Origin: Anaerolineae bacterium | Lineage (GTDB): Bacteria; Chloroflexota; Anaerolineae; Aggregatilineales; Phototrophicaceae | NCBI GenBank assembly: GCA_026645945.1 | Contig: JAPKMO010000020.1 | Coordinates: 1 to 50,823, forward strand | Direction of reading: 5' to 3' | DNA: 50,823 bases | In this document: in pieces, positions 1 through 50,823 of the stretch | How positions within the stretch are numbered: position 1 is the first letter of the stretch | Layout of the letters: the number at the start of each line of letters is the position of its first letter | The notes under the pieces: generated by a model | Database searches by the model: none | Told to the model about the DNA's origin: nothing | The model's input: only the letters and a program-made list of their open reading frames with translations | Position numbers and translations under genes: made by a program

Positions 1-1165
1 CTTGCGCCGACATTTCGCCGCGCAGGACAAGCTGGGCCGCATCGCCCAACACCGTTTCGATGTCATTATAGGCGGGATGCGGTGTGCGGGCGCGCGCCGT
101 CTGAAGTTGTTCGAGGAAGGTTCCGTAATACGGATGATCGGTGAAGTATTTGTCTTTGATGAGCGAATTCAGAACCGTTAGCTGCCCAACTTTCGACATC
201 TCCAGTTGGTAAACATCGCTTTGGGTGAAGCGCACGAATTCCAGGGCTTCTTCAGCGTGCTTCGTGCCGGCCATGACGACGATATTTTCCCCACCAACCA
301 CCGAAATTGGGCCGCCTTGCCCAGCCGGCATGAGCGCCGCGCCCACTTCAAAGTCGGGATACTGGCTTTCCAGGGTTGGGTAGAACCAGGGGCCTTCGAG
401 TAAGGACGCAATCGTGCCACCGAAGAAGCCACCCCAGTTATCCAGCCCGCTGCCGATAAACCCATCAGAGAAGCAGCCGCTTTGCACCATATCCGCCAGG
501 AACTGAACCGCCGCCACCGACTGCTCGCCGTTGACATAGCCAGTTGCTGTGGTCATGGCTTCGTCGGTGACATCGCCGCCAAAGCTCCATATCCAGGGGA
601 GCAGCGCCCAACCATAGGTGCCGCCGTCGCTGAATAAGTAGGCGCCTTCGGGCATGGTGTCACACAGTGCCGCGAATTCCTCAATCGTCGTCGGTACAGT
701 TTCTACCAGCGCCGGGTTGTAGACCAGAATGCGGGTGTTGGTATCCAGCGGCAGCCCGTAGTATTCGCCTTCATAGATGTTGGTGGAAAGCGGGCCGGGG
801 AACACATTAGCGGCAAGGTCAGCAAATTCCGGCAGTTCCCGGCTCAGGTTCATCAAAATGCCTTGAGCGGCAAATTCGGGTGACCAGATAATGTCCAGGC
901 GGGCGAGATCGGGGCCTTCGCCGCCGGCTGCCGAGGTCAAAAGCGCCTGGCGAAAGCCGTCATAGGGATAGGGGATTGATTCGACTTTGATATTTGGATG
1001 TTCGGCCTCAAATATCGGAATGAGTATCTCCGTCAGTGTCTGATTCTCTGGCGACACCTCATTATATGTGTGCCAGAATGTAATGGTAACCGGTTCCTGT
1101 GCAAAGGTAGCAGAGGCACTCGTAAGCAGGAAAAACACGATGGCGAGAACAATTCTGGATTTCAT
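1..1165 (-). CDS. Sugar ABC transporter solute-binding protein (partial, C-terminus beyond window)
   Basis: Extracellular solute-binding protein family 1, expected to bind a sugar or oligosaccharide outside the membrane for an ABC importer. Reading the minus strand from the ATG at 1165 gives 388 open codons that run off the window start. A signal peptide (MKSRIVLAIVFFLLTSASA, cleavage near TFAQ) is followed by the typical start VTITFWHTYNE. Later segments include YYGLPLDTNTRILVYNP and GTKHAEEALEFVRF, both characteristic of the family. GAGGAG lies 6-11 nt before the start. The LacI-type gene is just upstream on the same strand, with an operator between them, so local repression by that regulator is likely. 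The sugar cannot be told from sequence; permease genes are expected beyond the left edge. Confidence 0.9.
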   Translation of the reverse strand, partial: MKSRIVLAIVFFLLTSASATFAQEPVTITFWHTYNEVSPENQTLTEILIPIFEAEHPNIKVESIPYPYDGFRQALLTSAAGGEGPDLARLDIIWSPEFAAQGILMNLSRELPEFADLAANVFPGPLSTNIYEGEYYGLPLDTNTRILVYNPALVETVPTTIEEFAALCDTMPEGAYLFSDGGTYGWALLPWIWSFGGDVTDEAMTTATGYVNGEQSVAAVQFLADMVQSGCFSDGFIGSGLDNWGGFFGGTIASLLEGPWFYPTLESQYPDFEVGAALMPAGQGGPISVVGGENIVVMAGTKHAEEALEFVRFTQSDVYQLEMSKVGQLTVLNSLIKDKYFTDHPYYGTFLEQLQTARARTPHPAYNDIETVLGDAAQLVLRGEMSAQ

Positions 1166-1238
1166 TTTTATCTCCTCAATAAGCGGTCTAGCGGTTTTAC
1201 GAGAATGTAATGGTATTTGTAAATTCAATAACCTCTCC

Positions 1239-1254
1239 TTTGAACCGGTTCAAA
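1239..1254. promoter_or_regulatory. LacI-type operator upstream of solute-binding gene
   Basis: A perfect 16-bp palindrome, TTTGAACCGGTTCAAA, lies 74 bp before the solute-binding gene start. It shares its 14-bp core TTGAACCGGTTCAA with the site at 2306-2323 before the regulator gene. The central CG inside a short even palindrome is typical of LacI-family operators. Confidence 0.8.
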
Positions 1255-1265
1255 TCCTGGCGAAA

Positions 1266-2294
1266 TTAACGCGGCCTCCCGGTCGATTGGCGAATAACCA
1301 GTTCGGGTTTCAACAGTTTGCCGCCGAGTAAGTCAATCGGTTCCCGATTAATCAGTTTTATGAGCAAGTTGAAAAGTGCCTTGCCGATGTCATGAATTGG
1401 CTGGTTCAGTGTCGTCAGAGGAGGATTGCTGTAACGTGCCAGGGGAATATCATCAAAGCCGACTACAGACACGTCGCTGCCGACCGTCAGACCGCGCGCT
1501 TGAATCGCACGCATGGCCCCAAAAGCCATTCGGTCGTTGTTGCAGAAGATGGCTGTTGGCGGGTTGGGCTGATCGAGAAAGTAATGAGTGCCTAACTGCC
1601 CGGATTTCTCACTGAAATCCCCTTCATAGATGAGCGCCGGGTCAATTAACAGGTTCATCTCCTCCATCCCCCTGACGAACCCCTGCCAGCGCAAGCGAGT
1701 CAGATACTGTTCATACGGCGGGGAAAGATAAGCGATGCGCCGGTGTCCCAGTTCGGCAAGGTGTCTGACAGCGGCTTCGATGCCAGCAGCACCGTCAACA
1801 TCAATCCAGTTGTCCCCTTCCTTTGATTCAAATCGTCCAAAGATGACAAACGGGAAATCCTGCTCCTGTAAATAAGCGACACGCGGGTCTTTTTCGCGCA
1901 GGGCAAACAGAATAAGCCCATCTATCTGCCGGCTGGTGACCAGTCGTCTATACAGTTCCATCTCGCGCTGACCCGCCGGAATCGCCCAGAAGGTTAGGCC
2001 GGTGCTGCTGTTAATCGCCTCGCTGGTGATTCCATCAATCAAATCCAGCACCATTGGGTCGGTTTCGATCAAGTTGCCCTGCAAGCGAATCTCGCTGCGG
2101 ATCATCCCAATGGTGTTTGTCCGCTGAGTACTCAGGCTGCGTGCCGCTGCTGTTGGGTGGTAACCGAGGGTTTCAATTGCCGCCATTACACGCTGCCGCG
2201 TTTCATCTTTGACCAGCGAACTTCCATTAAGGACGTTGGAAACTGTTCCTACGGAAACTCGCGCATGGCGGGCTACATCACGAATAGTTGGCAT
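1266..2294 (-). CDS. LacI family transcriptional regulator
   Basis: DNA-binding repressor of 342 residues, the usual LacI/GalR size. The N-terminal helix-turn-helix and hinge read MPTIRDVARHARVSVG followed by TVSNVLNG; the rest is a periplasmic-binding-protein-like sensor with SVVGFDDIPLARYSNPPLTT near the C-terminus, a family hallmark. The ATG at 2294 was chosen because homologous proteins begin at MPTIRDVA; an earlier in-frame start at 2357 would add 21 unrelated residues and cross the operator. It lies upstream of the sugar-binding gene on the same strand, and matching operators stand before both genes, so it probably represses itself and the transporter and is released by the transported sugar or a derivative. 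Confidence 0.95.
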   Translation of the reverse strand: MPTIRDVARHARVSVGTVSNVLNGSSLVKDETRQRVMAAIETLGYHPTAAARSLSTQRTNTIGMIRSEIRLQGNLIETDPMVLDLIDGITSEAINSSTGLTFWAIPAGQREMELYRRLVTSRQIDGLILFALREKDPRVAYLQEQDFPFVIFGRFESKEGDNWIDVDGAAGIEAAVRHLAELGHRRIAYLSPPYEQYLTRLRWQGFVRGMEEMNLLIDPALIYEGDFSEKSGQLGTHYFLDQPNPPTAIFCNNDRMAFGAMRAIQARGLTVGSDVSVVGFDDIPLARYSNPPLTTLNQPIHDIGKALFNLLIKLINREPIDLLGGKLLKPELVIRQSTGRPR

Positions 2295-2305
2295 TGTAAG
2301 TACCC

Positions 2306-2323
2306 AATTGAACCGGTTCAATT
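2306..2323. promoter_or_regulatory. LacI-type operator upstream of the regulator gene
   Basis: A perfect 18-bp palindrome, AATTGAACCGGTTCAATT, lies 11 bp before the regulator's ATG and has the same 14-bp core as the site at 1239-1254. The position suggests autorepression. Confidence 0.8.
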
Positions 2324-2468
2324 TAAGTAAAACACGAAAAGTTTTTTTTGTCAACAAAGTCCGGTGTATGTGCAGAGATGTCGCACCAATCGCAATAGGT
2401 AAGAACGCACGGCCTTCTGGTCGCCCACCGCGTCGGATCGAATGCAGTTCCTCTGCGCCAGAAGGTGC

Positions 2469-2474
2469 TATAAT
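2469..2474 (+). promoter_or_regulatory. Candidate -10 box for the small AraC gene
   Basis: A consensus TATAAT stands 38 bp before the chosen GTG start at 2512. No good -35 hexamer was seen at 16-18 bp, so only the -10 is proposed. Confidence 0.4.
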
Positions 2475-2511
2475 AACCGCAGTGGCCGCTTTCTGCTGGG
2501 AGAAATCCTCC

Positions 2512-2916
2512 GTGCGCCTGAACCCGCATCAGCAAGTTCAGCTCGCTCGCCGGCTGCTGGATCAAAGCTACAGCACACCCATTACTATCGAGGATTTGAG
2601 CCGCCAGGTAGCCCTTTCGCCTTATTACCTGATCCGGGCATTTAGACAGACCTACAAACAAACACCGCATCAATACCTGGTGGAACAGCGTATTGCCAGC
2701 GCCAAAGAACTCCTGCGGAACTCGGACCTCAGCATAACGGAGATTTGCGCGGCAGTTGGCTACGAAAGCCTGGGATCATTCAGTACGTTGTTTCGCAAGG
2801 TCGCCGGGGTATCCCCCAGCGCCTATCGGGCCAGCAGTCGTCCTACGCTCACCCCCGCATACATTCCCCTCTGTGTATGTTGGCTTCATGGCATTGAGGA
2901 TCAGCCGAATCCTTAA
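2512..2916 (+). CDS. AraC family DNA-binding protein, stand-alone HTH
   Basis: Small regulator of 134 residues that is almost entirely an AraC-type double helix-turn-helix. Visible parts are ITIEDLSRQVALSPYYLIRAF (first HTH) and SITEICAAVGYESLGSFSTL (second HTH), then the signature FRKVAGVSPSAYR. No sensor domain is present. The frame is open upstream to 2209, but that part overlaps the LacI gene and its operator and looks non-coding. GTG at 2512 was chosen because GGGAG lies 9 nt before it and a TATAAT lies further up. It precedes a VOC gene on the same strand, a common pairing, and may control it. Confidence 0.75.
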   Translation: MRLNPHQQVQLARRLLDQSYSTPITIEDLSRQVALSPYYLIRAFRQTYKQTPHQYLVEQRIASAKELLRNSDLSITEICAAVGYESLGSFSTLFRKVAGVSPSAYRASSRPTLTPAYIPLCVCWLHGIEDQPNP

Positions 2917-2957
2917 AACAGAGCAATTTTCGAGAAGCCAATACAGCACAAATGTTT

Positions 2958-2963
2958 TATAAT
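2958..2963 (+). promoter_or_regulatory. Candidate -10 box for the VOC gene
   Basis: TATAAT lies 30 bp before the VOC gene start, in the 77-bp gap after the AraC gene. No convincing -35 was seen. Confidence 0.35.
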
Positions 2964-2993
2964 TCGGATGTATACCAGAGAAGGGGATGATGG

Positions 2994-3419
2994 ATGATAA
3001 ACAGACTCTCAGTTGCGACCATTTGGGTCAAGGATCAGAATGAGGCGCTGCGTTTTTACACGGAAAAGCTTGGTTTCGAAATCCGCGCAGATTTCACACA
3101 TGGCGATTATCGCTGGCTGACAGTCGGCTTAAAAAGCCAGCCAGAGCTCGAATTTCAACTGGCGGCGCTGAAACCGAGTCATGCCCTGACACCGGAGGAA
3201 GTCAATTTTTTGACCAAACTGGTAGAAGCAGGCAAGCTCGGCACCGGTCCCTGGAAAACCAATGATTGTCAAAAGACCTACGAGACATTCCAGGCCAGAG
3301 GTGTGGAATTTCTGCAACCTCCCACAGATCGCCCCTATGGGATTATCGAAGCTGTTTTTAAGGATAACAGCGGCAATATCATGGTGCTTTCGCAGGACAA
3401 GCCCCGCCGGCAGGCGTAG
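2994..3419 (+). CDS. VOC family (glyoxalase/bleomycin-resistance fold) protein
   Basis: A 141-residue vicinal-oxygen-chelate protein. The N-terminal beta-alpha unit [20 protein letters not shown] and the C-terminal strand [19 protein letters not shown] are typical of the superfamily. The first strand lacks the His usual in metal-dependent glyoxalase I, so true glyoxalase activity is doubtful; binding or modification of a small molecule is as likely. AGGGGATGATGG precedes the ATG as a plausible ribosome site. The AraC gene upstream and the YdhG-like gene downstream point the same way and may form a small cluster. The substrate is unknown. Confidence 0.85.
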
Positions 3420-3475
3420 CTGCACACAACGCTGGGGCTAAGGTTTCCCACCCAAGTCAGTATGAGGAGGTTTGT

Positions 3476-3928
3476 ATGAGCCAAAAGAAGAACACGCAGA
3501 AATCCCAGGGATTCACGGACGCAGAACAGGCCGCGATGAAGGAACGCGCCAAAGAGCTGAAGGCGGAAGCGCGCGCGAACAAAGACAAGGCGCAAGGGGA
3601 ACGTGACGTGCTGGCGAAGATCGCCGAGATGCCTGAACCGGATCGCACCATCGCCATGCGGCTGCATGAGATCATCAAAGCCAACGCGCCAGTCCTCTCG
3701 CCGAAAACCTGGTACGGGATGCCCGCGTATGCCAGGGACGGCAAGGTCGTCTGCTTCTTCCAAAGCGCAGACAAGTTCCAGGCAAGGTATGCGTCCTTCG
3801 GCTTCAACGACACGGCGAACCTCGACGATGGCGCCATGTGGCCGACCGCCTTCGCGCTGAAGGAGCTGACCGCCGCCGAAGAAGAGAAGATCGCTGCGCT
3901 CGTGAAGAAAGCAGTGAGTGAGGGGTGA
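3476..3928 (+). CDS. DUF1801 / YdhG-like (CyaY-like fold) protein
   Basis: A 150-residue cytoplasmic protein. Residues 1-45 form a Lys/Glu/Ala-rich, probably helical extension ([20 protein letters not shown]). The rest is the YdhG/YjbR-type domain, seen in [38 protein letters not shown] and the C-terminal LVKKAVSEG helix. The domain family has a frataxin-like fold and members are often labelled 'iron chaperone', but biochemical support is thin. A strong GAGGAGG site lies 5 nt before the ATG. A rho-independent terminator follows at 4022-4045. Confidence 0.8.
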
Positions 3929-4225
3929 TCTCTCCACTGGAACCCTGAGATCATCGGTCGGAGTGCCGAAAACACGCACCGGCTGGCAATCAGGGTGAAA
4001 CCCAATACTGAGACAGACTGGGTGGCAGTATGGACTGCCACTTTTGCTTCTATACAGAAGCAGACCCTAACATCCAGATTCCGCAAAATACCACACTAAA
4101 AGGGTTGTACTGGATGTTGTGTATCTGAAATAAATGAGGTTCGTCGGGTAAAAAGAGGAACGGGGACGCTCTTATTACACGTTCCCGCTCCCCGATGGAT
4201 GCGTATATGCTTGATGATGGAAACT
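3929..4225. other. Non-coding gap between the YdhG-like gene and the tRNA
   Basis: About 300 bases with no supported gene. It holds the terminator at 4022-4045. The rest is AT-richer than its surroundings and shows no repeat, RNA or open frame that could be defended. Confidence 0.6.
4022..4045 (+). terminator. Rho-independent terminator after the YdhG-like gene
   Basis: Perfect 8-bp stem GTGGCAGT (4022-4029) / ACTGCCAC (4034-4041) with ATGG loop, then TTTT. Confidence 0.75.
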
Positions 4226-4301
4226 TGGGGCAGGTGGGATTCGAACCCACAACCTTACTGATTTTAAGTCAGTTGCCTCCTGCCAATTGGGCCACTGCCC
4301 C
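4226..4301 (-). tRNA. tRNA with anticodon UAA (Leu codon UUA), short variable loop
   Basis: On the minus strand the gene folds as a cloverleaf: acceptor stem GGGGCAG/CTGCCCC (7 bp), D-arm with AATTGG loop, anticodon arm ACTGA-CTTAAAA-TCAGT, variable loop AAGGTT, T-arm GTGGG-TTCGAAT-CCCAC and discriminator A. The anticodon reads UAA, so it should decode UUA. The 3' CCA is not encoded. Normal bacterial tRNA-Leu is class II with a long variable arm; here the variable loop is only six bases, although the D-loop resembles tRNA-Leu. It has its own promoter at 4313-4341. Confidence 0.85.
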
Positions 4302-4312
4302 ATTTACCCTGT

Positions 4313-4341
4313 AGTTTAGCAGTTTCACACGCCGCCGTCAA
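4313..4341 (-). promoter_or_regulatory. Promoter of the tRNA gene
   Basis: On the minus strand TTGACG (4341-4336) and TAAACT (4318-4313) are separated by exactly 17 bp. The expected transcription start is near 4306, just before the mature 5' end at 4301. Confidence 0.6.
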
Positions 4342-4375
4342 TCAAAATCCACAGTCCTGCGCGGCGCGCAAATCG

Positions 4376-4404
4376 TTGACAAACAAATTTCAAACAAGTA
4401 TAAT
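4376..4404 (+). promoter_or_regulatory. Consensus sigma-70 promoter of the S1 gene
   Basis: TTGACA at 4376-4381, 17-bp spacer, TATAAT at 4399-4404: a full match to the housekeeping consensus. Transcription would begin near 4411, leaving a leader of about 170 nt before the S1 start. It is divergent from the tRNA promoter. Confidence 0.85.
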
Positions 4405-4503
4405 CTCCATTCGGTCTATAGGGAAGGGCAGTACGCGGCTCCTACGGCTGCGCTGCGATTGAACCTGCGCTGTTTTTCATCACGCACCTGCCAACCACTC
4501 GGT

Positions 4504-4535
4504 AGCCGGGGATAAACCGGCTTGCCGGGTTTTTT
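4504..4535 (+). promoter_or_regulatory. Candidate attenuator in the S1 leader
   Basis: Two mutually exclusive hairpins overlap. AGCCGG (4504-4509) pairs perfectly with CCGGCT (4517-4522). Alternatively CCGG (4517-4520) closes a CTTG tetraloop with CCGG (4525-4528), extendable by A-T pairs around a bulged G, and is followed by six T (4530-4535), which is a terminator shape. The layout resembles an antiterminator/terminator switch between promoter and S1 gene. No known RNA family was recognised. Confidence 0.45.
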
Positions 4536-4582
4536 CGCGCCCTGCTCCCAGAGGCCAAAATAAAAATTTGGGGGAACTCTCG

Positions 4583-5824
4583 ATGCATCTCAATCCTTCA
4601 TCTCTGGCGGACGACATGGATTTTGCGGCGCTGTTAGAAGCGTCGTTCGTCGAAGAGCCGGAGCGCGGTGATATTGTCACCGGAACAATTTTAGCGGTGG
4701 ATAACCAGGGCTTGATCGTGGATGTTGGCGCGATGAAGCGGGACGGAATCGTGCCGCGCAAAGATATTGAACGGCTGGGGCTGAATCCGAGCGCCTACCA
4801 GGTTGGCAATGAAATCGAAGTCATCATCGTTCGCTCCGAAGACGACGAAGGTAATCTGGTGCTTTCGGTTTCGCAGGCGCAGCAAAGCGAAGACTGGAAA
4901 CGCGCCGAAACCCTGATGAACGGCGAGGAGCTGTGGGAAGGCATCGTCTCGGATGTCAACCGGGGCGGCTTGATCGTTCCCTTCGGCAACCTGCGCGGGT
5001 TCGTCCCGGCCAGCCATGTGGTAGACCTGCCGCGCGGTATCAATGAAGACGAACGTAAAGACCACATGGCGAAGCTGTTGGGCCGCAAGATTACGGTTAA
5101 AGTGATTGAGGTCAACCGCAAACGCCGCCGGCTGGTTTTTAGCCAGCGCGATGCCCAGCGTGGCCGCCGCGAGGCGCGTAAGGAACTGCTGCTGGACGAA
5201 TTGAAAGAGGGCGAAGTTCGGAAGGGCGTCGTCAGCGGCCTGCGCGATTTTGGCGCGTTCGTAGACCTGGGCGGCGCGGACGGCCTGATCCACATTTCCG
5301 AGCTGGCCTGGCACCGCGTCAAACACCCGCGCGAAGTGCTGAACGTCGGCGACGAGGTGGAAGTGTATGTCCTGCGGCTCGACGCCGAAGGCAAACGCAT
5401 CGGCCTGAGTTTAAAACGGATGCAAAAGAACCCCTGGGCGGCGGCGGAAGAACTGTACCATGTCGGCCAGCTGGTTGAAGGCACAGTTTCGCGCGTGGCG
5501 CAGTTCGGCGCGTTCATCAGCCTGGAGCCGGGCATCGAAGCCCTGCTGCACGCCAGCCAGATCGCCGAGCCGCCCCCTGCCGACCCCAGCGTGATGTTGT
5601 ACGAAGGCCAGAAACTGCTGCTCCGGGTCATCAGCATCGAACCTGACCGCCAACGTTTGGGTCTGAGTTTGAAAGATGTCACCGACGAAGAAAAACAACG
5701 TTGGCAGGAGCGCCACGTTACCTCAGAAACAGAATCAGCAGCGGTCGAACTGCCCGAAGATGACGGTAGCATAAACGAGGCCGATTCTGTACAATTGGCG
5801 GAAAATCAGGCCAGCGTTGTCTAA
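4583..5824 (+). CDS. rpsA: 30S ribosomal protein S1 (four S1 domains)
   Basis: RNA-binding protein of 413 residues that should help mRNA load on the 30S subunit. Four S1 (OB-fold) domains follow an acidic N-terminus: about 30-100 (GDIVTGTILAVDNQGLIVDV), 115-185 (LWEGIVSDVNRGGLIVPFG), 207-272 (VRKGVVSGLRDFGAFVDLGG) and 292-362 (LVEGTVSRVAQFGAFISLEP). The C-terminal tail is acidic. Six domains are usual in proteobacteria; four is common in Gram-positive-type and Chloroflexota proteins. ATG 4583 is preferred to TTG 4568 because GGGGGA lies 7 nt before it. It leads a run with rpsU and infA and has a consensus promoter and a long leader. Confidence 0.92.
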   Translation: MHLNPSSLADDMDFAALLEASFVEEPERGDIVTGTILAVDNQGLIVDVGAMKRDGIVPRKDIERLGLNPSAYQVGNEIEVIIVRSEDDEGNLVLSVSQAQQSEDWKRAETLMNGEELWEGIVSDVNRGGLIVPFGNLRGFVPASHVVDLPRGINEDERKDHMAKLLGRKITVKVIEVNRKRRRLVFSQRDAQRGRREARKELLLDELKEGEVRKGVVSGLRDFGAFVDLGGADGLIHISELAWHRVKHPREVLNVGDEVEVYVLRLDAEGKRIGLSLKRMQKNPWAAAEELYHVGQLVEGTVSRVAQFGAFISLEPGIEALLHASQIAEPPPADPSVMLYEGQKLLLRVISIEPDRQRLGLSLKDVTDEEKQRWQERHVTSETESAAVELPEDDGSINEADSVQLAENQASVV

Positions 5825-5917
5825 AACTAAAGCTGACGGCGGGGCGTGGGTATCCAGCGCCCCGATTAGCCATCGTTCGAGATGGAGTTTTGAGGAAAGG
5901 AGGAGGCTAAACACCAT

Positions 5918-6118
5918 ATGGCTTTTGTCTCGTTAAAGCCGAATGAATCGCAGGAATCGCTGCTGCGGCGTTTCCGCAAGCGTGTGACCAATAGCGGTGT
6001 GCTAAGCACGGTGCGCCGGAAGCGTTGGCACATTTCCAAAAGCGAACTGCGCCGGATCGAGAAGAAAAAAGCGATCCGCCGGGCGCGTCGCCGTCAACGC
6101 AAGACGTATGGGCGCTAG
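5918..6118 (+). CDS. rpsU: 30S ribosomal protein bS21
   Basis: A 66-residue, very basic protein with the S21 pattern ESLLRRFRKRVTNSGVLSTV followed by RRKRWHISKSELRRIEKKK and an Arg-rich tail. S21 sits on the 30S platform near the anti-Shine-Dalgarno region and acts in initiation. A strong AAAGGAGGAGG lies before the ATG. It follows the S1 gene by 93 nt on the same strand and precedes infA; the hairpin at 6152-6185 may end or attenuate the upstream transcript. Confidence 0.95.
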   Translation: MAFVSLKPNESQESLLRRFRKRVTNSGVLSTVRRKRWHISKSELRRIEKKKAIRRARRRQRKTYGR

Positions 6119-6151
6119 TCCGACGGGAAGTTAAGCGGATAACCGTGTAAA

Positions 6152-6185
6152 CCGCTGCTGTTCGCGGCAGCGGCTTGTTTCTTTT
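6152..6185 (+). terminator. Terminator or attenuator between rpsU and infA
   Basis: 7-bp stem CCGCTGC (6152-6158) / GCAGCGG (6167-6173) with an 8-nt loop, then the T-rich tract CTTGTTTCTTTT. It could end the rpsA-rpsU transcript or lower infA expression by read-through. Confidence 0.6.
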
Positions 6186-6206
6186 AATTAACCCACCAGG
6201 AGGGGT

Positions 6207-6467
6207 ATGAAAAAAAGGGACGACAAAATCGAAGTGGAAGGGACGGTCGTGGAGGCGCTGCCGAATACGCAGTTCCTGGTGGAACTGGATAACGGCCACC
6301 GCATACTGGCCTATCTTTCCGGCAAAATGCGGAAATATTACATCCGCATTCTGTTGGGCGACCGGGTTAAGGTCGAGATGAGCATGTACGATCCGAAACG
6401 CGGGCGCATCACCTACCGGCACAAAGACAGCGGGCGCAGCGCTGAAGTCGAAGAAGGGGATATTTAG
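6207..6467 (+). CDS. infA: Translation initiation factor IF-1
   Basis: An 86-residue OB-fold protein closely matching IF-1: [40 protein letters not shown] and [22 protein letters not shown]-1 binds the 30S A-site with IF-2 and IF-3. The usual length is 71-73 residues; here a tail of about ten residues ([12 protein letters not shown]) follows the conserved core. AGGAGGGG lies before the ATG. infA normally lies in the spc/alpha ribosomal operon near secY and rpmJ, so its place after rpsA-rpsU is unusual; it may be an extra copy. Confidence 0.93.
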
Positions 6468-6540
6468 ATCAGTTTCGGCGTGATCGTAGGAGGCTTCCCC
6501 TCTCCTGTGGACCTGTTATTTTGCTTTGCCGTTTCTATTC

Positions 6541-7993
6541 ATGCCCCGAAGTAGTTTTCTCCTCCTGCTGCTGATTTTATGGGGAACTCGTCTGCTGGCG
6601 TTGGAAGCCCTGCCGCTGCACAACGATGAGGGGCTGCATCTAACGCGGGCGGTAGAAGTCTGGAACGGCCATCCTTTCTGGGCCATCAGCGATGGCAAAA
6701 TCATCAATCACTGGCTGATAGCCGCTTTGTATCCACAAAACGCGTCGGTTTTTGCCGGGCGCATCGCCACCCTGTTCGTGAGTATGATCGGGCTGGCCGC
6801 CGGCTGCGCGCTGGCGCAACGCCTGTCTGGGGCTGGCGGGGCGCTGCTGGCCGGGGGGCTGTGGATCATGTCGCCGTATCTGTTTTTTTACGAACGGCTG
6901 GCCTTTAGTGATGCCGAGGCGGGCGCGCTGGTCGTGGTCGCCGTCTGGCTGGCGCTGCGCGCGTCTCGCAGCGGGCGACGGCGGGATGCCATCCTGACCG
7001 GATTGGCGCTCGGCGCGGCCATGCTGATGAAGTTCACCGCTGCCCCGTTCGCGCTTACGGCGGCGCTGGCGCTGCTGGTGGACAAAACACATCCTGAGCT
7101 GCCGTGTTCGCCTTCTGGCGCTGGTTGTCCTGGTAGTGGCGGCCTGTTTCGCCGCGCCGCTGGGCTATCTGCTGTTGAAAGGCGGCGATTTGTTTGCCAT
7201 CGCCTTCGGCTGGCTTGGCGTCTCATCCGGCCAGGGAGCGGCCTTTTTCGCCAATATCGAGCGCCTGTGGGCGCAGCTTACCGGCTTTGGCGCGTTTGCC
7301 TGGTCTGCGCTGATGCTCTTTGGTCTGGCGCTGCTGGTCGGGGCGCGGCGCGCGCCGGGCCGCCGGCTGGCAGCGGCCTGGGGACTGCCGCTGCTGGTTA
7401 TGCTGCTGGTGGGGCGCGAGGTGCTGTCCCGGCATTATGTCGCGGCGCTGCCGCTGGCCTTAACGCTGGCCGGCGCGGGACTGGGGGCAGGCGTTCGCCG
7501 TTTCAGGGGCGAGCAGGCGCGTTATCTGGCCGTCAGCGTGGCGCTGGCCGCCCTGATGCTCGGTTTTATACCCTTTGCTTTAACGGCTTATACCGACCCC
7601 GCTGCGCTGTCCCTACCGGCGGACGTTCGCTACCAGCACATTACCTCCCACAGCGCCGGCTACGGCCTGCGCGAAGCCGTACAATCATTTCCCTCGGCGC
7701 TGGCGCGTGCTGATCTGCCGGTGATCGGCAGCATGTTCCCCGACAGCTGCCGCCGCGCCAATTTTTACGCTGCCTCTGCCCCCAAACTGACCTGCGCCGA
7801 TGCGCCCGGTCTGCCTCAGATTGAAGCGGCCTTAAACGAACGCGGCGCGGTTTATACGCTGGTGGACGGCGCGCCGCTCATCGGCGTGGACGTGAACACC
7901 CTGAATGCGCGGGCGGCCCTGATCGCGGTTTACCCACGCCCCGGCGAAAATGAAGATAACGCTTCGGTGGCGCTGTGGCTGCTGGAAAAGTAG
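6541..7993 (+). pseudogene. GT39-like membrane glycosyltransferase, frameshifted
   Basis: Two adjoining frames together make one multi-spanning membrane protein of about 480 residues resembling ArnT/PMT-type (GT-C) glycosyltransferases, which move sugar from a polyprenyl-phosphate donor. The first part (6541 to about 7100) has an N-terminal membrane helix and the catalytic-loop motif LHNDEGLHLTRAVEVWNG with the expected acidic pair, then several helices. The second part (from about 7100 to 7993) continues in the next frame with VRLLALVVLVVAACFAAPLG and more helices. The shift lies near 7081-7100; removing one A from AAAA at 7084-7087 would join them as DKHILSCRVRLLALVV. It may be a real mutation, a sequencing error, or less likely programmed shifting. 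ATG 6541 lacks a clear ribosome site; TTG 6526 is an alternative. Confidence 0.75.
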
Positions 7994-8002
7994 TGCCGAG
8001 TG

Positions 8003-8446
8003 TCACAGGTTAATCTCGGTTTTATATCCAAACCGGACGCCGTTGTCCAGCCAGCGCATCCAGACCGGCTTTAAAACATACAATACGCTGGCGTTGATCT
8101 GCTGTGTGAAAGCAGCCGGCAGGGGAAATTTTTCCAGATAACGTGCCAGAATTTGCCGGCGTTTCACTTCATCGCTAACGGCGGCGGCTTCCCCTTCGAT
8201 TTGCAGGCCTCGAATGTCCTGCCAGTCCCATACCGCCGGATAAATCGCGGCGGCCACGCGCGGGCGGGCGGCCAGGTTCCGGCTGTGGCGGCTGTCCGGC
8301 GACGACAGCCAGCACAGGTTAAACGCCTCGTCGGAAACGTAAAACAGCGGCGTTACTTCAGCCTGCCCTGCTGCGTTCACGGTCGCCAGCGCCAGCGTGG
8401 ACTGGCTTTCCAGAAAGGCGCGTATCGTCTCGCGGGTGTCGGTCAT
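8003..8446 (-). CDS. Pyridoxamine 5'-phosphate oxidase-like FMN/F420-binding protein
   Basis: A 147-residue split-barrel protein. The start TRETIRAFLESQSTLALATV followed by NAAGQAEVTPLFYV, and the later WDWQDIRGLQIEGEAAAV, are typical of the PNPOx-like superfamily, whose members bind FMN, F420 or haem. Whether it is a true PNP oxidase cannot be told; family members of this size usually are not. It converges with the glycosyltransferase gene with a 9-nt gap. No strong ribosome site precedes the ATG at 8446. Confidence 0.8.
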   Translation of the reverse strand: MTDTRETIRAFLESQSTLALATVNAAGQAEVTPLFYVSDEAFNLCWLSSPDSRHSRNLAARPRVAAAIYPAVWDWQDIRGLQIEGEAAAVSDEVKRRQILARYLEKFPLPAAFTQQINASVLYVLKPVWMRWLDNGVRFGYKTEINL

Positions 8447-8486
8447 GGATTTAGTCTTTAAATAAACGGAAAAGAATGAGCCTGAT

Positions 8487-8575
8487 AGGCAGCGGGTTTA
8501 AGACCCCTGGCAACGGGCTGAAGCCCACTGTCGGCAGGCTTTAGTTCATTGGCAACGGGCTGAAGCCCGCTGTCC
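8487..8575. repeat. Palindromic repeat cluster (degenerate copy of the GGGCTTAAGCCC family)
   Basis: Two near-identical stretches, CAACGGGCTGAAGCCCACTG (8511-8530) and CAACGGGCTGAAGCCCGCTG (8553-8572), lie between the PNPOx-like gene and ubiX. Their cores resemble the CAGTGGGCTTAAGCCCACTG palindrome seen at six other sites in the window. Confidence 0.65.
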
Positions 8576-8612
8576 ATTAAGAATCGAAACGCCATTTTTG
8601 TGGTGGTTAGTT

Positions 8613-9206
8613 TTATTCTTCCGGCGGGTTGGCTTTACCGTTCATGCCGAGCCATTCAGCATACAGGGTATTGTGGATGCCAATGCGCGCCAGCGCCCGG
8701 CCAACCGTGCCGTTCACCAGATCATCCACCGTCTGCGGGCCACCGTAAAAAGCCGGAACGGGCGGCATGATGATCGCACCGTTTTCGGCGGCCTGGGTCA
8801 TCAGCCGCAGGTGGCCGATGTGCAGCGGCGTTTCGCGCACCAGCAGCAGCACCGGGCGGCCTTCCTTCAACTGCACGTCGGCGGCGCGGCTCATCAGATC
8901 CGCCGAGTAGCTGTTGGCGATGGCCGACAGCGTTTTGATGCTGCACGGCGCGACGATCATACCCAGCGTGGCAAACGAACCGCTGGCGATGCTGGCCCCG
9001 ATGTCGCCGGGCTTATAGGCGACATCGGCCAGTCGTTCCACGTCGCGCACGTTCCATGCCGTTTCCTGGGTAATAGTGGCGCGCGCCGCCGGGCTGAGTA
9101 CCAGATGCGTTTCGATGGTTTTATCCCGCGCCAGCGTCTCCAACAGCCGTATGCCGTAGATGACGCCGGACGCGCCGGAAATGCCGATGATGAGGCGGTT
9201 AGTCAT
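8613..9206 (-). CDS. ubiX: Flavin prenyltransferase UbiX (MqnM-type)
   Basis: A 197-residue flavoprotein that makes prenylated FMN, the cofactor of UbiD decarboxylases. It begins LIIGISGASGVIYGIRLLE (flavin-binding) and contains MIVAPCSIKTLSAIANSYSA, RPVLLLVRETPLHIGHLRLM and MPPVPAFYGG, all highly conserved in UbiX/Pad1. With ubiD, ubiA and ubiE nearby on the same strand it probably supports quinone synthesis; in organisms using the futalosine route the counterpart is called MqnM. Its start is 17 nt after the HNH nuclease gene, so both may be on one transcript. Confidence 0.93.
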   Translation of the reverse strand: MTNRLIIGISGASGVIYGIRLLETLARDKTIETHLVLSPAARATITQETAWNVRDVERLADVAYKPGDIGASIASGSFATLGMIVAPCSIKTLSAIANSYSADLMSRAADVQLKEGRPVLLLVRETPLHIGHLRLMTQAAENGAIIMPPVPAFYGGPQTVDDLVNGTVGRALARIGIHNTLYAEWLGMNGKANPPEE

Positions 9207-9223
9207 TAGTCGTTAGTCTCTAC

Positions 9224-9952
9224 CTAATCTTTACCGGCCAGCTTGTTCACGATTTGTTTAACATATTCGGATGTAGAGAGATTTAATGTCTCGGCCTGTT
9301 TTTTGAGATTTTCGTAGAGAGTGATTTCTGCTTCTTCCCAAACCACCTCAACCCGGCGGATATGGCGCAGAGCGACATGGATATAAGACTCTGGCGTGGC
9401 CCAATAACAGTTCACACAAATCTGAGGGTCTTTGTCTTGAATCCAGTTCGGACAGTGTTCGCATGACCACGACTTGGCTCGATTGCATGTTCCGCAAATG
9501 AGCATGTAATCCTCGATTTTTCGTTCTTCCGGGGTTTCCGAGTCACTCACTACTTCATAAGGGATGCGATGGTCAATTTGCAGGTAGCGCCCCTCGAAAC
9601 GCGATTGGCAAATCGAACACTTAGCGCCGTTGCGCTCAATTAACTGCTGTTTGAACCGCTTCGGGAAAGTCTTCCGTCCGGCCAGTCTGTCCGCTCTGAC
9701 AGCCTCGATATTGCCAAACCGATATGCAGCAATCGTGCGCCCTTCGGCATTCTTGACGCGAAAGGTTTCCAGTGGAATACCGGTTTCCCTTAAGTCACGG
9801 GCGGCCCTGGGAGGGTGATTATAGCCGTACAGCGTCGTTAATTCTTCGGTCGTAATCGAACCATGCGCCAGAATATGTTCGGCTACAACGCGCGGCCTTT
9901 TATTCCTGATAGCCTGGATGCGCCGGATAAACCAATCGGGATACTTTGGCAT
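9224..9952 (-). CDS. HNH restriction endonuclease (Type II, paired with D12 methylase)
   Basis: A 242-residue protein with an N-terminal helical region that resembles a winged helix (VAEHILAHGSITTEELTTLY) and a C-terminal HNH nuclease core: CSICQSRFEGRYLQIDHRIP then YMLICGTCNRAKSWSCEHC. The CxxC pairs should hold zinc and DH supplies the catalytic histidine. A further CVNC follows. The methylase gene ends 5 nt upstream, the usual layout of a restriction-modification pair. ATG 9952 with GGGTGA 7 nt upstream is preferred; GTG 9961 overlapping the methylase stop is possible. The recognition site is not predictable here. Confidence 0.85.
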   Translation of the reverse strand: MPKYPDWFIRRIQAIRNKRPRVVAEHILAHGSITTEELTTLYGYNHPPRAARDLRETGIPLETFRVKNAEGRTIAAYRFGNIEAVRADRLAGRKTFPKRFKQQLIERNGAKCSICQSRFEGRYLQIDHRIPYEVVSDSETPEERKIEDYMLICGTCNRAKSWSCEHCPNWIQDKDPQICVNCYWATPESYIHVALRHIRRVEVVWEEAEITLYENLKKQAETLNLSTSEYVKQIVNKLAGKD

Positions 9953-9957
9953 GGCTG

Positions 9958-10860
9958 TCACCCGAATAATGTCATCTGCACCGGCATGGAAGTCCGCAGC
10001 GGCACAGGTTGATCTGAATGCGGCGTTAGAGCCGGCGATAGATAAAGTGACTCGAACGTTGTTTCGTTACGGCCCAGCAGTGTGGCCTGGGTCGAACGTC
10101 CGGCAGCCAGTTCGATGCGCTTCAGGTTAAGAAAGTCGGGCAGCAATTCGCCGTGATTTTTTTTGCCGGTGCGCCCATCGTAACTGACGATATAGGCTAT
10201 ACGGCGGCGGTTGAGGGCATCCAGGGTTTCTACAAACGTGTCGAACTGAACTTTCTGCTTATAGCGGGGGTCACGATTGTTGCAGACGCCCTGATAGGGC
10301 GGGTCCAGATAAACCACATCATTCGGCGTGGCTTCGTCCAGCAAAATCTGATAATCGCCATGCCGGATTTGACACCGGCCACTCAAAAGCTCGGATGCAG
10401 CCAGCAGATTTTTTCGCATGGTAGCGGGGCGGGTGCCTTTTCTACGGTTATCAGGGCTTTGATTAAACTCACCGGCGGTGTTATAGCGAACAGCAGCTTT
10501 TACGCAGCGCACCAGCAGGTACAGGAAATGTTCGGGCTGGCGGTTTTCGTTGAATTCAGCCCGGATGAAATCATAATATTCTCGCTCCCTGCCAAGCTGC
10601 TGAAACCAAAGGGAAGCATAGGCTTCGGCAAGTTCAGTCGGAGCAGAGACGATTTTATTCCACAGGGCTACCAGTGCCGCGTCGCTGTCCCCGATGACCA
10701 CCTGCTTTACAAGTCCATTTTGTAAAGCCGCTAACGATACAGCCGCCGAGCCTGCAAATGGTTCAATCAGACGGTCAGCACCGGGAGGAAAAAAAAACAG
10801 AATTTGTCTGGCGAGATGGCGCTTGCTTCCCTGGTAAGGGATAGGATGAGGCACACTCAT
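9958..10860 (-). CDS. DNA adenine methyltransferase, D12 class (restriction-modification)
   Basis: A 300-residue N6-adenine methyltransferase of the Dam/D12 class. Visible motifs are the N-terminal PIPYQGSKRHLARQILFFFP, the SAM-binding DRLIEPFAGSAAVSLAAL and the catalytic VVYLDPPYQG (DPPY motif IV). It would methylate adenine in the target of the HNH nuclease encoded just after it, protecting the host DNA. The pair interrupts the quinone gene cluster between ubiE and ubiX. No clear ribosome site precedes the ATG at 10860. An orphan Dam-like role is less likely because of the adjacent nuclease. Confidence 0.9.
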   Translation of the reverse strand: MSVPHPIPYQGSKRHLARQILFFFPPGADRLIEPFAGSAAVSLAALQNGLVKQVVIGDSDAALVALWNKIVSAPTELAEAYASLWFQQLGREREYYDFIRAEFNENRQPEHFLYLLVRCVKAAVRYNTAGEFNQSPDNRRKGTRPATMRKNLLAASELLSGRCQIRHGDYQILLDEATPNDVVYLDPPYQGVCNNRDPRYKQKVQFDTFVETLDALNRRRIAYIVSYDGRTGKKNHGELLPDFLNLKRIELAAGRSTQATLLGRNETTFESLYLSPALTPHSDQPVPLRTSMPVQMTLFG

Positions 10861-10933
10861 GGTTCAGTTTACCGGTATCAGCCGACTACAACCGTCATTT
10901 TATTCGATTTCACGCTGATATGGCGAACTGCCC

Positions 10934-11641
10934 TCACTTCTCCCCCCAGTGGACGGCCATCGTGCCGAACATGAACGTCCGGTACTGCACGTTGCGGATG
11001 CCGGCCTGCTGCATCAGCGCGGCTAGTTCGTCCGGCGTTTTGAATGCCTGCGTCGAACTCGGCAGGTAGCGGTAAGCGTCCGCGCCGTTTTTCCCGGCGA
11101 TGATACGCCCCAGCGCCGGGATAATGTAGCGCAGGTGGATTTCGATGAATGGGCGCAGCAGATTGTCTTTCGGCGGCGAACTGTCCAGCACAACGATACG
11201 CCCGCCGGGTTTTAAGACGCGAAGCTGCTCCGCGAAACAGCGCGGGATGTCCACCACGTTGCGGACGAGGTAGCCGGAAGTCACGGCGTCGAAGGTGCCG
11301 TCCGGGAAGGGCAGGCTCAGCGCGTCCGCGCCCGTCCATCCGACCTGCTCACCGAGCGGCAGCATTTGGCCGACGCGCATCATCGGCAGTGAAAAATCGC
11401 CCCCGACAGCCTGAATACCTGGCACGGCCCGGAGCGCCTCGAAGGCAATATCGCCCGTCCCGGTCGCCAGGTCGAGCAGCCGGTCGCCGGGTTTCAGCCG
11501 CGCCTGCCGCACAACAAAACGCCGCCAGCGGACATCTTGGCCGCCGGTCATCAGCCGGTTCATCAGGTTATAACGCCCGGCGATACGTCCGAACATATCC
11601 CGAACGTAGGCCGCGCGCGCTTCTCCGGTCAAATGTGCCAT
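10934..11641 (-). CDS. ubiE: Demethylmenaquinone methyltransferase UbiE/MenG
   Basis: A 235-residue class I SAM methyltransferase for the last step of menaquinone synthesis (ring C-methylation). It shows VRDMFGRIAGRYNLMNRLMT, the SAM motif RLLDLATGTGDIAFEA, and the family signature around YLVRNVVDIPRCFAEQLRVL and LKPGGRIVVLDSSPP. The usual GLRNV appears as YLVRNV. It lies on the same strand as ubiA and ubiD, 54 nt after the YdeI gene, and fits the late steps of the futalosine pathway, where the same enzyme is shared. Confidence 0.92.
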   Translation of the reverse strand: MAHLTGEARAAYVRDMFGRIAGRYNLMNRLMTGGQDVRWRRFVVRQARLKPGDRLLDLATGTGDIAFEALRAVPGIQAVGGDFSLPMMRVGQMLPLGEQVGWTGADALSLPFPDGTFDAVTSGYLVRNVVDIPRCFAEQLRVLKPGGRIVVLDSSPPKDNLLRPFIEIHLRYIIPALGRIIAGKNGADAYRYLPSSTQAFKTPDELAALMQQAGIRNVQYRTFMFGTMAVHWGEK

Positions 11642-11695
11642 ATCAATCCGTTAAAATAACCGCCACGACGCCAGGTGCGCCAAGCCTGTATTCAA

Positions 11696-12280
11696 TCACT
11701 TCTGCCACTGGTTGGCGCGTTTGTTCTGCGCCGCTAACTCAACCGTCTCCGCGATGCGTCTGGCGCGCGTCTCAGGCCGTTTGGCGCTGGTAATCCACAC
11801 CAGTATCGCGCGTTTGGCCGAGCGCGGAAAGGCGTCGAAATACTGTGCAGCCATTGGATTGCGCGCTAGTTCTTCGGCCAGATCGGGCGGAATTTCCAGC
11901 GCTTCAACCGCGTCCAGCGCATTCCACGAACCATCCTGTTTGGCCGCTTCAATCCTGGCTAACCCGGCTGGCCTCATCAAGCCACTGTCAATCAGCCGGG
12001 CAATCCGTTCCTTGTTGGGTCGTGACCAACCTGTACCGGGCTTGCGCGGCGTAAACCAAAGCATCGTGCGGGCATCATCGAGTTTGTTGGCCTTACTGTC
12101 AATCCAGCCGAAACACAAGGCTTCTTCCACCGCTTCCTCGTACTCCACACGCGGTTCGCCTGAGGCTTTTTTGAAGCTGATGAACCAGACCCCCTCGGTC
12201 TGGGTGTGATGTTCCTCCAACCACTGCCGCCACTCGGCGCGCGATCTGGGATGAACCGAATTCGGCGGCACTTCGACCAT
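11696..12280 (-). CDS. YdeI/OmpD-associated family protein
   Basis: A 194-residue protein of the YdeI/OmpD-associated family. Typical segments are VHPRSRAEWRQWLEEHH, GVWFISFKKASGEPRVEYEE, EALCFGWIDSKANKLDDART and the C-terminal KRAILVWITSAKRPETRARR. The function is not known; no catalytic site is established. ATG 12280 is chosen; TTG 12298 would add six residues. It sits between ubiA and ubiE on the same strand but has no evident role in quinone synthesis. Confidence 0.85.
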   Translation of the reverse strand: MVEVPPNSVHPRSRAEWRQWLEEHHTQTEGVWFISFKKASGEPRVEYEEAVEEALCFGWIDSKANKLDDARTMLWFTPRKPGTGWSRPNKERIARLIDSGLMRPAGLARIEAAKQDGSWNALDAVEALEIPPDLAEELARNPMAAQYFDAFPRSAKRAILVWITSAKRPETRARRIAETVELAAQNKRANQWQK

Positions 12281-12315
12281 ATTTTTACACCTATCCAATG
12301 GATTACACTAATTAT

Positions 12316-12389
12316 CTATCCATAAACCGATTGATCTGATGGCAGAACAGTGGGCTTAAGCCCACTGTCTGGTGGGTTTACGGATAAAC
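12316..12389 (-). repeat. 74-bp palindromic element, copy 1 (MITE-like)
   Basis: Element with the perfect core CAGTGGGCTTAAGCCCACTG (12348-12367) and inverted ends TATCCATAAACC and GGTTTACGGATA. It is the reverse of the copies at 25547-25620 and 43808-43881 and has the same 74-bp length. No coding capacity. It lies between ubiA and the YdeI gene. Confidence 0.85.
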
Positions 12390-12471
12390 CCTAAAAAAGC
12401 TGCCAGCTGCCAGAAAAAACTGAAAATAGATAACTGATAACATCCTTCTGGATCACCTGGCGTCATACGGT

Positions 12472-13377
12472 TCAGATCAACAACGCCAGAAACGTCCCCG
12501 CGAACAGTGTCACGGCGATATACGAGTTGACATTAAAAAAGGCCACGTTGATGCGCGACAGATCATCCGGCTTTACGATGCTGTTTTCGTAGGCCAGCAG
12601 CCCGGCGGCGATCACCAGCCCCGCCCAGAACGGCCACGCCAGCCCTTCCACCAGCCCCAGCAGCGCGAACAGCAGCACCGTCAGGAGGTGGTTGATTTTC
12701 GCCATGTTGAGCGCGCTGGCGATGCCGAACTTCGCCGGGAACGAAAACAGCCCTTCGCGCCGGTCGTGTTCCACGTCCTGGCAGGCGTAAATCAGGTCGA
12801 AGCCGGCGATCCAGAAGGTGACGGCGAAGGTGAGCAGGTAGGCAGGCAGGTCCTCCGCCGTGAAGATGCTGCCCCGCACCGCAATCCAGCCGCCCGCCGC
12901 CGCCAGCCCATCAGTAAAACCCAGCGCCCAATGGCACAGGCTGGTGAATCGTTTGGTGTACGAATAACCGATCAGGAAAACCAGCGCCACCGGGAACAGC
13001 ATCAGCGCCAGCGGGTTGAGCAGCGCCGCCGCCAGCGCCAGCACAACCAACGACAGAACGGCAAAAGCCGCCATCATCTGCGGGCTGATCGCGCCCGTCA
13101 CGGAGGGGCGTCTGGCCGTGCGCGGGTTGGTGGCGTCGAAGCGCCGGTCAACCAGCCGGTTAACGGCAAATGCCAGCGTGCGCGCTGAAGCCATCGCCAC
13201 CGTTACCCATACAAACTGGTGAAAGGTCGGCAGGCCGCCCGCTGCCAGCGTCATACCCAGGTAGGCGAACGGCAGCGCGAAAATCGTATGCTCGAACTTA
13301 ATCAGTTCCAGGAACAGCCTGATTTTATGCGCCAGCGTGTCCGCCTGCGGCGCGGATGAAGAGGATACCTTTGCCAT
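12472..13377 (-). CDS. ubiA: UbiA family prenyltransferase (MqnP-type)
   Basis: Integral membrane prenyltransferase of 301 residues with about eight or nine helices. The first Asp-rich motif is NRLVDRRFDATNPRTARRP and the second is DLIYACQDVEHDRREG; both bind the polyprenyl diphosphate through Mg2+. The sequence is of the 4-hydroxybenzoate polyprenyltransferase type; beside ubiD-, ubiX- and ubiE-like genes the best reading is MqnP, which prenylates the naphthoate in the futalosine pathway. ATG 13377 (MAKVSSSS) was chosen; ATG 13428 adds 17 residues and has no better ribosome site. The membrane M48-like gene lies just upstream. Confidence 0.9.
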   Translation of the reverse strand: MAKVSSSSAPQADTLAHKIRLFLELIKFEHTIFALPFAYLGMTLAAGGLPTFHQFVWVTVAMASARTLAFAVNRLVDRRFDATNPRTARRPSVTGAISPQMMAAFAVLSLVVLALAAALLNPLALMLFPVALVFLIGYSYTKRFTSLCHWALGFTDGLAAAGGWIAVRGSIFTAEDLPAYLLTFAVTFWIAGFDLIYACQDVEHDRREGLFSFPAKFGIASALNMAKINHLLTVLLFALLGLVEGLAWPFWAGLVIAAGLLAYENSIVKPDDLSRINVAFFNVNSYIAVTLFAGTFLALLI

Positions 13378-13472
13378 GCGCCATTCTCGTATTGAGGCTA
13401 TTGGAGCCGCCGTGTCCAGCTGCCCCATTTGATTTTGAACTCAGAACTCGGCACTTATCACTCAGAACTGTT

Positions 13473-14642
13473 TTAATCTCCGGGTAACATCACCCACAGT
13501 TCGGTTTTGCCACTGTTGCAGTGAACCGCGCGCGGCAGGAAGCTCATACACGCCCACGAGAGGTACAGCGCCATGCGCGCGCCATGCCATGCGCCGACGC
13601 CGCCCCTGCCCACATGCTTGCGTGACAGCTTCAACTGCCGGTTGCCAACCGACGGGATGGGGTGGAAGATGGTTTCCACCAGCCGGGAACGGGATGGCTC
13701 GTCGTCTTGCAGTTTATCCAGTTCCTCAATCGTCTGGCTGAGCAGGTCTTCCGGCACGCCTTTCTCGCGGGCGAAGCGGTCGAGTTCGTAAACGCCGGGG
13801 CGGCTGAGCGATGGCAGCACCAGCAGCCCCAGGAAGGCCCACAGGTTGAAGTACAGAATGGTTTCCAGCAGGCCGCGCGCGCTGCTGACCGCCACCGCGC
13901 CGCCGGCCAGCGAGGCCGCAATCCAGAAGCCGGCGAAGTTCCAGATCAGTGCCAGCCACACCCCACGCGCGCGGCTTTCCCGGTGCAGCGCCCCGATGCG
14001 CCGCGCCATCTGCGCCGCAAGCTGCTCCGGCGTCAGCGCCGTAAACCACTTGGCGGGCAGAACGAGTTTTTCCATGCCGGTCGGTCCGGCCAGCGCCCCC
14101 ACAAAGGCCGGGTCGTGGTGTTCGTAAACAACCGTATTTTCCGGCAGTTCCAACCCCCAGCGTTTGAGGATGGTGGCGTAGGGTTTCAGATCAACCGTCA
14201 GCCGGCGGAAGCCGCTCACCAGCCGCGCGAACCAGTCCTGCGCGGCCAGCAGAATCGCCATTTCGATGCCCACCAGCACCGCCGCCAGAAAAACGCTGCG
14301 CGACTGTTTGCCCGCCGCCACCAGCAGCATCCCGGTCAGGTACATCACCACGCCCTGCACCAGCACCCCCCGCAGCCAACGAATAATATACTGCGGCAGT
14401 TCCGGCCCCTGGCGTCTGAACCGCAGCGGCAGGATGTATCCGCCGACCAGATCGAACGGCAGGCTGAGCAGGATGTATCCGCCGACGATCAGCGCCAGCC
14501 GGGTGGAGGTTTCGTTGGGGTCGGTGTCCAGGGTGGGGAACAGTGTTTCCGGCAGGTTGACCAGCAGCCCGACCGCCGACACTACCACCCAGAAGCCGAC
14601 GTTGACGATGCCCAGGTAAAGACGCGCGCGTGCGTATGTCAT
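13473..14642 (-). CDS. Membrane protein resembling an inactive M48-type peptidase
   Basis: A 389-residue protein with about four N-terminal membrane helices (to residue 140) and two more near 230-290. The middle region, NTVVYEHHDPAFVGALAGPT then MEKLVLPAKWFTALTPEQLA, looks like the M48 peptidase core, where a strand is followed by 'LtxeEL...HExxH'. Here the zinc motif position reads AAQMARRIGALH, so the HExxH is lost. The similarity is by eye only. GGAG precedes the ATG. It lies between ubiD and ubiA with short gaps, so it is probably co-transcribed with the quinone genes; a scaffold or binding role is a guess. Confidence 0.65.
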   Translation of the reverse strand: MTYARARLYLGIVNVGFWVVVSAVGLLVNLPETLFPTLDTDPNETSTRLALIVGGYILLSLPFDLVGGYILPLRFRRQGPELPQYIIRWLRGVLVQGVVMYLTGMLLVAAGKQSRSVFLAAVLVGIEMAILLAAQDWFARLVSGFRRLTVDLKPYATILKRWGLELPENTVVYEHHDPAFVGALAGPTGMEKLVLPAKWFTALTPEQLAAQMARRIGALHRESRARGVWLALIWNFAGFWIAASLAGGAVAVSSARGLLETILYFNLWAFLGLLVLPSLSRPGVYELDRFAREKGVPEDLLSQTIEELDKLQDDEPSRSRLVETIFHPIPSVGNRQLKLSRKHVGRGGVGAWHGARMALYLSWACMSFLPRAVHCNSGKTELWVMLPGD

Positions 14643-14669
14643 AAAAGCTTTCTCCGGTGCGGTTCAAAA

Positions 14670-16487
14670 TTATTCGATTCCGTACTCGCCCCACCGCTCG
14701 CTGACACGCGCCGCCACCTCCGGCAGCATCATGATTTCTTTCGGCCAGCCGCGCGGGTGGCCGTCCGCCGCGTTTTTGCTGGTGGCGTCTATGCCAATCG
14801 GGCTGCGCGGTTGGTCGCCCTGCGGGTAAGGATTAACCGGCCCACCGGGAATCACCACGTCGCGCCGCCAATCCACATTGCCGAGCGCCCGCCAGGCCGC
14901 ATCCGACAGGCTGCGCGTGTCGGCGGTGTGGTCGAGCAAAATGATATTATACCCCGGCGCGGCCTGCCACAAAGCGGCCAGAATATCCCGCTTCGCGCCG
15001 TTGGCGGAATCCACCCCGGCGATAAGAACGGCGTCGTTCCAGGTGTGCCAGTTGTCGCCCCCCAGCGCGGCGGTGATGCGCGCCGGTTCGACCGGCGCGT
15101 TCGGCGGGTAGGGCGCGCGGTCGGGTTTACGGGTGGCGTCCAGGCCGATTTTGCCGCCATAAGAGTCCAGGATGGCGGAATGGTCAAGCTGGTCTACCGG
15201 GCCATCCACGATGGTTACGTCGCGCCGCCAGTCCACCGTTTCCAGCACGCGCGCGGCGACGGCGGCCACGTCCTGCACCGGCACGTCCTGGTCAACCACA
15301 ATGATGGCCTTCGACAGCATCATCAGCCCCAGTCCCCACAGCCCGTACATAACCTTCTGCGCGTGGCCGGGATAGCGTTTTTTGATGCTAACGATCACCA
15401 AATTATGAAAGACGCCTTCCGGCGGCATGTTCACATCCACGATTTCGCCCATGAACAGCTTCATCAGCGGCAGAAACAGCCGTTCGGTGGCTTTGCCCAT
15501 CCATACATCTTCCATCGGCGGTTTGCCGACGATGGTGGTCGGGTAGACGGCATCGGCGCGGTGGGTGATGGCCGTGACGTGCATCACCGGGAACAGGTCA
15601 GGCGGGGTGTAAAAGCCGGTATGGTCGCCGAACGGCCCTTCCATGCGATGCTCGTTGGGGTCGAACCAGCCTTCGATGACGATTTCGGCGTCGGCAGGCA
15701 CTTCCAAATCCTGCGACACGCACTTCACAAATTCGACCGGCCTGCCGCGCAGCCAGCCCGCCAGCAGGTATTCGTCAATATTCGGCGGCAGCGGCGCGGA
15801 GGCGCACCACATGGCCGCCGGGTCGCCGCCCAGCACAATCGCCACCGGGATTTTTTGCTGCTGCTGTTCGCGTCCGGCGTCCTGGTGTTCCTTGCCGCCC
15901 TTGTGCCGCTGCCAGTGCAGTCCCAACGTCTGCCCGTCGTAGACCTGCACGCGGTACATGCCGACGTTGCGCGTGCCGCCGCCCGGCTCGCGGGTGATGA
16001 CCGCCGTCATGGTGATGTATCTGCCGCCGTCATCCGGCCAGCATTTGAGGATGGGCAGGATATTCACGTCGGGATTTTCGGTGATGACCACTTCTTGCAC
16101 CGGGGCTTTTTTCGTCACGCTTGGCCCCAGGCCGATGCTGCGAAGCGCGCCTAACATTTCGCCGGCGCGGGCGATGATGGCGTTCATGCCCTTTGGCAGC
16201 TTCAGGTCAATCAGCCGGCCCAGCCGTTGGTTAAGTTCGTCCAGGTCTTCCACGTTCAGCGCCCAGGCCATGCGGCGCGGGCTGCCGAACAGGTTAATGA
16301 CCAGCGGGAAGGCGCTGCCCTCCACCTGCTCGAACAGCAGGGCTTTGTTGCGGTCGTGCGGCAGCTTGGAGATACGGTCGGTGATTTCGGTGATTTCCAG
16401 TTCCGCGCTGACCGGGTTCTGGACGCGAACCAGTTCGCCGGCGGTTTCCAGCCGGTCAAGGAACTCAGTGAGTCGTTTATAGGCCAT
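14670..16487 (-). CDS. ubiD: UbiD family decarboxylase (MqnL-type)
   Basis: A 605-residue prenyl-FMN-dependent decarboxylase. Family segments include LTEFLDRLETAGELVRVQNP, NMYRVQ-type GTRNVGMYRVQVYDGQTLGL, HWQRHKGGKEH, VIEGWFDPNEHRMEGPFGDH (with the conserved E of the EGP segment) and FHNLVIVSIKKRYPGHAQKV. It removes the ring carboxylate of a prenylated arene; with the neighbouring ubiA, ubiX and ubiE genes it is probably MqnL of the futalosine route. The length is above the usual 490 residues because of a C-terminal part with two similar segments (TVDWRRDVTIVDGPVDQLD and NVDWRRDVVIPGGPVNPYP). A candidate promoter is at 16527-16555. Confidence 0.9.
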   Translation of the reverse strand: MAYKRLTEFLDRLETAGELVRVQNPVSAELEITEITDRISKLPHDRNKALLFEQVEGSAFPLVINLFGSPRRMAWALNVEDLDELNQRLGRLIDLKLPKGMNAIIARAGEMLGALRSIGLGPSVTKKAPVQEVVITENPDVNILPILKCWPDDGGRYITMTAVITREPGGGTRNVGMYRVQVYDGQTLGLHWQRHKGGKEHQDAGREQQQQKIPVAIVLGGDPAAMWCASAPLPPNIDEYLLAGWLRGRPVEFVKCVSQDLEVPADAEIVIEGWFDPNEHRMEGPFGDHTGFYTPPDLFPVMHVTAITHRADAVYPTTIVGKPPMEDVWMGKATERLFLPLMKLFMGEIVDVNMPPEGVFHNLVIVSIKKRYPGHAQKVMYGLWGLGLMMLSKAIIVVDQDVPVQDVAAVAARVLETVDWRRDVTIVDGPVDQLDHSAILDSYGGKIGLDATRKPDRAPYPPNAPVEPARITAALGGDNWHTWNDAVLIAGVDSANGAKRDILAALWQAAPGYNIILLDHTADTRSLSDAAWRALGNVDWRRDVVIPGGPVNPYPQGDQPRSPIGIDATSKNAADGHPRGWPKEIMMLPEVAARVSERWGEYGIE

Positions 16488-16526
16488 CGTTCACAACATT
16501 CAGTTTGTTATAAAAGTCACAAGTGT

Positions 16527-16555
16527 ATTATAGCCGGGAACAAACCCGATGCCAT
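16527..16555 (-). promoter_or_regulatory. Candidate promoter of the ubiD gene cluster
   Basis: On the minus strand ATGGCA (16555-16550) and TATAAT (16532-16527) are 17 bp apart, about 40 bp before the ubiD start. Confidence 0.5.
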
Positions 16556-16630
16556 GAGAATCGGGTGAGTCTGCATTTTAACATATTCGCCAGTCAGAGC
16601 GAGGGCGGCACGCTGTCCCGGCGCGCCCTC

Positions 16631-17782
16631 CTATTTGCAGATCGTGCGCGGGCCGTAAGCCGGGATTTCAAAACCGGGCGGCAGCGGGATGGCGATTTCG
16701 GCTGGTTTATCAAAATGCGTGTAAAAGTGGTATTTCTCCAACACCTGCTGGCCGCGCACGCTGCGCACATAAGTCAGGAATTCCCGCGCCAGTTCCGCCA
16801 CCTGCGGGTTGATGTTTCCGCCGCCCAGTACGTACAGGTACAGCGGGCGGATGAGCTGCACCGGATACTCGTCCAGGTCAATTTCCTGTGTCAGCGGGTT
16901 AATTGGTGCTTCGTCGCCCTGCAAAATTGGGATGACGCGGAGATACTGCGGTGGCTGTGTGCGCATCCAGGCGGAACTGACCCAGTACAGCGACCCTGGC
17001 GTACTGAGGGTTAAATCCAGGCAGGTGTCGTTGGATGGACACGAAATGTAGTTCGCGTTCGGCGGAAAGTATTGATTATCATTCGGGTCAGGGTCGGCAT
17101 ACCGGGCGACGTTGATGAGGACAAATTCGGTCGTGCCGCTGCCGGGGCGTGCCAGCAGATAAATCGGTCGGGACTGATCGGTGCGGCGGCTGCCCGGCAG
17201 TTCGCCCCAGTCCCGAATGCTGCCGACCAGGATATTATCTAGGTCGCGGATATTGATAGTCGAAAGCGTGTTCTCAATATCGGTGACGAACGCGACCACA
17301 TCATAGCCGATTTCGGCGGCGCACTGCACCTGGACGCCCGCGCCGGTGAGATGGTTATACTGTACGTCCGTCATCGGCTCGGACATCGCCAGCACATGAA
17401 CGCACTCGCCGCGCGCGGCCATCTCCACGCCGCGCACCGAGCCTACTCCTTCGATTCGCACGCTGACGTTTTTCAGTTCCTCGAAGGCGGTTTCCCAGTC
17501 GGCGGCCATGTTAATGCCTTCGCCCAGGACGGTATTGCTGCCCGCGATGCACAGTTCGATAGGCGGGTTCAGCCAGTCCTGGATGGTTTCGGTCGCGCCG
17601 ATGATGTCGGCGATATTTGCGCCCACGCCCAGCAGCGACCCGGCCAGGGTGCCGATGAACACCAGAAACGGCGTGCTGAACAGGCAGCCGCGCCGGCGTT
17701 CGGCGCGTGGTTTTTCCGGCGGCGCCGGTCGGGGCGCGCGGGACGGGCGAGGCGATCCAGTGGAGTAACTTTCCTGTGGCAT
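16631..17782 (-). CDS. Membrane-anchored PstS-like substrate-binding domain protein
   Basis: A 383-residue protein. Residues 1-33 are Pro/Arg-rich and probably cytoplasmic, a membrane helix follows (TPFLVFIGTLAGSLLGVGAN), and the remainder looks like a PstS-type periplasmic-binding domain: LCIAGSNTVLGEGINMAADW, the ligand-loop-like RPIYLLARPGSGTTEFVL, and C-terminal RPLYLYVLGGGNINPQVAEL. There is no cleavable signal peptide, so the domain would stay tethered. No phosphate transporter genes are nearby. Ligand and partner are unknown. A promoter (TTGAAA-16-TATAAC) is at 17810-17837. Confidence 0.75.
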   Translation of the reverse strand: MPQESYSTGSPRPSRAPRPAPPEKPRAERRRGCLFSTPFLVFIGTLAGSLLGVGANIADIIGATETIQDWLNPPIELCIAGSNTVLGEGINMAADWETAFEELKNVSVRIEGVGSVRGVEMAARGECVHVLAMSEPMTDVQYNHLTGAGVQVQCAAEIGYDVVAFVTDIENTLSTINIRDLDNILVGSIRDWGELPGSRRTDQSRPIYLLARPGSGTTEFVLINVARYADPDPNDNQYFPPNANYISCPSNDTCLDLTLSTPGSLYWVSSAWMRTQPPQYLRVIPILQGDEAPINPLTQEIDLDEYPVQLIRPLYLYVLGGGNINPQVAELAREFLTYVRSVRGQQVLEKYHFYTHFDKPAEIAIPLPPGFEIPAYGPRTICK

Positions 17783-17809
17783 TTTATCATGTCCCTTGCA
17801 TGAGAGGCT

Positions 17810-17837
17810 GTTATAATTCGATCTTAAACCCTTTCAA
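17810..17837 (-). promoter_or_regulatory. Candidate promoter of the PstS-like gene
   Basis: On the minus strand TTGAAA (17837-17832), 16-bp spacer, TATAAC (17815-17810), 28 bp before the start at 17782. Confidence 0.5.
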
Positions 17838-17838
17838 T

Positions 17839-17855
17839 CCTTAACATGTTTAAGG
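17839..17855. promoter_or_regulatory. Inverted repeat in the divergent promoter region
   Basis: CCTTAA (17839-17844), CATGT, TTAAGG (17850-17855): a 6-bp inverted repeat between the divergent PstS-like and SDR genes, just upstream of the -35 on the minus strand. It could be an operator; the binding protein is unknown. Confidence 0.3.
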
Positions 17856-17897
17856 GGCTGTTATATCTTCGCAGAATAAACGAAAGTTGAGGTGTTC

Positions 17898-18650
17898 ATG
17901 TTCTCCGTCAATCTGGCCGGGCGTGTGGCGCTGATAACCGGCGCGGGGCGCGGCATCGGCAAGGCCATCGCCCAGGGTTTTGCCGACAGCGGGGCGCGTG
18001 TGGCCGTCAATGATATAGATGCGGTGGCAGCGGCGCTGGCCGCTGGGACACTGCCGGGCGAGGCCAATGCTTACCCGGCGGACGTGTCCGACCCGACCGC
18101 CGTGCAGCAGATGGTCGAGCAGGTGGTGGCCGATTTTGGGCGGCTGGATTTTCTGGTTAACAACGCCGGCATCGAGCCGAAAGTTTCTATCCTGGAGATG
18201 GCCGTCAAGGACTGGCAGCGCACACTAGACGTGAACCTGAGCGCGATTTTTTACGCCAGCCAGGCCGCCGGACGGGTGATGCGCGCGGCAGGCGAAGGCG
18301 TCATCGTCAACATTGGCTCAATCGCCGGGCATAATATCCCACTCAAAGACCGCGCGGCGTATGTCGCCAGCAAAGCCGGGCTGGTGGGCTTCACGCGGGA
18401 ATGCGCGCGGGAGTTCGCCGCTTACGGCATCCGCGTCAACGCCGTCTGCCCCGGCGTAATCGAAACCGAAATGACCGCCCATTCCCGCGCCAACCCGGAG
18501 CAGATGGCAAAATGGCTGGCGGACATCCCCATGCAGCGCCTCGGCCTGCCGGACGAAGTGGTCGGCCTGGTGCTGTTCCTGTGCTCGGACGCGGCACGCT
18601 ACCTGACCGGGCAGGCCATCAACGTAGACGGCGGCAAGGTGATGTTATGA
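17898..18650 (+). CDS. Short-chain dehydrogenase/reductase (SDR)
   Basis: A 250-residue classical SDR, NAD(P)-dependent oxidoreductase. Motifs: cofactor loop ALITGAGRGIGKAIAQGF, LDFLVNNAGIEPK (NNAG), catalytic Ser in VIVNIGSIAGHNI, YVASK catalytic pair and VCPGVIETEM. The C-terminus YLTGQAINVDGGKVML is typical of 3-oxoacyl-ACP reductase-like members. The substrate is unknown. ATG 17898 with TTGAGG just upstream is preferred to GTG 17892. Its stop overlaps the start of the next gene (ATGA), so the two are translationally coupled. Confidence 0.92.
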   Translation: MFSVNLAGRVALITGAGRGIGKAIAQGFADSGARVAVNDIDAVAAALAAGTLPGEANAYPADVSDPTAVQQMVEQVVADFGRLDFLVNNAGIEPKVSILEMAVKDWQRTLDVNLSAIFYASQAAGRVMRAAGEGVIVNIGSIAGHNIPLKDRAAYVASKAGLVGFTRECAREFAAYGIRVNAVCPGVIETEMTAHSRANPEQMAKWLADIPMQRLGLPDEVVGLVLFLCSDAARYLTGQAINVDGGKVML

Positions 18651-19411
18651 GCCGTGAGCAGCAGTTATTGGCGCGGCTGGACGCCATCGGTCATTCGCTG
18701 CAAAAGACCGGCTGCGCCCTGGCGCTGCTGAGCCTGGGTTCGGTGGGGATAGAACGCGACCGCCTGGACGCCTACAGCGACCTGGACTTTTTCGCCATCG
18801 TCCGCCCCGGCCACAAGCCGGCTTTCCTGCGCGATCTGGGCTGGCTGCACTCGATCAACCCGATAGCTTATGTTTTCCAGAACACGGACGACGGCTGTAA
18901 ACTGCTGTTTGAGGACGGCATCTTCTGCGAGTTTGCGGTCTTCGAGCCGGACGAACTGGCGCGCGTCCCGTTTGCTGCCGGGCATCTGGTGTGGAAGTCG
19001 CCGGACTTTGATGAAACGCTGACCGTCCCGGCTCCCCGCCTGCCGGAGTTGCATCCGGTTGAATGGCTGGTGGGGGAGGCGCTCACCAATCTGTATGTGG
19101 GTCTGTGCCGCTACCATCGAGGCGAAAAACTGTCAGCGGCGCGTTTCATCCAGGGTTATGCCGTTGACCGGATCGTTGATCTTTCGGCGCGTATCGAGGC
19201 CGAGCAGCCCGCCTACCGTGACCTTTTTACGGCGGAGCGGCGTTACGAGTGGCGCTTCCCCGGCATCGCCGCCCGGCTGCCGGAATTCATCCAGGGTTAT
19301 GCAAACAGTGTCGAATCGGCGCAGGCGATTCTGGCCTTTCTGGACGCGCACTTCGATGTGAACCCGGCCATTAAGCAGGCCATCCTGGTCTTGTGCGAAT
19401 CGCAAACTTAA
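18647..19411 (+). CDS. Nucleotidyltransferase-fold protein (aminoglycoside adenylyltransferase-like)
   Basis: A 254-residue protein. Residues 25-55 carry the nucleotidyltransferase signature LSLGSVGIERDRLDAYSDLD followed by FFAIV: the GS and DxD acidic pair of the Pol-beta superfamily. The C-terminal half (EWLVGEALTNLYVGLCRYHR, AVDRIVDLSARIE) is helical as in aminoglycoside adenylyltransferases such as AadE/LinB types. The substrate is not known and drug resistance should not be assumed. The start ATG at 18647 overlaps the SDR stop by 4 nt. The methyltransferase gene follows 22 nt later. Confidence 0.8.
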   Translation: MSREQQLLARLDAIGHSLQKTGCALALLSLGSVGIERDRLDAYSDLDFFAIVRPGHKPAFLRDLGWLHSINPIAYVFQNTDDGCKLLFEDGIFCEFAVFEPDELARVPFAAGHLVWKSPDFDETLTVPAPRLPELHPVEWLVGEALTNLYVGLCRYHRGEKLSAARFIQGYAVDRIVDLSARIEAEQPAYRDLFTAERRYEWRFPGIAARLPEFIQGYANSVESAQAILAFLDAHFDVNPAIKQAILVLCESQT

Positions 19412-19433
19412 TTTTATCAGAAAGGGAATCACC

Positions 19434-20177
19434 GTGTCGCTCGAATTTCATGAAATCGCCGAGGGTAATCACCGCATTCTCAACCCGTTTACCGAGGATA
19501 AACTGATGCTGCTGGGCGAACTGTGCCATCTGCGCCCTGGCCTGTCGCAGCTTGATCTGGCCTGTGGCAAAGGCGAGATGTTATGTCGCTGGGCGGAACG
19601 CTGGAGTATCACCGGCGTGGGCGTGGACATCAGCCAGGTGTTTCTGGAGGCTGCCCGCCGCCGCGCCCACGAATTAAACGTTGAAGATAAGCTGAACTTC
19701 GTCGAAGGCGACGCCGGCAAATACCCGCAGGAGTACCACGAGTTCGACATCGTAAGCTGCATCGGCGCGACCTGGATCGGCAGCGGGCTGGCCGGCACGC
19801 TGGAATTGATGAAACCGGCGCTCAAAAGCCGCGACAGCCTGCTGCTGGTGGGCGAGCCGTACTGGATTGATCCGCCGCCCCCAGAGGCGTATGCCGCCCT
19901 GGGCGTGGGCGAAGACGATTACACCACGCTGGCCGGCACGCTGGAGCGTATCCGGTCGGCGGGGCTGGAACTGCTGGAGATGGTGCTGGCGAACCCGGAT
20001 ACCTGGGATCGTTACGAGGCTTCCCACTGGATGACGCTTTCGGACTTCCTGCGCCAGAACCCCGATTATGCCAGGGCCGCCGAACTGCGCGACTGGTTCG
20101 ATAAAAATCGGCGCGCATACCTGCAATACGGGCGGCGCTATTTCGGCTGGGGTGTATTCGTGCTGCGCCCAGCATGA
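19434..20177 (+). CDS. Class I SAM-dependent methyltransferase
   Basis: A 247-residue methyltransferase. Motif I is LSQLDLACGKGEMLCRWAER, motif II region GVGVDISQVFLEAARRRA, and motif IV FDIVSCIGATWIG. The C-terminal part (WMTLSDFLRQNPDYARAAEL, YLQYGRRYFGWGVFVLR) resembles UbiE/COQ5-like proteins of unknown substrate. GTG start at 19434 with AAAGGGA upstream. It is the last gene of an apparent three-gene operon with SDR and nucleotidyltransferase. A hairpin at 20185-20206 follows. Confidence 0.85.
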   Translation: MSLEFHEIAEGNHRILNPFTEDKLMLLGELCHLRPGLSQLDLACGKGEMLCRWAERWSITGVGVDISQVFLEAARRRAHELNVEDKLNFVEGDAGKYPQEYHEFDIVSCIGATWIGSGLAGTLELMKPALKSRDSLLLVGEPYWIDPPPPEAYAALGVGEDDYTTLAGTLERIRSAGLELLEMVLANPDTWDRYEASHWMTLSDFLRQNPDYARAAELRDWFDKNRRAYLQYGRRYFGWGVFVLRPA

Positions 20178-20184
20178 AGTTGTA

Positions 20185-20206
20185 GGGGCGCAAGGCTCTG
20201 CGCCCC
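20185..20206. terminator. Hairpin between convergent methyltransferase and aminopeptidase genes
   Basis: Perfect 8-bp stem GGGGCGCA (20185-20192) / TGCGCCCC (20199-20206) with AGGCTC loop. There is no T-tract, so it may be a repeated palindrome serving as a transcript end rather than a classical terminator. The hairpin at 24224-24245 looks related. Confidence 0.45.
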
Positions 20207-20238
20207 ATGTACATACGGAAATTTTGTCGAGGCGACTG

Positions 20239-21741
20239 TCAGCCGGACGCCCAGCGCCGGACAAAATCGGCCAGCAGGCGGACGCCGTAGCCGGTTGCGC
20301 CTTTTGGCACGTAAGGGCAGTCGCCTACCGTCAGCATCATGCCGGCCATATCAATGTGCGCCCAAGCCGGGTAATCCACAAAATGTTTGAGGAAGGTGGC
20401 CGACGACCCCACGCCGCCCTTGCGCCCGCCGCTGTTTTTGATGTCCGCCGTGTCGGATTCGATGGTTTTTTCGTAATCGGGGAACAGGGGCAGCGGCCAC
20501 AATTTTTCGGCGGCGAAGTCCGCCGCCTGCATCAGCGTATCCCGCAGGCGGTCATCGGTGGCGAACAGTCCCGCCGCCACGCCTTCGCCCAGGGCGACCA
20601 CACACGCGCCGGTCAGGGTGGCGATGTCCACCACCGCCGAGGGTTTGTAACGCCCAGCGTACACCAGCGCATCGGCCAGCAGCAGCCGCCCTTCCGCATC
20701 CGTACTGATAATTTCGATGGTGACGCCGTTGCTGGCGGTTAACACATCCTGCGGGCGATAGGCACGCCCGTTAATCATGTTATCCGCCGCCGGGATGAGG
20801 CCGACCACACGCAGCGGGATTTTCAGCCCGGCAATCGCGCCCATCGCGCCGATCACCGCCGCCCCGCCGGACATATCGCCCTTCATGGTTGCCATGCCCT
20901 CGGCGGTTTTGATGGAATAACCGCCGGTGTCGAAGGTCACGCCCTTGCCGACCAGCACCACCGTATCCAGATCGTCGCGCCCGGCATTATGTTCCAGGAT
21001 GATAAAACGCGGCGGCGTCTCGCTGCCCTGGGCCACGCCCAGCAGCGCGCCCATCTTCAGCGTTTCCATCTGCGTTTTTTCCAGCACTTCGATTTTCAGC
21101 CCGACTGTCTGCGCCAGGTCGGCGGCTACTTTCGCCATATAGGCCGGCGTGCAGACGTTAGGCGGCAGGTTCGCCAGATCGCGCGCGACCTGCACCCCGG
21201 CGGCGACGGCCATGCCGGCCTGGATGCCCTCGGCGGCGCGGGTGTCGTGTTCGTCAAAAATCACCAGGTCAAGCCGCTGCGGCAGGGCTTCCGGCCTGGC
21301 GGCGGTCTTCTGGCCGTGATAGCGGTACAGCGCCAGCAGGCTGCCTTCGGTGATGGCCTGCGCCGCATCCTGAATATCGAGTCCACCCGCGCCCGTCCCA
21401 TGCAGGACGGTGGCGGCATGTTTCACCTTCAGGTCGCGCGCTTTGAGGATGGCCTGCGCGGCTGCTCGCCGCACGCCGTCCAGCGTCAGTTTGTCCTGCG
21501 CGCCTAAGCCGACCAGAATGACCCGTTTGGCGGGGATGTCGCCCATCGGGTAGAGGACGGCCACCTGCCCGGCCTGGCCGGTGAAGTCGCCGCCGGCGAT
21601 CAGGCTGCTGATCGCGCCGCCCAGGGCTTTGTCTACGGTGCCGGTCGCGCCGCCGGGTTCGGTTATGCCTTCAAACAGATTCAGAATAATCGCGTCGGCG
21701 GCCAGCGATTCCAGCCTGCCCACAACGGCTTGAATGTCCAT
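20239..21741 (-). CDS. pepA: Leucyl aminopeptidase (M17)
   Basis: A 500-residue cytosolic M17 metallo-aminopeptidase. The catalytic domain shows VVLVGKGVTFDTGGYSIKTA, GMATMKGDMSGGAAVIGAMG (metal-binding K and D) and the signature ISTDAEGRLLLADALVYAG, where the usual NTDAEGRL has Ser in place of Asn. The N-terminal domain begins MDIQAVVGRLESLAADAIIL. The frame is open far upstream to 21936, but ATG 21741 was chosen because homology begins there. It probably recycles peptides; M17 members can also bind DNA, which cannot be judged here. Confidence 0.93.
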   Translation of the reverse strand: MDIQAVVGRLESLAADAIILNLFEGITEPGGATGTVDKALGGAISSLIAGGDFTGQAGQVAVLYPMGDIPAKRVILVGLGAQDKLTLDGVRRAAAQAILKARDLKVKHAATVLHGTGAGGLDIQDAAQAITEGSLLALYRYHGQKTAARPEALPQRLDLVIFDEHDTRAAEGIQAGMAVAAGVQVARDLANLPPNVCTPAYMAKVAADLAQTVGLKIEVLEKTQMETLKMGALLGVAQGSETPPRFIILEHNAGRDDLDTVVLVGKGVTFDTGGYSIKTAEGMATMKGDMSGGAAVIGAMGAIAGLKIPLRVVGLIPAADNMINGRAYRPQDVLTASNGVTIEIISTDAEGRLLLADALVYAGRYKPSAVVDIATLTGACVVALGEGVAAGLFATDDRLRDTLMQAADFAAEKLWPLPLFPDYEKTIESDTADIKNSGGRKGGVGSSATFLKHFVDYPAWAHIDMAGMMLTVGDCPYVPKGATGYGVRLLADFVRRWASG

Positions 21742-21851
21742 GTGATTATGCCTCGCCTGGAAATGAAAAAATCCGCCGCCAGCATAACGCAAAAACCGGA
21801 AAGTGGAAACCACCGCGCTTGTTTCTGCCTCACCGGATGTTCGTCTTGCCT

Positions 21852-22160
21852 TCATCCACCATCTTCGCGCAGGTAGAGGTACAGTGGCAGCGCCAGCGAC
21901 AGCCCGACCGCGAAACACGCCGGCAGCACCAGCCACCAGCGTTTGAGACCGTGCTGTTTCGCGTCGGTGTACGACCAGACGAGAAAGACGACGATGGAAA
22001 TCAGCACGTCCGCCGAAAAACCGCCTGCCGCGCCGTTAACGAACAGGCTGCTCACAAATGACGGAATGTTTATACCCTCGGCGCTGAAGAAACCAGCGAA
22101 AAATAACCAGGGAACAACCGTGCCGACGACGGCGGCCAGCAGGTAAAAACGTTTCAGCAT
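21852..22160 (-). CDS. DUF2834 membrane protein
   Basis: A 102-residue protein with three predicted membrane helices: FYLLAAVVGTVVPWLFFAGF, DVLISIVVFLVWSYTDAKQH and WWLVLPACFAVGLSLALPLY, ending LYLREDG. The pattern, including the final PLYLYLRE, fits DUF2834. Function unknown. ATG 22160 is chosen because homology begins MLKRFYLLA; the frame continues to 22238 without a good start. Confidence 0.75.
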   Translation of the reverse strand: MLKRFYLLAAVVGTVVPWLFFAGFFSAEGINIPSFVSSLFVNGAAGGFSADVLISIVVFLVWSYTDAKQHGLKRWWLVLPACFAVGLSLALPLYLYLREDGG

Positions 22161-22231
22161 AAGCGTGTTTTGCCTTTCGGGAAAGCCGTTGTGAGTCAGC
22201 GTCACTCTTAACGTAGGCGCTTTGCGCGCCG

Positions 22232-22261
22232 CTGTCAAGCGTTCCCCTACCGGGTTATAAT
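22232..22261 (+). promoter_or_regulatory. Candidate promoter of the M23-glycosidase gene
   Basis: CTGTCA (22232-22237), 18-bp spacer, TATAAT (22256-22261), about 40 bp before the ATG at 22301. Confidence 0.5.
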
Positions 22262-22300
22262 AGCCCGTTCAACCGGCTCTTGCCCCTGGAGGATGTGCTG

Positions 22301-24190
22301 ATGGCTCAACCGATTTCCCACGCGCTGGTTCTGCCGGATAAAGACTTCCTGGTGTGGCTGCGCGCCACCGATCTGTATACCAAAAAGTTCGAGCGGGTGG
22401 CCGTTGTTCGCGCCCCAACCGGCAACGACCTGAACCGCTTCCGGGACGTGAGCGCCGTTCAGACGCCCGGCGTGTGGGTGCGGGACGACGCCCTAGCGCA
22501 CATCCGGCGCATCTACCCGATGGTGGTGCGCGTGGACGTGATTCGCGCCAATGCCCCGGCAGACCTGGCCGCCATCCTTCAGCAGCGCATAGACCGGAAC
22601 GACCGCTACGGCGAAAGCTGGAATGACGGCCACCTGCACGACCGCTTCACGCTGGAATGGCCGTCGGACGCGCGCCCGGCGCGCATCGTGCGCCCATTTG
22701 ACGACCAACCGCCCGGCGGGCGCAAACACGAGGGTATAGACCTTTACGCGCCGGAAGGCACAACCGTGCGGGCCGCCGCGCCCGGCGTGGTGGCGACCGT
22801 CGTCCGCCAGCCGACGGCCCTCGGTTACGGCCAGTACGTGCAGATCGCCAGCACCCTCAGCGGCGAAAGTTACCTCGTCACCTATGGGCTGCTGCGGGAC
22901 ATCACCGTGAACATGGGGCAGACGGTGAGCGTCGGGGATGTGCTGGGCCGGTCAAGCCAGGATCAGATGAAAATCGTGGTGCAGCAGCCCGGCAAAGGGC
23001 TGTCCGGTTATCCGCTGCCGGACGTAGTAGACCCCACCATGATGATCTACTGGCAGGGACTCCGGCTGAAGACGACCGCCAGCAGCCTACGTATCCGCGA
23101 GCGCGCGGGGGCGGCCTACCGCATCCTGGGCCAGTTCAGCTCGTCCGAACGCGCCGAACCGCTCGAACCGCATGGGCGCACGCTGCTTAAGGTCGGCGTG
23201 GCCGGGCAGTGGATTAAGCTGCGCTCTCCGCAGGGTGTTGAGGGGTTTTCGGCTGCCGAATACCTGATCGCCGACGAGACAGACGGCGCGCGCGCGGCCA
23301 ACATGACCGGCATTAACCTAGATTTGCTGCACCCGCTCGGCAAACCCGCCCCGGCGCGGATGAAGGGTGCGGGATGGGTGCGCTTCCCCTATAACGTTTC
23401 GATGGGGCGCGGCTCAACCGACCTGAACGCAGCTTATAACCTGTACGCGCCGTACATCGAACGCTGCCAGCAGGCCGGATTGAAGATTATTCTAGTCTTT
23501 TCGCACCAGACTTACGGCGAGGGCGCGGGATATGTCTGGCCGCAGATGACCACCCCCCAGTGGCGCGATCTGACCGGCAAGTACGCCAATATCGTCCGGC
23601 AGATCGCGGCGCGTTTTGCCGGGCGTGGGCTGGTTTACCAGATATGGAACGAGCAGGATACGCCGAAAGAGGTCGCCAACGCGGCGGTGTCCATGCCCGC
23701 CGGCGACTACGGCTACCTGCTGGGCGAGGCAGTAAAAGCCATTCGCAGTGCGGACGCGCGCGCGACCATCATCACCGGCGGGCATATCGGCGGGCCGGGT
23801 AATGGGCCGGCTTATGCTCGCGCGGCGCTGGCGGCTACCGGCGCGCAGCCAGACGGCGTGGCCTGCCACTCTTACGGGCGCGGGCCGGTCGGGTCGAAGT
23901 ACAGCCCGTTCGGGGCGATTGACGATGACGTGGACGCCTACGGCAAAATTATCCCCGGCGCGCCGGTGTGGATTACCGAATGGGGCGTGCTTGACCGCCC
24001 GAACGACCCGGTGGGCGACGTGGCGACCTACGCCGCCGGATTTATAGACCGGCTGAAGCGGTTGTATTCCGGCAAAGTGGCGGCGGCGGCCTGGTATGCC
24101 TGGGCGGACGGGATGCACAACGGCTACGGCCTGGTTGACCAGGGCGACCGGCCTAAAGAACCGCTCTACAGCCGCTTCCTGGGAGCGTGA
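22301..24190 (+). CDS. M23-like, SH3 and glycoside hydrolase fusion protein
   Basis: A 629-residue protein in three parts. Around residues 135-245 is an M23/LytM-like domain (RKHEGIDLYAPEGTTVRAAA): the HxxxD pair is kept, but the two later histidines are lost (TYGLL for YxHL, DQMKIVV for HLHFE), so it is probably not an active peptidase. Residues 260-320 resemble a bacterial SH3 domain (LRIRERAGAAYRILGQF). Residues 340-629 form a clan-A-type glycosidase barrel with acid/base VYQIWNEQDTP and nucleophile PVWITEWGVLDR. No signal peptide is visible. GGAGG lies 8 nt before ATG 22301. Carbohydrate target unknown. Confidence 0.8.
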   Translation: MAQPISHALVLPDKDFLVWLRATDLYTKKFERVAVVRAPTGNDLNRFRDVSAVQTPGVWVRDDALAHIRRIYPMVVRVDVIRANAPADLAAILQQRIDRNDRYGESWNDGHLHDRFTLEWPSDARPARIVRPFDDQPPGGRKHEGIDLYAPEGTTVRAAAPGVVATVVRQPTALGYGQYVQIASTLSGESYLVTYGLLRDITVNMGQTVSVGDVLGRSSQDQMKIVVQQPGKGLSGYPLPDVVDPTMMIYWQGLRLKTTASSLRIRERAGAAYRILGQFSSSERAEPLEPHGRTLLKVGVAGQWIKLRSPQGVEGFSAAEYLIADETDGARAANMTGINLDLLHPLGKPAPARMKGAGWVRFPYNVSMGRGSTDLNAAYNLYAPYIERCQQAGLKIILVFSHQTYGEGAGYVWPQMTTPQWRDLTGKYANIVRQIAARFAGRGLVYQIWNEQDTPKEVANAAVSMPAGDYGYLLGEAVKAIRSADARATIITGGHIGGPGNGPAYARAALAATGAQPDGVACHSYGRGPVGSKYSPFGAIDDDVDAYGKIIPGAPVWITEWGVLDRPNDPVGDVATYAAGFIDRLKRLYSGKVAAAAWYAWADGMHNGYGLVDQGDRPKEPLYSRFLGA

Positions 24191-24223
24191 AAATCGCTTT
24201 TGGTACAGCGGGGAAAATGCGAT

Positions 24224-24245
24224 GGGGCGGCGCGGCTGCCGCCCC
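24224..24245. terminator. Hairpin after the glycosidase fusion gene
   Basis: Perfect 8-bp stem GGGGCGGC (24224-24231) / GCCGCCCC (24238-24245) with a 6-nt loop, 33 bp after the stop. No T-tract. Similar in style to the hairpin at 20185. Confidence 0.4.
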
Positions 24246-24262
24246 TATGTGCCATCAGTACA

Positions 24263-24430
24263 GTACCTCAACAAGATGAGAATGCCTGCCTCCAACAGTG
24301 GGCTTAAGCCCCCTGTCTGGTTAAGCCCCCTGTCTGCTCAAGCCCCCTGTCTGCTCAAGCCCCCTGTCTGCTCAAGCCGCCTGTCTGCTTAAGCCCGCTG
24401 CCAGTATGCAGATTAAGCTGGTTCATGTAC
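24263..24430 (+). repeat. GTAC-ended palindromic element with 17-bp tandem expansion
   Basis: Non-coding element with inverted ends GTACCTCAAC (24263) and GTTCATGTAC (ending 24430). Inside, six tandem 17-bp units run from 24304 to 24405 with the form TTAAGCCCCCTGTCTGG, varying by one to a few bases. The flanks match the elements at 34675 and 38621 (for example AAGATGAGAATGCCTGCC). It fills most of the gap between the glycosidase and epimerase genes. Confidence 0.8.
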
Positions 24431-24438
24431 TACGTGTA

Positions 24439-25479
24439 CTAGAAGAACAGTTTGGCGAGGCTGAGGATGCCCTGCTTCCAGGGAACGCGGTGCGAAACAC
24501 CCGACTGCCCCTCGAAACTGCGCAGATTGTCCAGATACCACTGGTAGTTACGAACCAACGCCTGTTTGTTGGAATACTTGGGCTGGTAGCCGAGGACTTT
24601 TTCGGCTTTTTCGATGGACACAAACGAGTCCTTGCTGGCCGTTTCGTAGACCCACTTGTACAGCGGCGAGAGTTTGAGCGCCTCCAGCACGCGCAGGGCG
24701 AAGATAGCCGGCGCGGCGGGCAGCGGCACGATCTTCTTGCCGTAACCAGCGTAGTCCAGCACCGCCTGGTAGTCCTCTTTCATGGTGGTAAATTCCTTCG
24801 CGCCGATGTTGAAGGTGTCGTTCACCACGTCCTTATCGAGCGTGCAGCACAAGTAGATGGCATCGCACAGGTCTTCCACGTCAAGAAGCTGGTAGCGGTT
24901 GCTGCCGCTGCCGAGCATAGGGAATCCCCGGCCATCCTTGGCCCAGTCGTAAAACAGGGCAAACACGCCTAACCGCTCCGGCCCGATGAACGACTTTGGC
25001 CGGATGACCGGCACGCACATGCCTTTCGCCCGGTATTCAAAACACACTTCCTCAGCTTCGATTTTGGCCTTGCCGTAAGGCCCCACGCCGTCCAGTTTGT
25101 CGGTTTCGTACAGCGGGTGGTGGTCGGGGATGCCGTAGACGGCGGTCGAGGAAATCTGGATAAATCGTTCGACGCCGTGTTGAAAAGCCGAGTCAATGAC
25201 GGTGCGCGTGCCGACGACATCGGTGGTATAGATGTCCTCCGGCTTATACAGCGGCAGCGCCGCCGCCGTATGAATGACGATGTTCACGCCCTGCATCGCC
25301 CGGTCAACCGTCGCCCGGTCGCGAATGTCACCCTTGATTTCAATGATGCGGTCGCGCTCCGGGTAATCGAAGTCGGCGATGTCCAGCGAAACGACCTGAT
25401 GGCCGCGCTCCAGCAGGTAGCGCACCAGGTTGATACCCAGAAAACCGGCCCCGCCGGTGATAAGATAGGTTTGTGCCAT
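24439..25479 (-). CDS. NAD-dependent epimerase/dehydratase (extended SDR)
   Basis: A 346-residue extended SDR. The Rossmann loop is YLITGGAGFLGINLVRYLLE, followed by SLDIADFDYPERD, the catalytic region QISSTAVYGIPDHHPLYETD and the active-site YGKAK. RYQLLDVEDLCDAIYLC and FNIGAKEFTTMKEDYQAVLD are typical of sugar-nucleotide epimerases. The C-terminal 40 residues, with KAEKVLGYQPKYSNKQALVR, also fit. The exact substrate is unclear; a sterol/NDP-sugar type cannot be separated. ATG 25479 with CAGGAG upstream was chosen over 25536. Confidence 0.9.
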   Translation of the reverse strand: MAQTYLITGGAGFLGINLVRYLLERGHQVVSLDIADFDYPERDRIIEIKGDIRDRATVDRAMQGVNIVIHTAAALPLYKPEDIYTTDVVGTRTVIDSAFQHGVERFIQISSTAVYGIPDHHPLYETDKLDGVGPYGKAKIEAEEVCFEYRAKGMCVPVIRPKSFIGPERLGVFALFYDWAKDGRGFPMLGSGSNRYQLLDVEDLCDAIYLCCTLDKDVVNDTFNIGAKEFTTMKEDYQAVLDYAGYGKKIVPLPAAPAIFALRVLEALKLSPLYKWVYETASKDSFVSIEKAEKVLGYQPKYSNKQALVRNYQWYLDNLRSFEGQSGVSHRVPWKQGILSLAKLFF

Positions 25480-25546
25480 GCAGAACTCCTGTTGTGCGGG
25501 GGCATCCCCGCCGTCAATACGCTTGAAAGAGTACAATAACCTTAGA

Positions 25547-25620
25547 GTTTATCCATAAACCCACCAGACAGTGGGCTTAAGCCCACTGTTATGCTATCAG
25601 ATCAATTGGTTTATGGATAG
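25547..25620 (+). repeat. 74-bp palindromic element, copy 2 (MITE-like)
   Basis: Same element as 12316-12389 and 43808-43881: ends TATCCATAAACC and GGTTTATGGATA, perfect core CAGTGGGCTTAAGCCCACTG. It lies in the 264-bp gap between the epimerase start and the small gene at 25744. Apart from this element nothing definable was seen in the gap. Confidence 0.85.
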
Positions 25621-25743
25621 GTTCTTAGTCTACCACGCTGCCGCCAGGACTAGAATACAGGAAAGACAGCGGCGAAAGTTTTAAAATTCTCACGCCCCAT
25701 TAAACGAAATTTGCTGTAAGATGAACGATGGGAGGTACGGCCC

Positions 25744-26151
25744 ATGCTTAACACCTTTCACGGGACTCGCTGCTTGTACAGACCGCACGATAACGGCATC
25801 CATGAGTTTATCTTCACCGAATCATCGCGCCAGGCCGTTGATGAGTGGTTCGCGCAGCTAGAGGCGCTGACGCGCAGTGCTGAAGCCGGCACGATGATGC
25901 ACTATCTGGTGCGTTCAACTGCATCCGCGCCGCTGCCGGCGGCCTACATGCTTAAATCCGCGCACCGCTGGATTATGGACAACCGCCATTTATACACCGC
26001 GCGAATCGTGTTTTTGCACCGCTCGAACTTCTACTATCCTCATGCCAAGTTGTTTATCCGCGCCTGGCAGATGAGCAATGGTATCGCCGTGCGTTTTTAT
26101 CCGGCAGACCGGCGCGAGGATGCGGTCAGGTGGCTGCTGGAGAATAACTGA
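25744..26151 (+). CDS. Small conserved-looking protein of unknown function
   Basis: A 135-residue soluble protein, not recognised with confidence. The pattern of alternating strands and helices (GIHEFIFTESSRQAVDEWFA, TMMHYLVRSTASAPLPAAYM, RIVFLHRSNFYYPHAKLFI, RFYPADRREDAVRWLLE) resembles SpoIIAA/STAS-like proteins with a mid-protein phosphosite missing; this is only an impression. A good GGGAGG site lies 7 nt before the ATG. It converges with the large SARP-like regulator gene, whose stop is 8 nt away. Confidence 0.65.
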   Translation: MLNTFHGTRCLYRPHDNGIHEFIFTESSRQAVDEWFAQLEALTRSAEAGTMMHYLVRSTASAPLPAAYMLKSAHRWIMDNRHLYTARIVFLHRSNFYYPHAKLFIRAWQMSNGIAVRFYPADRREDAVRWLLENN

Positions 26152-26158
26152 CGCCGCG

Positions 26159-29100
26159 TCACAACAGAGACTCGATAACTTCGCTCACCACGTCGTCCAT
26201 AAGGCGTGTTTCGCCGCGCGCACAGGCAGCTGTGTGCGTCCTTTCGTCCAGCGGCAGGTCACGCAGCAGCCGCTCCGCCTGCTGCCGCGTGTAAAACCAA
26301 CTGGCGGGATGCCGAAGCACAAAAGCCAGCAGTTCGGCAGCCCGCGCCGGTTCGCCGGCGGTGGCCCACAGCCGGGCAACTTCGACCAGATGTACCGTCA
26401 GCATCATGACCGATTTCGCGCCGGCGGCCAGCGCAATCGAAAGCCGCAGGTGAAAACGCGCCTGCTCGATGTTGTTCATCGCCAGGTAGGCCCGGCCCAG
26501 GCAGTAATACGCGCCGGACTGCCCCCAGGGGCTGCTGTCGGTTTCAAACAGCGCCAGGCTTTGCTCGGCCAGCCGCCGCGCTTCTGCTGGGTCGCCGGTG
26601 AGCAGCATGATCCGGCTGAGGGTTTGCAGCGCCCATCCTGTACCCTGAGGGTGGTCAAGCGCCTGGAACTGCGCGATGCTCTCCCGGCTCAGGCGGTCGG
26701 CTTCTTCGTAATTACCCTGTTCCATCGCCAGCAAACCCAGATGAAAGGTTGACCAGGCGACCGTCGTCCGGTTGCCTGACTGCCGGGCAGCGGCGATGCT
26801 CTGGTGTACCAGCTCGGTCGCCGGCTCGTAATGCCCCTGGAGACTCAGGCTTTCGGCCAGCCGGTCGAGTCCGTAGGCGACTTCGTTCAGGTCGCCGACG
26901 GCCTGGCTGAGTTCCAGACCTTCACGGTACAGCTGCTCCGCCTGGCGGTAGTTGCCCAGGGTATATGCTACCTCGCCCAGCGCCTTCAGGGATAGGCTGA
27001 TACCCCAGGTATCCCCGATCTGCCGCCGGATGTCCAGACTTTCCTGATAATGGCGCTGCGATTTGTCGTAGTGAATCTGGTCGTGGGCGATATCGCCAAA
27101 AAGCTGCGCCGCCAGAGCGATACCCCAGCGGTCGTTCAGGCGTTCGTAGGCGGCCAGGGCTTTACGCGCCCAGCGTTCCGCTTCGGAGTAGTTAATTTTC
27201 GGCCACAATGCCAGCGCGCCCAGATGAAAAAACGAAAGCGCAGCTTCCGGCGCTTCGACTTCGTTCAGAATCAAGGCGGCCTGCCGGTAAAAAGCCAGAC
27301 ACAGATCGGTATGGCCCAACCTGCGGTAGGTGAAGGCCAGCGCGGCGCTCATCTGCCCGAACAACCGCCGCTCCACATCGGCATCTGCCGCCGGTTGAGC
27401 CTGTTCCATTGCCCAGCCGAAAAGCTCTTTACTTTCCTGAAGGCGGCTTCGCATGGTGTAAAACAGCATCAGGCCGGTGACGAGGCCGCCGATTTTGGCG
27501 GTGATTCGTTTGTCAAAGGCACGATGCCAGGCGATGCGGATGTTATCAATTTCGGCTTCGATGGCGTTGAGCGCCGCGATCTGCCCCGCGCCTTTTAACT
27601 GCGTTTCGCGGTCGCGCATAAAACCGGCGTAATAAACGCTGTGATTGTCGTAGGCGCGTTCGCGTTCTTCATCGTTCAGTTTTTCTTCGGCGAACTGGCG
27701 CAGCAGTTCGTGCATCTCGAAGCGCCCGGCGGCGTTGCGCCGCACCAGCGACTTGCCGACCAGCGCCAGCAGCAGCGGCAGCGAAGCGTCGTCAGTGACG
27801 GCCTGGGCCGCTTCCAGCGTAAAGCCGCCCCGGAAAATCGCCAGCTTGCTTAATACCCGCCGCTCCAGTGGAGAAAGCCGCTCCCACGAGGACTCAAAAA
27901 CGGTGCGGAGGCTGCGGTGTCTCGACGGCAGGTTGCGCGTCGAACTGGCGAGGAAATCCGGCGAGCGTTCGATTTCGGCGACGATTTCAGGCGGGGAGAG
28001 CATGGGCAGCCAGGCGGCGGCCAGTTCGACGCCCAGCGGCATCCCGTCTACAAGCTGGCAGATACGAATGACCGCCGGTTTATCGGCCTCCGCCAGTTTG
28101 AAGTTGGGGCGCAGGCGGCGGGCGCTGCCGATGAACAGCCGGACGGCATCGTAACCGTCCAGGTTTGGCTCGTCAGTGTTCGATGGATAGGGCAATCCCT
28201 GGATTTCGTACAGCCATTCTTCTTGCAGCCCCAGGCGCTCGCGGGAGGTCGCCAGGACGGTCAGGCCGGGCGCGGCGCGCAGCATCTCCGCCACCAGTTC
28301 CGCGCCACCCAGCAGGTGTTCAAAATTATCCATCACCAGCAGCAGGCGTTTTTCGGCCAGGTAGGCCAAAAGCTGCCCTCTGGGGTCGCCCTCGCGCAGG
28401 CCGGTAAAACGCAGCGCGTCGGCCAGCGCCGGCAGCAGATATTCATCGGTGCCGACGGGAGCCAGCGGCACGAAACACGCTCCATGCGGGTAACGTTCAA
28501 CCGCCAGCGCGGCGGTTTGCAGCGACAGCCGGGTTTTCCCGATGCCGCCCGGCCCGACCAGGGTCAGCAGGCGGCAGTTTGGGTCGGCCAGCAGGCGGGT
28601 GATGTCATCCAGTTCCCGGTCGCGGCCTACGAAAGGTGTGGTTTGCGCCGGCAGGGTATAAACCGGCCCGCTGTGGAGCGCCGCCCGCGTGATGGTGGGC
28701 GCGGGGCGCGCCGGCGGAGGCGTTCGCCGCTCCTGGATGGCATGGAACAGCGCGGTCGTTTCGGCTTCCGGCTGGATACCTAATTCGCGGCGGAGCAGAT
28801 CGGCGCAGTCCTGGTACTGCCGCAGCGCCGCCGAAAGCTGCCCCAACCAAGCATACAGCAGCATCAATTGGCGCTGAGCGGGTTCGTGGAGCGGGTCAAG
28901 CGCCAGCCAGCGCCGGGCATGAGGCAGGGCGGCCTCGAACTCGCCGCGCTCCGACAGACAGGCGGACAGCCGGCGCAGCGCGTCCCCCAGCTCGCGGCGG
29001 AGGTTTTCCCGTTGGAACAACTGCCATTCGTCAAATTCCAGGCTGTCCGGCAGCGCGAATCCGGCCATGAAGTCGCCCTGGTACACAGCAGCAGCTTCCA

Positions 29101-29437
29101 CCAGGCGCGCCGCGTCATCCCCGGCGGCCAGCTCGCGGAAACGCGCCACATCCAGATGATAACCGGGGCGCAGGGCGATGGTGTCACGTTCGGCATCCAG
29201 CCAATCCCCACCCAACGATTTGTTGAGTGTCCACAGTGTTGTTCGCAGATAAGCGTAGGCGCTGCTTTGATCGAAGTCCGGCCAGAAAAAAGCGGTCAGG
29301 GAATCGCGGCTGTGGGCGCTGCCCGTAACGGCCAGGTAAGCCAGCAGCGCCAGCGCCTTGCGGCGGCTGATGCGTTCCGTCTGGCCGTCCAATTCAATGT
29401 GGGGCGCGCCGAGCAGGTGAAGGTTCAGGCGAGACAT
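26159..29437 (-). CDS. SARP-like BTAD-NB-ARC-TPR transcriptional regulator
   Basis: A 1,092-residue STAND-type regulator. Residues 1-90 are an OmpR/SARP-type winged helix (ALALLAYLAVTGSAHSRDSL); 95-240 the bacterial transcriptional activator domain (BTAD); 265-600 the NTPase core with P-loop LVGPGGIGKTRLSL (about 295-302), LLVMDNFEHLLGG and LATSRERLGL; 640-1050 TPR repeats (for example GNYRQAEQLYREGLELSQAV). The family is expanded in Chloroflexota and in actinomycetes. It probably assembles on NTP and effector binding to activate transcription. ATG 29437 is preferred to TTG 29464. Direct repeats in the gap to the divergent gene are likely its target. Confidence 0.93.
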   Translation of the reverse strand: MSRLNLHLLGAPHIELDGQTERISRRKALALLAYLAVTGSAHSRDSLTAFFWPDFDQSSAYAYLRTTLWTLNKSLGGDWLDAERDTIALRPGYHLDVARFRELAAGDDAARLVEAAAVYQGDFMAGFALPDSLEFDEWQLFQRENLRRELGDALRRLSACLSERGEFEAALPHARRWLALDPLHEPAQRQLMLLYAWLGQLSAALRQYQDCADLLRRELGIQPEAETTALFHAIQERRTPPPARPAPTITRAALHSGPVYTLPAQTTPFVGRDRELDDITRLLADPNCRLLTLVGPGGIGKTRLSLQTAALAVERYPHGACFVPLAPVGTDEYLLPALADALRFTGLREGDPRGQLLAYLAEKRLLLVMDNFEHLLGGAELVAEMLRAAPGLTVLATSRERLGLQEEWLYEIQGLPYPSNTDEPNLDGYDAVRLFIGSARRLRPNFKLAEADKPAVIRICQLVDGMPLGVELAAAWLPMLSPPEIVAEIERSPDFLASSTRNLPSRHRSLRTVFESSWERLSPLERRVLSKLAIFRGGFTLEAAQAVTDDASLPLLLALVGKSLVRRNAAGRFEMHELLRQFAEEKLNDEERERAYDNHSVYYAGFMRDRETQLKGAGQIAALNAIEAEIDNIRIAWHRAFDKRITAKIGGLVTGLMLFYTMRSRLQESKELFGWAMEQAQPAADADVERRLFGQMSAALAFTYRRLGHTDLCLAFYRQAALILNEVEAPEAALSFFHLGALALWPKINYSEAERWARKALAAYERLNDRWGIALAAQLFGDIAHDQIHYDKSQRHYQESLDIRRQIGDTWGISLSLKALGEVAYTLGNYRQAEQLYREGLELSQAVGDLNEVAYGLDRLAESLSLQGHYEPATELVHQSIAAARQSGNRTTVAWSTFHLGLLAMEQGNYEEADRLSRESIAQFQALDHPQGTGWALQTLSRIMLLTGDPAEARRLAEQSLALFETDSSPWGQSGAYYCLGRAYLAMNNIEQARFHLRLSIALAAGAKSVMMLTVHLVEVARLWATAGEPARAAELLAFVLRHPASWFYTRQQAERLLRDLPLDERTHTAACARGETRLMDDVVSEVIESLL

Positions 29438-29517
29438 AACCCTATCCAGGTCGTGACGGGACAACGGTCGGGCGCGGAACTGCGCGCCTCGCCCTATGGT
29501 ATCACAAAACTGCGGTT

Positions 29518-29560
29518 TGAGACGCTTTTTGAGACGCCGGCTGACACGGCGGTGAGACGC
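29518..29560 (+). promoter_or_regulatory. Direct-repeat operator for the SARP-like regulator
   Basis: TGAGACGC occurs at 29518-29525, 29530-29537 and 29553-29560, with an imperfect copy TGACACGG at 29542-29549, so four copies at steps of 12, 12 and 11 bp. The last copy ends 8 bp before the -10-like TACAGT (29569-29574) of the divergent ParB-like gene. Streptomyces SARPs bind heptameric direct repeats about 11 bp apart, the last one 8 bp from the -10. The match to that rule is close. Confidence 0.6.
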
Positions 29561-29603
29561 CCTCCGGGTACAGTGAAAACGTAAGAACGAACGGAGGTGA
29601 CCT

Positions 29604-30080
29604 ATGTATGCACCAATGGCGCTTCAAAATATCGGGGCTGAGCAGATGGGCAGCGCGAACGCTGTTATGCCGGCGGCACGACAGATGTTTGAGCGCGCGC
29701 TGCTGGCCGGCGGCGTGAAGCGGGCGCTGGCAGCGGTCACTCGCCGTTCGCGCCGGCTGCATGTGCTGGCCGAGGTATCGGCCCGGATCGTGAACCGGCA
29801 CTACCTGGGGGCGCAGACCGTCGCGCTGGATCGGATTGTCGGCACGCTGGACAAAGCTGACAGCTTCGACTGCGAGTTTTACCCCCTGCGCGCCGACAGC
29901 GCCGAACGCTGGGCAGGCGTGGCCGGGGCGCTGCTGCGCGCTCAAACCCTGCCGCTGGTGGAACTGATCCAGGTGGGCGAGGTCTATTACGTCAGCGACG
30001 GCCACCACCGCATCTCGGTCGCCCGCGCGATGGGGCAGGCCGCCATCGAAGCGAACGTCACGCGCTGGAAGACGGCGTAA
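29604..30080 (+). CDS. ParB/Srx-fold 'DGHHR' protein
   Basis: A 158-residue protein. The C-terminal part, LIQVGEVYYVSDGHHRISVA then RAMGQAAIEANVTRWK, has the ParB/sulfiredoxin-like fold motif with DGHHR in place of ParB GxRR or Srx GxHR. The N-terminal half is Arg/Ala-rich and helical (ARQMFERALLAGGVKRALAA), and a middle segment FDCEFYPLRADSAERW is typical of a Chloroflexota family. AGGTGA lies before the ATG. It is divergent from the SARP-like regulator and has the direct-repeat operator before it, so it is probably its target. Function unknown; nucleotide or DNA binding is plausible. Confidence 0.75.
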   Translation: MYAPMALQNIGAEQMGSANAVMPAARQMFERALLAGGVKRALAAVTRRSRRLHVLAEVSARIVNRHYLGAQTVALDRIVGTLDKADSFDCEFYPLRADSAERWAGVAGALLRAQTLPLVELIQVGEVYYVSDGHHRISVARAMGQAAIEANVTRWKTA

Positions 30081-30102
30081 CGTTTTCACGATCTGCAAGC
30101 AG

Positions 30103-30130
30103 GGGCGAACCCGGCGAGTTCGCCCTTTTT
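30103..30130 (+). terminator. Rho-independent terminator after the ParB-like gene
   Basis: Perfect 8-bp stem GGGCGAAC (30103-30110) / GTTCGCCC (30118-30125), loop CCGGCGA, then five T. Confidence 0.85.
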
Positions 30131-30297
30131 GCGTTCCCGCCGTAGAGCAAAAACAGCCTGCCCGCCATTCTCGATCTGCCGATGGGGTGGTACAATGATG
30201 GACTTCTGCCGCAAGGTTAGCTTAAGGCCTGATTTTTACAATTGCGGTCTTAAAAACCGGCAGTCGTCAGCGGTCGCCAGATGAGGAGCATGGAAGA

Positions 30298-31035
30298 ATG
30301 CAAACGTATCTCCAGGAATTGTCGTATCGTAAGGGTATACGCCGTCTGACGTTGAGCGTCATCATCCCCTGTTACAACGAAGTCCAGACGATTGAGGAAG
30401 TCCTCAACCGGGTGGAGGCGGTCGGCTTGGCGGACGAGATCATCATCGTGGATGACGGCTCGACCGACGGCACGCGCGAAATTTTGCAGCGCATCGAAAA
30501 TGAAAACCGCCCCAGCCTCCGCATCCTGTACCACCAGACCAACCAGGGCAAAGGCGCGGCGGTTGTTACCGGCTTCTCGGCGGCCAGCAGCGAGGTATTT
30601 TTGATTCAGGATGCCGACTACGAGTACGACCCACGCGAATACCCCATCCTGCTCAAACCCCTGGAGGAAGGTATCGCCACCGTCGTTTACGGGTCGCGTT
30701 TTCTGGGCGGGCCGCGTAAGGCCATGAATTTCTGGAACATGGTCGCCAACCGCATCCTGACGCTGACGACCAATATCCTGTATAACGCCATCCTCAGCGA
30801 TATGGAAACCTGCTACAAAGTTTTCCGCGCCGAGGTGGTGAAGGGCATCAAAATTCATGCCCGGCGCTTCGAGTTCGAGCCGGAAATTACGGCCAAAGTA
30901 TTGAAGCAGGGGATTCGCATCTACGAAGTGCCGATTTCGTACAATGGGCGCGAGTGGCATGAAGGCAAAAAGATCAAATGGACGGACGGCCCGATTGCCC
31001 TGTGGACGCTGATTAAATATCGTTTTGTGAATTAG
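30298..31035 (+). CDS. Glycosyltransferase family 2 (DPM1/dolichyl-P-mannose synthase-like)
   Basis: A 245-residue GT-A fold glycosyltransferase. SVIIPCYNEVQTIEEVLNRV opens the nucleotide-sugar site, IIIVDDGSTDGTREIL follows, and the metal motif is FLIQDADYEYDP. YGSRFLGGPRKAMNF, DMETCYKVFRAEVVKGIKIH and FEFEPEITAKVL are typical of the subgroup that makes polyprenyl-phosphate sugars. A single-domain form without a C-terminal membrane helix is expected to act at the inner face of the membrane. It could supply donors for a GT39-like enzyme. The amidohydrolase gene follows 14 nt later. Confidence 0.9.
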   Translation: MQTYLQELSYRKGIRRLTLSVIIPCYNEVQTIEEVLNRVEAVGLADEIIIVDDGSTDGTREILQRIENENRPSLRILYHQTNQGKGAAVVTGFSAASSEVFLIQDADYEYDPREYPILLKPLEEGIATVVYGSRFLGGPRKAMNFWNMVANRILTLTTNILYNAILSDMETCYKVFRAEVVKGIKIHARRFEFEPEITAKVLKQGIRIYEVPISYNGREWHEGKKIKWTDGPIALWTLIKYRFVN

Positions 31036-31049
31036 AAGCGGTCTGGTAT

Positions 31050-32642
31050 ATGGCGCTGTTGATCGTTAACGGCGTTATTCATACGATGGACGCTGCCGCG
31101 CCTGCCGCCGAGGCCGTGCTGGTGGAAAACGCGCGTATCCGGGCGGTTGGGGCGCGGGTTGAGGTCGAAGCGGCTGCCGGGCGCGGCGTCCGCCGTTTGG
31201 ACCTGGGCGGGCGAACGCTGCTGCCCGGTTTTAACGACGCGCATGTGCATCTGTGGAAGCTCGGCCTGCTGCTGACGCGGCAGGTGGACGCCCGCAAACA
31301 GACCGCGCCGGACATCCCGGCCATCGTCGCGCGTTTTCGAGAGAAGGCGCGCGGCCTTCCCGCCGGCGTGTGGATCACTGGGCGCGGTTATAACGAGGCC
31401 GACCTGCCGGAAGGCCGCCACCCCACCCGCCATGACCTGGACGCCGCCAGCCCTGACCATCCCATCGCGCTGACCCGCACCTGCGGCCATATGATCGTCG
31501 CCAACAGCCGCGCCCTGGAATGGGCCGGCATCACCCCCAATACGCCCGACCCGCCCGGCGGCGTGATCGCGCGCGACGAAAGCGGCCAGCCCACCGGTCT
31601 GCTGCAAGAAACGGCAATGGGGCTGCTCAACATCCCTGACCCGGCTGAAGCCGACCTGGAAGATGCCATTCTGGCGGCGCAGCGCCACCAGCTTGCCCTG
31701 GGAATCACCAGCGCCACCGACCCGCTGCTGACCCCGCTGCATGTGCGCGTCTACCGGGCGCTGGACGCGGCGGGCAAACTGCGCGCGCGCGTTAACGGGA
31801 TGCCGATTCGCCGTCCCGACGGCGGAACAGGGACGCTGCCGCTGCCGGAGCGATTCCTCAGCGATTGGCTGCGAATTGATACGGTGAAGTTTTTTGCCGA
31901 CGGCGGCCTGAGCGGCGCGACGGCGGCCATCAGCCGCCCGTACAACATCGTCGGCGGGCGCGGCGTGTTACGTTTTGAAACCGCCGAACTGCTGGAACTG
32001 GCCTGGGAAGCCCACGCGGCGGGTTTTCGCATCGGCACGCACGCCATCGGCGATGTGGCGCTGGAACAGGTCATCTCAGTTTATGAGGAACTGCGCCGGC
32101 GGCAGCCGGGGATACCCGGCGGCTCTGCCCTGCGCCACCGGATCGAACACCTGGGGCTGCCGGACGCCGATCACCTGCGGCGCTGCGCCGCGCTCCAGAT
32201 CATCGCTGTGCCGCAAACGGTGTTCCTGCCGGCCCTGGGGCGCAGTTTTCGCCGCTATCTGCCGGACGAGTTTTTGCCGCGCTGTTACCCGGTGCGCGCC
32301 ATGCTGGACGCCGGCCTGACCGTCGCGCTCAGTTCCGATGCGCCGGTCGTGCCGGATGACAACCCCCTGCTCGGCATCAAAGCTGCCGCAGACCGCCGCG
32401 ACGATGCCGGTTTCTCCATCGCCCCGGAACAGGCCATTACGCCCTATGAGGCGCTGTACGCTTATACGATGGGCGGGGCTGTCGCCGCCGGCGACCAGGC
32501 CAACCGGGGCAGCATCAGCCCCGGTAAATGGGCCGATCTGGTCATCCTCAGCGGCGACCCGCTGCAAACGCCGCCCGAATCGCTGCTCGATCTGCGTGTT
32601 GAGCAGACCTTCGTCGGCGGCGAACCGGTCTATTCGGCCTGA
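31050..32642 (+). CDS. Amidohydrolase family 3 (YtcJ-like)
   Basis: A 530-residue metal-dependent hydrolase. The N-terminal beta-sandwich (LIVNGVIHTMDAAAPAAEAV) is followed by the metal site LPGFNDAHVHLWKLG (HxH), RTCGHMIVANSRALEWAGI, FFADGGLSGATAAI, RIGTHAIGDVALEQVI, RHRIEHLGLPDADHL and ALSSDAPVVPDDNPLLGI. The C-terminus closes the sandwich (GKWADLVILSGDP). These are hallmarks of amidohydrolase family 3, whose substrates are mostly unknown. It may share a transcript with the GT2 gene, though a functional link is not obvious. The ribosome site is weak. Confidence 0.92.
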   Translation: MALLIVNGVIHTMDAAAPAAEAVLVENARIRAVGARVEVEAAAGRGVRRLDLGGRTLLPGFNDAHVHLWKLGLLLTRQVDARKQTAPDIPAIVARFREKARGLPAGVWITGRGYNEADLPEGRHPTRHDLDAASPDHPIALTRTCGHMIVANSRALEWAGITPNTPDPPGGVIARDESGQPTGLLQETAMGLLNIPDPAEADLEDAILAAQRHQLALGITSATDPLLTPLHVRVYRALDAAGKLRARVNGMPIRRPDGGTGTLPLPERFLSDWLRIDTVKFFADGGLSGATAAISRPYNIVGGRGVLRFETAELLELAWEAHAAGFRIGTHAIGDVALEQVISVYEELRRRQPGIPGGSALRHRIEHLGLPDADHLRRCAALQIIAVPQTVFLPALGRSFRRYLPDEFLPRCYPVRAMLDAGLTVALSSDAPVVPDDNPLLGIKAAADRRDDAGFSIAPEQAITPYEALYAYTMGGAVAAGDQANRGSISPGKWADLVILSGDPLQTPPESLLDLRVEQTFVGGEPVYSA

Positions 32643-32725
32643 GCCGGTTTTTACCTGCTTCTTACGTAAATATGATAAAAATACCCCGACTCGTATCCAA
32701 TCCTTGATTTTTATGGGGTGAGCCG

Positions 32726-34675
32726 ATGGCAGAAACCTTCACTTTTCAGGCAGAAATCCAGCAGTTGTTGGATATTCTGGTTCATTCGCTGTACACCGAA
32801 CGGGAAATTTTTCTCCGCGAGCTGATCTCGAACGCCTCCGACGCGCTCAGCCGTATCCAGTTCGAGCAGCTTACCAACCGCGACATCCTCGACCCGGACG
32901 CCGAACTCGCCATTGAAATCAAAGCCGACGAAAGCGCCGGGACACTGACCATCAGCGATACCGGCATCGGTATGACCCACGATGAGCTGGTGAATAACCT
33001 GGGTGTTATTGCCCGCAGCGGCGCGAAAGCCTTCCTGGAAAAACTGCGCGAATCGTCCGGCAGCGGCGCGGTTTTGCAGGATGTCATCGGCCAGTTCGGG
33101 GTGGGCTTTTATTCGGTTTTTATGGTGGCGGATAAAGTGCGCGTCGTCTCGCGCTCGTACCAGCCCGGCGAACAGGCTTACGCCTGGGAGTCCACCGGCG
33201 GCGCGACCTATACCATCGAACCCGCCGAACGCGAAGTGCGCGGCACGGATGTGATTATCCACCTCAAAGAAGATGCCAAGACGTTTTTACAGCCCTGGAC
33301 GCTGAAAGACATCATCCGCCGCCACTCCGACTATATCGCTTTTCCGATTTACGTCGGAGACGACGAGCAGCCGGCCAACAAACAAACTGCCATCTGGCGG
33401 CAGGACCCCAAAGACATCACCGAAGAACAGTACAACGACTTCTACAAAATGCTGACGCTGGACTGGGAAGCGCCTTTACATCACCTGCACGTGCGCGCCG
33501 ACGTGCCGCTCCAGTTTTACGCTCTGCTGTATATCCCATCCAGCCCAGAGCGCAGCCTGCTCAGCCCGCGCAAAGAGCCGGGTTTGAAGCTGTACGCCCG
33601 TAAGGTGCTGATTCAGGATTACAATACTGACCTGCTGCCGGAATATCTTCAGTTTGTGCAGGGCGTGGTAGACAGCGAAGACCTGCCGTTGAATGTCAGC
33701 CGGGAGAGCGTGCAGGCCAACCGCGTGATGGTCAACCTGAAGAAGACGCTCACTGGGCGCGTGCTGTCTGACCTGAAGCGTATGGCGCAGAAAAACCGCG
33801 ACAGCTACCTGAAGATTTATGCCGCCTTCAGCCGGTTCATCAAGCAGGGTGTGGTGGTCAGCCCGGTTGACCGCACCGACATCGAGCCGCTACTGTTTTT
33901 CGCCAGCACGCGCAGCGAAACCCCGGAACAGCTTTTTTCGCTGGATGAGTACGTCGAACGGCTGGCTGCCAACCAGGATGACATTTACTATGTGATGGCC
34001 GACGACTTTTACACCGCCAGCCGCAGCCCGCACCTGGACGCCTTCCGCGCGCGCGGCATCGAGGTGCTGTACCTGACCGACCCGGTTGATTCGTTCATGC
34101 TGATGGGGCTGCCGGACTACAAAGGCCACAAACTCCGCAGCGTGGACGACGCCAACATTGACCTGCGCGACATCGGCGAAGCCCGCGAGGACGAGGCCGC
34201 GCCCGCCCGCGAGAACCTGCCGGAAGATCGTTTTAACGCCCTACGCCAGCGGTTCGCCGATGTGCTGGGGGAGCGCGTGCGCGATGTGCGCCAGAGCAAA
34301 ACGCTCACCCGCAGCCCGGCGCGGCTGGTCAGCGACGATGAAAACGCGGCGCGTAATATGTTCCGGCTCAACCGCCTGCTCGACCGCGAGGTGGAACTGC
34401 CGGTCAAAAGCCTGGAACTGAACCCACACCACCCACTGATGTATAACCTAAGCGCCATGCTGGCTGCTTCGCCGGGCAGCCCGCTGGTGAATCTGGTCAT
34501 CGAGCAGGTGTTTGAAACGGCGCTGCTGCAAGACGGCATCCACCCCGACCCGGCGGCAATGGCCGACCGGCTGACGCTGCTGATGCAGGCCGCCACCGGC
34601 ACGCCCGCCGCCGAACTGGACATCACCGACGTGCCATCCGCGCCGCCCGCAGCGCCGGATGATGAAAACGCCTAG
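32726..34675 (+). CDS. htpG: Molecular chaperone HtpG (Hsp90)
   Basis: A 649-residue bacterial Hsp90. The N-terminal GHKL ATPase shows REIFLRELISNASDALSRI, TISDTGIGMTHDELVNNLG and VIGQFGVGFYSVFMVADKV; the middle domain has LPLNVSRESVQANRVM and the catalytic-loop region; the C-terminal dimerisation domain contains LNPHHPLMYNLSAMLA. The last 25 residues are Pro/Ala/Asp-rich. It refolds client proteins in the cytosol. GGGGTGAG lies before the ATG. A TATGAT at 32671-32676 could be its -10. A palindromic element begins exactly at its stop codon. Confidence 0.96.
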   Translation: MAETFTFQAEIQQLLDILVHSLYTEREIFLRELISNASDALSRIQFEQLTNRDILDPDAELAIEIKADESAGTLTISDTGIGMTHDELVNNLGVIARSGAKAFLEKLRESSGSGAVLQDVIGQFGVGFYSVFMVADKVRVVSRSYQPGEQAYAWESTGGATYTIEPAEREVRGTDVIIHLKEDAKTFLQPWTLKDIIRRHSDYIAFPIYVGDDEQPANKQTAIWRQDPKDITEEQYNDFYKMLTLDWEAPLHHLHVRADVPLQFYALLYIPSSPERSLLSPRKEPGLKLYARKVLIQDYNTDLLPEYLQFVQGVVDSEDLPLNVSRESVQANRVMVNLKKTLTGRVLSDLKRMAQKNRDSYLKIYAAFSRFIKQGVVVSPVDRTDIEPLLFFASTRSETPEQLFSLDEYVERLAANQDDIYYVMADDFYTASRSPHLDAFRARGIEVLYLTDPVDSFMLMGLPDYKGHKLRSVDDANIDLRDIGEAREDEAAPARENLPEDRFNALRQRFADVLGERVRDVRQSKTLTRSPARLVSDDENAARNMFRLNRLLDREVELPVKSLELNPHHPLMYNLSAMLAASPGSPLVNLVIEQVFETALLQDGIHPDPAAMADRLTLLMQAATGTPAAELDITDVPSAPPAAPDDENA

Positions 34676-34742
34676 TACATCAACAAGATGAGAATGTCTG
34701 CCTACGGCAGTGGGTTTAAGCTCACTGCCAGCCAGAAATCTG
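34675..34742 (+). repeat. GTAC-ended palindromic element (partial) at the htpG stop
   Basis: The sequence GTACATCAACAAGATGAGAA starts on the last base of the htpG stop codon and is followed by a degenerate palindrome GGCAGTGGGTTTAAGCTCAC. It matches the left part of the element at 24263 and the reverse of that at 38621. Confidence 0.7.
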
Positions 34743-34756
34743 CCGCGAACCTATCG

Positions 34757-34790
34757 AACGGCGGGCTGTGGATGGCCCGCCGTTTTATTT
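34757..34790 (+). terminator. Rho-independent terminator of htpG
   Basis: Perfect 10-bp stem AACGGCGGGC (34757-34766) / GCCCGCCGTT (34775-34784), loop TGTGGATG, then TTATTT. Confidence 0.85.
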
Positions 34791-34813
34791 GAAGGCATGG
34801 TTAAAGACTTCCG

Positions 34814-34842
34814 CTGAATCGAAATTCGGGTTAGCATATAAT
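34814..34842 (+). promoter_or_regulatory. Candidate promoter of the REC-GAF-TIR gene
   Basis: A weak -35 (CTGAAT, 34814-34819), 17-bp spacer and a consensus TATAAT (34837-34842), 36 bp before the ATG. Confidence 0.45.
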
Positions 34843-34877
34843 AAGCCGTAAAGGAATAACACAACCCGGTGAAATAA

Positions 34878-36218
34878 ATGAGCCGCGAAAGTATTCTGGT
34901 GGTTGATGACAGCCCCCATATTATCGAATTTATTGTGGACAGCGTTCTTAAACCGAACGGTTATAAAGCCCTGATCGCCCGCGACGGTGTGGACGCCCTG
35001 GAAATCGTTCGACGCCAGCGCCCCGATTTAATCCTGCTCGACCTGCAAATGCCCCGCATGGATGGGATGCAGGTATTAAACCGCCTGAACGCCGAACGCC
35101 TGAACGTGCCGGTCATCCTGATGACGGCGCACGGCAGCGAAGCCATCGCCGTTGAGGTCTTCCGCCGGGGCGTTAAGGACTACATCATGAAGGGCGACTC
35201 GTTCGCAGCGGATGAAATCGCCGCTGCCATCGAGCGCAGCCTGGCGGAAGTTCGCCTGCGCCGGCAGAAAGAGGCGCTGACGGCGCGGTTGGTGAGCATG
35301 AATGCCGATTTAAACCGGCGGCTGCGCGAACTGCGGATTCTGTACAGCATTGGCAAAAGTGTTACCGCCCTGATGGACATGGACGGCCTGATGCGGCGCG
35401 TCGTCGGCGCGGCGACCATCCTCACCGAAAGCGAAGAAGGCGCGATTTTTATCGTCGAACGCGGCGAACTGGTCTGCAAATCGGTCAAACGGAAGGGCGA
35501 CGAACGCCCGGTCCCACTCAACCGTGTGATGTCCGAGCCGCTGGCGGTGCAGGCGATGGAGTCCGGCCAGTTGGTGCTGTCGCTGCCGGATGCCGCCGCC
35601 CGTAAAAACGGGCGCTATAAAGCGGCAGTGGCCGCGCCGCTGCTGCTCGGCAGACGGCCTATCGGTGCGCTGGTGGTTAAAAACATCTCGTCGGATGCGC
35701 CGGCTTTCGGAGAGCATGACGGCGAACTGCTCAGCGCCCTGGCCGATTACGCCGCCATCGCCTACAAAACCCAGGGCCGCATCCACGACGAAGACCGCGC
35801 CAGCCTGCGCGATGCCCTGCACTCAAAGACCGTTTTTGTTTCCTACCGGCGCAGCGATTGGGACGTTTTTGTGCATCCGCTGGTGGAGTTTTTGCTTCAG
35901 GAGGGCATCAACGTCTGGATTGACCAGAGCCTGCTGGAAGGCGGCCAGGACTGGCTGGACAAAATCAACCAGGCGCTTGATGAATGCAGCGCGCTGCTGC
36001 TGTGCGTCACGCCCGAGGCGCTCAAATCGCGCTACGTGCGGCTGGAGTACCGCTACTTCATCCACCACGAAAAGCCGATCATTCCGGTCATCTGCCGCGA
36101 GGCGAACCTGCCAGCCGAACTGCTGGGCATTCAAAGCCTGAACTACGGCGAAAACAGCAAGCTGATCGAACGCTTGCGGCTGGTGCTGAACAAAAACAGC
36201 AGCGTTCACGAGGGCTAA
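34878..36218 (+). CDS. Response regulator with GAF and TIR domains (REC-GAF-TIR)
   Basis: A 446-residue fusion. Residues 5-120 are a receiver domain with VVDD, phospho-acceptor D55 in LILLDLQMPRMDG, T83 and K105. Residues 120-152 are probably coiled coil. Residues 155-297 form a GAF domain (LRILYSIGKSVTALMDMDGL). Residues 317-440 are a TIR domain: FVSYRRSDWDVFVHPLVEFL, INVWIDQSLLEGGQDWLDKI, then RYVRLEYRYFIHHEKPIIPV. Glu390 in YVRLE matches the WVxxE glutamate used by NAD-cleaving TIR enzymes. GGTGA precedes the ATG. No sensor kinase is adjacent. Its stop overlaps the convergent larA stop. Confidence 0.9.
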   Translation: MSRESILVVDDSPHIIEFIVDSVLKPNGYKALIARDGVDALEIVRRQRPDLILLDLQMPRMDGMQVLNRLNAERLNVPVILMTAHGSEAIAVEVFRRGVKDYIMKGDSFAADEIAAAIERSLAEVRLRRQKEALTARLVSMNADLNRRLRELRILYSIGKSVTALMDMDGLMRRVVGAATILTESEEGAIFIVERGELVCKSVKRKGDERPVPLNRVMSEPLAVQAMESGQLVLSLPDAAARKNGRYKAAVAAPLLLGRRPIGALVVKNISSDAPAFGEHDGELLSALADYAAIAYKTQGRIHDEDRASLRDALHSKTVFVSYRRSDWDVFVHPLVEFLLQEGINVWIDQSLLEGGQDWLDKINQALDECSALLLCVTPEALKSRYVRLEYRYFIHHEKPIIPVICREANLPAELLGIQSLNYGENSKLIERLRLVLNKNSSVHEG

Positions 36219-37483
36219 AACGCTGGCAGCGGTACGGTGGCGTTGGCGGCGGGCAGAACGCCCACCCGCGCGCCAGGGGGTAAATCTGCCAGCGCCATAT
36301 TGATCGCTTCGTCCAGCGCGGCGGGTATCAGCAGCAGTTTTCGCACCAAATCCGGCGGCATATCCGAAACCAGCAGCACGCGCCGGGTGGCGGCGTCGCG
36401 GGCGATCTGGTAAGCCTTATGCGAGCCAATCTGGAAACCCTCGCGGGCGAAACGCTCAAAAACGGCCTGATACGACTCCACACCGTCGAGCATCCAGCGT
36501 TCGTATTTCTGGCTGTCGGTGCCTTCCGGGCAGGCCGCCGCCAGGATGATTGTGCCGCCGGGGCGGGTTATCAGCGCGGCGTGCGCCAGCGCCTTCTGCG
36601 ACTGGTACAGGTTGATGTCCTTCGGGTGGCCGCCGGGCGCGGCGATCACCAGATCAAAAGGCGCATCCACCGGCACGGTCGCCAGTTCATTGACGAGCGG
36701 GATTCCGGCGCGCATCATCGCCAGCGGGTCGCCCGCCAGCGCCCGCACGATCTGTTTGTCGCGGTTTAAGACGGCATTCAGCGCCACATGGACGCCGACC
36801 AACCGCCCGATGTCCTCCACGTCCTCGCGGGCAGGGTTGCCATCGTAACGGCCTAACTGAGCGTTTTCGTGCATCATCAGGGCGTGGTTGCGGTTGATGG
36901 TTTCCCGCCCGGCCAGCCCTATCGCCGCGCTTTTGACGCCGCCGGAAAAACCCATGAACTGGTGTGGCTCGATGTTGCCCACCACCAGACGCAGGCCGGC
37001 TTCGGCGTAGCGGCGGTTGATCCAGACCGGCGTGCCGCGCGGCGTCTGTCCCCCGTAAATCAGGTTGGCCGCATCGTCGCAGTCGTGGCAGAAAACCGGG
37101 TAGCGCGCCAGCACGTTGGCCGGCAGGATTTGCGGAAACTCTGCCGGCGGCATGGGCGGGTGCGTGCCGGTGGCGACAATCAGCGTGATGCGGTCGGGCG
37201 CGAGTCCCAGGTTTTCCAGGCGTTCCAGCAGCGGCGGCAGCAGATGTTCGTGCGGGACGGGGCGCGTTTTGTCGTTGACGGCCACCGCCGCCGAGCGCGC
37301 GCCCGCGAAATCGTCCCAGCGCAGGCCGCCCAGCAGGTCGTCCAGCGCCGCCCGCACCACGCCGGGCGGGTCGGGCGCGGCGGGTACAGCGGCAGGGGCG
37401 ATCACCTGCACGTCCAGCGCACCGGCGGGCAGCGTAAAAATCAGGCGCGTTTTGCCATATGGGATGCTGTAGCTGCCGATCAT
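36215..37483 (-). CDS. larA: LarA family protein (nickel-pincer lactate racemase-like)
   Basis: A 422-residue LarA-type protein. Characteristic parts: AVAVNDKTRPVPHEHLLPPL, LIVATGTHPPMPPAEF, VVGNIEPHQFMGFSGGVKSA (the Lys that carries the nickel pincer cofactor and a nearby His) and LAGRETINRNH (the Ni-binding His). The C-terminal domain has VIAAPGGHPKDINLYQSQKA and GTIILAAACPEGTDSQKYER. Members racemise or epimerise 2-hydroxyacids. No larB, larC or larE gene, needed for the cofactor, is in this window, so they must lie elsewhere. ATG 37483 with AAGGGGA upstream is preferred to 37567. Confidence 0.88.
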   Translation of the reverse strand: MIGSYSIPYGKTRLIFTLPAGALDVQVIAPAAVPAAPDPPGVVRAALDDLLGGLRWDDFAGARSAAVAVNDKTRPVPHEHLLPPLLERLENLGLAPDRITLIVATGTHPPMPPAEFPQILPANVLARYPVFCHDCDDAANLIYGGQTPRGTPVWINRRYAEAGLRLVVGNIEPHQFMGFSGGVKSAAIGLAGRETINRNHALMMHENAQLGRYDGNPAREDVEDIGRLVGVHVALNAVLNRDKQIVRALAGDPLAMMRAGIPLVNELATVPVDAPFDLVIAAPGGHPKDINLYQSQKALAHAALITRPGGTIILAAACPEGTDSQKYERWMLDGVESYQAVFERFAREGFQIGSHKAYQIARDAATRRVLLVSDMPPDLVRKLLLIPAALDEAINMALADLPPGARVGVLPAANATVPLPAF

Positions 37484-37514
37484 TGTTTCGTCCCCTTTTT
37501 GCCCATGTCGAACT

Positions 37515-37958
37515 TCACGAGCGCCATTCCGATACCGTGAAGCTGCCATCGCCCGCGATTTTAACATAATACAGCCGGTCGAAGCCCTCGCTGTAGGCCG
37601 GGATTTGCAGCCGCCGGCGCATCATATACAAACCCTGGTCGGGGATACGTTCCGCGCCGCCGCGTCCGGCATTGCGCCGCAGGGCATCCTCAAGCCTTGA
37701 CTGGAAATAATAACCGACGATGTGAAAACCTGCCGGCTTCGCCAGCGCGATGTATCTGGCGCGTTCGCTGGCGAGCGTGTTGGTATTGTCCACCACGAAC
37801 GGCTGCCCGGCCTCGACGCAGGCGCGCAGAAAAATATCCTCCCGCCAGCGCGTTTTGAGCATATCCAGGTTGATCCGCATATGCGTCCTGAAAAACCGAT
37901 GCCGGTAAAACGTGGATTTACCCGTCGCCTGGATGCCGCAGAAAATGACCGCTTCCAT
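37515..37958 (-). CDS. P-loop kinase-like ATPase (AAA_33/polynucleotide kinase type)
   Basis: A 147-residue P-loop protein: Walker A AVIFCGIQATGKSTFYRHRF, a DxM step (RINLDMLKTRWRED), FVVDNTNTLASERARYIALA (Walker B-like VDNTN) and an Arg-rich lid region (YYFQSRLEDALRRNAGRGGA). It fits small metabolite or polynucleotide kinases of the zeta-toxin/AAA_33 group; the substrate is unknown. The pattern VVDNTN is typical of this group. AGGTGGCAGGA precedes ATG 37958. It lies 31 nt upstream of larA on the same strand and may be co-transcribed. Confidence 0.85.
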   Translation of the reverse strand: MEAVIFCGIQATGKSTFYRHRFFRTHMRINLDMLKTRWREDIFLRACVEAGQPFVVDNTNTLASERARYIALAKPAGFHIVGYYFQSRLEDALRRNAGRGGAERIPDQGLYMMRRRLQIPAYSEGFDRLYYVKIAGDGSFTVSEWRS

Positions 37959-38091
37959 CGTCCTGCCACCTCGGCAGACCATTTTACCGCCATCTCCATC
38001 TAAAGACCGAGGCGATTTTCAGCCGCCTGTTTGATGCCTTGACCGGAAGCCTGTCGTTTAATAGACGGTAGAGGAGAAGCGAGGGATTAAC

Positions 38092-38550
38092 ATGGGACGA
38101 GCAGAGTCGGTTGCGCTCATTCAGGCGCCAGTAGAAACGGTGTGGAATACACTCAACGACATCGCGCACACGCCGGATTGGGTGGTGGGGCTGGAAGCGG
38201 CAGACCTCAAAACGCCGGGCAATTACGGCCTGGACAGCATTTATTATGACCACAACCGTCTGGGGCCGCTCCCTCAAACCACACCCTGGCGCGTCACCGC
38301 TTTCGAGCCGATGAAACGCCAGATTCACGAGTCCAGGTCAGCCGTGCTGCCCTCCAGGATGATTTTGCACCTGTCGCCGTCGGCGACGTCGGAAGTCACG
38401 CGCTTGCAAATGGTGGTTGAGTATCGTTTTCTGCCCTGGCTTGGGCCGGTCAGCCGCCTGCTGGAGCGGCTGGTGATGGATCGCGCGCTGGCGTCGGTGC
38501 TGCGGCAAAATCAGGCCAACCTGAACGTTTATCTGGCGTCCCGCCGTTGA
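38092..38550 (+). CDS. SRPBCC/START-like protein
   Basis: A 152-residue single-domain protein of the SRPBCC (START/polyketide cyclase) superfamily: ALIQAPVETVWNTLNDIAHT then PDWVVGLEAADL, TPWRVTAFEPMKRQIHESRS, TRLQMVVEYRFLPWLGPVSR and a long C-terminal helix. These bind hydrophobic small ligands in a helix-grip pocket; the ligand is unknown. GAGGGATTAAC precedes the ATG. A hairpin terminator follows at 38581. Confidence 0.85.
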   Translation: MGRAESVALIQAPVETVWNTLNDIAHTPDWVVGLEAADLKTPGNYGLDSIYYDHNRLGPLPQTTPWRVTAFEPMKRQIHESRSAVLPSRMILHLSPSATSEVTRLQMVVEYRFLPWLGPVSRLLERLVMDRALASVLRQNQANLNVYLASRR

Positions 38551-38580
38551 ACCGCCGATTAAAAAGGGAGCGTGCGCCGG

Positions 38581-38612
38581 CGGCTTCCATCGTTTTCTGT
38601 GGAAGCCGGTAT
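38581..38612 (+). terminator. Candidate terminator after the SRPBCC gene
   Basis: 9-bp stem CGGCTTCCA (38581-38589) / TGGAAGCCG (38600-38608), loop TCGTTTTCTG, then a short weak T-tract (GTATTAT). Confidence 0.6.
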
Positions 38613-38620
38613 TATCACAC

Positions 38621-38710
38621 AAACCAGCTTAATCTTCATACTGGCAGCGGGTTTAGACAGTGGGCTTAAGCCTACTGTCGGAGGTAGGCATTCTTATCTG
38701 GTTGATGTAC
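38621..38710 (-). repeat. GTAC-ended palindromic element (shorter copy)
   Basis: Read on the minus strand it begins GTACATCAACCAGATAAGAA and ends AGCTGGTTT; it contains GACAGTAGGCTTAAGCCCAC. Its flanks match the element at 24263-24430, but it has no 17-bp tandem expansion. It lies upstream of the TrmH gene. Confidence 0.75.
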
Positions 38711-38747
38711 TATAAATCCAAACGGCACAAATGAAGCGCCGGCGAGT

Positions 38748-39509
38748 ATGATAACCAGCCTGCAAAATGAAAAGGTAAAACTGGCCCGCGCCCTGCAAAA
38801 CCAGGCCAGGACGCGCCGCAAAGAGGGGAAAATTGTCCTGGAAGGCGCGCGGCTGGTGCGCGATGCTGTCCAGAGCGGCCATCTGCCGGATTTTATCCTC
38901 TACGACCCTGAAGCGGCGGCCATCGAATCATTAGGCGACCTGAGCGCGGCGCTGTACCCCGCCAACGCCGAGGTGATGCGCCATGCCAGCGATACGCAGC
39001 AGCCGCAGGGTATTCTGGGCGTATTCCCCCTGCCGTCGCCGGTTCTGCCGGCGCAGCCGGAGCGCCTGCTCATCCTGGACTCGGTGCGCGACCCCGGCAA
39101 CCTGGGGACGATTTTACGGACGGCGGCGGCGGCGGGCGCGGACGCCGTGCTGCTTTCGCCCACCTGCGCCGACCCCTATAACCCGAAGGCGCTGCGCGGC
39201 GGCATGGGCGCACATTTCCGCGTGCCGGTTATTGAGGCCGGTTGGCAAAACATCGCCGCTGCCTGCCGCGACCTGACCGTTTATCTGGCGGACAGCGACG
39301 GGCAGCTTGTTTACCATCAGGCGGACTGGACGGCAGCCTGGGCGCTTATCATCGGGGGCGAAGCGCGCGGCGCAGGCGACGAAGCGGCGCGCCTGGCGGA
39401 TACGCGCGTAAACATCCCGATGACCGCCGACACCGAATCGCTCAATGCGGCGGTCGCGGCGGCGGTTATTCTGTTTGAGGCGGCTCGGCAGCGGGCTTTG
39501 CGGGGTTGA
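38748..39509 (+). CDS. TrmH/SpoU family RNA 2'-O-methyltransferase
   Basis: A 253-residue SPOUT methyltransferase for rRNA or tRNA ribose. The N-terminal substrate-binding region (MITSLQNEKVKLARALQNQA) is followed by motif 1 SVRDPGNLGTILRTAAAAGA, motif 2 ALIIGGEARGAGDEA and motif 3 IPMTADTESLNAAVAAAVIL, which form the trefoil-knot SAM site. The target nucleotide cannot be assigned; it resembles RlmB/TsnR-type enzymes. The ribosome site is weak. A repeat element lies immediately upstream. Confidence 0.92.
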   Translation: MITSLQNEKVKLARALQNQARTRRKEGKIVLEGARLVRDAVQSGHLPDFILYDPEAAAIESLGDLSAALYPANAEVMRHASDTQQPQGILGVFPLPSPVLPAQPERLLILDSVRDPGNLGTILRTAAAAGADAVLLSPTCADPYNPKALRGGMGAHFRVPVIEAGWQNIAAACRDLTVYLADSDGQLVYHQADWTAAWALIIGGEARGAGDEAARLADTRVNIPMTADTESLNAAVAAAVILFEAARQRALRG

Positions 39510-39532
39510 GTTTTGTGGACTTCCGCCAGGGA

Positions 39533-40120
39533 TTAATCTTCCATTTCCGGCAGGGCGAACAGATCGTTGATACGCAGCGCCAGACCGGGGAACAGCGTTT
39601 CGGCGGCCAGCACATCATCATCCGTGTAATGGCGCGCGCCCTTTTCGCCGCGAATAAACTGGTGTAGTTCGCGCTGTGTGGGGTACAGCACCCAGACCTG
39701 CTCCGAACCATAGGCGAAATAATCCCGAATTTTCGCCAGCAGCGTATCGGCATCCTCGCCGGGTGACACAACTTCGACGGCCAGATCGGGCGCGCCAAAA
39801 AACGGGCGAGTTAAATCTGTTGACCTGGTGATGCGCCCTTTTCGGACAAACGAAACATCAGGACTGCGGGTTTCGCGCACACCGGTTTCGACATCCACGT
39901 GCAGTATGTAGAGCAGATTATCCGGGAAGACAAAGCCCAGCTGGTGAGAAACAGCATATGCTTTTAAGATTTCAAAAACGTTGCTCATAATGATAACATG
40001 CAAAATGTTGGTTGGCTGCATTTCGATAATCTCCCCGTTGACCACCTCAAAACGTCTGTCCTGCGTGTCGAGTTGGAGCAGATCGTCCACCGTCAGCGGG
40101 GCTGCCTGTACGCTTTCCAT
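39533..40120 (-). CDS. Uma2 family (DUF820) PD-(D/E)XK nuclease-like protein
   Basis: A 195-residue Uma2-family protein. Typical parts are LTVDDLLQLDTQDRRFEVVN then GEIIEMQPTN, TRSPDVSFVRKGRI, and the nuclease-like core GAPDLAVEVVSPGEDADTLL with YFAYGSEQVWVLYP. The fold is that of PD-(D/E)XK enzymes, with the ExV segment kept. The family is greatly expanded in cyanobacteria and Chloroflexota; its role is unknown, and transposon-related DNA processing has been suggested. It converges with TrmH. Confidence 0.9.
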   Translation of the reverse strand: MESVQAAPLTVDDLLQLDTQDRRFEVVNGEIIEMQPTNILHVIIMSNVFEILKAYAVSHQLGFVFPDNLLYILHVDVETGVRETRSPDVSFVRKGRITRSTDLTRPFFGAPDLAVEVVSPGEDADTLLAKIRDYFAYGSEQVWVLYPTQRELHQFIRGEKGARHYTDDDVLAAETLFPGLALRINDLFALPEMED

Positions 40121-40177
40121 ACGTCGCGCCTCGTCTCATGTTTATTTGTATTGTACCGGAAACACACCCGGAGTGAG

Positions 40178-40207
40178 CGGGGGCAGGTTTTAGGAAACCC
40201 GCCCCCG
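40178..40207. terminator. GC-rich hairpin downstream of lpdA
   Basis: CGGGGGC (40178-40184) / GCCCCCG (40201-40207) with an inner GGTTT/AAACC stem and TAGG loop. It stands between the lpdA stop and the divergent upstream end of the Uma2 gene; no T-tract on the lpdA strand. Confidence 0.4.
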
Positions 40208-40219
40208 GCGGAGACAGCA

Positions 40220-41623
40220 CTAAAAATTAATCATATGCCCTTCCAACCCGTGTGCGGCCTCTTTGATGGCCTCGCTGAGCGTGGGATGCGGGTGGACGTT
40301 GCGGGCGATCTCGTTGGGCGTCAGTTCGGCAAACCGCGCCAGGGTCAGCTCCGGCAGCAGTTCGGTCACGTCTGGGCCGATCATGTGCGCGCCCAGGATT
40401 TCGCCGTATTTTTTATCGCTGATGAGCTTGACGAAGCCGGTGGTATCGCCCAGGCCGTGCGCCTTGCCGTTAGCCTGGAAGGGGAATTTGGCGACGTTAA
40501 CCTCGTAACCTTTCTCACGGGCCTGTTTTTCGGTGTAACCAAAGCTGGCGATCTGCGGCTGGCAGTAGGTGGCGCGCGGCATCATATCGTAATCCAGCGT
40601 GATTGTCTCCGCGCCGGCGATGTTTTCCGCCGCGATCACGCCCATTGTTTCGGCCACGTGCGCCAGCATCAGTTTGGCGGTCACGTCGCCGATAGCGTAG
40701 ATGTGCGGCACGCTGGTCTGCATTTTGTCGTTAATACCAATCGCGCCGCGTTCGGTCAGCTGCACGCCGGTTTTGTCCAGGCCGTAACCTTCGGTGCGCG
40801 GCTGGAAGCCGATGGCCTGCAACACCTTATCGGCCTCCAGTGTGCGCTGCGCGCCGTCCGGGCCGGTGACGGTGACTTTAACGGTTTTGCCGGTATCTTC
40901 GATGCTGTCCACGCGGGTCTTGACCAGCACTTTAATCCCGGCGCGTTCGTACTGTTTGTGCAGTTCGGCGGAAATTTCTTCATCTTCCAGCGGCACTACG
41001 CGGTCTAAAAATTCGACGATGGTCACGTCCACACCGTAGTTGTGCATGACGTAGGCGAATTCCACGCCGATAGCGCCCGCCCCGGCGATGATGATGCTGC
41101 CGGGAAGCTGGTCGGTCATGATCTGTTCTTCATATGTCACCACGCGCTCGCTAAGCTGCGTGCCGGGGATGAGCCGCGTGGTCGCACCTGCCGCGATGAT
41201 GCAGTTTTTAAACGTCAGCGTTTCCTGGCCGCCGTCGTTCAGCTCCAGGCTCAGGGTATGAGGGTCGGTGAAGGTAGCCCAGCCGTCGTATTCATCAATT
41301 TTGTTCTTTTTCATCAGGAAGTGAACGCCCTTGACGCGGCCATCAGCCACGCGACGGCTGCGTTTGAAGGCTTCGACATAATCGAAGGTCACTTCGCCGT
41401 TGATTTTGATGCCGAAGGTTTTGGCTTCTTTGGTGACGATATGCGCCAGTTCGGCGTTACGCAGCAGCGCCTTCGAGGGGATGCAGCCGACGTTTAGGCA
41501 TACACCGCCCCAGTATTTTTTCTCGACGATGGCGGTTTTCAGGCCCAACTGGCTGGCGCGGATGGCAGCTACGTAACCGCCCGGCCCCGCACCCAGCACC
41601 ACAACATCGTATTGTTTTGCCAT
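40220..41623 (-). CDS. lpdA: Dihydrolipoyl dehydrogenase
   Basis: A 467-residue FAD disulfide oxidoreductase, E3 of 2-oxoacid dehydrogenase or glycine cleavage complexes. FAD motif [20 protein letters not shown], redox disulfide [18 protein letters not shown] motif [20 protein letters not shown], second FAD region [20 protein letters not shown] and the C-terminal active-site [15 protein letters not shown] are all present. GGAGATC lies before the ATG. No E1 or E2 genes are near, so it probably serves complexes encoded elsewhere. Confidence 0.96.
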
Positions 41624-41712
41624 GCAGTTTGATCTCCTGTGACGCTAAACGGCATGGCGTTAGTCTACCCCATGTAGGGGGTAAATTAAAGACGGCCTTT
41701 CGGCGCGCGGCC

Positions 41713-42714
41713 TTATCTACCGCCCCGGCCTCCCGGCAGCAAACCGCCCGGATCAAAGGGCAGCGCCGGCAGGGTGGGCAGCGCCGTCGGCAGCAGCGGC
41801 AGGCGGCAGGGCGGCAGGGGTGTTTCGCCGCACAGCGGCCTGCCGGAACGCAGATGGTTCAGCAGCCGCTCAAGCTCCTCGCGGGCCAGCGGCGGCGCGA
41901 TTTCGATCCGGCGCTGGAGCAGGCGCACCGGCAGCCGCCCCAGCATCCGGGCGCGTTCCTCATAGGCGCGGGGCAGTTCCGGCAAGCCGAGCGGCTGAAA
42001 AAGCCCGGCGGCATCCGGCAGGCGAGCGAGCGCCACCCGCACCCACGTCCCCGGCACGATGATCTGTTCGCCGCCGTTGGCGCGCACATAGGCCAGCCCT
42101 TCCAGCGTGCTGACGGTCATACCTTCGGCCTCACCCGCCTGGAAAAAGACGGTAGAACCCATCTGTACGTCCACGCCGTTGATGTTAAAAACCACTTCGC
42201 CGGCGCCCTCCGGCGTTTGCACCAGCAGGCCGCTTTCCGGCGCTTCCTCGCAGCGGGCATCCCCAACGCCGGTTCGCAGATAAAACGCCTGCATCGGCGG
42301 CGCGGCGGCGTCAGCCGTTTCGACGGGCGTCAGTTCGACATCCCCGAATAGGATGAAGGTCACGTTCTGGCCGGGCAGCGTGTCCGGTAGGTTGGCTTGC
42401 AGGCGCATCAGCGCCACGCCCCATTCGCCGGCTTCAACATTCATCGGGCTGGCGACCAGCTTTTGCAGGTCGGCTACACCGACAAGATCGCCAGTTTTGC
42501 GGAACTCGAAGTTGGTTATGTTGGGTTTTGGCTGGGCGGACAGGCGGATGCTGCCGTAACAGACCTGATTACGCCCTGTTTCGGCGCAGGATTGGTCAAC
42601 CACTTCCAGCGCCGTTTCGACGATATTCGGACAGGTGAAACCCTGCGCCAGCGCCAGCGCGGGGGCCAGGCACAGCGCCAACGCAGCCCCCCACCAACGA
42701 ATCGAGCGAAACAT
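41713..42714 (-). CDS. Secreted protein with FecR-like domain
   Basis: A 333-residue protein with signal peptide (RWWGAALALCLAPALALAQG). Residues 60-200 are not recognised. Around 180-230 is a FecR-like stretch: VQMGSTVFFQAGEAEGMTVS then TLEGLAYVRANGGEQIIVPG. The C-terminus is rich in Pro and Leu. Four Cys lie in the first 55 residues. It probably acts outside the membrane; such proteins are common in Chloroflexota without known function. GGAGG precedes the ATG. It lies downstream of the lipoprotein gene on the same strand, and the two may form an operon. Confidence 0.7.
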   Translation of the reverse strand: MFRSIRWWGAALALCLAPALALAQGFTCPNIVETALEVVDQSCAETGRNQVCYGSIRLSAQPKPNITNFEFRKTGDLVGVADLQKLVASPMNVEAGEWGVALMRLQANLPDTLPGQNVTFILFGDVELTPVETADAAAPPMQAFYLRTGVGDARCEEAPESGLLVQTPEGAGEVVFNINGVDVQMGSTVFFQAGEAEGMTVSTLEGLAYVRANGGEQIIVPGTWVRVALARLPDAAGLFQPLGLPELPRAYEERARMLGRLPVRLLQRRIEIAPPLAREELERLLNHLRSGRPLCGETPLPPCRLPLLPTALPTLPALPFDPGGLLPGGRGGR

Positions 42715-42794
42715 GGTTTTTAGCCTCCTGTTGAAAAAGTTCTTGGAACAAGGCTCAATGGTTCATCATCGCTTTCAGGGGCGGCGGCCTATGT

Positions 42795-43559
42795 TTATGG
42801 CTGCGGCACGAGCAGCGTCACCTCAATCGCCGAGTCGGTCACAGCGATGGCGCGCAGCTGTTGATCCGGGCCGAGCCGCTGCTTAAGGATGCTGTCCAGC
42901 GAATCCAGCATCATGACGAAAAAATCGCCGGAAACGACCTGCACGTAAGCCTCCGGCGGTTCGGGCGCATTCATGCGGATGTCGCCGATGCTGATGGTGG
43001 CGAAAGTGCCGGTCAGCTGTACCGTCACCAGCACGATGCCGGTGGTTAACGCCTCGCCGCCCAGCGCCGTCAGTTCAACCTGAATGCCGCCCGGCACAAA
43101 ATCCACGATGGCGCGGTCAATCGAAGCCAGTGCCGCCACCCGCAGGTCTACTTCCTCCTGGAACTGCGCCTCGGTAATCATCACATCGGCCAACTGCCGG
43201 GGCGTGCCGGTCGGCACAGCGCCGTCCGGCGCGGGCGTGAAGGTGGAAAAACGTGGCGCTTCCAGCACAGCCTGGGTGGCCGTGCCGATGGCGGCCAGGG
43301 TCGGCTGGATGGTGGGTGGCGGCGGCTGGGTGGGGCGCGGCGTGCGCGTCGGGCGAGGGGTCTCCGTCAGCGTTGGTGTGTTGGTCGGGAACGGCGTATC
43401 GGTCGGTGGGGGCGTGTCGGTCGGCACAGCCGGGGTATCGGTGGGGGTTACACTGGGCAGCACTGCCAGCGTCGGCAGGCCGGGTTCGGCGGTCTGGGCT
43501 GCCGGGGCGCAGGCCGCCGCCAGCATCAGCAGTGCCAGCGCAAGGGCAAATCGTCGCAT
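42795..43559 (-). CDS. Thr/Pro-rich lipoprotein
   Basis: A 254-residue lipoprotein: signal LALALLMLAAACAPAAQTAE with lipobox AAAC. Residues 35-105 are a Thr/Pro linker (TPTDTPAVPTDTPPPTDTP), an extended, probably surface-exposed spacer common in Chloroflexota. The C-terminal domain (FQEEVDLRVAALASIDRAIV, VVSGDFFVMMLDSLDSILKQ, LRAIAVTDSAIEVTLLV) is not recognised. AAGGA precedes the ATG. The unusual inverted repeat at 43577-43605 is just upstream. Confidence 0.8.
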   Translation of the reverse strand: MRRFALALALLMLAAACAPAAQTAEPGLPTLAVLPSVTPTDTPAVPTDTPPPTDTPFPTNTPTLTETPRPTRTPRPTQPPPPTIQPTLAAIGTATQAVLEAPRFSTFTPAPDGAVPTGTPRQLADVMITEAQFQEEVDLRVAALASIDRAIVDFVPGGIQVELTALGGEALTTGIVLVTVQLTGTFATISIGDIRMNAPEPPEAYVQVVSGDFFVMMLDSLDSILKQRLGPDQQLRAIAVTDSAIEVTLLVPQP

Positions 43560-43576
43560 AAGTGATCCTTGTTGGC

Positions 43577-43605
43577 AAAACGGTCACGCTATAAAGACCG
43601 TTTTT
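43577..43605. promoter_or_regulatory. Inverted repeat upstream of the lipoprotein gene
   Basis: Perfect 9-bp arms AAAACGGTC (43577-43585) and GACCGTTTT (43596-43604) around ACGCTATAAA, 17 bp before the lipoprotein start. It may be an operator or a leader hairpin; on the plus strand five T follow, so a terminator reading is also possible although no plus-strand gene precedes it. Confidence 0.4.
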
Positions 43606-43807
43606 ATCGTAACACAGGTTACGCCCCTCGTCCGCTTGAGGGATGGATATTTGCCCGTTCCGCGCCCGGCTGACCCCGGCAAACTTCAGCCGAAGTCCCG
43701 CAAGGTCTTGACAATATCTTCAGAATCCCGGCGCAGAATAAAAACGGAACGGCTCATCTCAAAAGGTTGAGCCGGCTGAATTTTTGATATTCGACAGAGG
43801 GTTAAGA

Positions 43808-43881
43808 GTTTATCCGTAAACCCACCAGACAGTGGGCTTAAGCCCACTGTTCTGCTATCAGATCAATCGGTTTATGGATAG
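43808..43881 (+). repeat. 74-bp palindromic element, copy 3 (MITE-like)
   Basis: Same 74-bp unit as at 12316-12389 and 25547-25620: ends TATCCGTAAACC and GGTTTATGGATA, core CAGTGGGCTTAAGCCCACTG. It lies 58 bp before the MacA-like gene start and could influence its promoter or leader. Confidence 0.85.
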
Positions 43882-43939
43882 ATACTAAGCCCCTGCCGAG
43901 ATGCAGTCAGGCGAAGATCAGCAGCGAACGGAGTGTGTT

Positions 43940-45397
43940 ATGCGAAAAACTTATCTCGCCATTGGAGCCGCCCTGGCCCTGATTCTGGCCGTCGCGGCGC
44001 TCGGTCTTCCCGGTTTGACGGGCAGCGCGCTGCCCACCGTCGAAGCGCAGGCGCCGGAAACCGCGCGCGTCGAGCGGGTGACGTTCACCGACACCATCGA
44101 GGCGACCGGGACGATTGCGCCCAAACAGACCGGCTATCTGGCGTTTAAGATGTCCGGGACGGTTCAGGAAGTTCTGGTTGAAGTCGGCGACAGGGTAACA
44201 GCCGGCCAGGAACTGGCGCGGCTGGACACATCCGACCTGGAATACCAGATCACGCTGAAGGAAAAAGCCTTAGTTGTCCAGCAGGCCAGTTATGACAAAC
44301 TGGTGGCCGACCCGACCGACGCGGAAATCGCACAGGCGCGGGCGAATCTGGCCTCGGCGCAGTCTCAACTGCTGGCGGCGCAAAACAACCTGGACACCGC
44401 GCCGAACCAGGAGACGATTAGCTGTTCCAACCTGGACAGCCTGCGGCTGCAGCTGCAAGACGCGCAGACAGCCTATGACCAGTACCTTAAAGATGGATTC
44501 GCCTGGGACGCCACCTTCCAGCCCGACCCGAACGCGGCGGTGAGCAGCGCGCTGCGCTCGGCGCAAAGCGCGTATGATGTGGCAGCGGCGCAGTGTAAAG
44601 AGATGACACCCGTCGCGCAGTACGAAATACAGCTTGCCGCCGCGCAGGCCGGCCTGGAACAGGCGCAGGCATCCCTGGACAGCCTGCTCAGCGGCCCGAC
44701 GGCGGAAGAAATCGCTTCTGCCGAAGCGCAGCTCGAACAAACCCGCCTGGAACTGGAGAATACCCGCGACCAATTGAAAAACGCGGTACTGACGGCCCCG
44801 TTTGATGGCATCGTCGCCGAGGTGGCGGTTGATGTCAACGACACAGTTTCGAGCGGCCTGACGGCGGTCACGCTGCTGGATACCAGCCGGTTTCATGTCG
44901 AAGTAGACGTGGATGAACTGGACATCGCCAATGTCAGCGTCGGTCTGCCGGCGACCATCATCCCGGACGCGCTGGACGATGCCGTCCTCGCCGGGGAAGT
45001 GGTGCGTATCGCACCATCCGGCACGTCGTCAAACAACGTCGTCACCTACCCGGTGCGAATTGATCTGACCGATATTGGCGATCTACCGGTGCGGGTGGGC
45101 ATGACGACGGCGGTTGAAATCAGCGTCGAGGTGGCCGCCAACATTCTGGCCGTGCCGACCGGCGCGATTCAGCGTGAAGGCACGACCGAGTTTGTGGAGC
45201 TTTACAACGCCGACGGCAGCACGCAGCGTATTTCGATCACCAGCGGGCGCAGCAGCGACGGTTTGACCGAAATCAGCGGGGACATCAACGAGGGCGCGAC
45301 GGTAATCATCCGGCAGCAGGCCGCCAACACGCAAAATAACCAGAACGCCAACCCTGGCGGGCCGGGCATTCCGGGCGGGTTCTTCTTTGGAGGGTAG
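43940..45397 (+). CDS. MacA-like membrane-fusion (HlyD/RND adaptor) protein
   Basis: A 485-residue adaptor. The N-terminus is a membrane helix or signal (YLAIGAALALILAVAALGLP). A split lipoyl domain is seen in IAPKQTGYLAFKMSGTVQEV and VLTAPFDGIVAEVAVDVNDT, separated by a long coiled coil of about 170 residues. The beta-barrel and membrane-proximal parts follow, ending in a Gly/Pro-rich tail (NPGGPGIPGGFFFGG). In MacA proteins this links an ABC pump to the outside. GGAG lies before ATG 43940. The ABC ATPase gene follows 4 nt later. Confidence 0.88.
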   Translation: MRKTYLAIGAALALILAVAALGLPGLTGSALPTVEAQAPETARVERVTFTDTIEATGTIAPKQTGYLAFKMSGTVQEVLVEVGDRVTAGQELARLDTSDLEYQITLKEKALVVQQASYDKLVADPTDAEIAQARANLASAQSQLLAAQNNLDTAPNQETISCSNLDSLRLQLQDAQTAYDQYLKDGFAWDATFQPDPNAAVSSALRSAQSAYDVAAAQCKEMTPVAQYEIQLAAAQAGLEQAQASLDSLLSGPTAEEIASAEAQLEQTRLELENTRDQLKNAVLTAPFDGIVAEVAVDVNDTVSSGLTAVTLLDTSRFHVEVDVDELDIANVSVGLPATIIPDALDDAVLAGEVVRIAPSGTSSNNVVTYPVRIDLTDIGDLPVRVGMTTAVEISVEVAANILAVPTGAIQREGTTEFVELYNADGSTQRISITSGRSSDGLTEISGDINEGATVIIRQQAANTQNNQNANPGGPGIPGGFFFGG

Positions 45398-45401
45398 CCG
45401 G

Positions 45402-46133
45402 ATGATGGCAGCAGAAAAGACCTCTGTATTTGAATCTGAACAGCCGCCGGTGATCGAAACCAGCGATCTGCACAAGATTTATACGATGGGTGATGAAAAA
45501 GTCCATGCCCTGGCCGGGGTTTCCATGTGCATTAACCGGGGCGAGATGGTCGCCATCATGGGGCCGTCCGGCTGCGGCAAAAGCACGCTTATGTCTATCC
45601 TGGGCGCGCTGGATAAACCAACCAGCGGCATTTATAAGCTGGACGGCGTGGAGATCGGCGAAATGAGCGACGACCGGCTGTCCGACATTCGGAACAACCG
45701 CATCGGCTTCGTATTCCAGAAGTTTAACCTGCTGGCCCGCAGCAGCGCGCTGGAAAATGTGGCGCTGCCGCTGGTGTATGCGGGGGTGCCGGCCAAAATG
45801 CGCCGCGAGCGCGCCGAGTGGGCGATGGAAGTGGTTGATCTGAAAACGCGCATGAAACACAAGCCCAACGAGCTGTCCGGCGGGCAGCAGCAGCGGGTGG
45901 CGATTGCGCGCGCGCTGGTCAACCAGCCCTCGATCATCCTGGCCGATGAGCCGACCGGCAACCTGGACTCGCGCACCGGCGAGGACATCCTGCGGCTGTT
46001 CCAGGAACTGCACCAGACACAGGGCATCACCCTGGTGGTCGTCACGCACGCGGCGGAAGTCGCCGAACGCGCCGAGCGGATTATCTCGATGCGCGATGGA
46101 GTGATTATAGATGAAGCCGTTCACACACATTAA
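45402..46133 (+). CDS. ABC transporter ATP-binding protein (MacB/LolD-type)
   Basis: A 243-residue ATPase: Walker A IMGPSGCGKSTLMSILGALD, Q-loop VFQKFNLLARSSALENVALP, signature LSGGQQQRVAIARAL, Walker B IILADEPTGNLD and switch His LVVVTHAAEVA. This subgroup powers MacB/LolCDE/FtsE-like mechanotransmitters rather than ordinary importers. The first ATG at 45402 has GGAGGG upstream; a second ATG follows at once. Its last 23 nt overlap the permease gene, so translation is coupled. Confidence 0.95.
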   Translation: MMAAEKTSVFESEQPPVIETSDLHKIYTMGDEKVHALAGVSMCINRGEMVAIMGPSGCGKSTLMSILGALDKPTSGIYKLDGVEIGEMSDDRLSDIRNNRIGFVFQKFNLLARSSALENVALPLVYAGVPAKMRRERAEWAMEVVDLKTRMKHKPNELSGGQQQRVAIARALVNQPSIILADEPTGNLDSRTGEDILRLFQELHQTQGITLVVVTHAAEVAERAERIISMRDGVIIDEAVHTH

Positions 46134-48030
46134 AAGGCTAACACCCTACCTCAAGAATCTGGTCGTGGCGGCCTGCGCGGTCGTCATGCTGGCAGCCTAT
46201 TTTTTAATGTCGCCCTGGGTGCAGTTCGGTATGGGTGGATTCGCGCTGGCGGGCGGCATGGTGAACCTGCCGGACGCTTCGGCCACCGGCGGCCTGCCTT
46301 CAGGCTTCCAGCCACCGGCGGGTTTCGAGGCGCCAGCGGGTTTCCAGCCGCCGGCAGGTTTCGAGGCCCCGTCCGGGGCTGCGGCCTCTGCCAATGAGCA
46401 GTCGGCGCAGGCGGGCGATACTGCCGGCCAGCGTCAGAGGTTTGCGCGCGCACGGGCCGGCGGTTTGACCGGCACGACCGGAAATATCCTCATCCCGGCG
46501 GCGGCAGTGGTGGCGCTGGCCGGCGCGGTTGGCAGCGCCTTCAGGCCGCGCTTCAACCGGCTGGCGACCATCCTGGCGGCACTGGCCGGGCTGGCGGCGC
46601 TGGCCTACTATGTCCTCTTTTTTGTGCAGGATGCGTCGCTCCCGATTGATTTAGCCAGCCTGCTCACGCCCGGATTCTGGATCGCGCTGGTCGCCAGCCT
46701 GGGGCTGATGATTCAGGTCGCCATTCCGCGCGCCCGCGAACGCAGCCATCACGATGAAAAAGCGGCGGCGCTGGTTAAACCCGTTCGACGCGGCGGCCTG
46801 AGTATTCGCCAGAACCTCGCCGTTTCGATTGATGCCCTGCTGGCGAACAAACTGCGTTCCGCCCTCACGATGCTGGGCATCGTCATCGGCGTGGCGTCGG
46901 TGGTTTCACTGACATCGGTCGGCCAGGGCGCGCAGAGCGCGGTCGCCGAGCGCCTGGGCGAAACGGGGTTGAACCTGCTGACGATCATGAGCGGCGGGGG
47001 CTTGCAGCGCGGCGTCCCTGGCCCTGGGCAGCGCCCCAACCTAACCTATGAAGATGCCCAGGCCATTGAGCAGCAGGTGGGCGGGCTGATTGCGGTACTG
47101 CCGCAGTTCAGCAGCAGCCTGACGGTGCGTACCGACCAGGCCAGCTACACGGCCAGCATCCTGGGGACGACTGAGAAATATCTTGAGGCCAACAATCTGG
47201 CGGTCGAGATCGGGCGGTTTTTCAGCGAGGACGAATACGACGGCAAAAAACGGGTGGCCGTGCTGGGTTACGATGCCGCCGAGGAGCTGTTCGGCGGTCT
47301 GAACCCGATTGGGCGCGAAGTCCGCATTGGCCGCACCAGGTTCGAGGTCGTCGGCGTGCTGCAAGAACAGGATGCGCTGGGCGGCAGCGACCCGAATTTG
47401 CAGATTTTTGTGCCGCTAACGACCGGCTACCGCTACCTGTTTGAGGCGCGCGTGCCGGGCAGCACCAAAACTCAGGTCAACCAGATCGTCGTGGCTGTCA
47501 CCGACCCGGAACAGGTAAACGCCGCCAGCACCCAGATCGAAGCTGTGCTGCGCGAGCAGCATAAACTGAGCGAGGACGCGGCCAACGACTTCAACATCAT
47601 GAACCGCCAGACCTTGCTGGAAACGGCCAGTAATGTATCCAGCATCATGACGCTGCTGCTGGGCGCTATCGCCAGCATTTCGCTGCTGGTCGGCGGCATC
47701 GGCATCATGAATATCACGCTGGTATCGGTCACGGAGCGGACGAAAGAGATCGGGCTGCGGAAAGCCGTTGGCGCGCGCCGGGCGCATATCTTACAGCAGT
47801 TTTTGTTCGAGACGGTCACGCTCAGCGGCATCGGCGGCATAATCGGCACGCTGCTGGGCATGGCAATCGCCATGCTGGTGGACAACAGCGGCCTGATTAA
47901 TACCGCCGTCACCCCGGAGTCGCTGGCTATCGGGCTGGGGTTTTCAATTCTAGTCGGCATGTTTTTCGGGGTTTACCCGGCCAGACAGGCCGCCGCGCTT
48001 CAACCGATCGAAGCCTTACGCTACGAATAA
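46111..48030 (+). CDS. MacB-type ABC permease with extra N-terminal membrane module
   Basis: A 639-residue permease. From about residue 225 it is a standard MacB/FtsX permease: LRSALTMLGIVIGVASVVSL, a periplasmic MacB-core domain, and C-terminal LLVGGIGIMNITLVSVTERT with KEIGLRKAVGARRAHI. Before it lie some 200 residues not seen in typical MacB: a helix at 12-30, a Gly/Pro linker with two copies of GFQPPAGFEAP(A/S), and three more helices (for example LATILAALAGLAALAYYVLF). The gene overlaps the ATPase by 23 nt. The exported substrate is unknown; peptides, lipids or lipoproteins are the usual choices for the family. Confidence 0.9.
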   Translation: MKPFTHIKRLTPYLKNLVVAACAVVMLAAYFLMSPWVQFGMGGFALAGGMVNLPDASATGGLPSGFQPPAGFEAPAGFQPPAGFEAPSGAAASANEQSAQAGDTAGQRQRFARARAGGLTGTTGNILIPAAAVVALAGAVGSAFRPRFNRLATILAALAGLAALAYYVLFFVQDASLPIDLASLLTPGFWIALVASLGLMIQVAIPRARERSHHDEKAAALVKPVRRGGLSIRQNLAVSIDALLANKLRSALTMLGIVIGVASVVSLTSVGQGAQSAVAERLGETGLNLLTIMSGGGLQRGVPGPGQRPNLTYEDAQAIEQQVGGLIAVLPQFSSSLTVRTDQASYTASILGTTEKYLEANNLAVEIGRFFSEDEYDGKKRVAVLGYDAAEELFGGLNPIGREVRIGRTRFEVVGVLQEQDALGGSDPNLQIFVPLTTGYRYLFEARVPGSTKTQVNQIVVAVTDPEQVNAASTQIEAVLREQHKLSEDAANDFNIMNRQTLLETASNVSSIMTLLLGAIASISLLVGGIGIMNITLVSVTERTKEIGLRKAVGARRAHILQQFLFETVTLSGIGGIIGTLLGMAIAMLVDNSGLINTAVTPESLAIGLGFSILVGMFFGVYPARQAAALQPIEALRYE

Positions 48031-48047
48031 ACACACGGAGGATAAAC

Positions 48048-50330
48048 GTGAACGCATTTAAATACACATTCGGGCTGGCCGCCGTCCTGCTGGCCCTGCT
48101 GGTGATTGTCCCGGCGGCGGCGCAGAGCAATTTTGAGATACTGACCATCGGTTTTATCGGCGCGGCAGACGGGCAGGCCGCCGACTTCGACCGGCAGCTT
48201 TACCAGGCTGCCGCTCTGGCTGCCGAACAGATCAACGCCGGCGACGACGACGACGACGCGGGCGTGCGCGGCCCCAAAAGCATCCGCTACCAACTGGAAG
48301 TGGTCTACTACGAAGCGAACACCGCCGCCGAAGCCCTGGATGTTTATAACACGGCGGTAGGCGACGGCGCGGTGGCGGTGATCGGGCCGTACCACAGCCA
48401 ATGGCTGACCACCATCACCGATGACGGCACACCTAGTGTGGCGATTATCACCGGCCTGCCAGAAGCCGAAAAGAGCAGCCGCGTGCTGCGCGCCGCCGCC
48501 GACTACACCGCCTGGGCGAAAGCCGCCGCCGATTACCTGGAAAACGCGCGCGCCTTCACGCGGATTGCCATCGTCGCGTCGGATGCCGGCGCGGCCTCGA
48601 CCGCCATGAAAACCTTCAGAAAGGCGGTGGACGACGACCTGCTGGTGGCCGACCTGCTGAACGCCGCCAACGAGTCGTACTTTGACGATGATGCGCGCGC
48701 CATCCGCGATGCCAAAGCCGAGGCGGTTTTCACCTGGATGCTGGACGCGCAGACCACCGAACTGCTGGCGGCTTTGGAGCGCGTGGGCTGGAACGGCGTC
48801 GTGCTGGCCGCCGGTGTAAACCAGGATTTTGTGGACGCGGCGGACTCGACGCTGCCGCAGTTGATGAAGGTGCTGGGTCTGGTGGGCTGGACTCCGGCGG
48901 CGTATGACGCGGCCAGCCAGTCGTTCGTCCTGGATTACGAAACACGGTGGGACGAAACCCCACCGGAAGCGGCGGCGGCTTATTACGACGCGGTATATAT
49001 GGTCGCGGCGGCGGTGAGCAAAGCCGGGAGCAGCCCATCGTCGGTCGCCACGCGGCTGTCGAGCCTGAGCGATTTCACCGGCGTTCAGGGAGTCTATAAC
49101 CGGGGCGTGACGGAATCGCTGCGAATCGTCCAGGTCGAGGCGGACGGCCAGTTGGTCGAAGCGGCGCGGTATGACGGCGGCGAGTGCGCCAGCTGCTCGG
49201 ACGCGCGCCGGGTAGATACGACCTCCAAATCGGCCAGCAAAAGCGCCATGTTTAATATCGGCCTCATCACAGCGGGCAGCGGCCCGGCCCAGAGCGTCGG
49301 GGAAAACATCGAACAGGCCGTGCGCCTGGCGCTGCGCGAGATCAACAACGCGGGCGGTATCGTCCGCAGCGGCACTCGTTATACCCTGAACCTGAAGGTT
49401 TACAACGCGACGACTGCCGATGAAGCGCAGGCGGCCTTCCAGCAGGCGGCTGCCGACGGCATGAACATCGTCATCGGGCCGGATGCCAATGCCCAGGTGC
49501 TGGCAGATTTAAACGCGGCATCGAACGCCGGCCTGGTGCAGATGGTTTCCGCCACCAGCTCGCAGATCGCGCTGACGGACGTGAACGATATGGTTTTCCA
49601 GCTTCGCGCCACCGATAATACGCTGGCGGCCACCGCCGCCGAGTACCTGCTGAATGTGCGCGGCCTGGAACGGCTGGCTTTCGTCGCCGTACAGACTGAT
49701 TACGGGCTGGACTCCGCCGATGTTTTTGCCGATGTGGTCAGCGCCTCTGACAATGGCGAACTGGCGCTGCGCCTGGAACATGCCGTGAGCGCGGGCGATT
49801 TTCCGCGCCTGGCGGAACAGATCGCCGATGCCGATGTGGAAGCAGTGGCGGTGTGGTCTACCTCGTCGGCAGCTTCGGCGCTGCTGGCCGCGCTGGATGA
49901 TCTGGGCTGGGACGGCCTGTTCGTCTACGGTTATCTGACGCCGGATTTCGCCGCGCTGGCCGCCGAAACGTCGGTTGAGGTGATCGGCCCGGTGGGCTGG
50001 TGGGCCAGCGGGCAGGACTGGGCCAGCCGGGATTTTGTCGCCCGCTTTAGCGAGCGGTACGACGACCAGCCCCTGCCGCAGAGCGCCGCTTATTATGACG
50101 CGGTTTACCTGATCGCCGCCGCGCTGGAAGATGCCGGGCCGTCGTCCAGCAGCATTCAAAGCTGGCTGACCAAGCTGAACTCGTTCACCGGCGTTCAGGG
50201 ATCGTACCAACCCAAAACTTACAGCACGGGCGAACTGACCCGCGCCGTGATGATGCTGGGGGTCGGCGGCGAGGGCGTGTATGAAATCGCGCGGTACGAC
50301 GATATGACCTGTCTGGTCGGGTGCGAATAA
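48048..50330 (+). CDS. Tandem type I periplasmic-binding (LivJ-like) protein
   Basis: A 760-residue exported protein with two binding domains of the branched-chain amino-acid (Peripla_BP_6) type. A signal (YTFGLAAVLLALLVIVPAAA) leads into domain A (about 30-375), a Ser/Lys linker, and domain B (about 400-750). The copies share clear marks: AYYDAVYMVAAAVSKAG versus AYYDAVYLIAAALEDAG, and FTGVQGVYN versus FTGVQGSYQ. Each ends in a Cys pair (CASC; CLVGC). It starts 17 nt after the permease gene in the exporter operon, with no LIV-type permease nearby, so it may be a sensor or accessory binding protein rather than an importer part. Confidence 0.85.
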   Translation: MNAFKYTFGLAAVLLALLVIVPAAAQSNFEILTIGFIGAADGQAADFDRQLYQAAALAAEQINAGDDDDDAGVRGPKSIRYQLEVVYYEANTAAEALDVYNTAVGDGAVAVIGPYHSQWLTTITDDGTPSVAIITGLPEAEKSSRVLRAAADYTAWAKAAADYLENARAFTRIAIVASDAGAASTAMKTFRKAVDDDLLVADLLNAANESYFDDDARAIRDAKAEAVFTWMLDAQTTELLAALERVGWNGVVLAAGVNQDFVDAADSTLPQLMKVLGLVGWTPAAYDAASQSFVLDYETRWDETPPEAAAAYYDAVYMVAAAVSKAGSSPSSVATRLSSLSDFTGVQGVYNRGVTESLRIVQVEADGQLVEAARYDGGECASCSDARRVDTTSKSASKSAMFNIGLITAGSGPAQSVGENIEQAVRLALREINNAGGIVRSGTRYTLNLKVYNATTADEAQAAFQQAAADGMNIVIGPDANAQVLADLNAASNAGLVQMVSATSSQIALTDVNDMVFQLRATDNTLAATAAEYLLNVRGLERLAFVAVQTDYGLDSADVFADVVSASDNGELALRLEHAVSAGDFPRLAEQIADADVEAVAVWSTSSAASALLAALDDLGWDGLFVYGYLTPDFAALAAETSVEVIGPVGWWASGQDWASRDFVARFSERYDDQPLPQSAAYYDAVYLIAAALEDAGPSSSSIQSWLTKLNSFTGVQGSYQPKTYSTGELTRAVMMLGVGGEGVYEIARYDDMTCLVGCE

Positions 50331-50353
50331 ACCGCTGTTCGTCAGGCCGGCAG

Positions 50354-50391
50354 CAGGGGCGCGCCCTGGACATCACGCTGGGCCGCCCCTG
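50354..50391 (+). terminator. Candidate terminator after the tandem binding-protein gene
   Basis: CAGGGGCG (50354-50361) pairs with CGCCCCTG (50384-50391), with an inner GCCC/GGGC stem. It is followed by GCTGTCTTT, a weak T-tract. Confidence 0.5.
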
Positions 50392-50414
50392 GCTGTCTTT
50401 CGACCTTGAGTGCG

Positions 50415-50448
50415 CTGGTTTATGGGTAAATTCTGACCATAAAACCAG
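50415..50448. promoter_or_regulatory. Inverted repeat upstream of the response regulator
   Basis: CTGGTTTATGG (50415-50425) and CCATAAAACCAG (50437-50448) are inverted copies differing by one T, 41 bp before the gene start. It may be an operator. The arms resemble the ends of the 74-bp element (GGTTTATGG), so a worn element is also possible. Confidence 0.35.
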
Positions 50449-50489
50449 GTGTATGATGAAAAACAGATTGTATTAACGCGAGATGAAGC

Positions 50490-50823
50490 ATGGAAACCGA
50501 GCCTGTGGCGAAAACCGGGGCGCGGCAGCGCATCCTGGTGGTAGATGACGATAAACAGATTGTGCGGGTGTTAAAAGCCTATCTGGAACAGGCGGGGTAC
50601 GAGGTGTTCGCCGCTTATGACGGCAGCACCGCCCTGCACATCCTCAAACGCGAGCGCCCCGACCTGATGGTGCTGGACCTGATGCTGCCGGATCGAGACG
50701 GGCTGGACATCACCCGCATGGTGCGCGGCGAGTCCACTCTGGCGCGGGTATATATTCTGATGCTGACGGCGCGGGTCGAGGATGCCGATAAGGTGGTCGG
50801 CCTGGAACTGGGCGCGGACGATT
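50490..50823 (+). CDS. Response regulator, OmpR-type receiver (partial, C-terminus beyond window)
   Basis: Only the receiver domain is inside the window (111 codons). ILVVDDDKQIVRVLKAYLEQ gives the acidic pocket, LMVLDLMLPDRDGLDITR the phospho-acceptor Asp, and ILMLTARVEDADKVVGLELG the conserved Thr/Ala and following helix; the last residues read GADD, which normally comes just before the YxxKPF lysine. The MLTAR...GLELGADD pattern is typical of OmpR/PhoB family regulators, so a winged-helix output is expected. It follows the exporter operon on the same strand and may be tied to it, with a kinase gene expected to the right. Confidence 0.9.
   Translation, partial: METEPVAKTGARQRILVVDDDKQIVRVLKAYLEQAGYEVFAAYDGSTALHILKRERPDLMVLDLMLPDRDGLDITRMVRGESTLARVYILMLTARVEDADKVVGLELGADD

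Follow-up and report, generated by a model that had tools for sequence, protein, structure and literature searches.

A TIR domain in the class III cyclase position of a receiver-GAF protein: a predicted NAD+-consuming response regulator in an Anaerolineae bacterium

Most of what is known of TIR NADases concerns immune effectors that are switched by assembly. What, then, might a TIR domain do at the C terminus of a protein that begins with the receiver of a two-component system? Here we analyse such a protein, encoded in a stretch of 50,823 nucleotides (hereafter the window) that is the whole of contig C122 in the 4.7-Mb, 254-contig assembly of an Anaerolineae bacterium (genome G000). The gene starts with an ATG at 34878, ends with a stop codon at 36216-36218 and encodes 446 amino acids, laid out as follows.

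34878..36218, + strand: REC-GAF-TIR response regulator gene (open reading frame, Pfam, relatives, dN/dS)
34893..35231, + strand: receiver (REC) domain, residues 6-118 (Pfam Response_reg, E 1.3e-26)
35208..35366, + strand: long predicted helix, residues 111-163, linking REC with GAF (AlphaFold model)
35376..35762, + strand: GAF domain, residues 167-295 (Pfam GAF_2, 6e-10; model)
35832..36149, + strand: TIR domain, residues 319-424, in the seat of the paralogues' class III cyclase domain (Pfam TIR_2, 6.8e-21; PDB sequence matches; model)
36033..36047, + strand: Y386-V-R-L-E390, in which E390 is the predicted catalytic glutamate (alignments)

The Response_reg, GAF_2 and TIR_2 matches all exceed the Pfam cut-offs. 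A first-pass annotation, made from the sequence alone, had proposed this 446-residue reading frame with a receiver, a GAF domain and a C-terminal TIR domain; the reading frame and the Pfam matches bear this out, and the residues that it had singled out (D55, T83, K105, Glu390 and the YVRLE motif) are all correctly numbered. In NCBIfam, the listed matches of the 446-residue protein were only to receiver-bearing families and lay far under the cut-offs. The closest named records of the gene come from the 'Chloroflexi bacterium' metagenome-assembled genomes CFX2 and L.E.CH.71, with identities of 97% and 89%. By a simple counting method, dN/dS against two close orthologues (97% and 89% identical) was 0.078 and 0.117 over the full gene, and the TIR domain taken alone gave 0.076 and 0.085. 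The G002 copy, at 50% identity, gave 0.47 for the gene and 0.42 for the TIR domain, values that are unreliable because dS is near 1 and saturated. Purifying selection acts on every domain between the close pairs. The interval 34878-36218 is a real gene, and its domain matches are not due to chance.

Full-length proteins of this architecture are rare. They were found in 6 of the 154 genomes of the order, the own one included: five belong to the same genus (G000, G002, G005, G006 and G014), where the distribution is patchy (5 of 17 genomes), and one to another genus (G021). Profile A1 was built from these six full-length relatives. Among the best matches listed from a class-wide sample of 396 genomes, which held only four of the six carriers and in which a distant copy could be missed, no further full-length protein appeared. 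In a phylum-wide sample of 400 genomes, few of them from this family, only the own genome had matches to the TIR profile. The matches that follow the full-length ones mostly end near residue 310, that is, they are REC-GAF proteins.

In its REC-GAF half, the window protein shares about 41-51% identity with REC-GAF-class III cyclases, which are common in the order (for example, L087:209-1915 and L018:1498-3078), and its output domain occupies the same position; the two differ in what the output is, Guanylate_cyc (PF00211) in the cyclases and TIR here. Pfam found Guanylate_cyc in all four cyclase members scanned (L018, L087, L015 and L206), and in the window protein it found TIR and no Guanylate_cyc. 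Among the loci compared, which were picked by similarity rather than at random and assigned by family match, 40 source entries have a cyclase attached to REC-GAF (one entry pools named records, the others are 39 genomes from the order), 6 have a TIR domain there and 13 have neither (12 genomes plus the pooled entry); these represent 55 different source entries, some counted under two architectures, and leave out two REC-GAF gene pieces at contig ends (G007:C595 and G007:C418). By Pfam, the output is a histidine kinase in L199, L200 and L202, and L123, L196 and L201 have no recognised output. Three genomes (G000, G005 and G014) carry both the REC-GAF-cyclase and the REC-GAF-TIR form, the cyclase of the own genome lying on G000:C32. 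Judged from these comparisons, REC-GAF is a reused input module. Because their REC-GAF half is homologous to that of the cyclases, the TIR domain of the REC-GAF-TIR group sits in the cyclase's seat, and the alignments make it very probable that TIR replaced the cyclase as output. The first-pass annotation had missed this exchange; its account of the architecture and its case for the glutamate are supported, the latter by the column in which E390 aligns, by its helix position in the models and by its conservation.

We read the protein as a predicted stand-alone response regulator whose TIR output is gated by assembly and consumes NAD+, a reading of its sequence that we consider fairly likely as a whole. 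Its receiver has the residues that define a two-component receiver: the acidic pair D10/D11, the phospho-acceptor D55, the switch residue T83 and the Lys, K105. In an alignment of 45 REC-GAF rows (A4), TIR forms included, D11, D55, T83 and K105 are kept in every row and D10 in 44, with a Glu in the remaining one. K105 is followed by Gly in five of the six REC-GAF-TIR proteins, the five copies of the genus, and by Pro in the G021 copy and in the cyclases shown. In these five genus copies (the window protein, L010-L012 and L014), the loop after the receiver Lys is also slightly longer.

Whether phosphorylation gates the TIR domain is, in our estimate, an even call. The receiver might instead serve only for dimerization while the GAF domain controls the TIR domain, perhaps by binding the cyclic nucleotide of a cyclase paralogue. 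In keeping with this, five of the six carrier genomes have another REC-GAF match, about as long as a cyclase protein and identified as a cyclase in three; Gly follows K105 in five of six; and none of the 71 HisKA matches of the own genome lies on C122, in agreement, for HisKA-type kinases, with the earlier remark that no kinase is nearby. Kinase-free receivers have also been proposed for conflict systems, according to the available portions of two papers (PMC8195603 and PMC11229360). The intact D11, D55, T83 and K105 in all 45 rows speak against a receiver that only dimerizes, and we regard control by ligand alone as rather unlikely. Near the G014 copy, a HisKA-HATPase gene lies one open reading frame away on the opposite strand; this arrangement is not recurrent.

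The exchange of cyclase for TIR may have happened more than once. In a tree of the REC-GAF half (45 rows), the five REC-GAF-TIR copies of the genus group together (90/100, not starred) and the G021 copy falls beside three cyclases from its own family; a single clade of all six is weakly rejected (p-AU 0.034, with long branches). The loop after K105, with Gly in the five genus copies and Pro in G021 and the cyclases shown, agrees with this tree. A tree of the TIR domains (32 rows) is compatible with a single clade (p-AU 0.527) and does not decide the matter. Two separate cyclase-to-TIR swaps are therefore possible on the basis of these trees.

The TIR domain has the residue expected of an enzyme. 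TIR NADases have a conserved catalytic Glu, as stated in the accessible text of PMC10937652. In profile alignments against the PDB, E390 falls in the catalytic Glu column of SARM1 and AbTir, and Y386 aligns with the Trp that lies four residues ahead of this Glu in both. The search used a profile of ten close TIR domains (A3), and its best E-values were for AbTir (7uwg and 8g83), another bacterial TIR protein (7uxr) and SARM1, for which a PDB title names residue E642; searched as a single sequence, the domain matched AbTir at 9e-6 and SARM1 weakly, at 0.006. The spacing of YVRLE is thus like that of WVxxE, as had been claimed from the sequence. E390 is kept in all six full-length REC-GAF-TIR proteins, at identities down to 37%, and of the 27 TIR rows counted within the own genome (which has 33 TIR_2 matches), 25 have a Glu in this column, although the alignment of the weakest rows is less certain.

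The Trp of a WxxxE motif is found only in the G021 copy; the other five REC-GAF-TIR proteins, including that of the window, have Tyr. Two reports bear on this position in the parts of them that are available. In SfSTING, an active NADase, N80 sits four residues before the catalytic E84 (PMC9402430), so that a Trp at this position is not essential. In AbTir, the W204A substitution lowered the output of 2'cADPR without abolishing it, and NAD-RNA was still processed, to a second, linear-type product (PMC10937652); we read W204, from our alignment, as the Trp that aligns with Y386. Together these data mean that Tyr386 is no argument against cleavage, and by analogy it may bear on the type of product. 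On this sequence evidence, the domain is likely to cleave NAD+ or an NAD-like substrate.

Structure models were consistent with this assignment and placed its limits. The full-length model (69-row alignment; mean pLDDT 84, pTM 0.51) has, in order, REC, helix 111-163, GAF, helices 279-300 and 304-314, and TIR. Long helices (111-163 and 279-314) run from the receiver via the GAF domain into the TIR domain, although the placement of the domains is uncertain given the pTM of 0.51 and low pLDDT at 309-315. E390 sits on helix 385-396, which in the models follows the third strand of the TIR domain, in line with the place of the catalytic Glu of TIR NADases on helix alpha-C. Compared as a whole, the model gave its best Foldseek E-values with a dual-sensor histidine kinase (6ob8, 6oap and 6oaq), with poor superposition (TMq 0.27-0.29, r.m.s.d. 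about 13 Å); this protein, which we take to contain REC-GAF, differs in having a kinase output. A model of the TIR domain alone was better defined (mean pLDDT 86.7, pTM 0.82). Its Foldseek matches were first a Hydra Toll-related TIR, then SARM1-NAD+ and the SPARTA TIR-APAZ, and lower down MyD88 and AbTir, with TMq of 0.63-0.67 for SARM1 chains and 0.73 for AbTir (7uxu_A). SARM1 and AbTir match about as well as the non-enzymatic MyD88, so the fold alone cannot tell an NADase from a scaffold TIR. In a viral fold library, the matches included TIR and nucleoside 2-deoxyribosyltransferase-like proteins, none of which explains the role of the domain. Another nucleotide substrate is possible, judging from the latter matches.

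If the fold does not decide, the domain might be a scaffold: a phosphorylation-controlled interaction module that recruits other TIR proteins of the cell without catalysis. Potential partners are numerous, as the own genome has 33 TIR_2 matches (31 above the cut-off), and one group of them, the FHA-FHA-TIR proteins, would be an example. This group comprises L088:3121-4317 (G000:C192) and its relatives L115-L119 and L180-L195. Its TIR domains are 42-45% identical to that of the window protein, and the TIR closest to the latter within the own genome (47%) belongs to it. At the E390 column, 14 of 18 FHA-FHA-TIR rows have Ala and 4 (L180, L185, L194 and L195) have Glu; the 18 rows were drawn from loci picked by similarity (30 loci plus earlier ones), with identical TIRs dropped. 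The flanks are nearly unchanged in the Ala rows, SRYVRLAYRYF in 12 and SRYTRLAYRYF in 2. The Glu can thus be replaced when it is dispensable. A same-strand kinase-like open reading frame follows the FHA-FHA-TIR gene in all six loci checked (L088 and L115-L119), in L116 after about 0.9 kb, and is a GAF-PAS-HisKA-HATPase in five of the six, those that were scanned. TIR domains of this lineage can thus adjoin phospho-signalling without the Glu, and MyD88-like TIRs match our model about as well as NADases do, both of which favour a scaffold. What tells against it is that E390 is invariant in the six REC-GAF-TIR proteins and is also kept in tail-sheath and WD40 fusions, and we consider a scaffold unlikely. 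The first-pass annotation had itself named a common scaffold without a conserved Glu as the outcome that would undo its proposal: the architecture proved rare in the genomes searched and its Glu was kept, and it is the related FHA-FHA-TIR group that has this character.

What makes the kinase beside FHA-FHA-TIR a candidate partner of REC-GAF-TIR is solely the related TIR domain in the neighbouring gene product. This idea is weakened by three genomes (G011, G015 and G024) that have FHA-FHA-TIR and the kinase without a full-length REC-GAF-TIR.

TIR domains of the same group occur in further fusions. One genome, G100, has a REC-TIR protein without GAF (L178, L205:2774-3679) in which the Glu is kept; the combination of receiver and TIR therefore occurs in more than one form. 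Its gene has in its vicinity a ParA-like gene and another whose ParB_N match is weak and under the cut-off. The closest other TIR domains are those of tail-sheath and WD40 fusions (55-57% identity, Glu kept). In L155:4676-6385 (G079:C5) and L156:4559-6406 (G077:C80), the TIR domain forms the C terminus of a protein like a contractile phage tail sheath, again with the Glu; Phage_sheath_1 was detected by Pfam in L155, and L156 was assigned by sequence similarity. Of two neighbouring open reading frames in L155 scanned by Pfam, neither is a tail gene. Pfam partners of TIR in the own genome include FHA (L088), FGE-sulfatase (L090) and TPR (L102).

The surroundings of the gene were then considered, with these features next to it.

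32726..34675, + strand: htpG (Hsp90), upstream neighbour (Pfam, locus comparison)
34757..34790, + strand: terminator-like hairpin and T-run after htpG (fold -23.3 kcal/mol, z -4.34)
36215..37567, - strand: lactate-racemase-like (LarA) gene, convergent downstream neighbour (Pfam, locus comparison)

The hairpin was found by sequence and folding and was not listed by a consensus terminator scan; it suggests that REC-GAF-TIR is transcribed separately from htpG. The htpG gene adjoins REC-GAF-TIR in G005 too and not in the other four relatives, and the larA-like neighbour is common to G005 and G006 only; among the six REC-GAF-TIR loci, no neighbouring gene is shared beyond G005 (both sides) and G006 (downstream side). 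We therefore rejected an assignment of function from neighbours, since htpG and larA are shared only by these two genomes, the hairpin separates htpG and the distant copies share none. A large BTAD/AAA/TPR regulator (26159-29464, - strand) lies a few kilobases upstream in the window.

These surroundings also bear on whether the protein is an anti-phage or cell-suicide effector, in which the TIR domain would deplete NAD+ upon a stress or phage signal received through the receiver. PADLOC found a resemblance to TIR effectors (best E 4.5e-14), the distribution within the genus is patchy (5 of 17), and upstream of the G006 copy lie a Schlafen AlbA_2 gene and a solitary receiver gene, neither recurrent. 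However, the PADLOC matches cover the TIR part or the receiver part alone and make up no whole system, for which reason a defence system was rejected; no recognised defence protein is among the ten window proteins scanned by Pfam, as had been stated before; the more distant copies share no neighbours; and the REC-GAF half is that of a cyclase-regulator family found throughout the order, an indication of ordinary signalling. We hold a role in defence to be very unlikely. For Thoeris, ThsB_TIR was below its Pfam cut-off and the PADLOC ThsB match was 1.6e-6 at best; no ThsA with SIR2 or SLOG was seen among the ten window proteins scanned by Pfam, and the STALD (ThsA) profile had 0 matches in the own genome but also 0 in every control genome. 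Among the best 5,000 tblastn matches against plasmids, no record covered 80% of the query. The own genome has seven class III cyclase matches.

How might a stand-alone response regulator of this kind work? Class III cyclases build their active site between two subunits. The REC-helix-GAF input that pairs cyclase halves could, we infer, pair TIR domains as well. An unlinked histidine kinase would phosphorylate D55, a ligand would bind the GAF domain, or both; the dimer would be reoriented through the long helices, bringing the TIR domains together as it would cyclase domains; and the assembled TIR would cleave NAD+ to nicotinamide and ADP-ribose or a cyclic ADP-ribose isomer, a product that would act as a second messenger or lead to growth arrest. 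There is a precedent for the assembly step in SfSTING, which completes its TIR pocket by assembly (accessible text of PMC9402430).

Several known systems resemble the protein in part. SARM1 and AbTir share with the window protein the TIR fold, a Glu in the E390 column and an aromatic residue four positions before it, and differ in their regulatory parts, ARM-SAM in SARM1 and a coiled coil in AbTir; here, REC-GAF takes that place and the activity is predicted. FHA-FHA-TIR, from the same bacterial family, likewise joins a related TIR to a phospho-signalling module, and differs in having FHA for REC-GAF, Ala for Glu in most rows and a place before a kinase gene; the REC-TIR of G100 has a receiver and a same-group TIR with its Glu, and lacks GAF. 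TIR-STING and TIR-SAVED also have a regulatory domain beside a TIR that needs assembly, as far as described in the available parts of PMC9402430 and PMC11229360; they sense cyclic nucleotides, whereas here an Asp receiver and a GAF domain are present. Conflict systems in which TIR is used have been reported to count receivers among their effectors too, as separate components in the portions seen of PMC7159879 and PMC8195603. In keyword searches of the open-licence literature, we recognized no report of a REC-GAF-TIR or REC-TIR regulator.

The protein is thus predicted, from its sequence, to be a response regulator whose output is unusual or, seen from the other end, a TIR enzyme whose input is. 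More tentatively, and with more doubt than confidence, one may picture a His-to-Asp phosphorelay that directly switches a TIR domain making an NAD+-derived messenger of the cyclic ADP-ribose type, an arrangement that would have arisen by exchange of cyclase for TIR, possibly twice, and would be an ordinary two-component output outside immunity. With an intact receiver in front of a TIR domain that takes the place of a class III cyclase, phosphorylation control of NAD+ cleavage can be asked about directly, and the pair present in the same genomes, REC-GAF-TIR with Glu and FHA-FHA-TIR with Ala, provides a natural control. If phosphorylation does turn on NAD+ cleavage, two-component signalling and NAD+-derived messengers would be linked.
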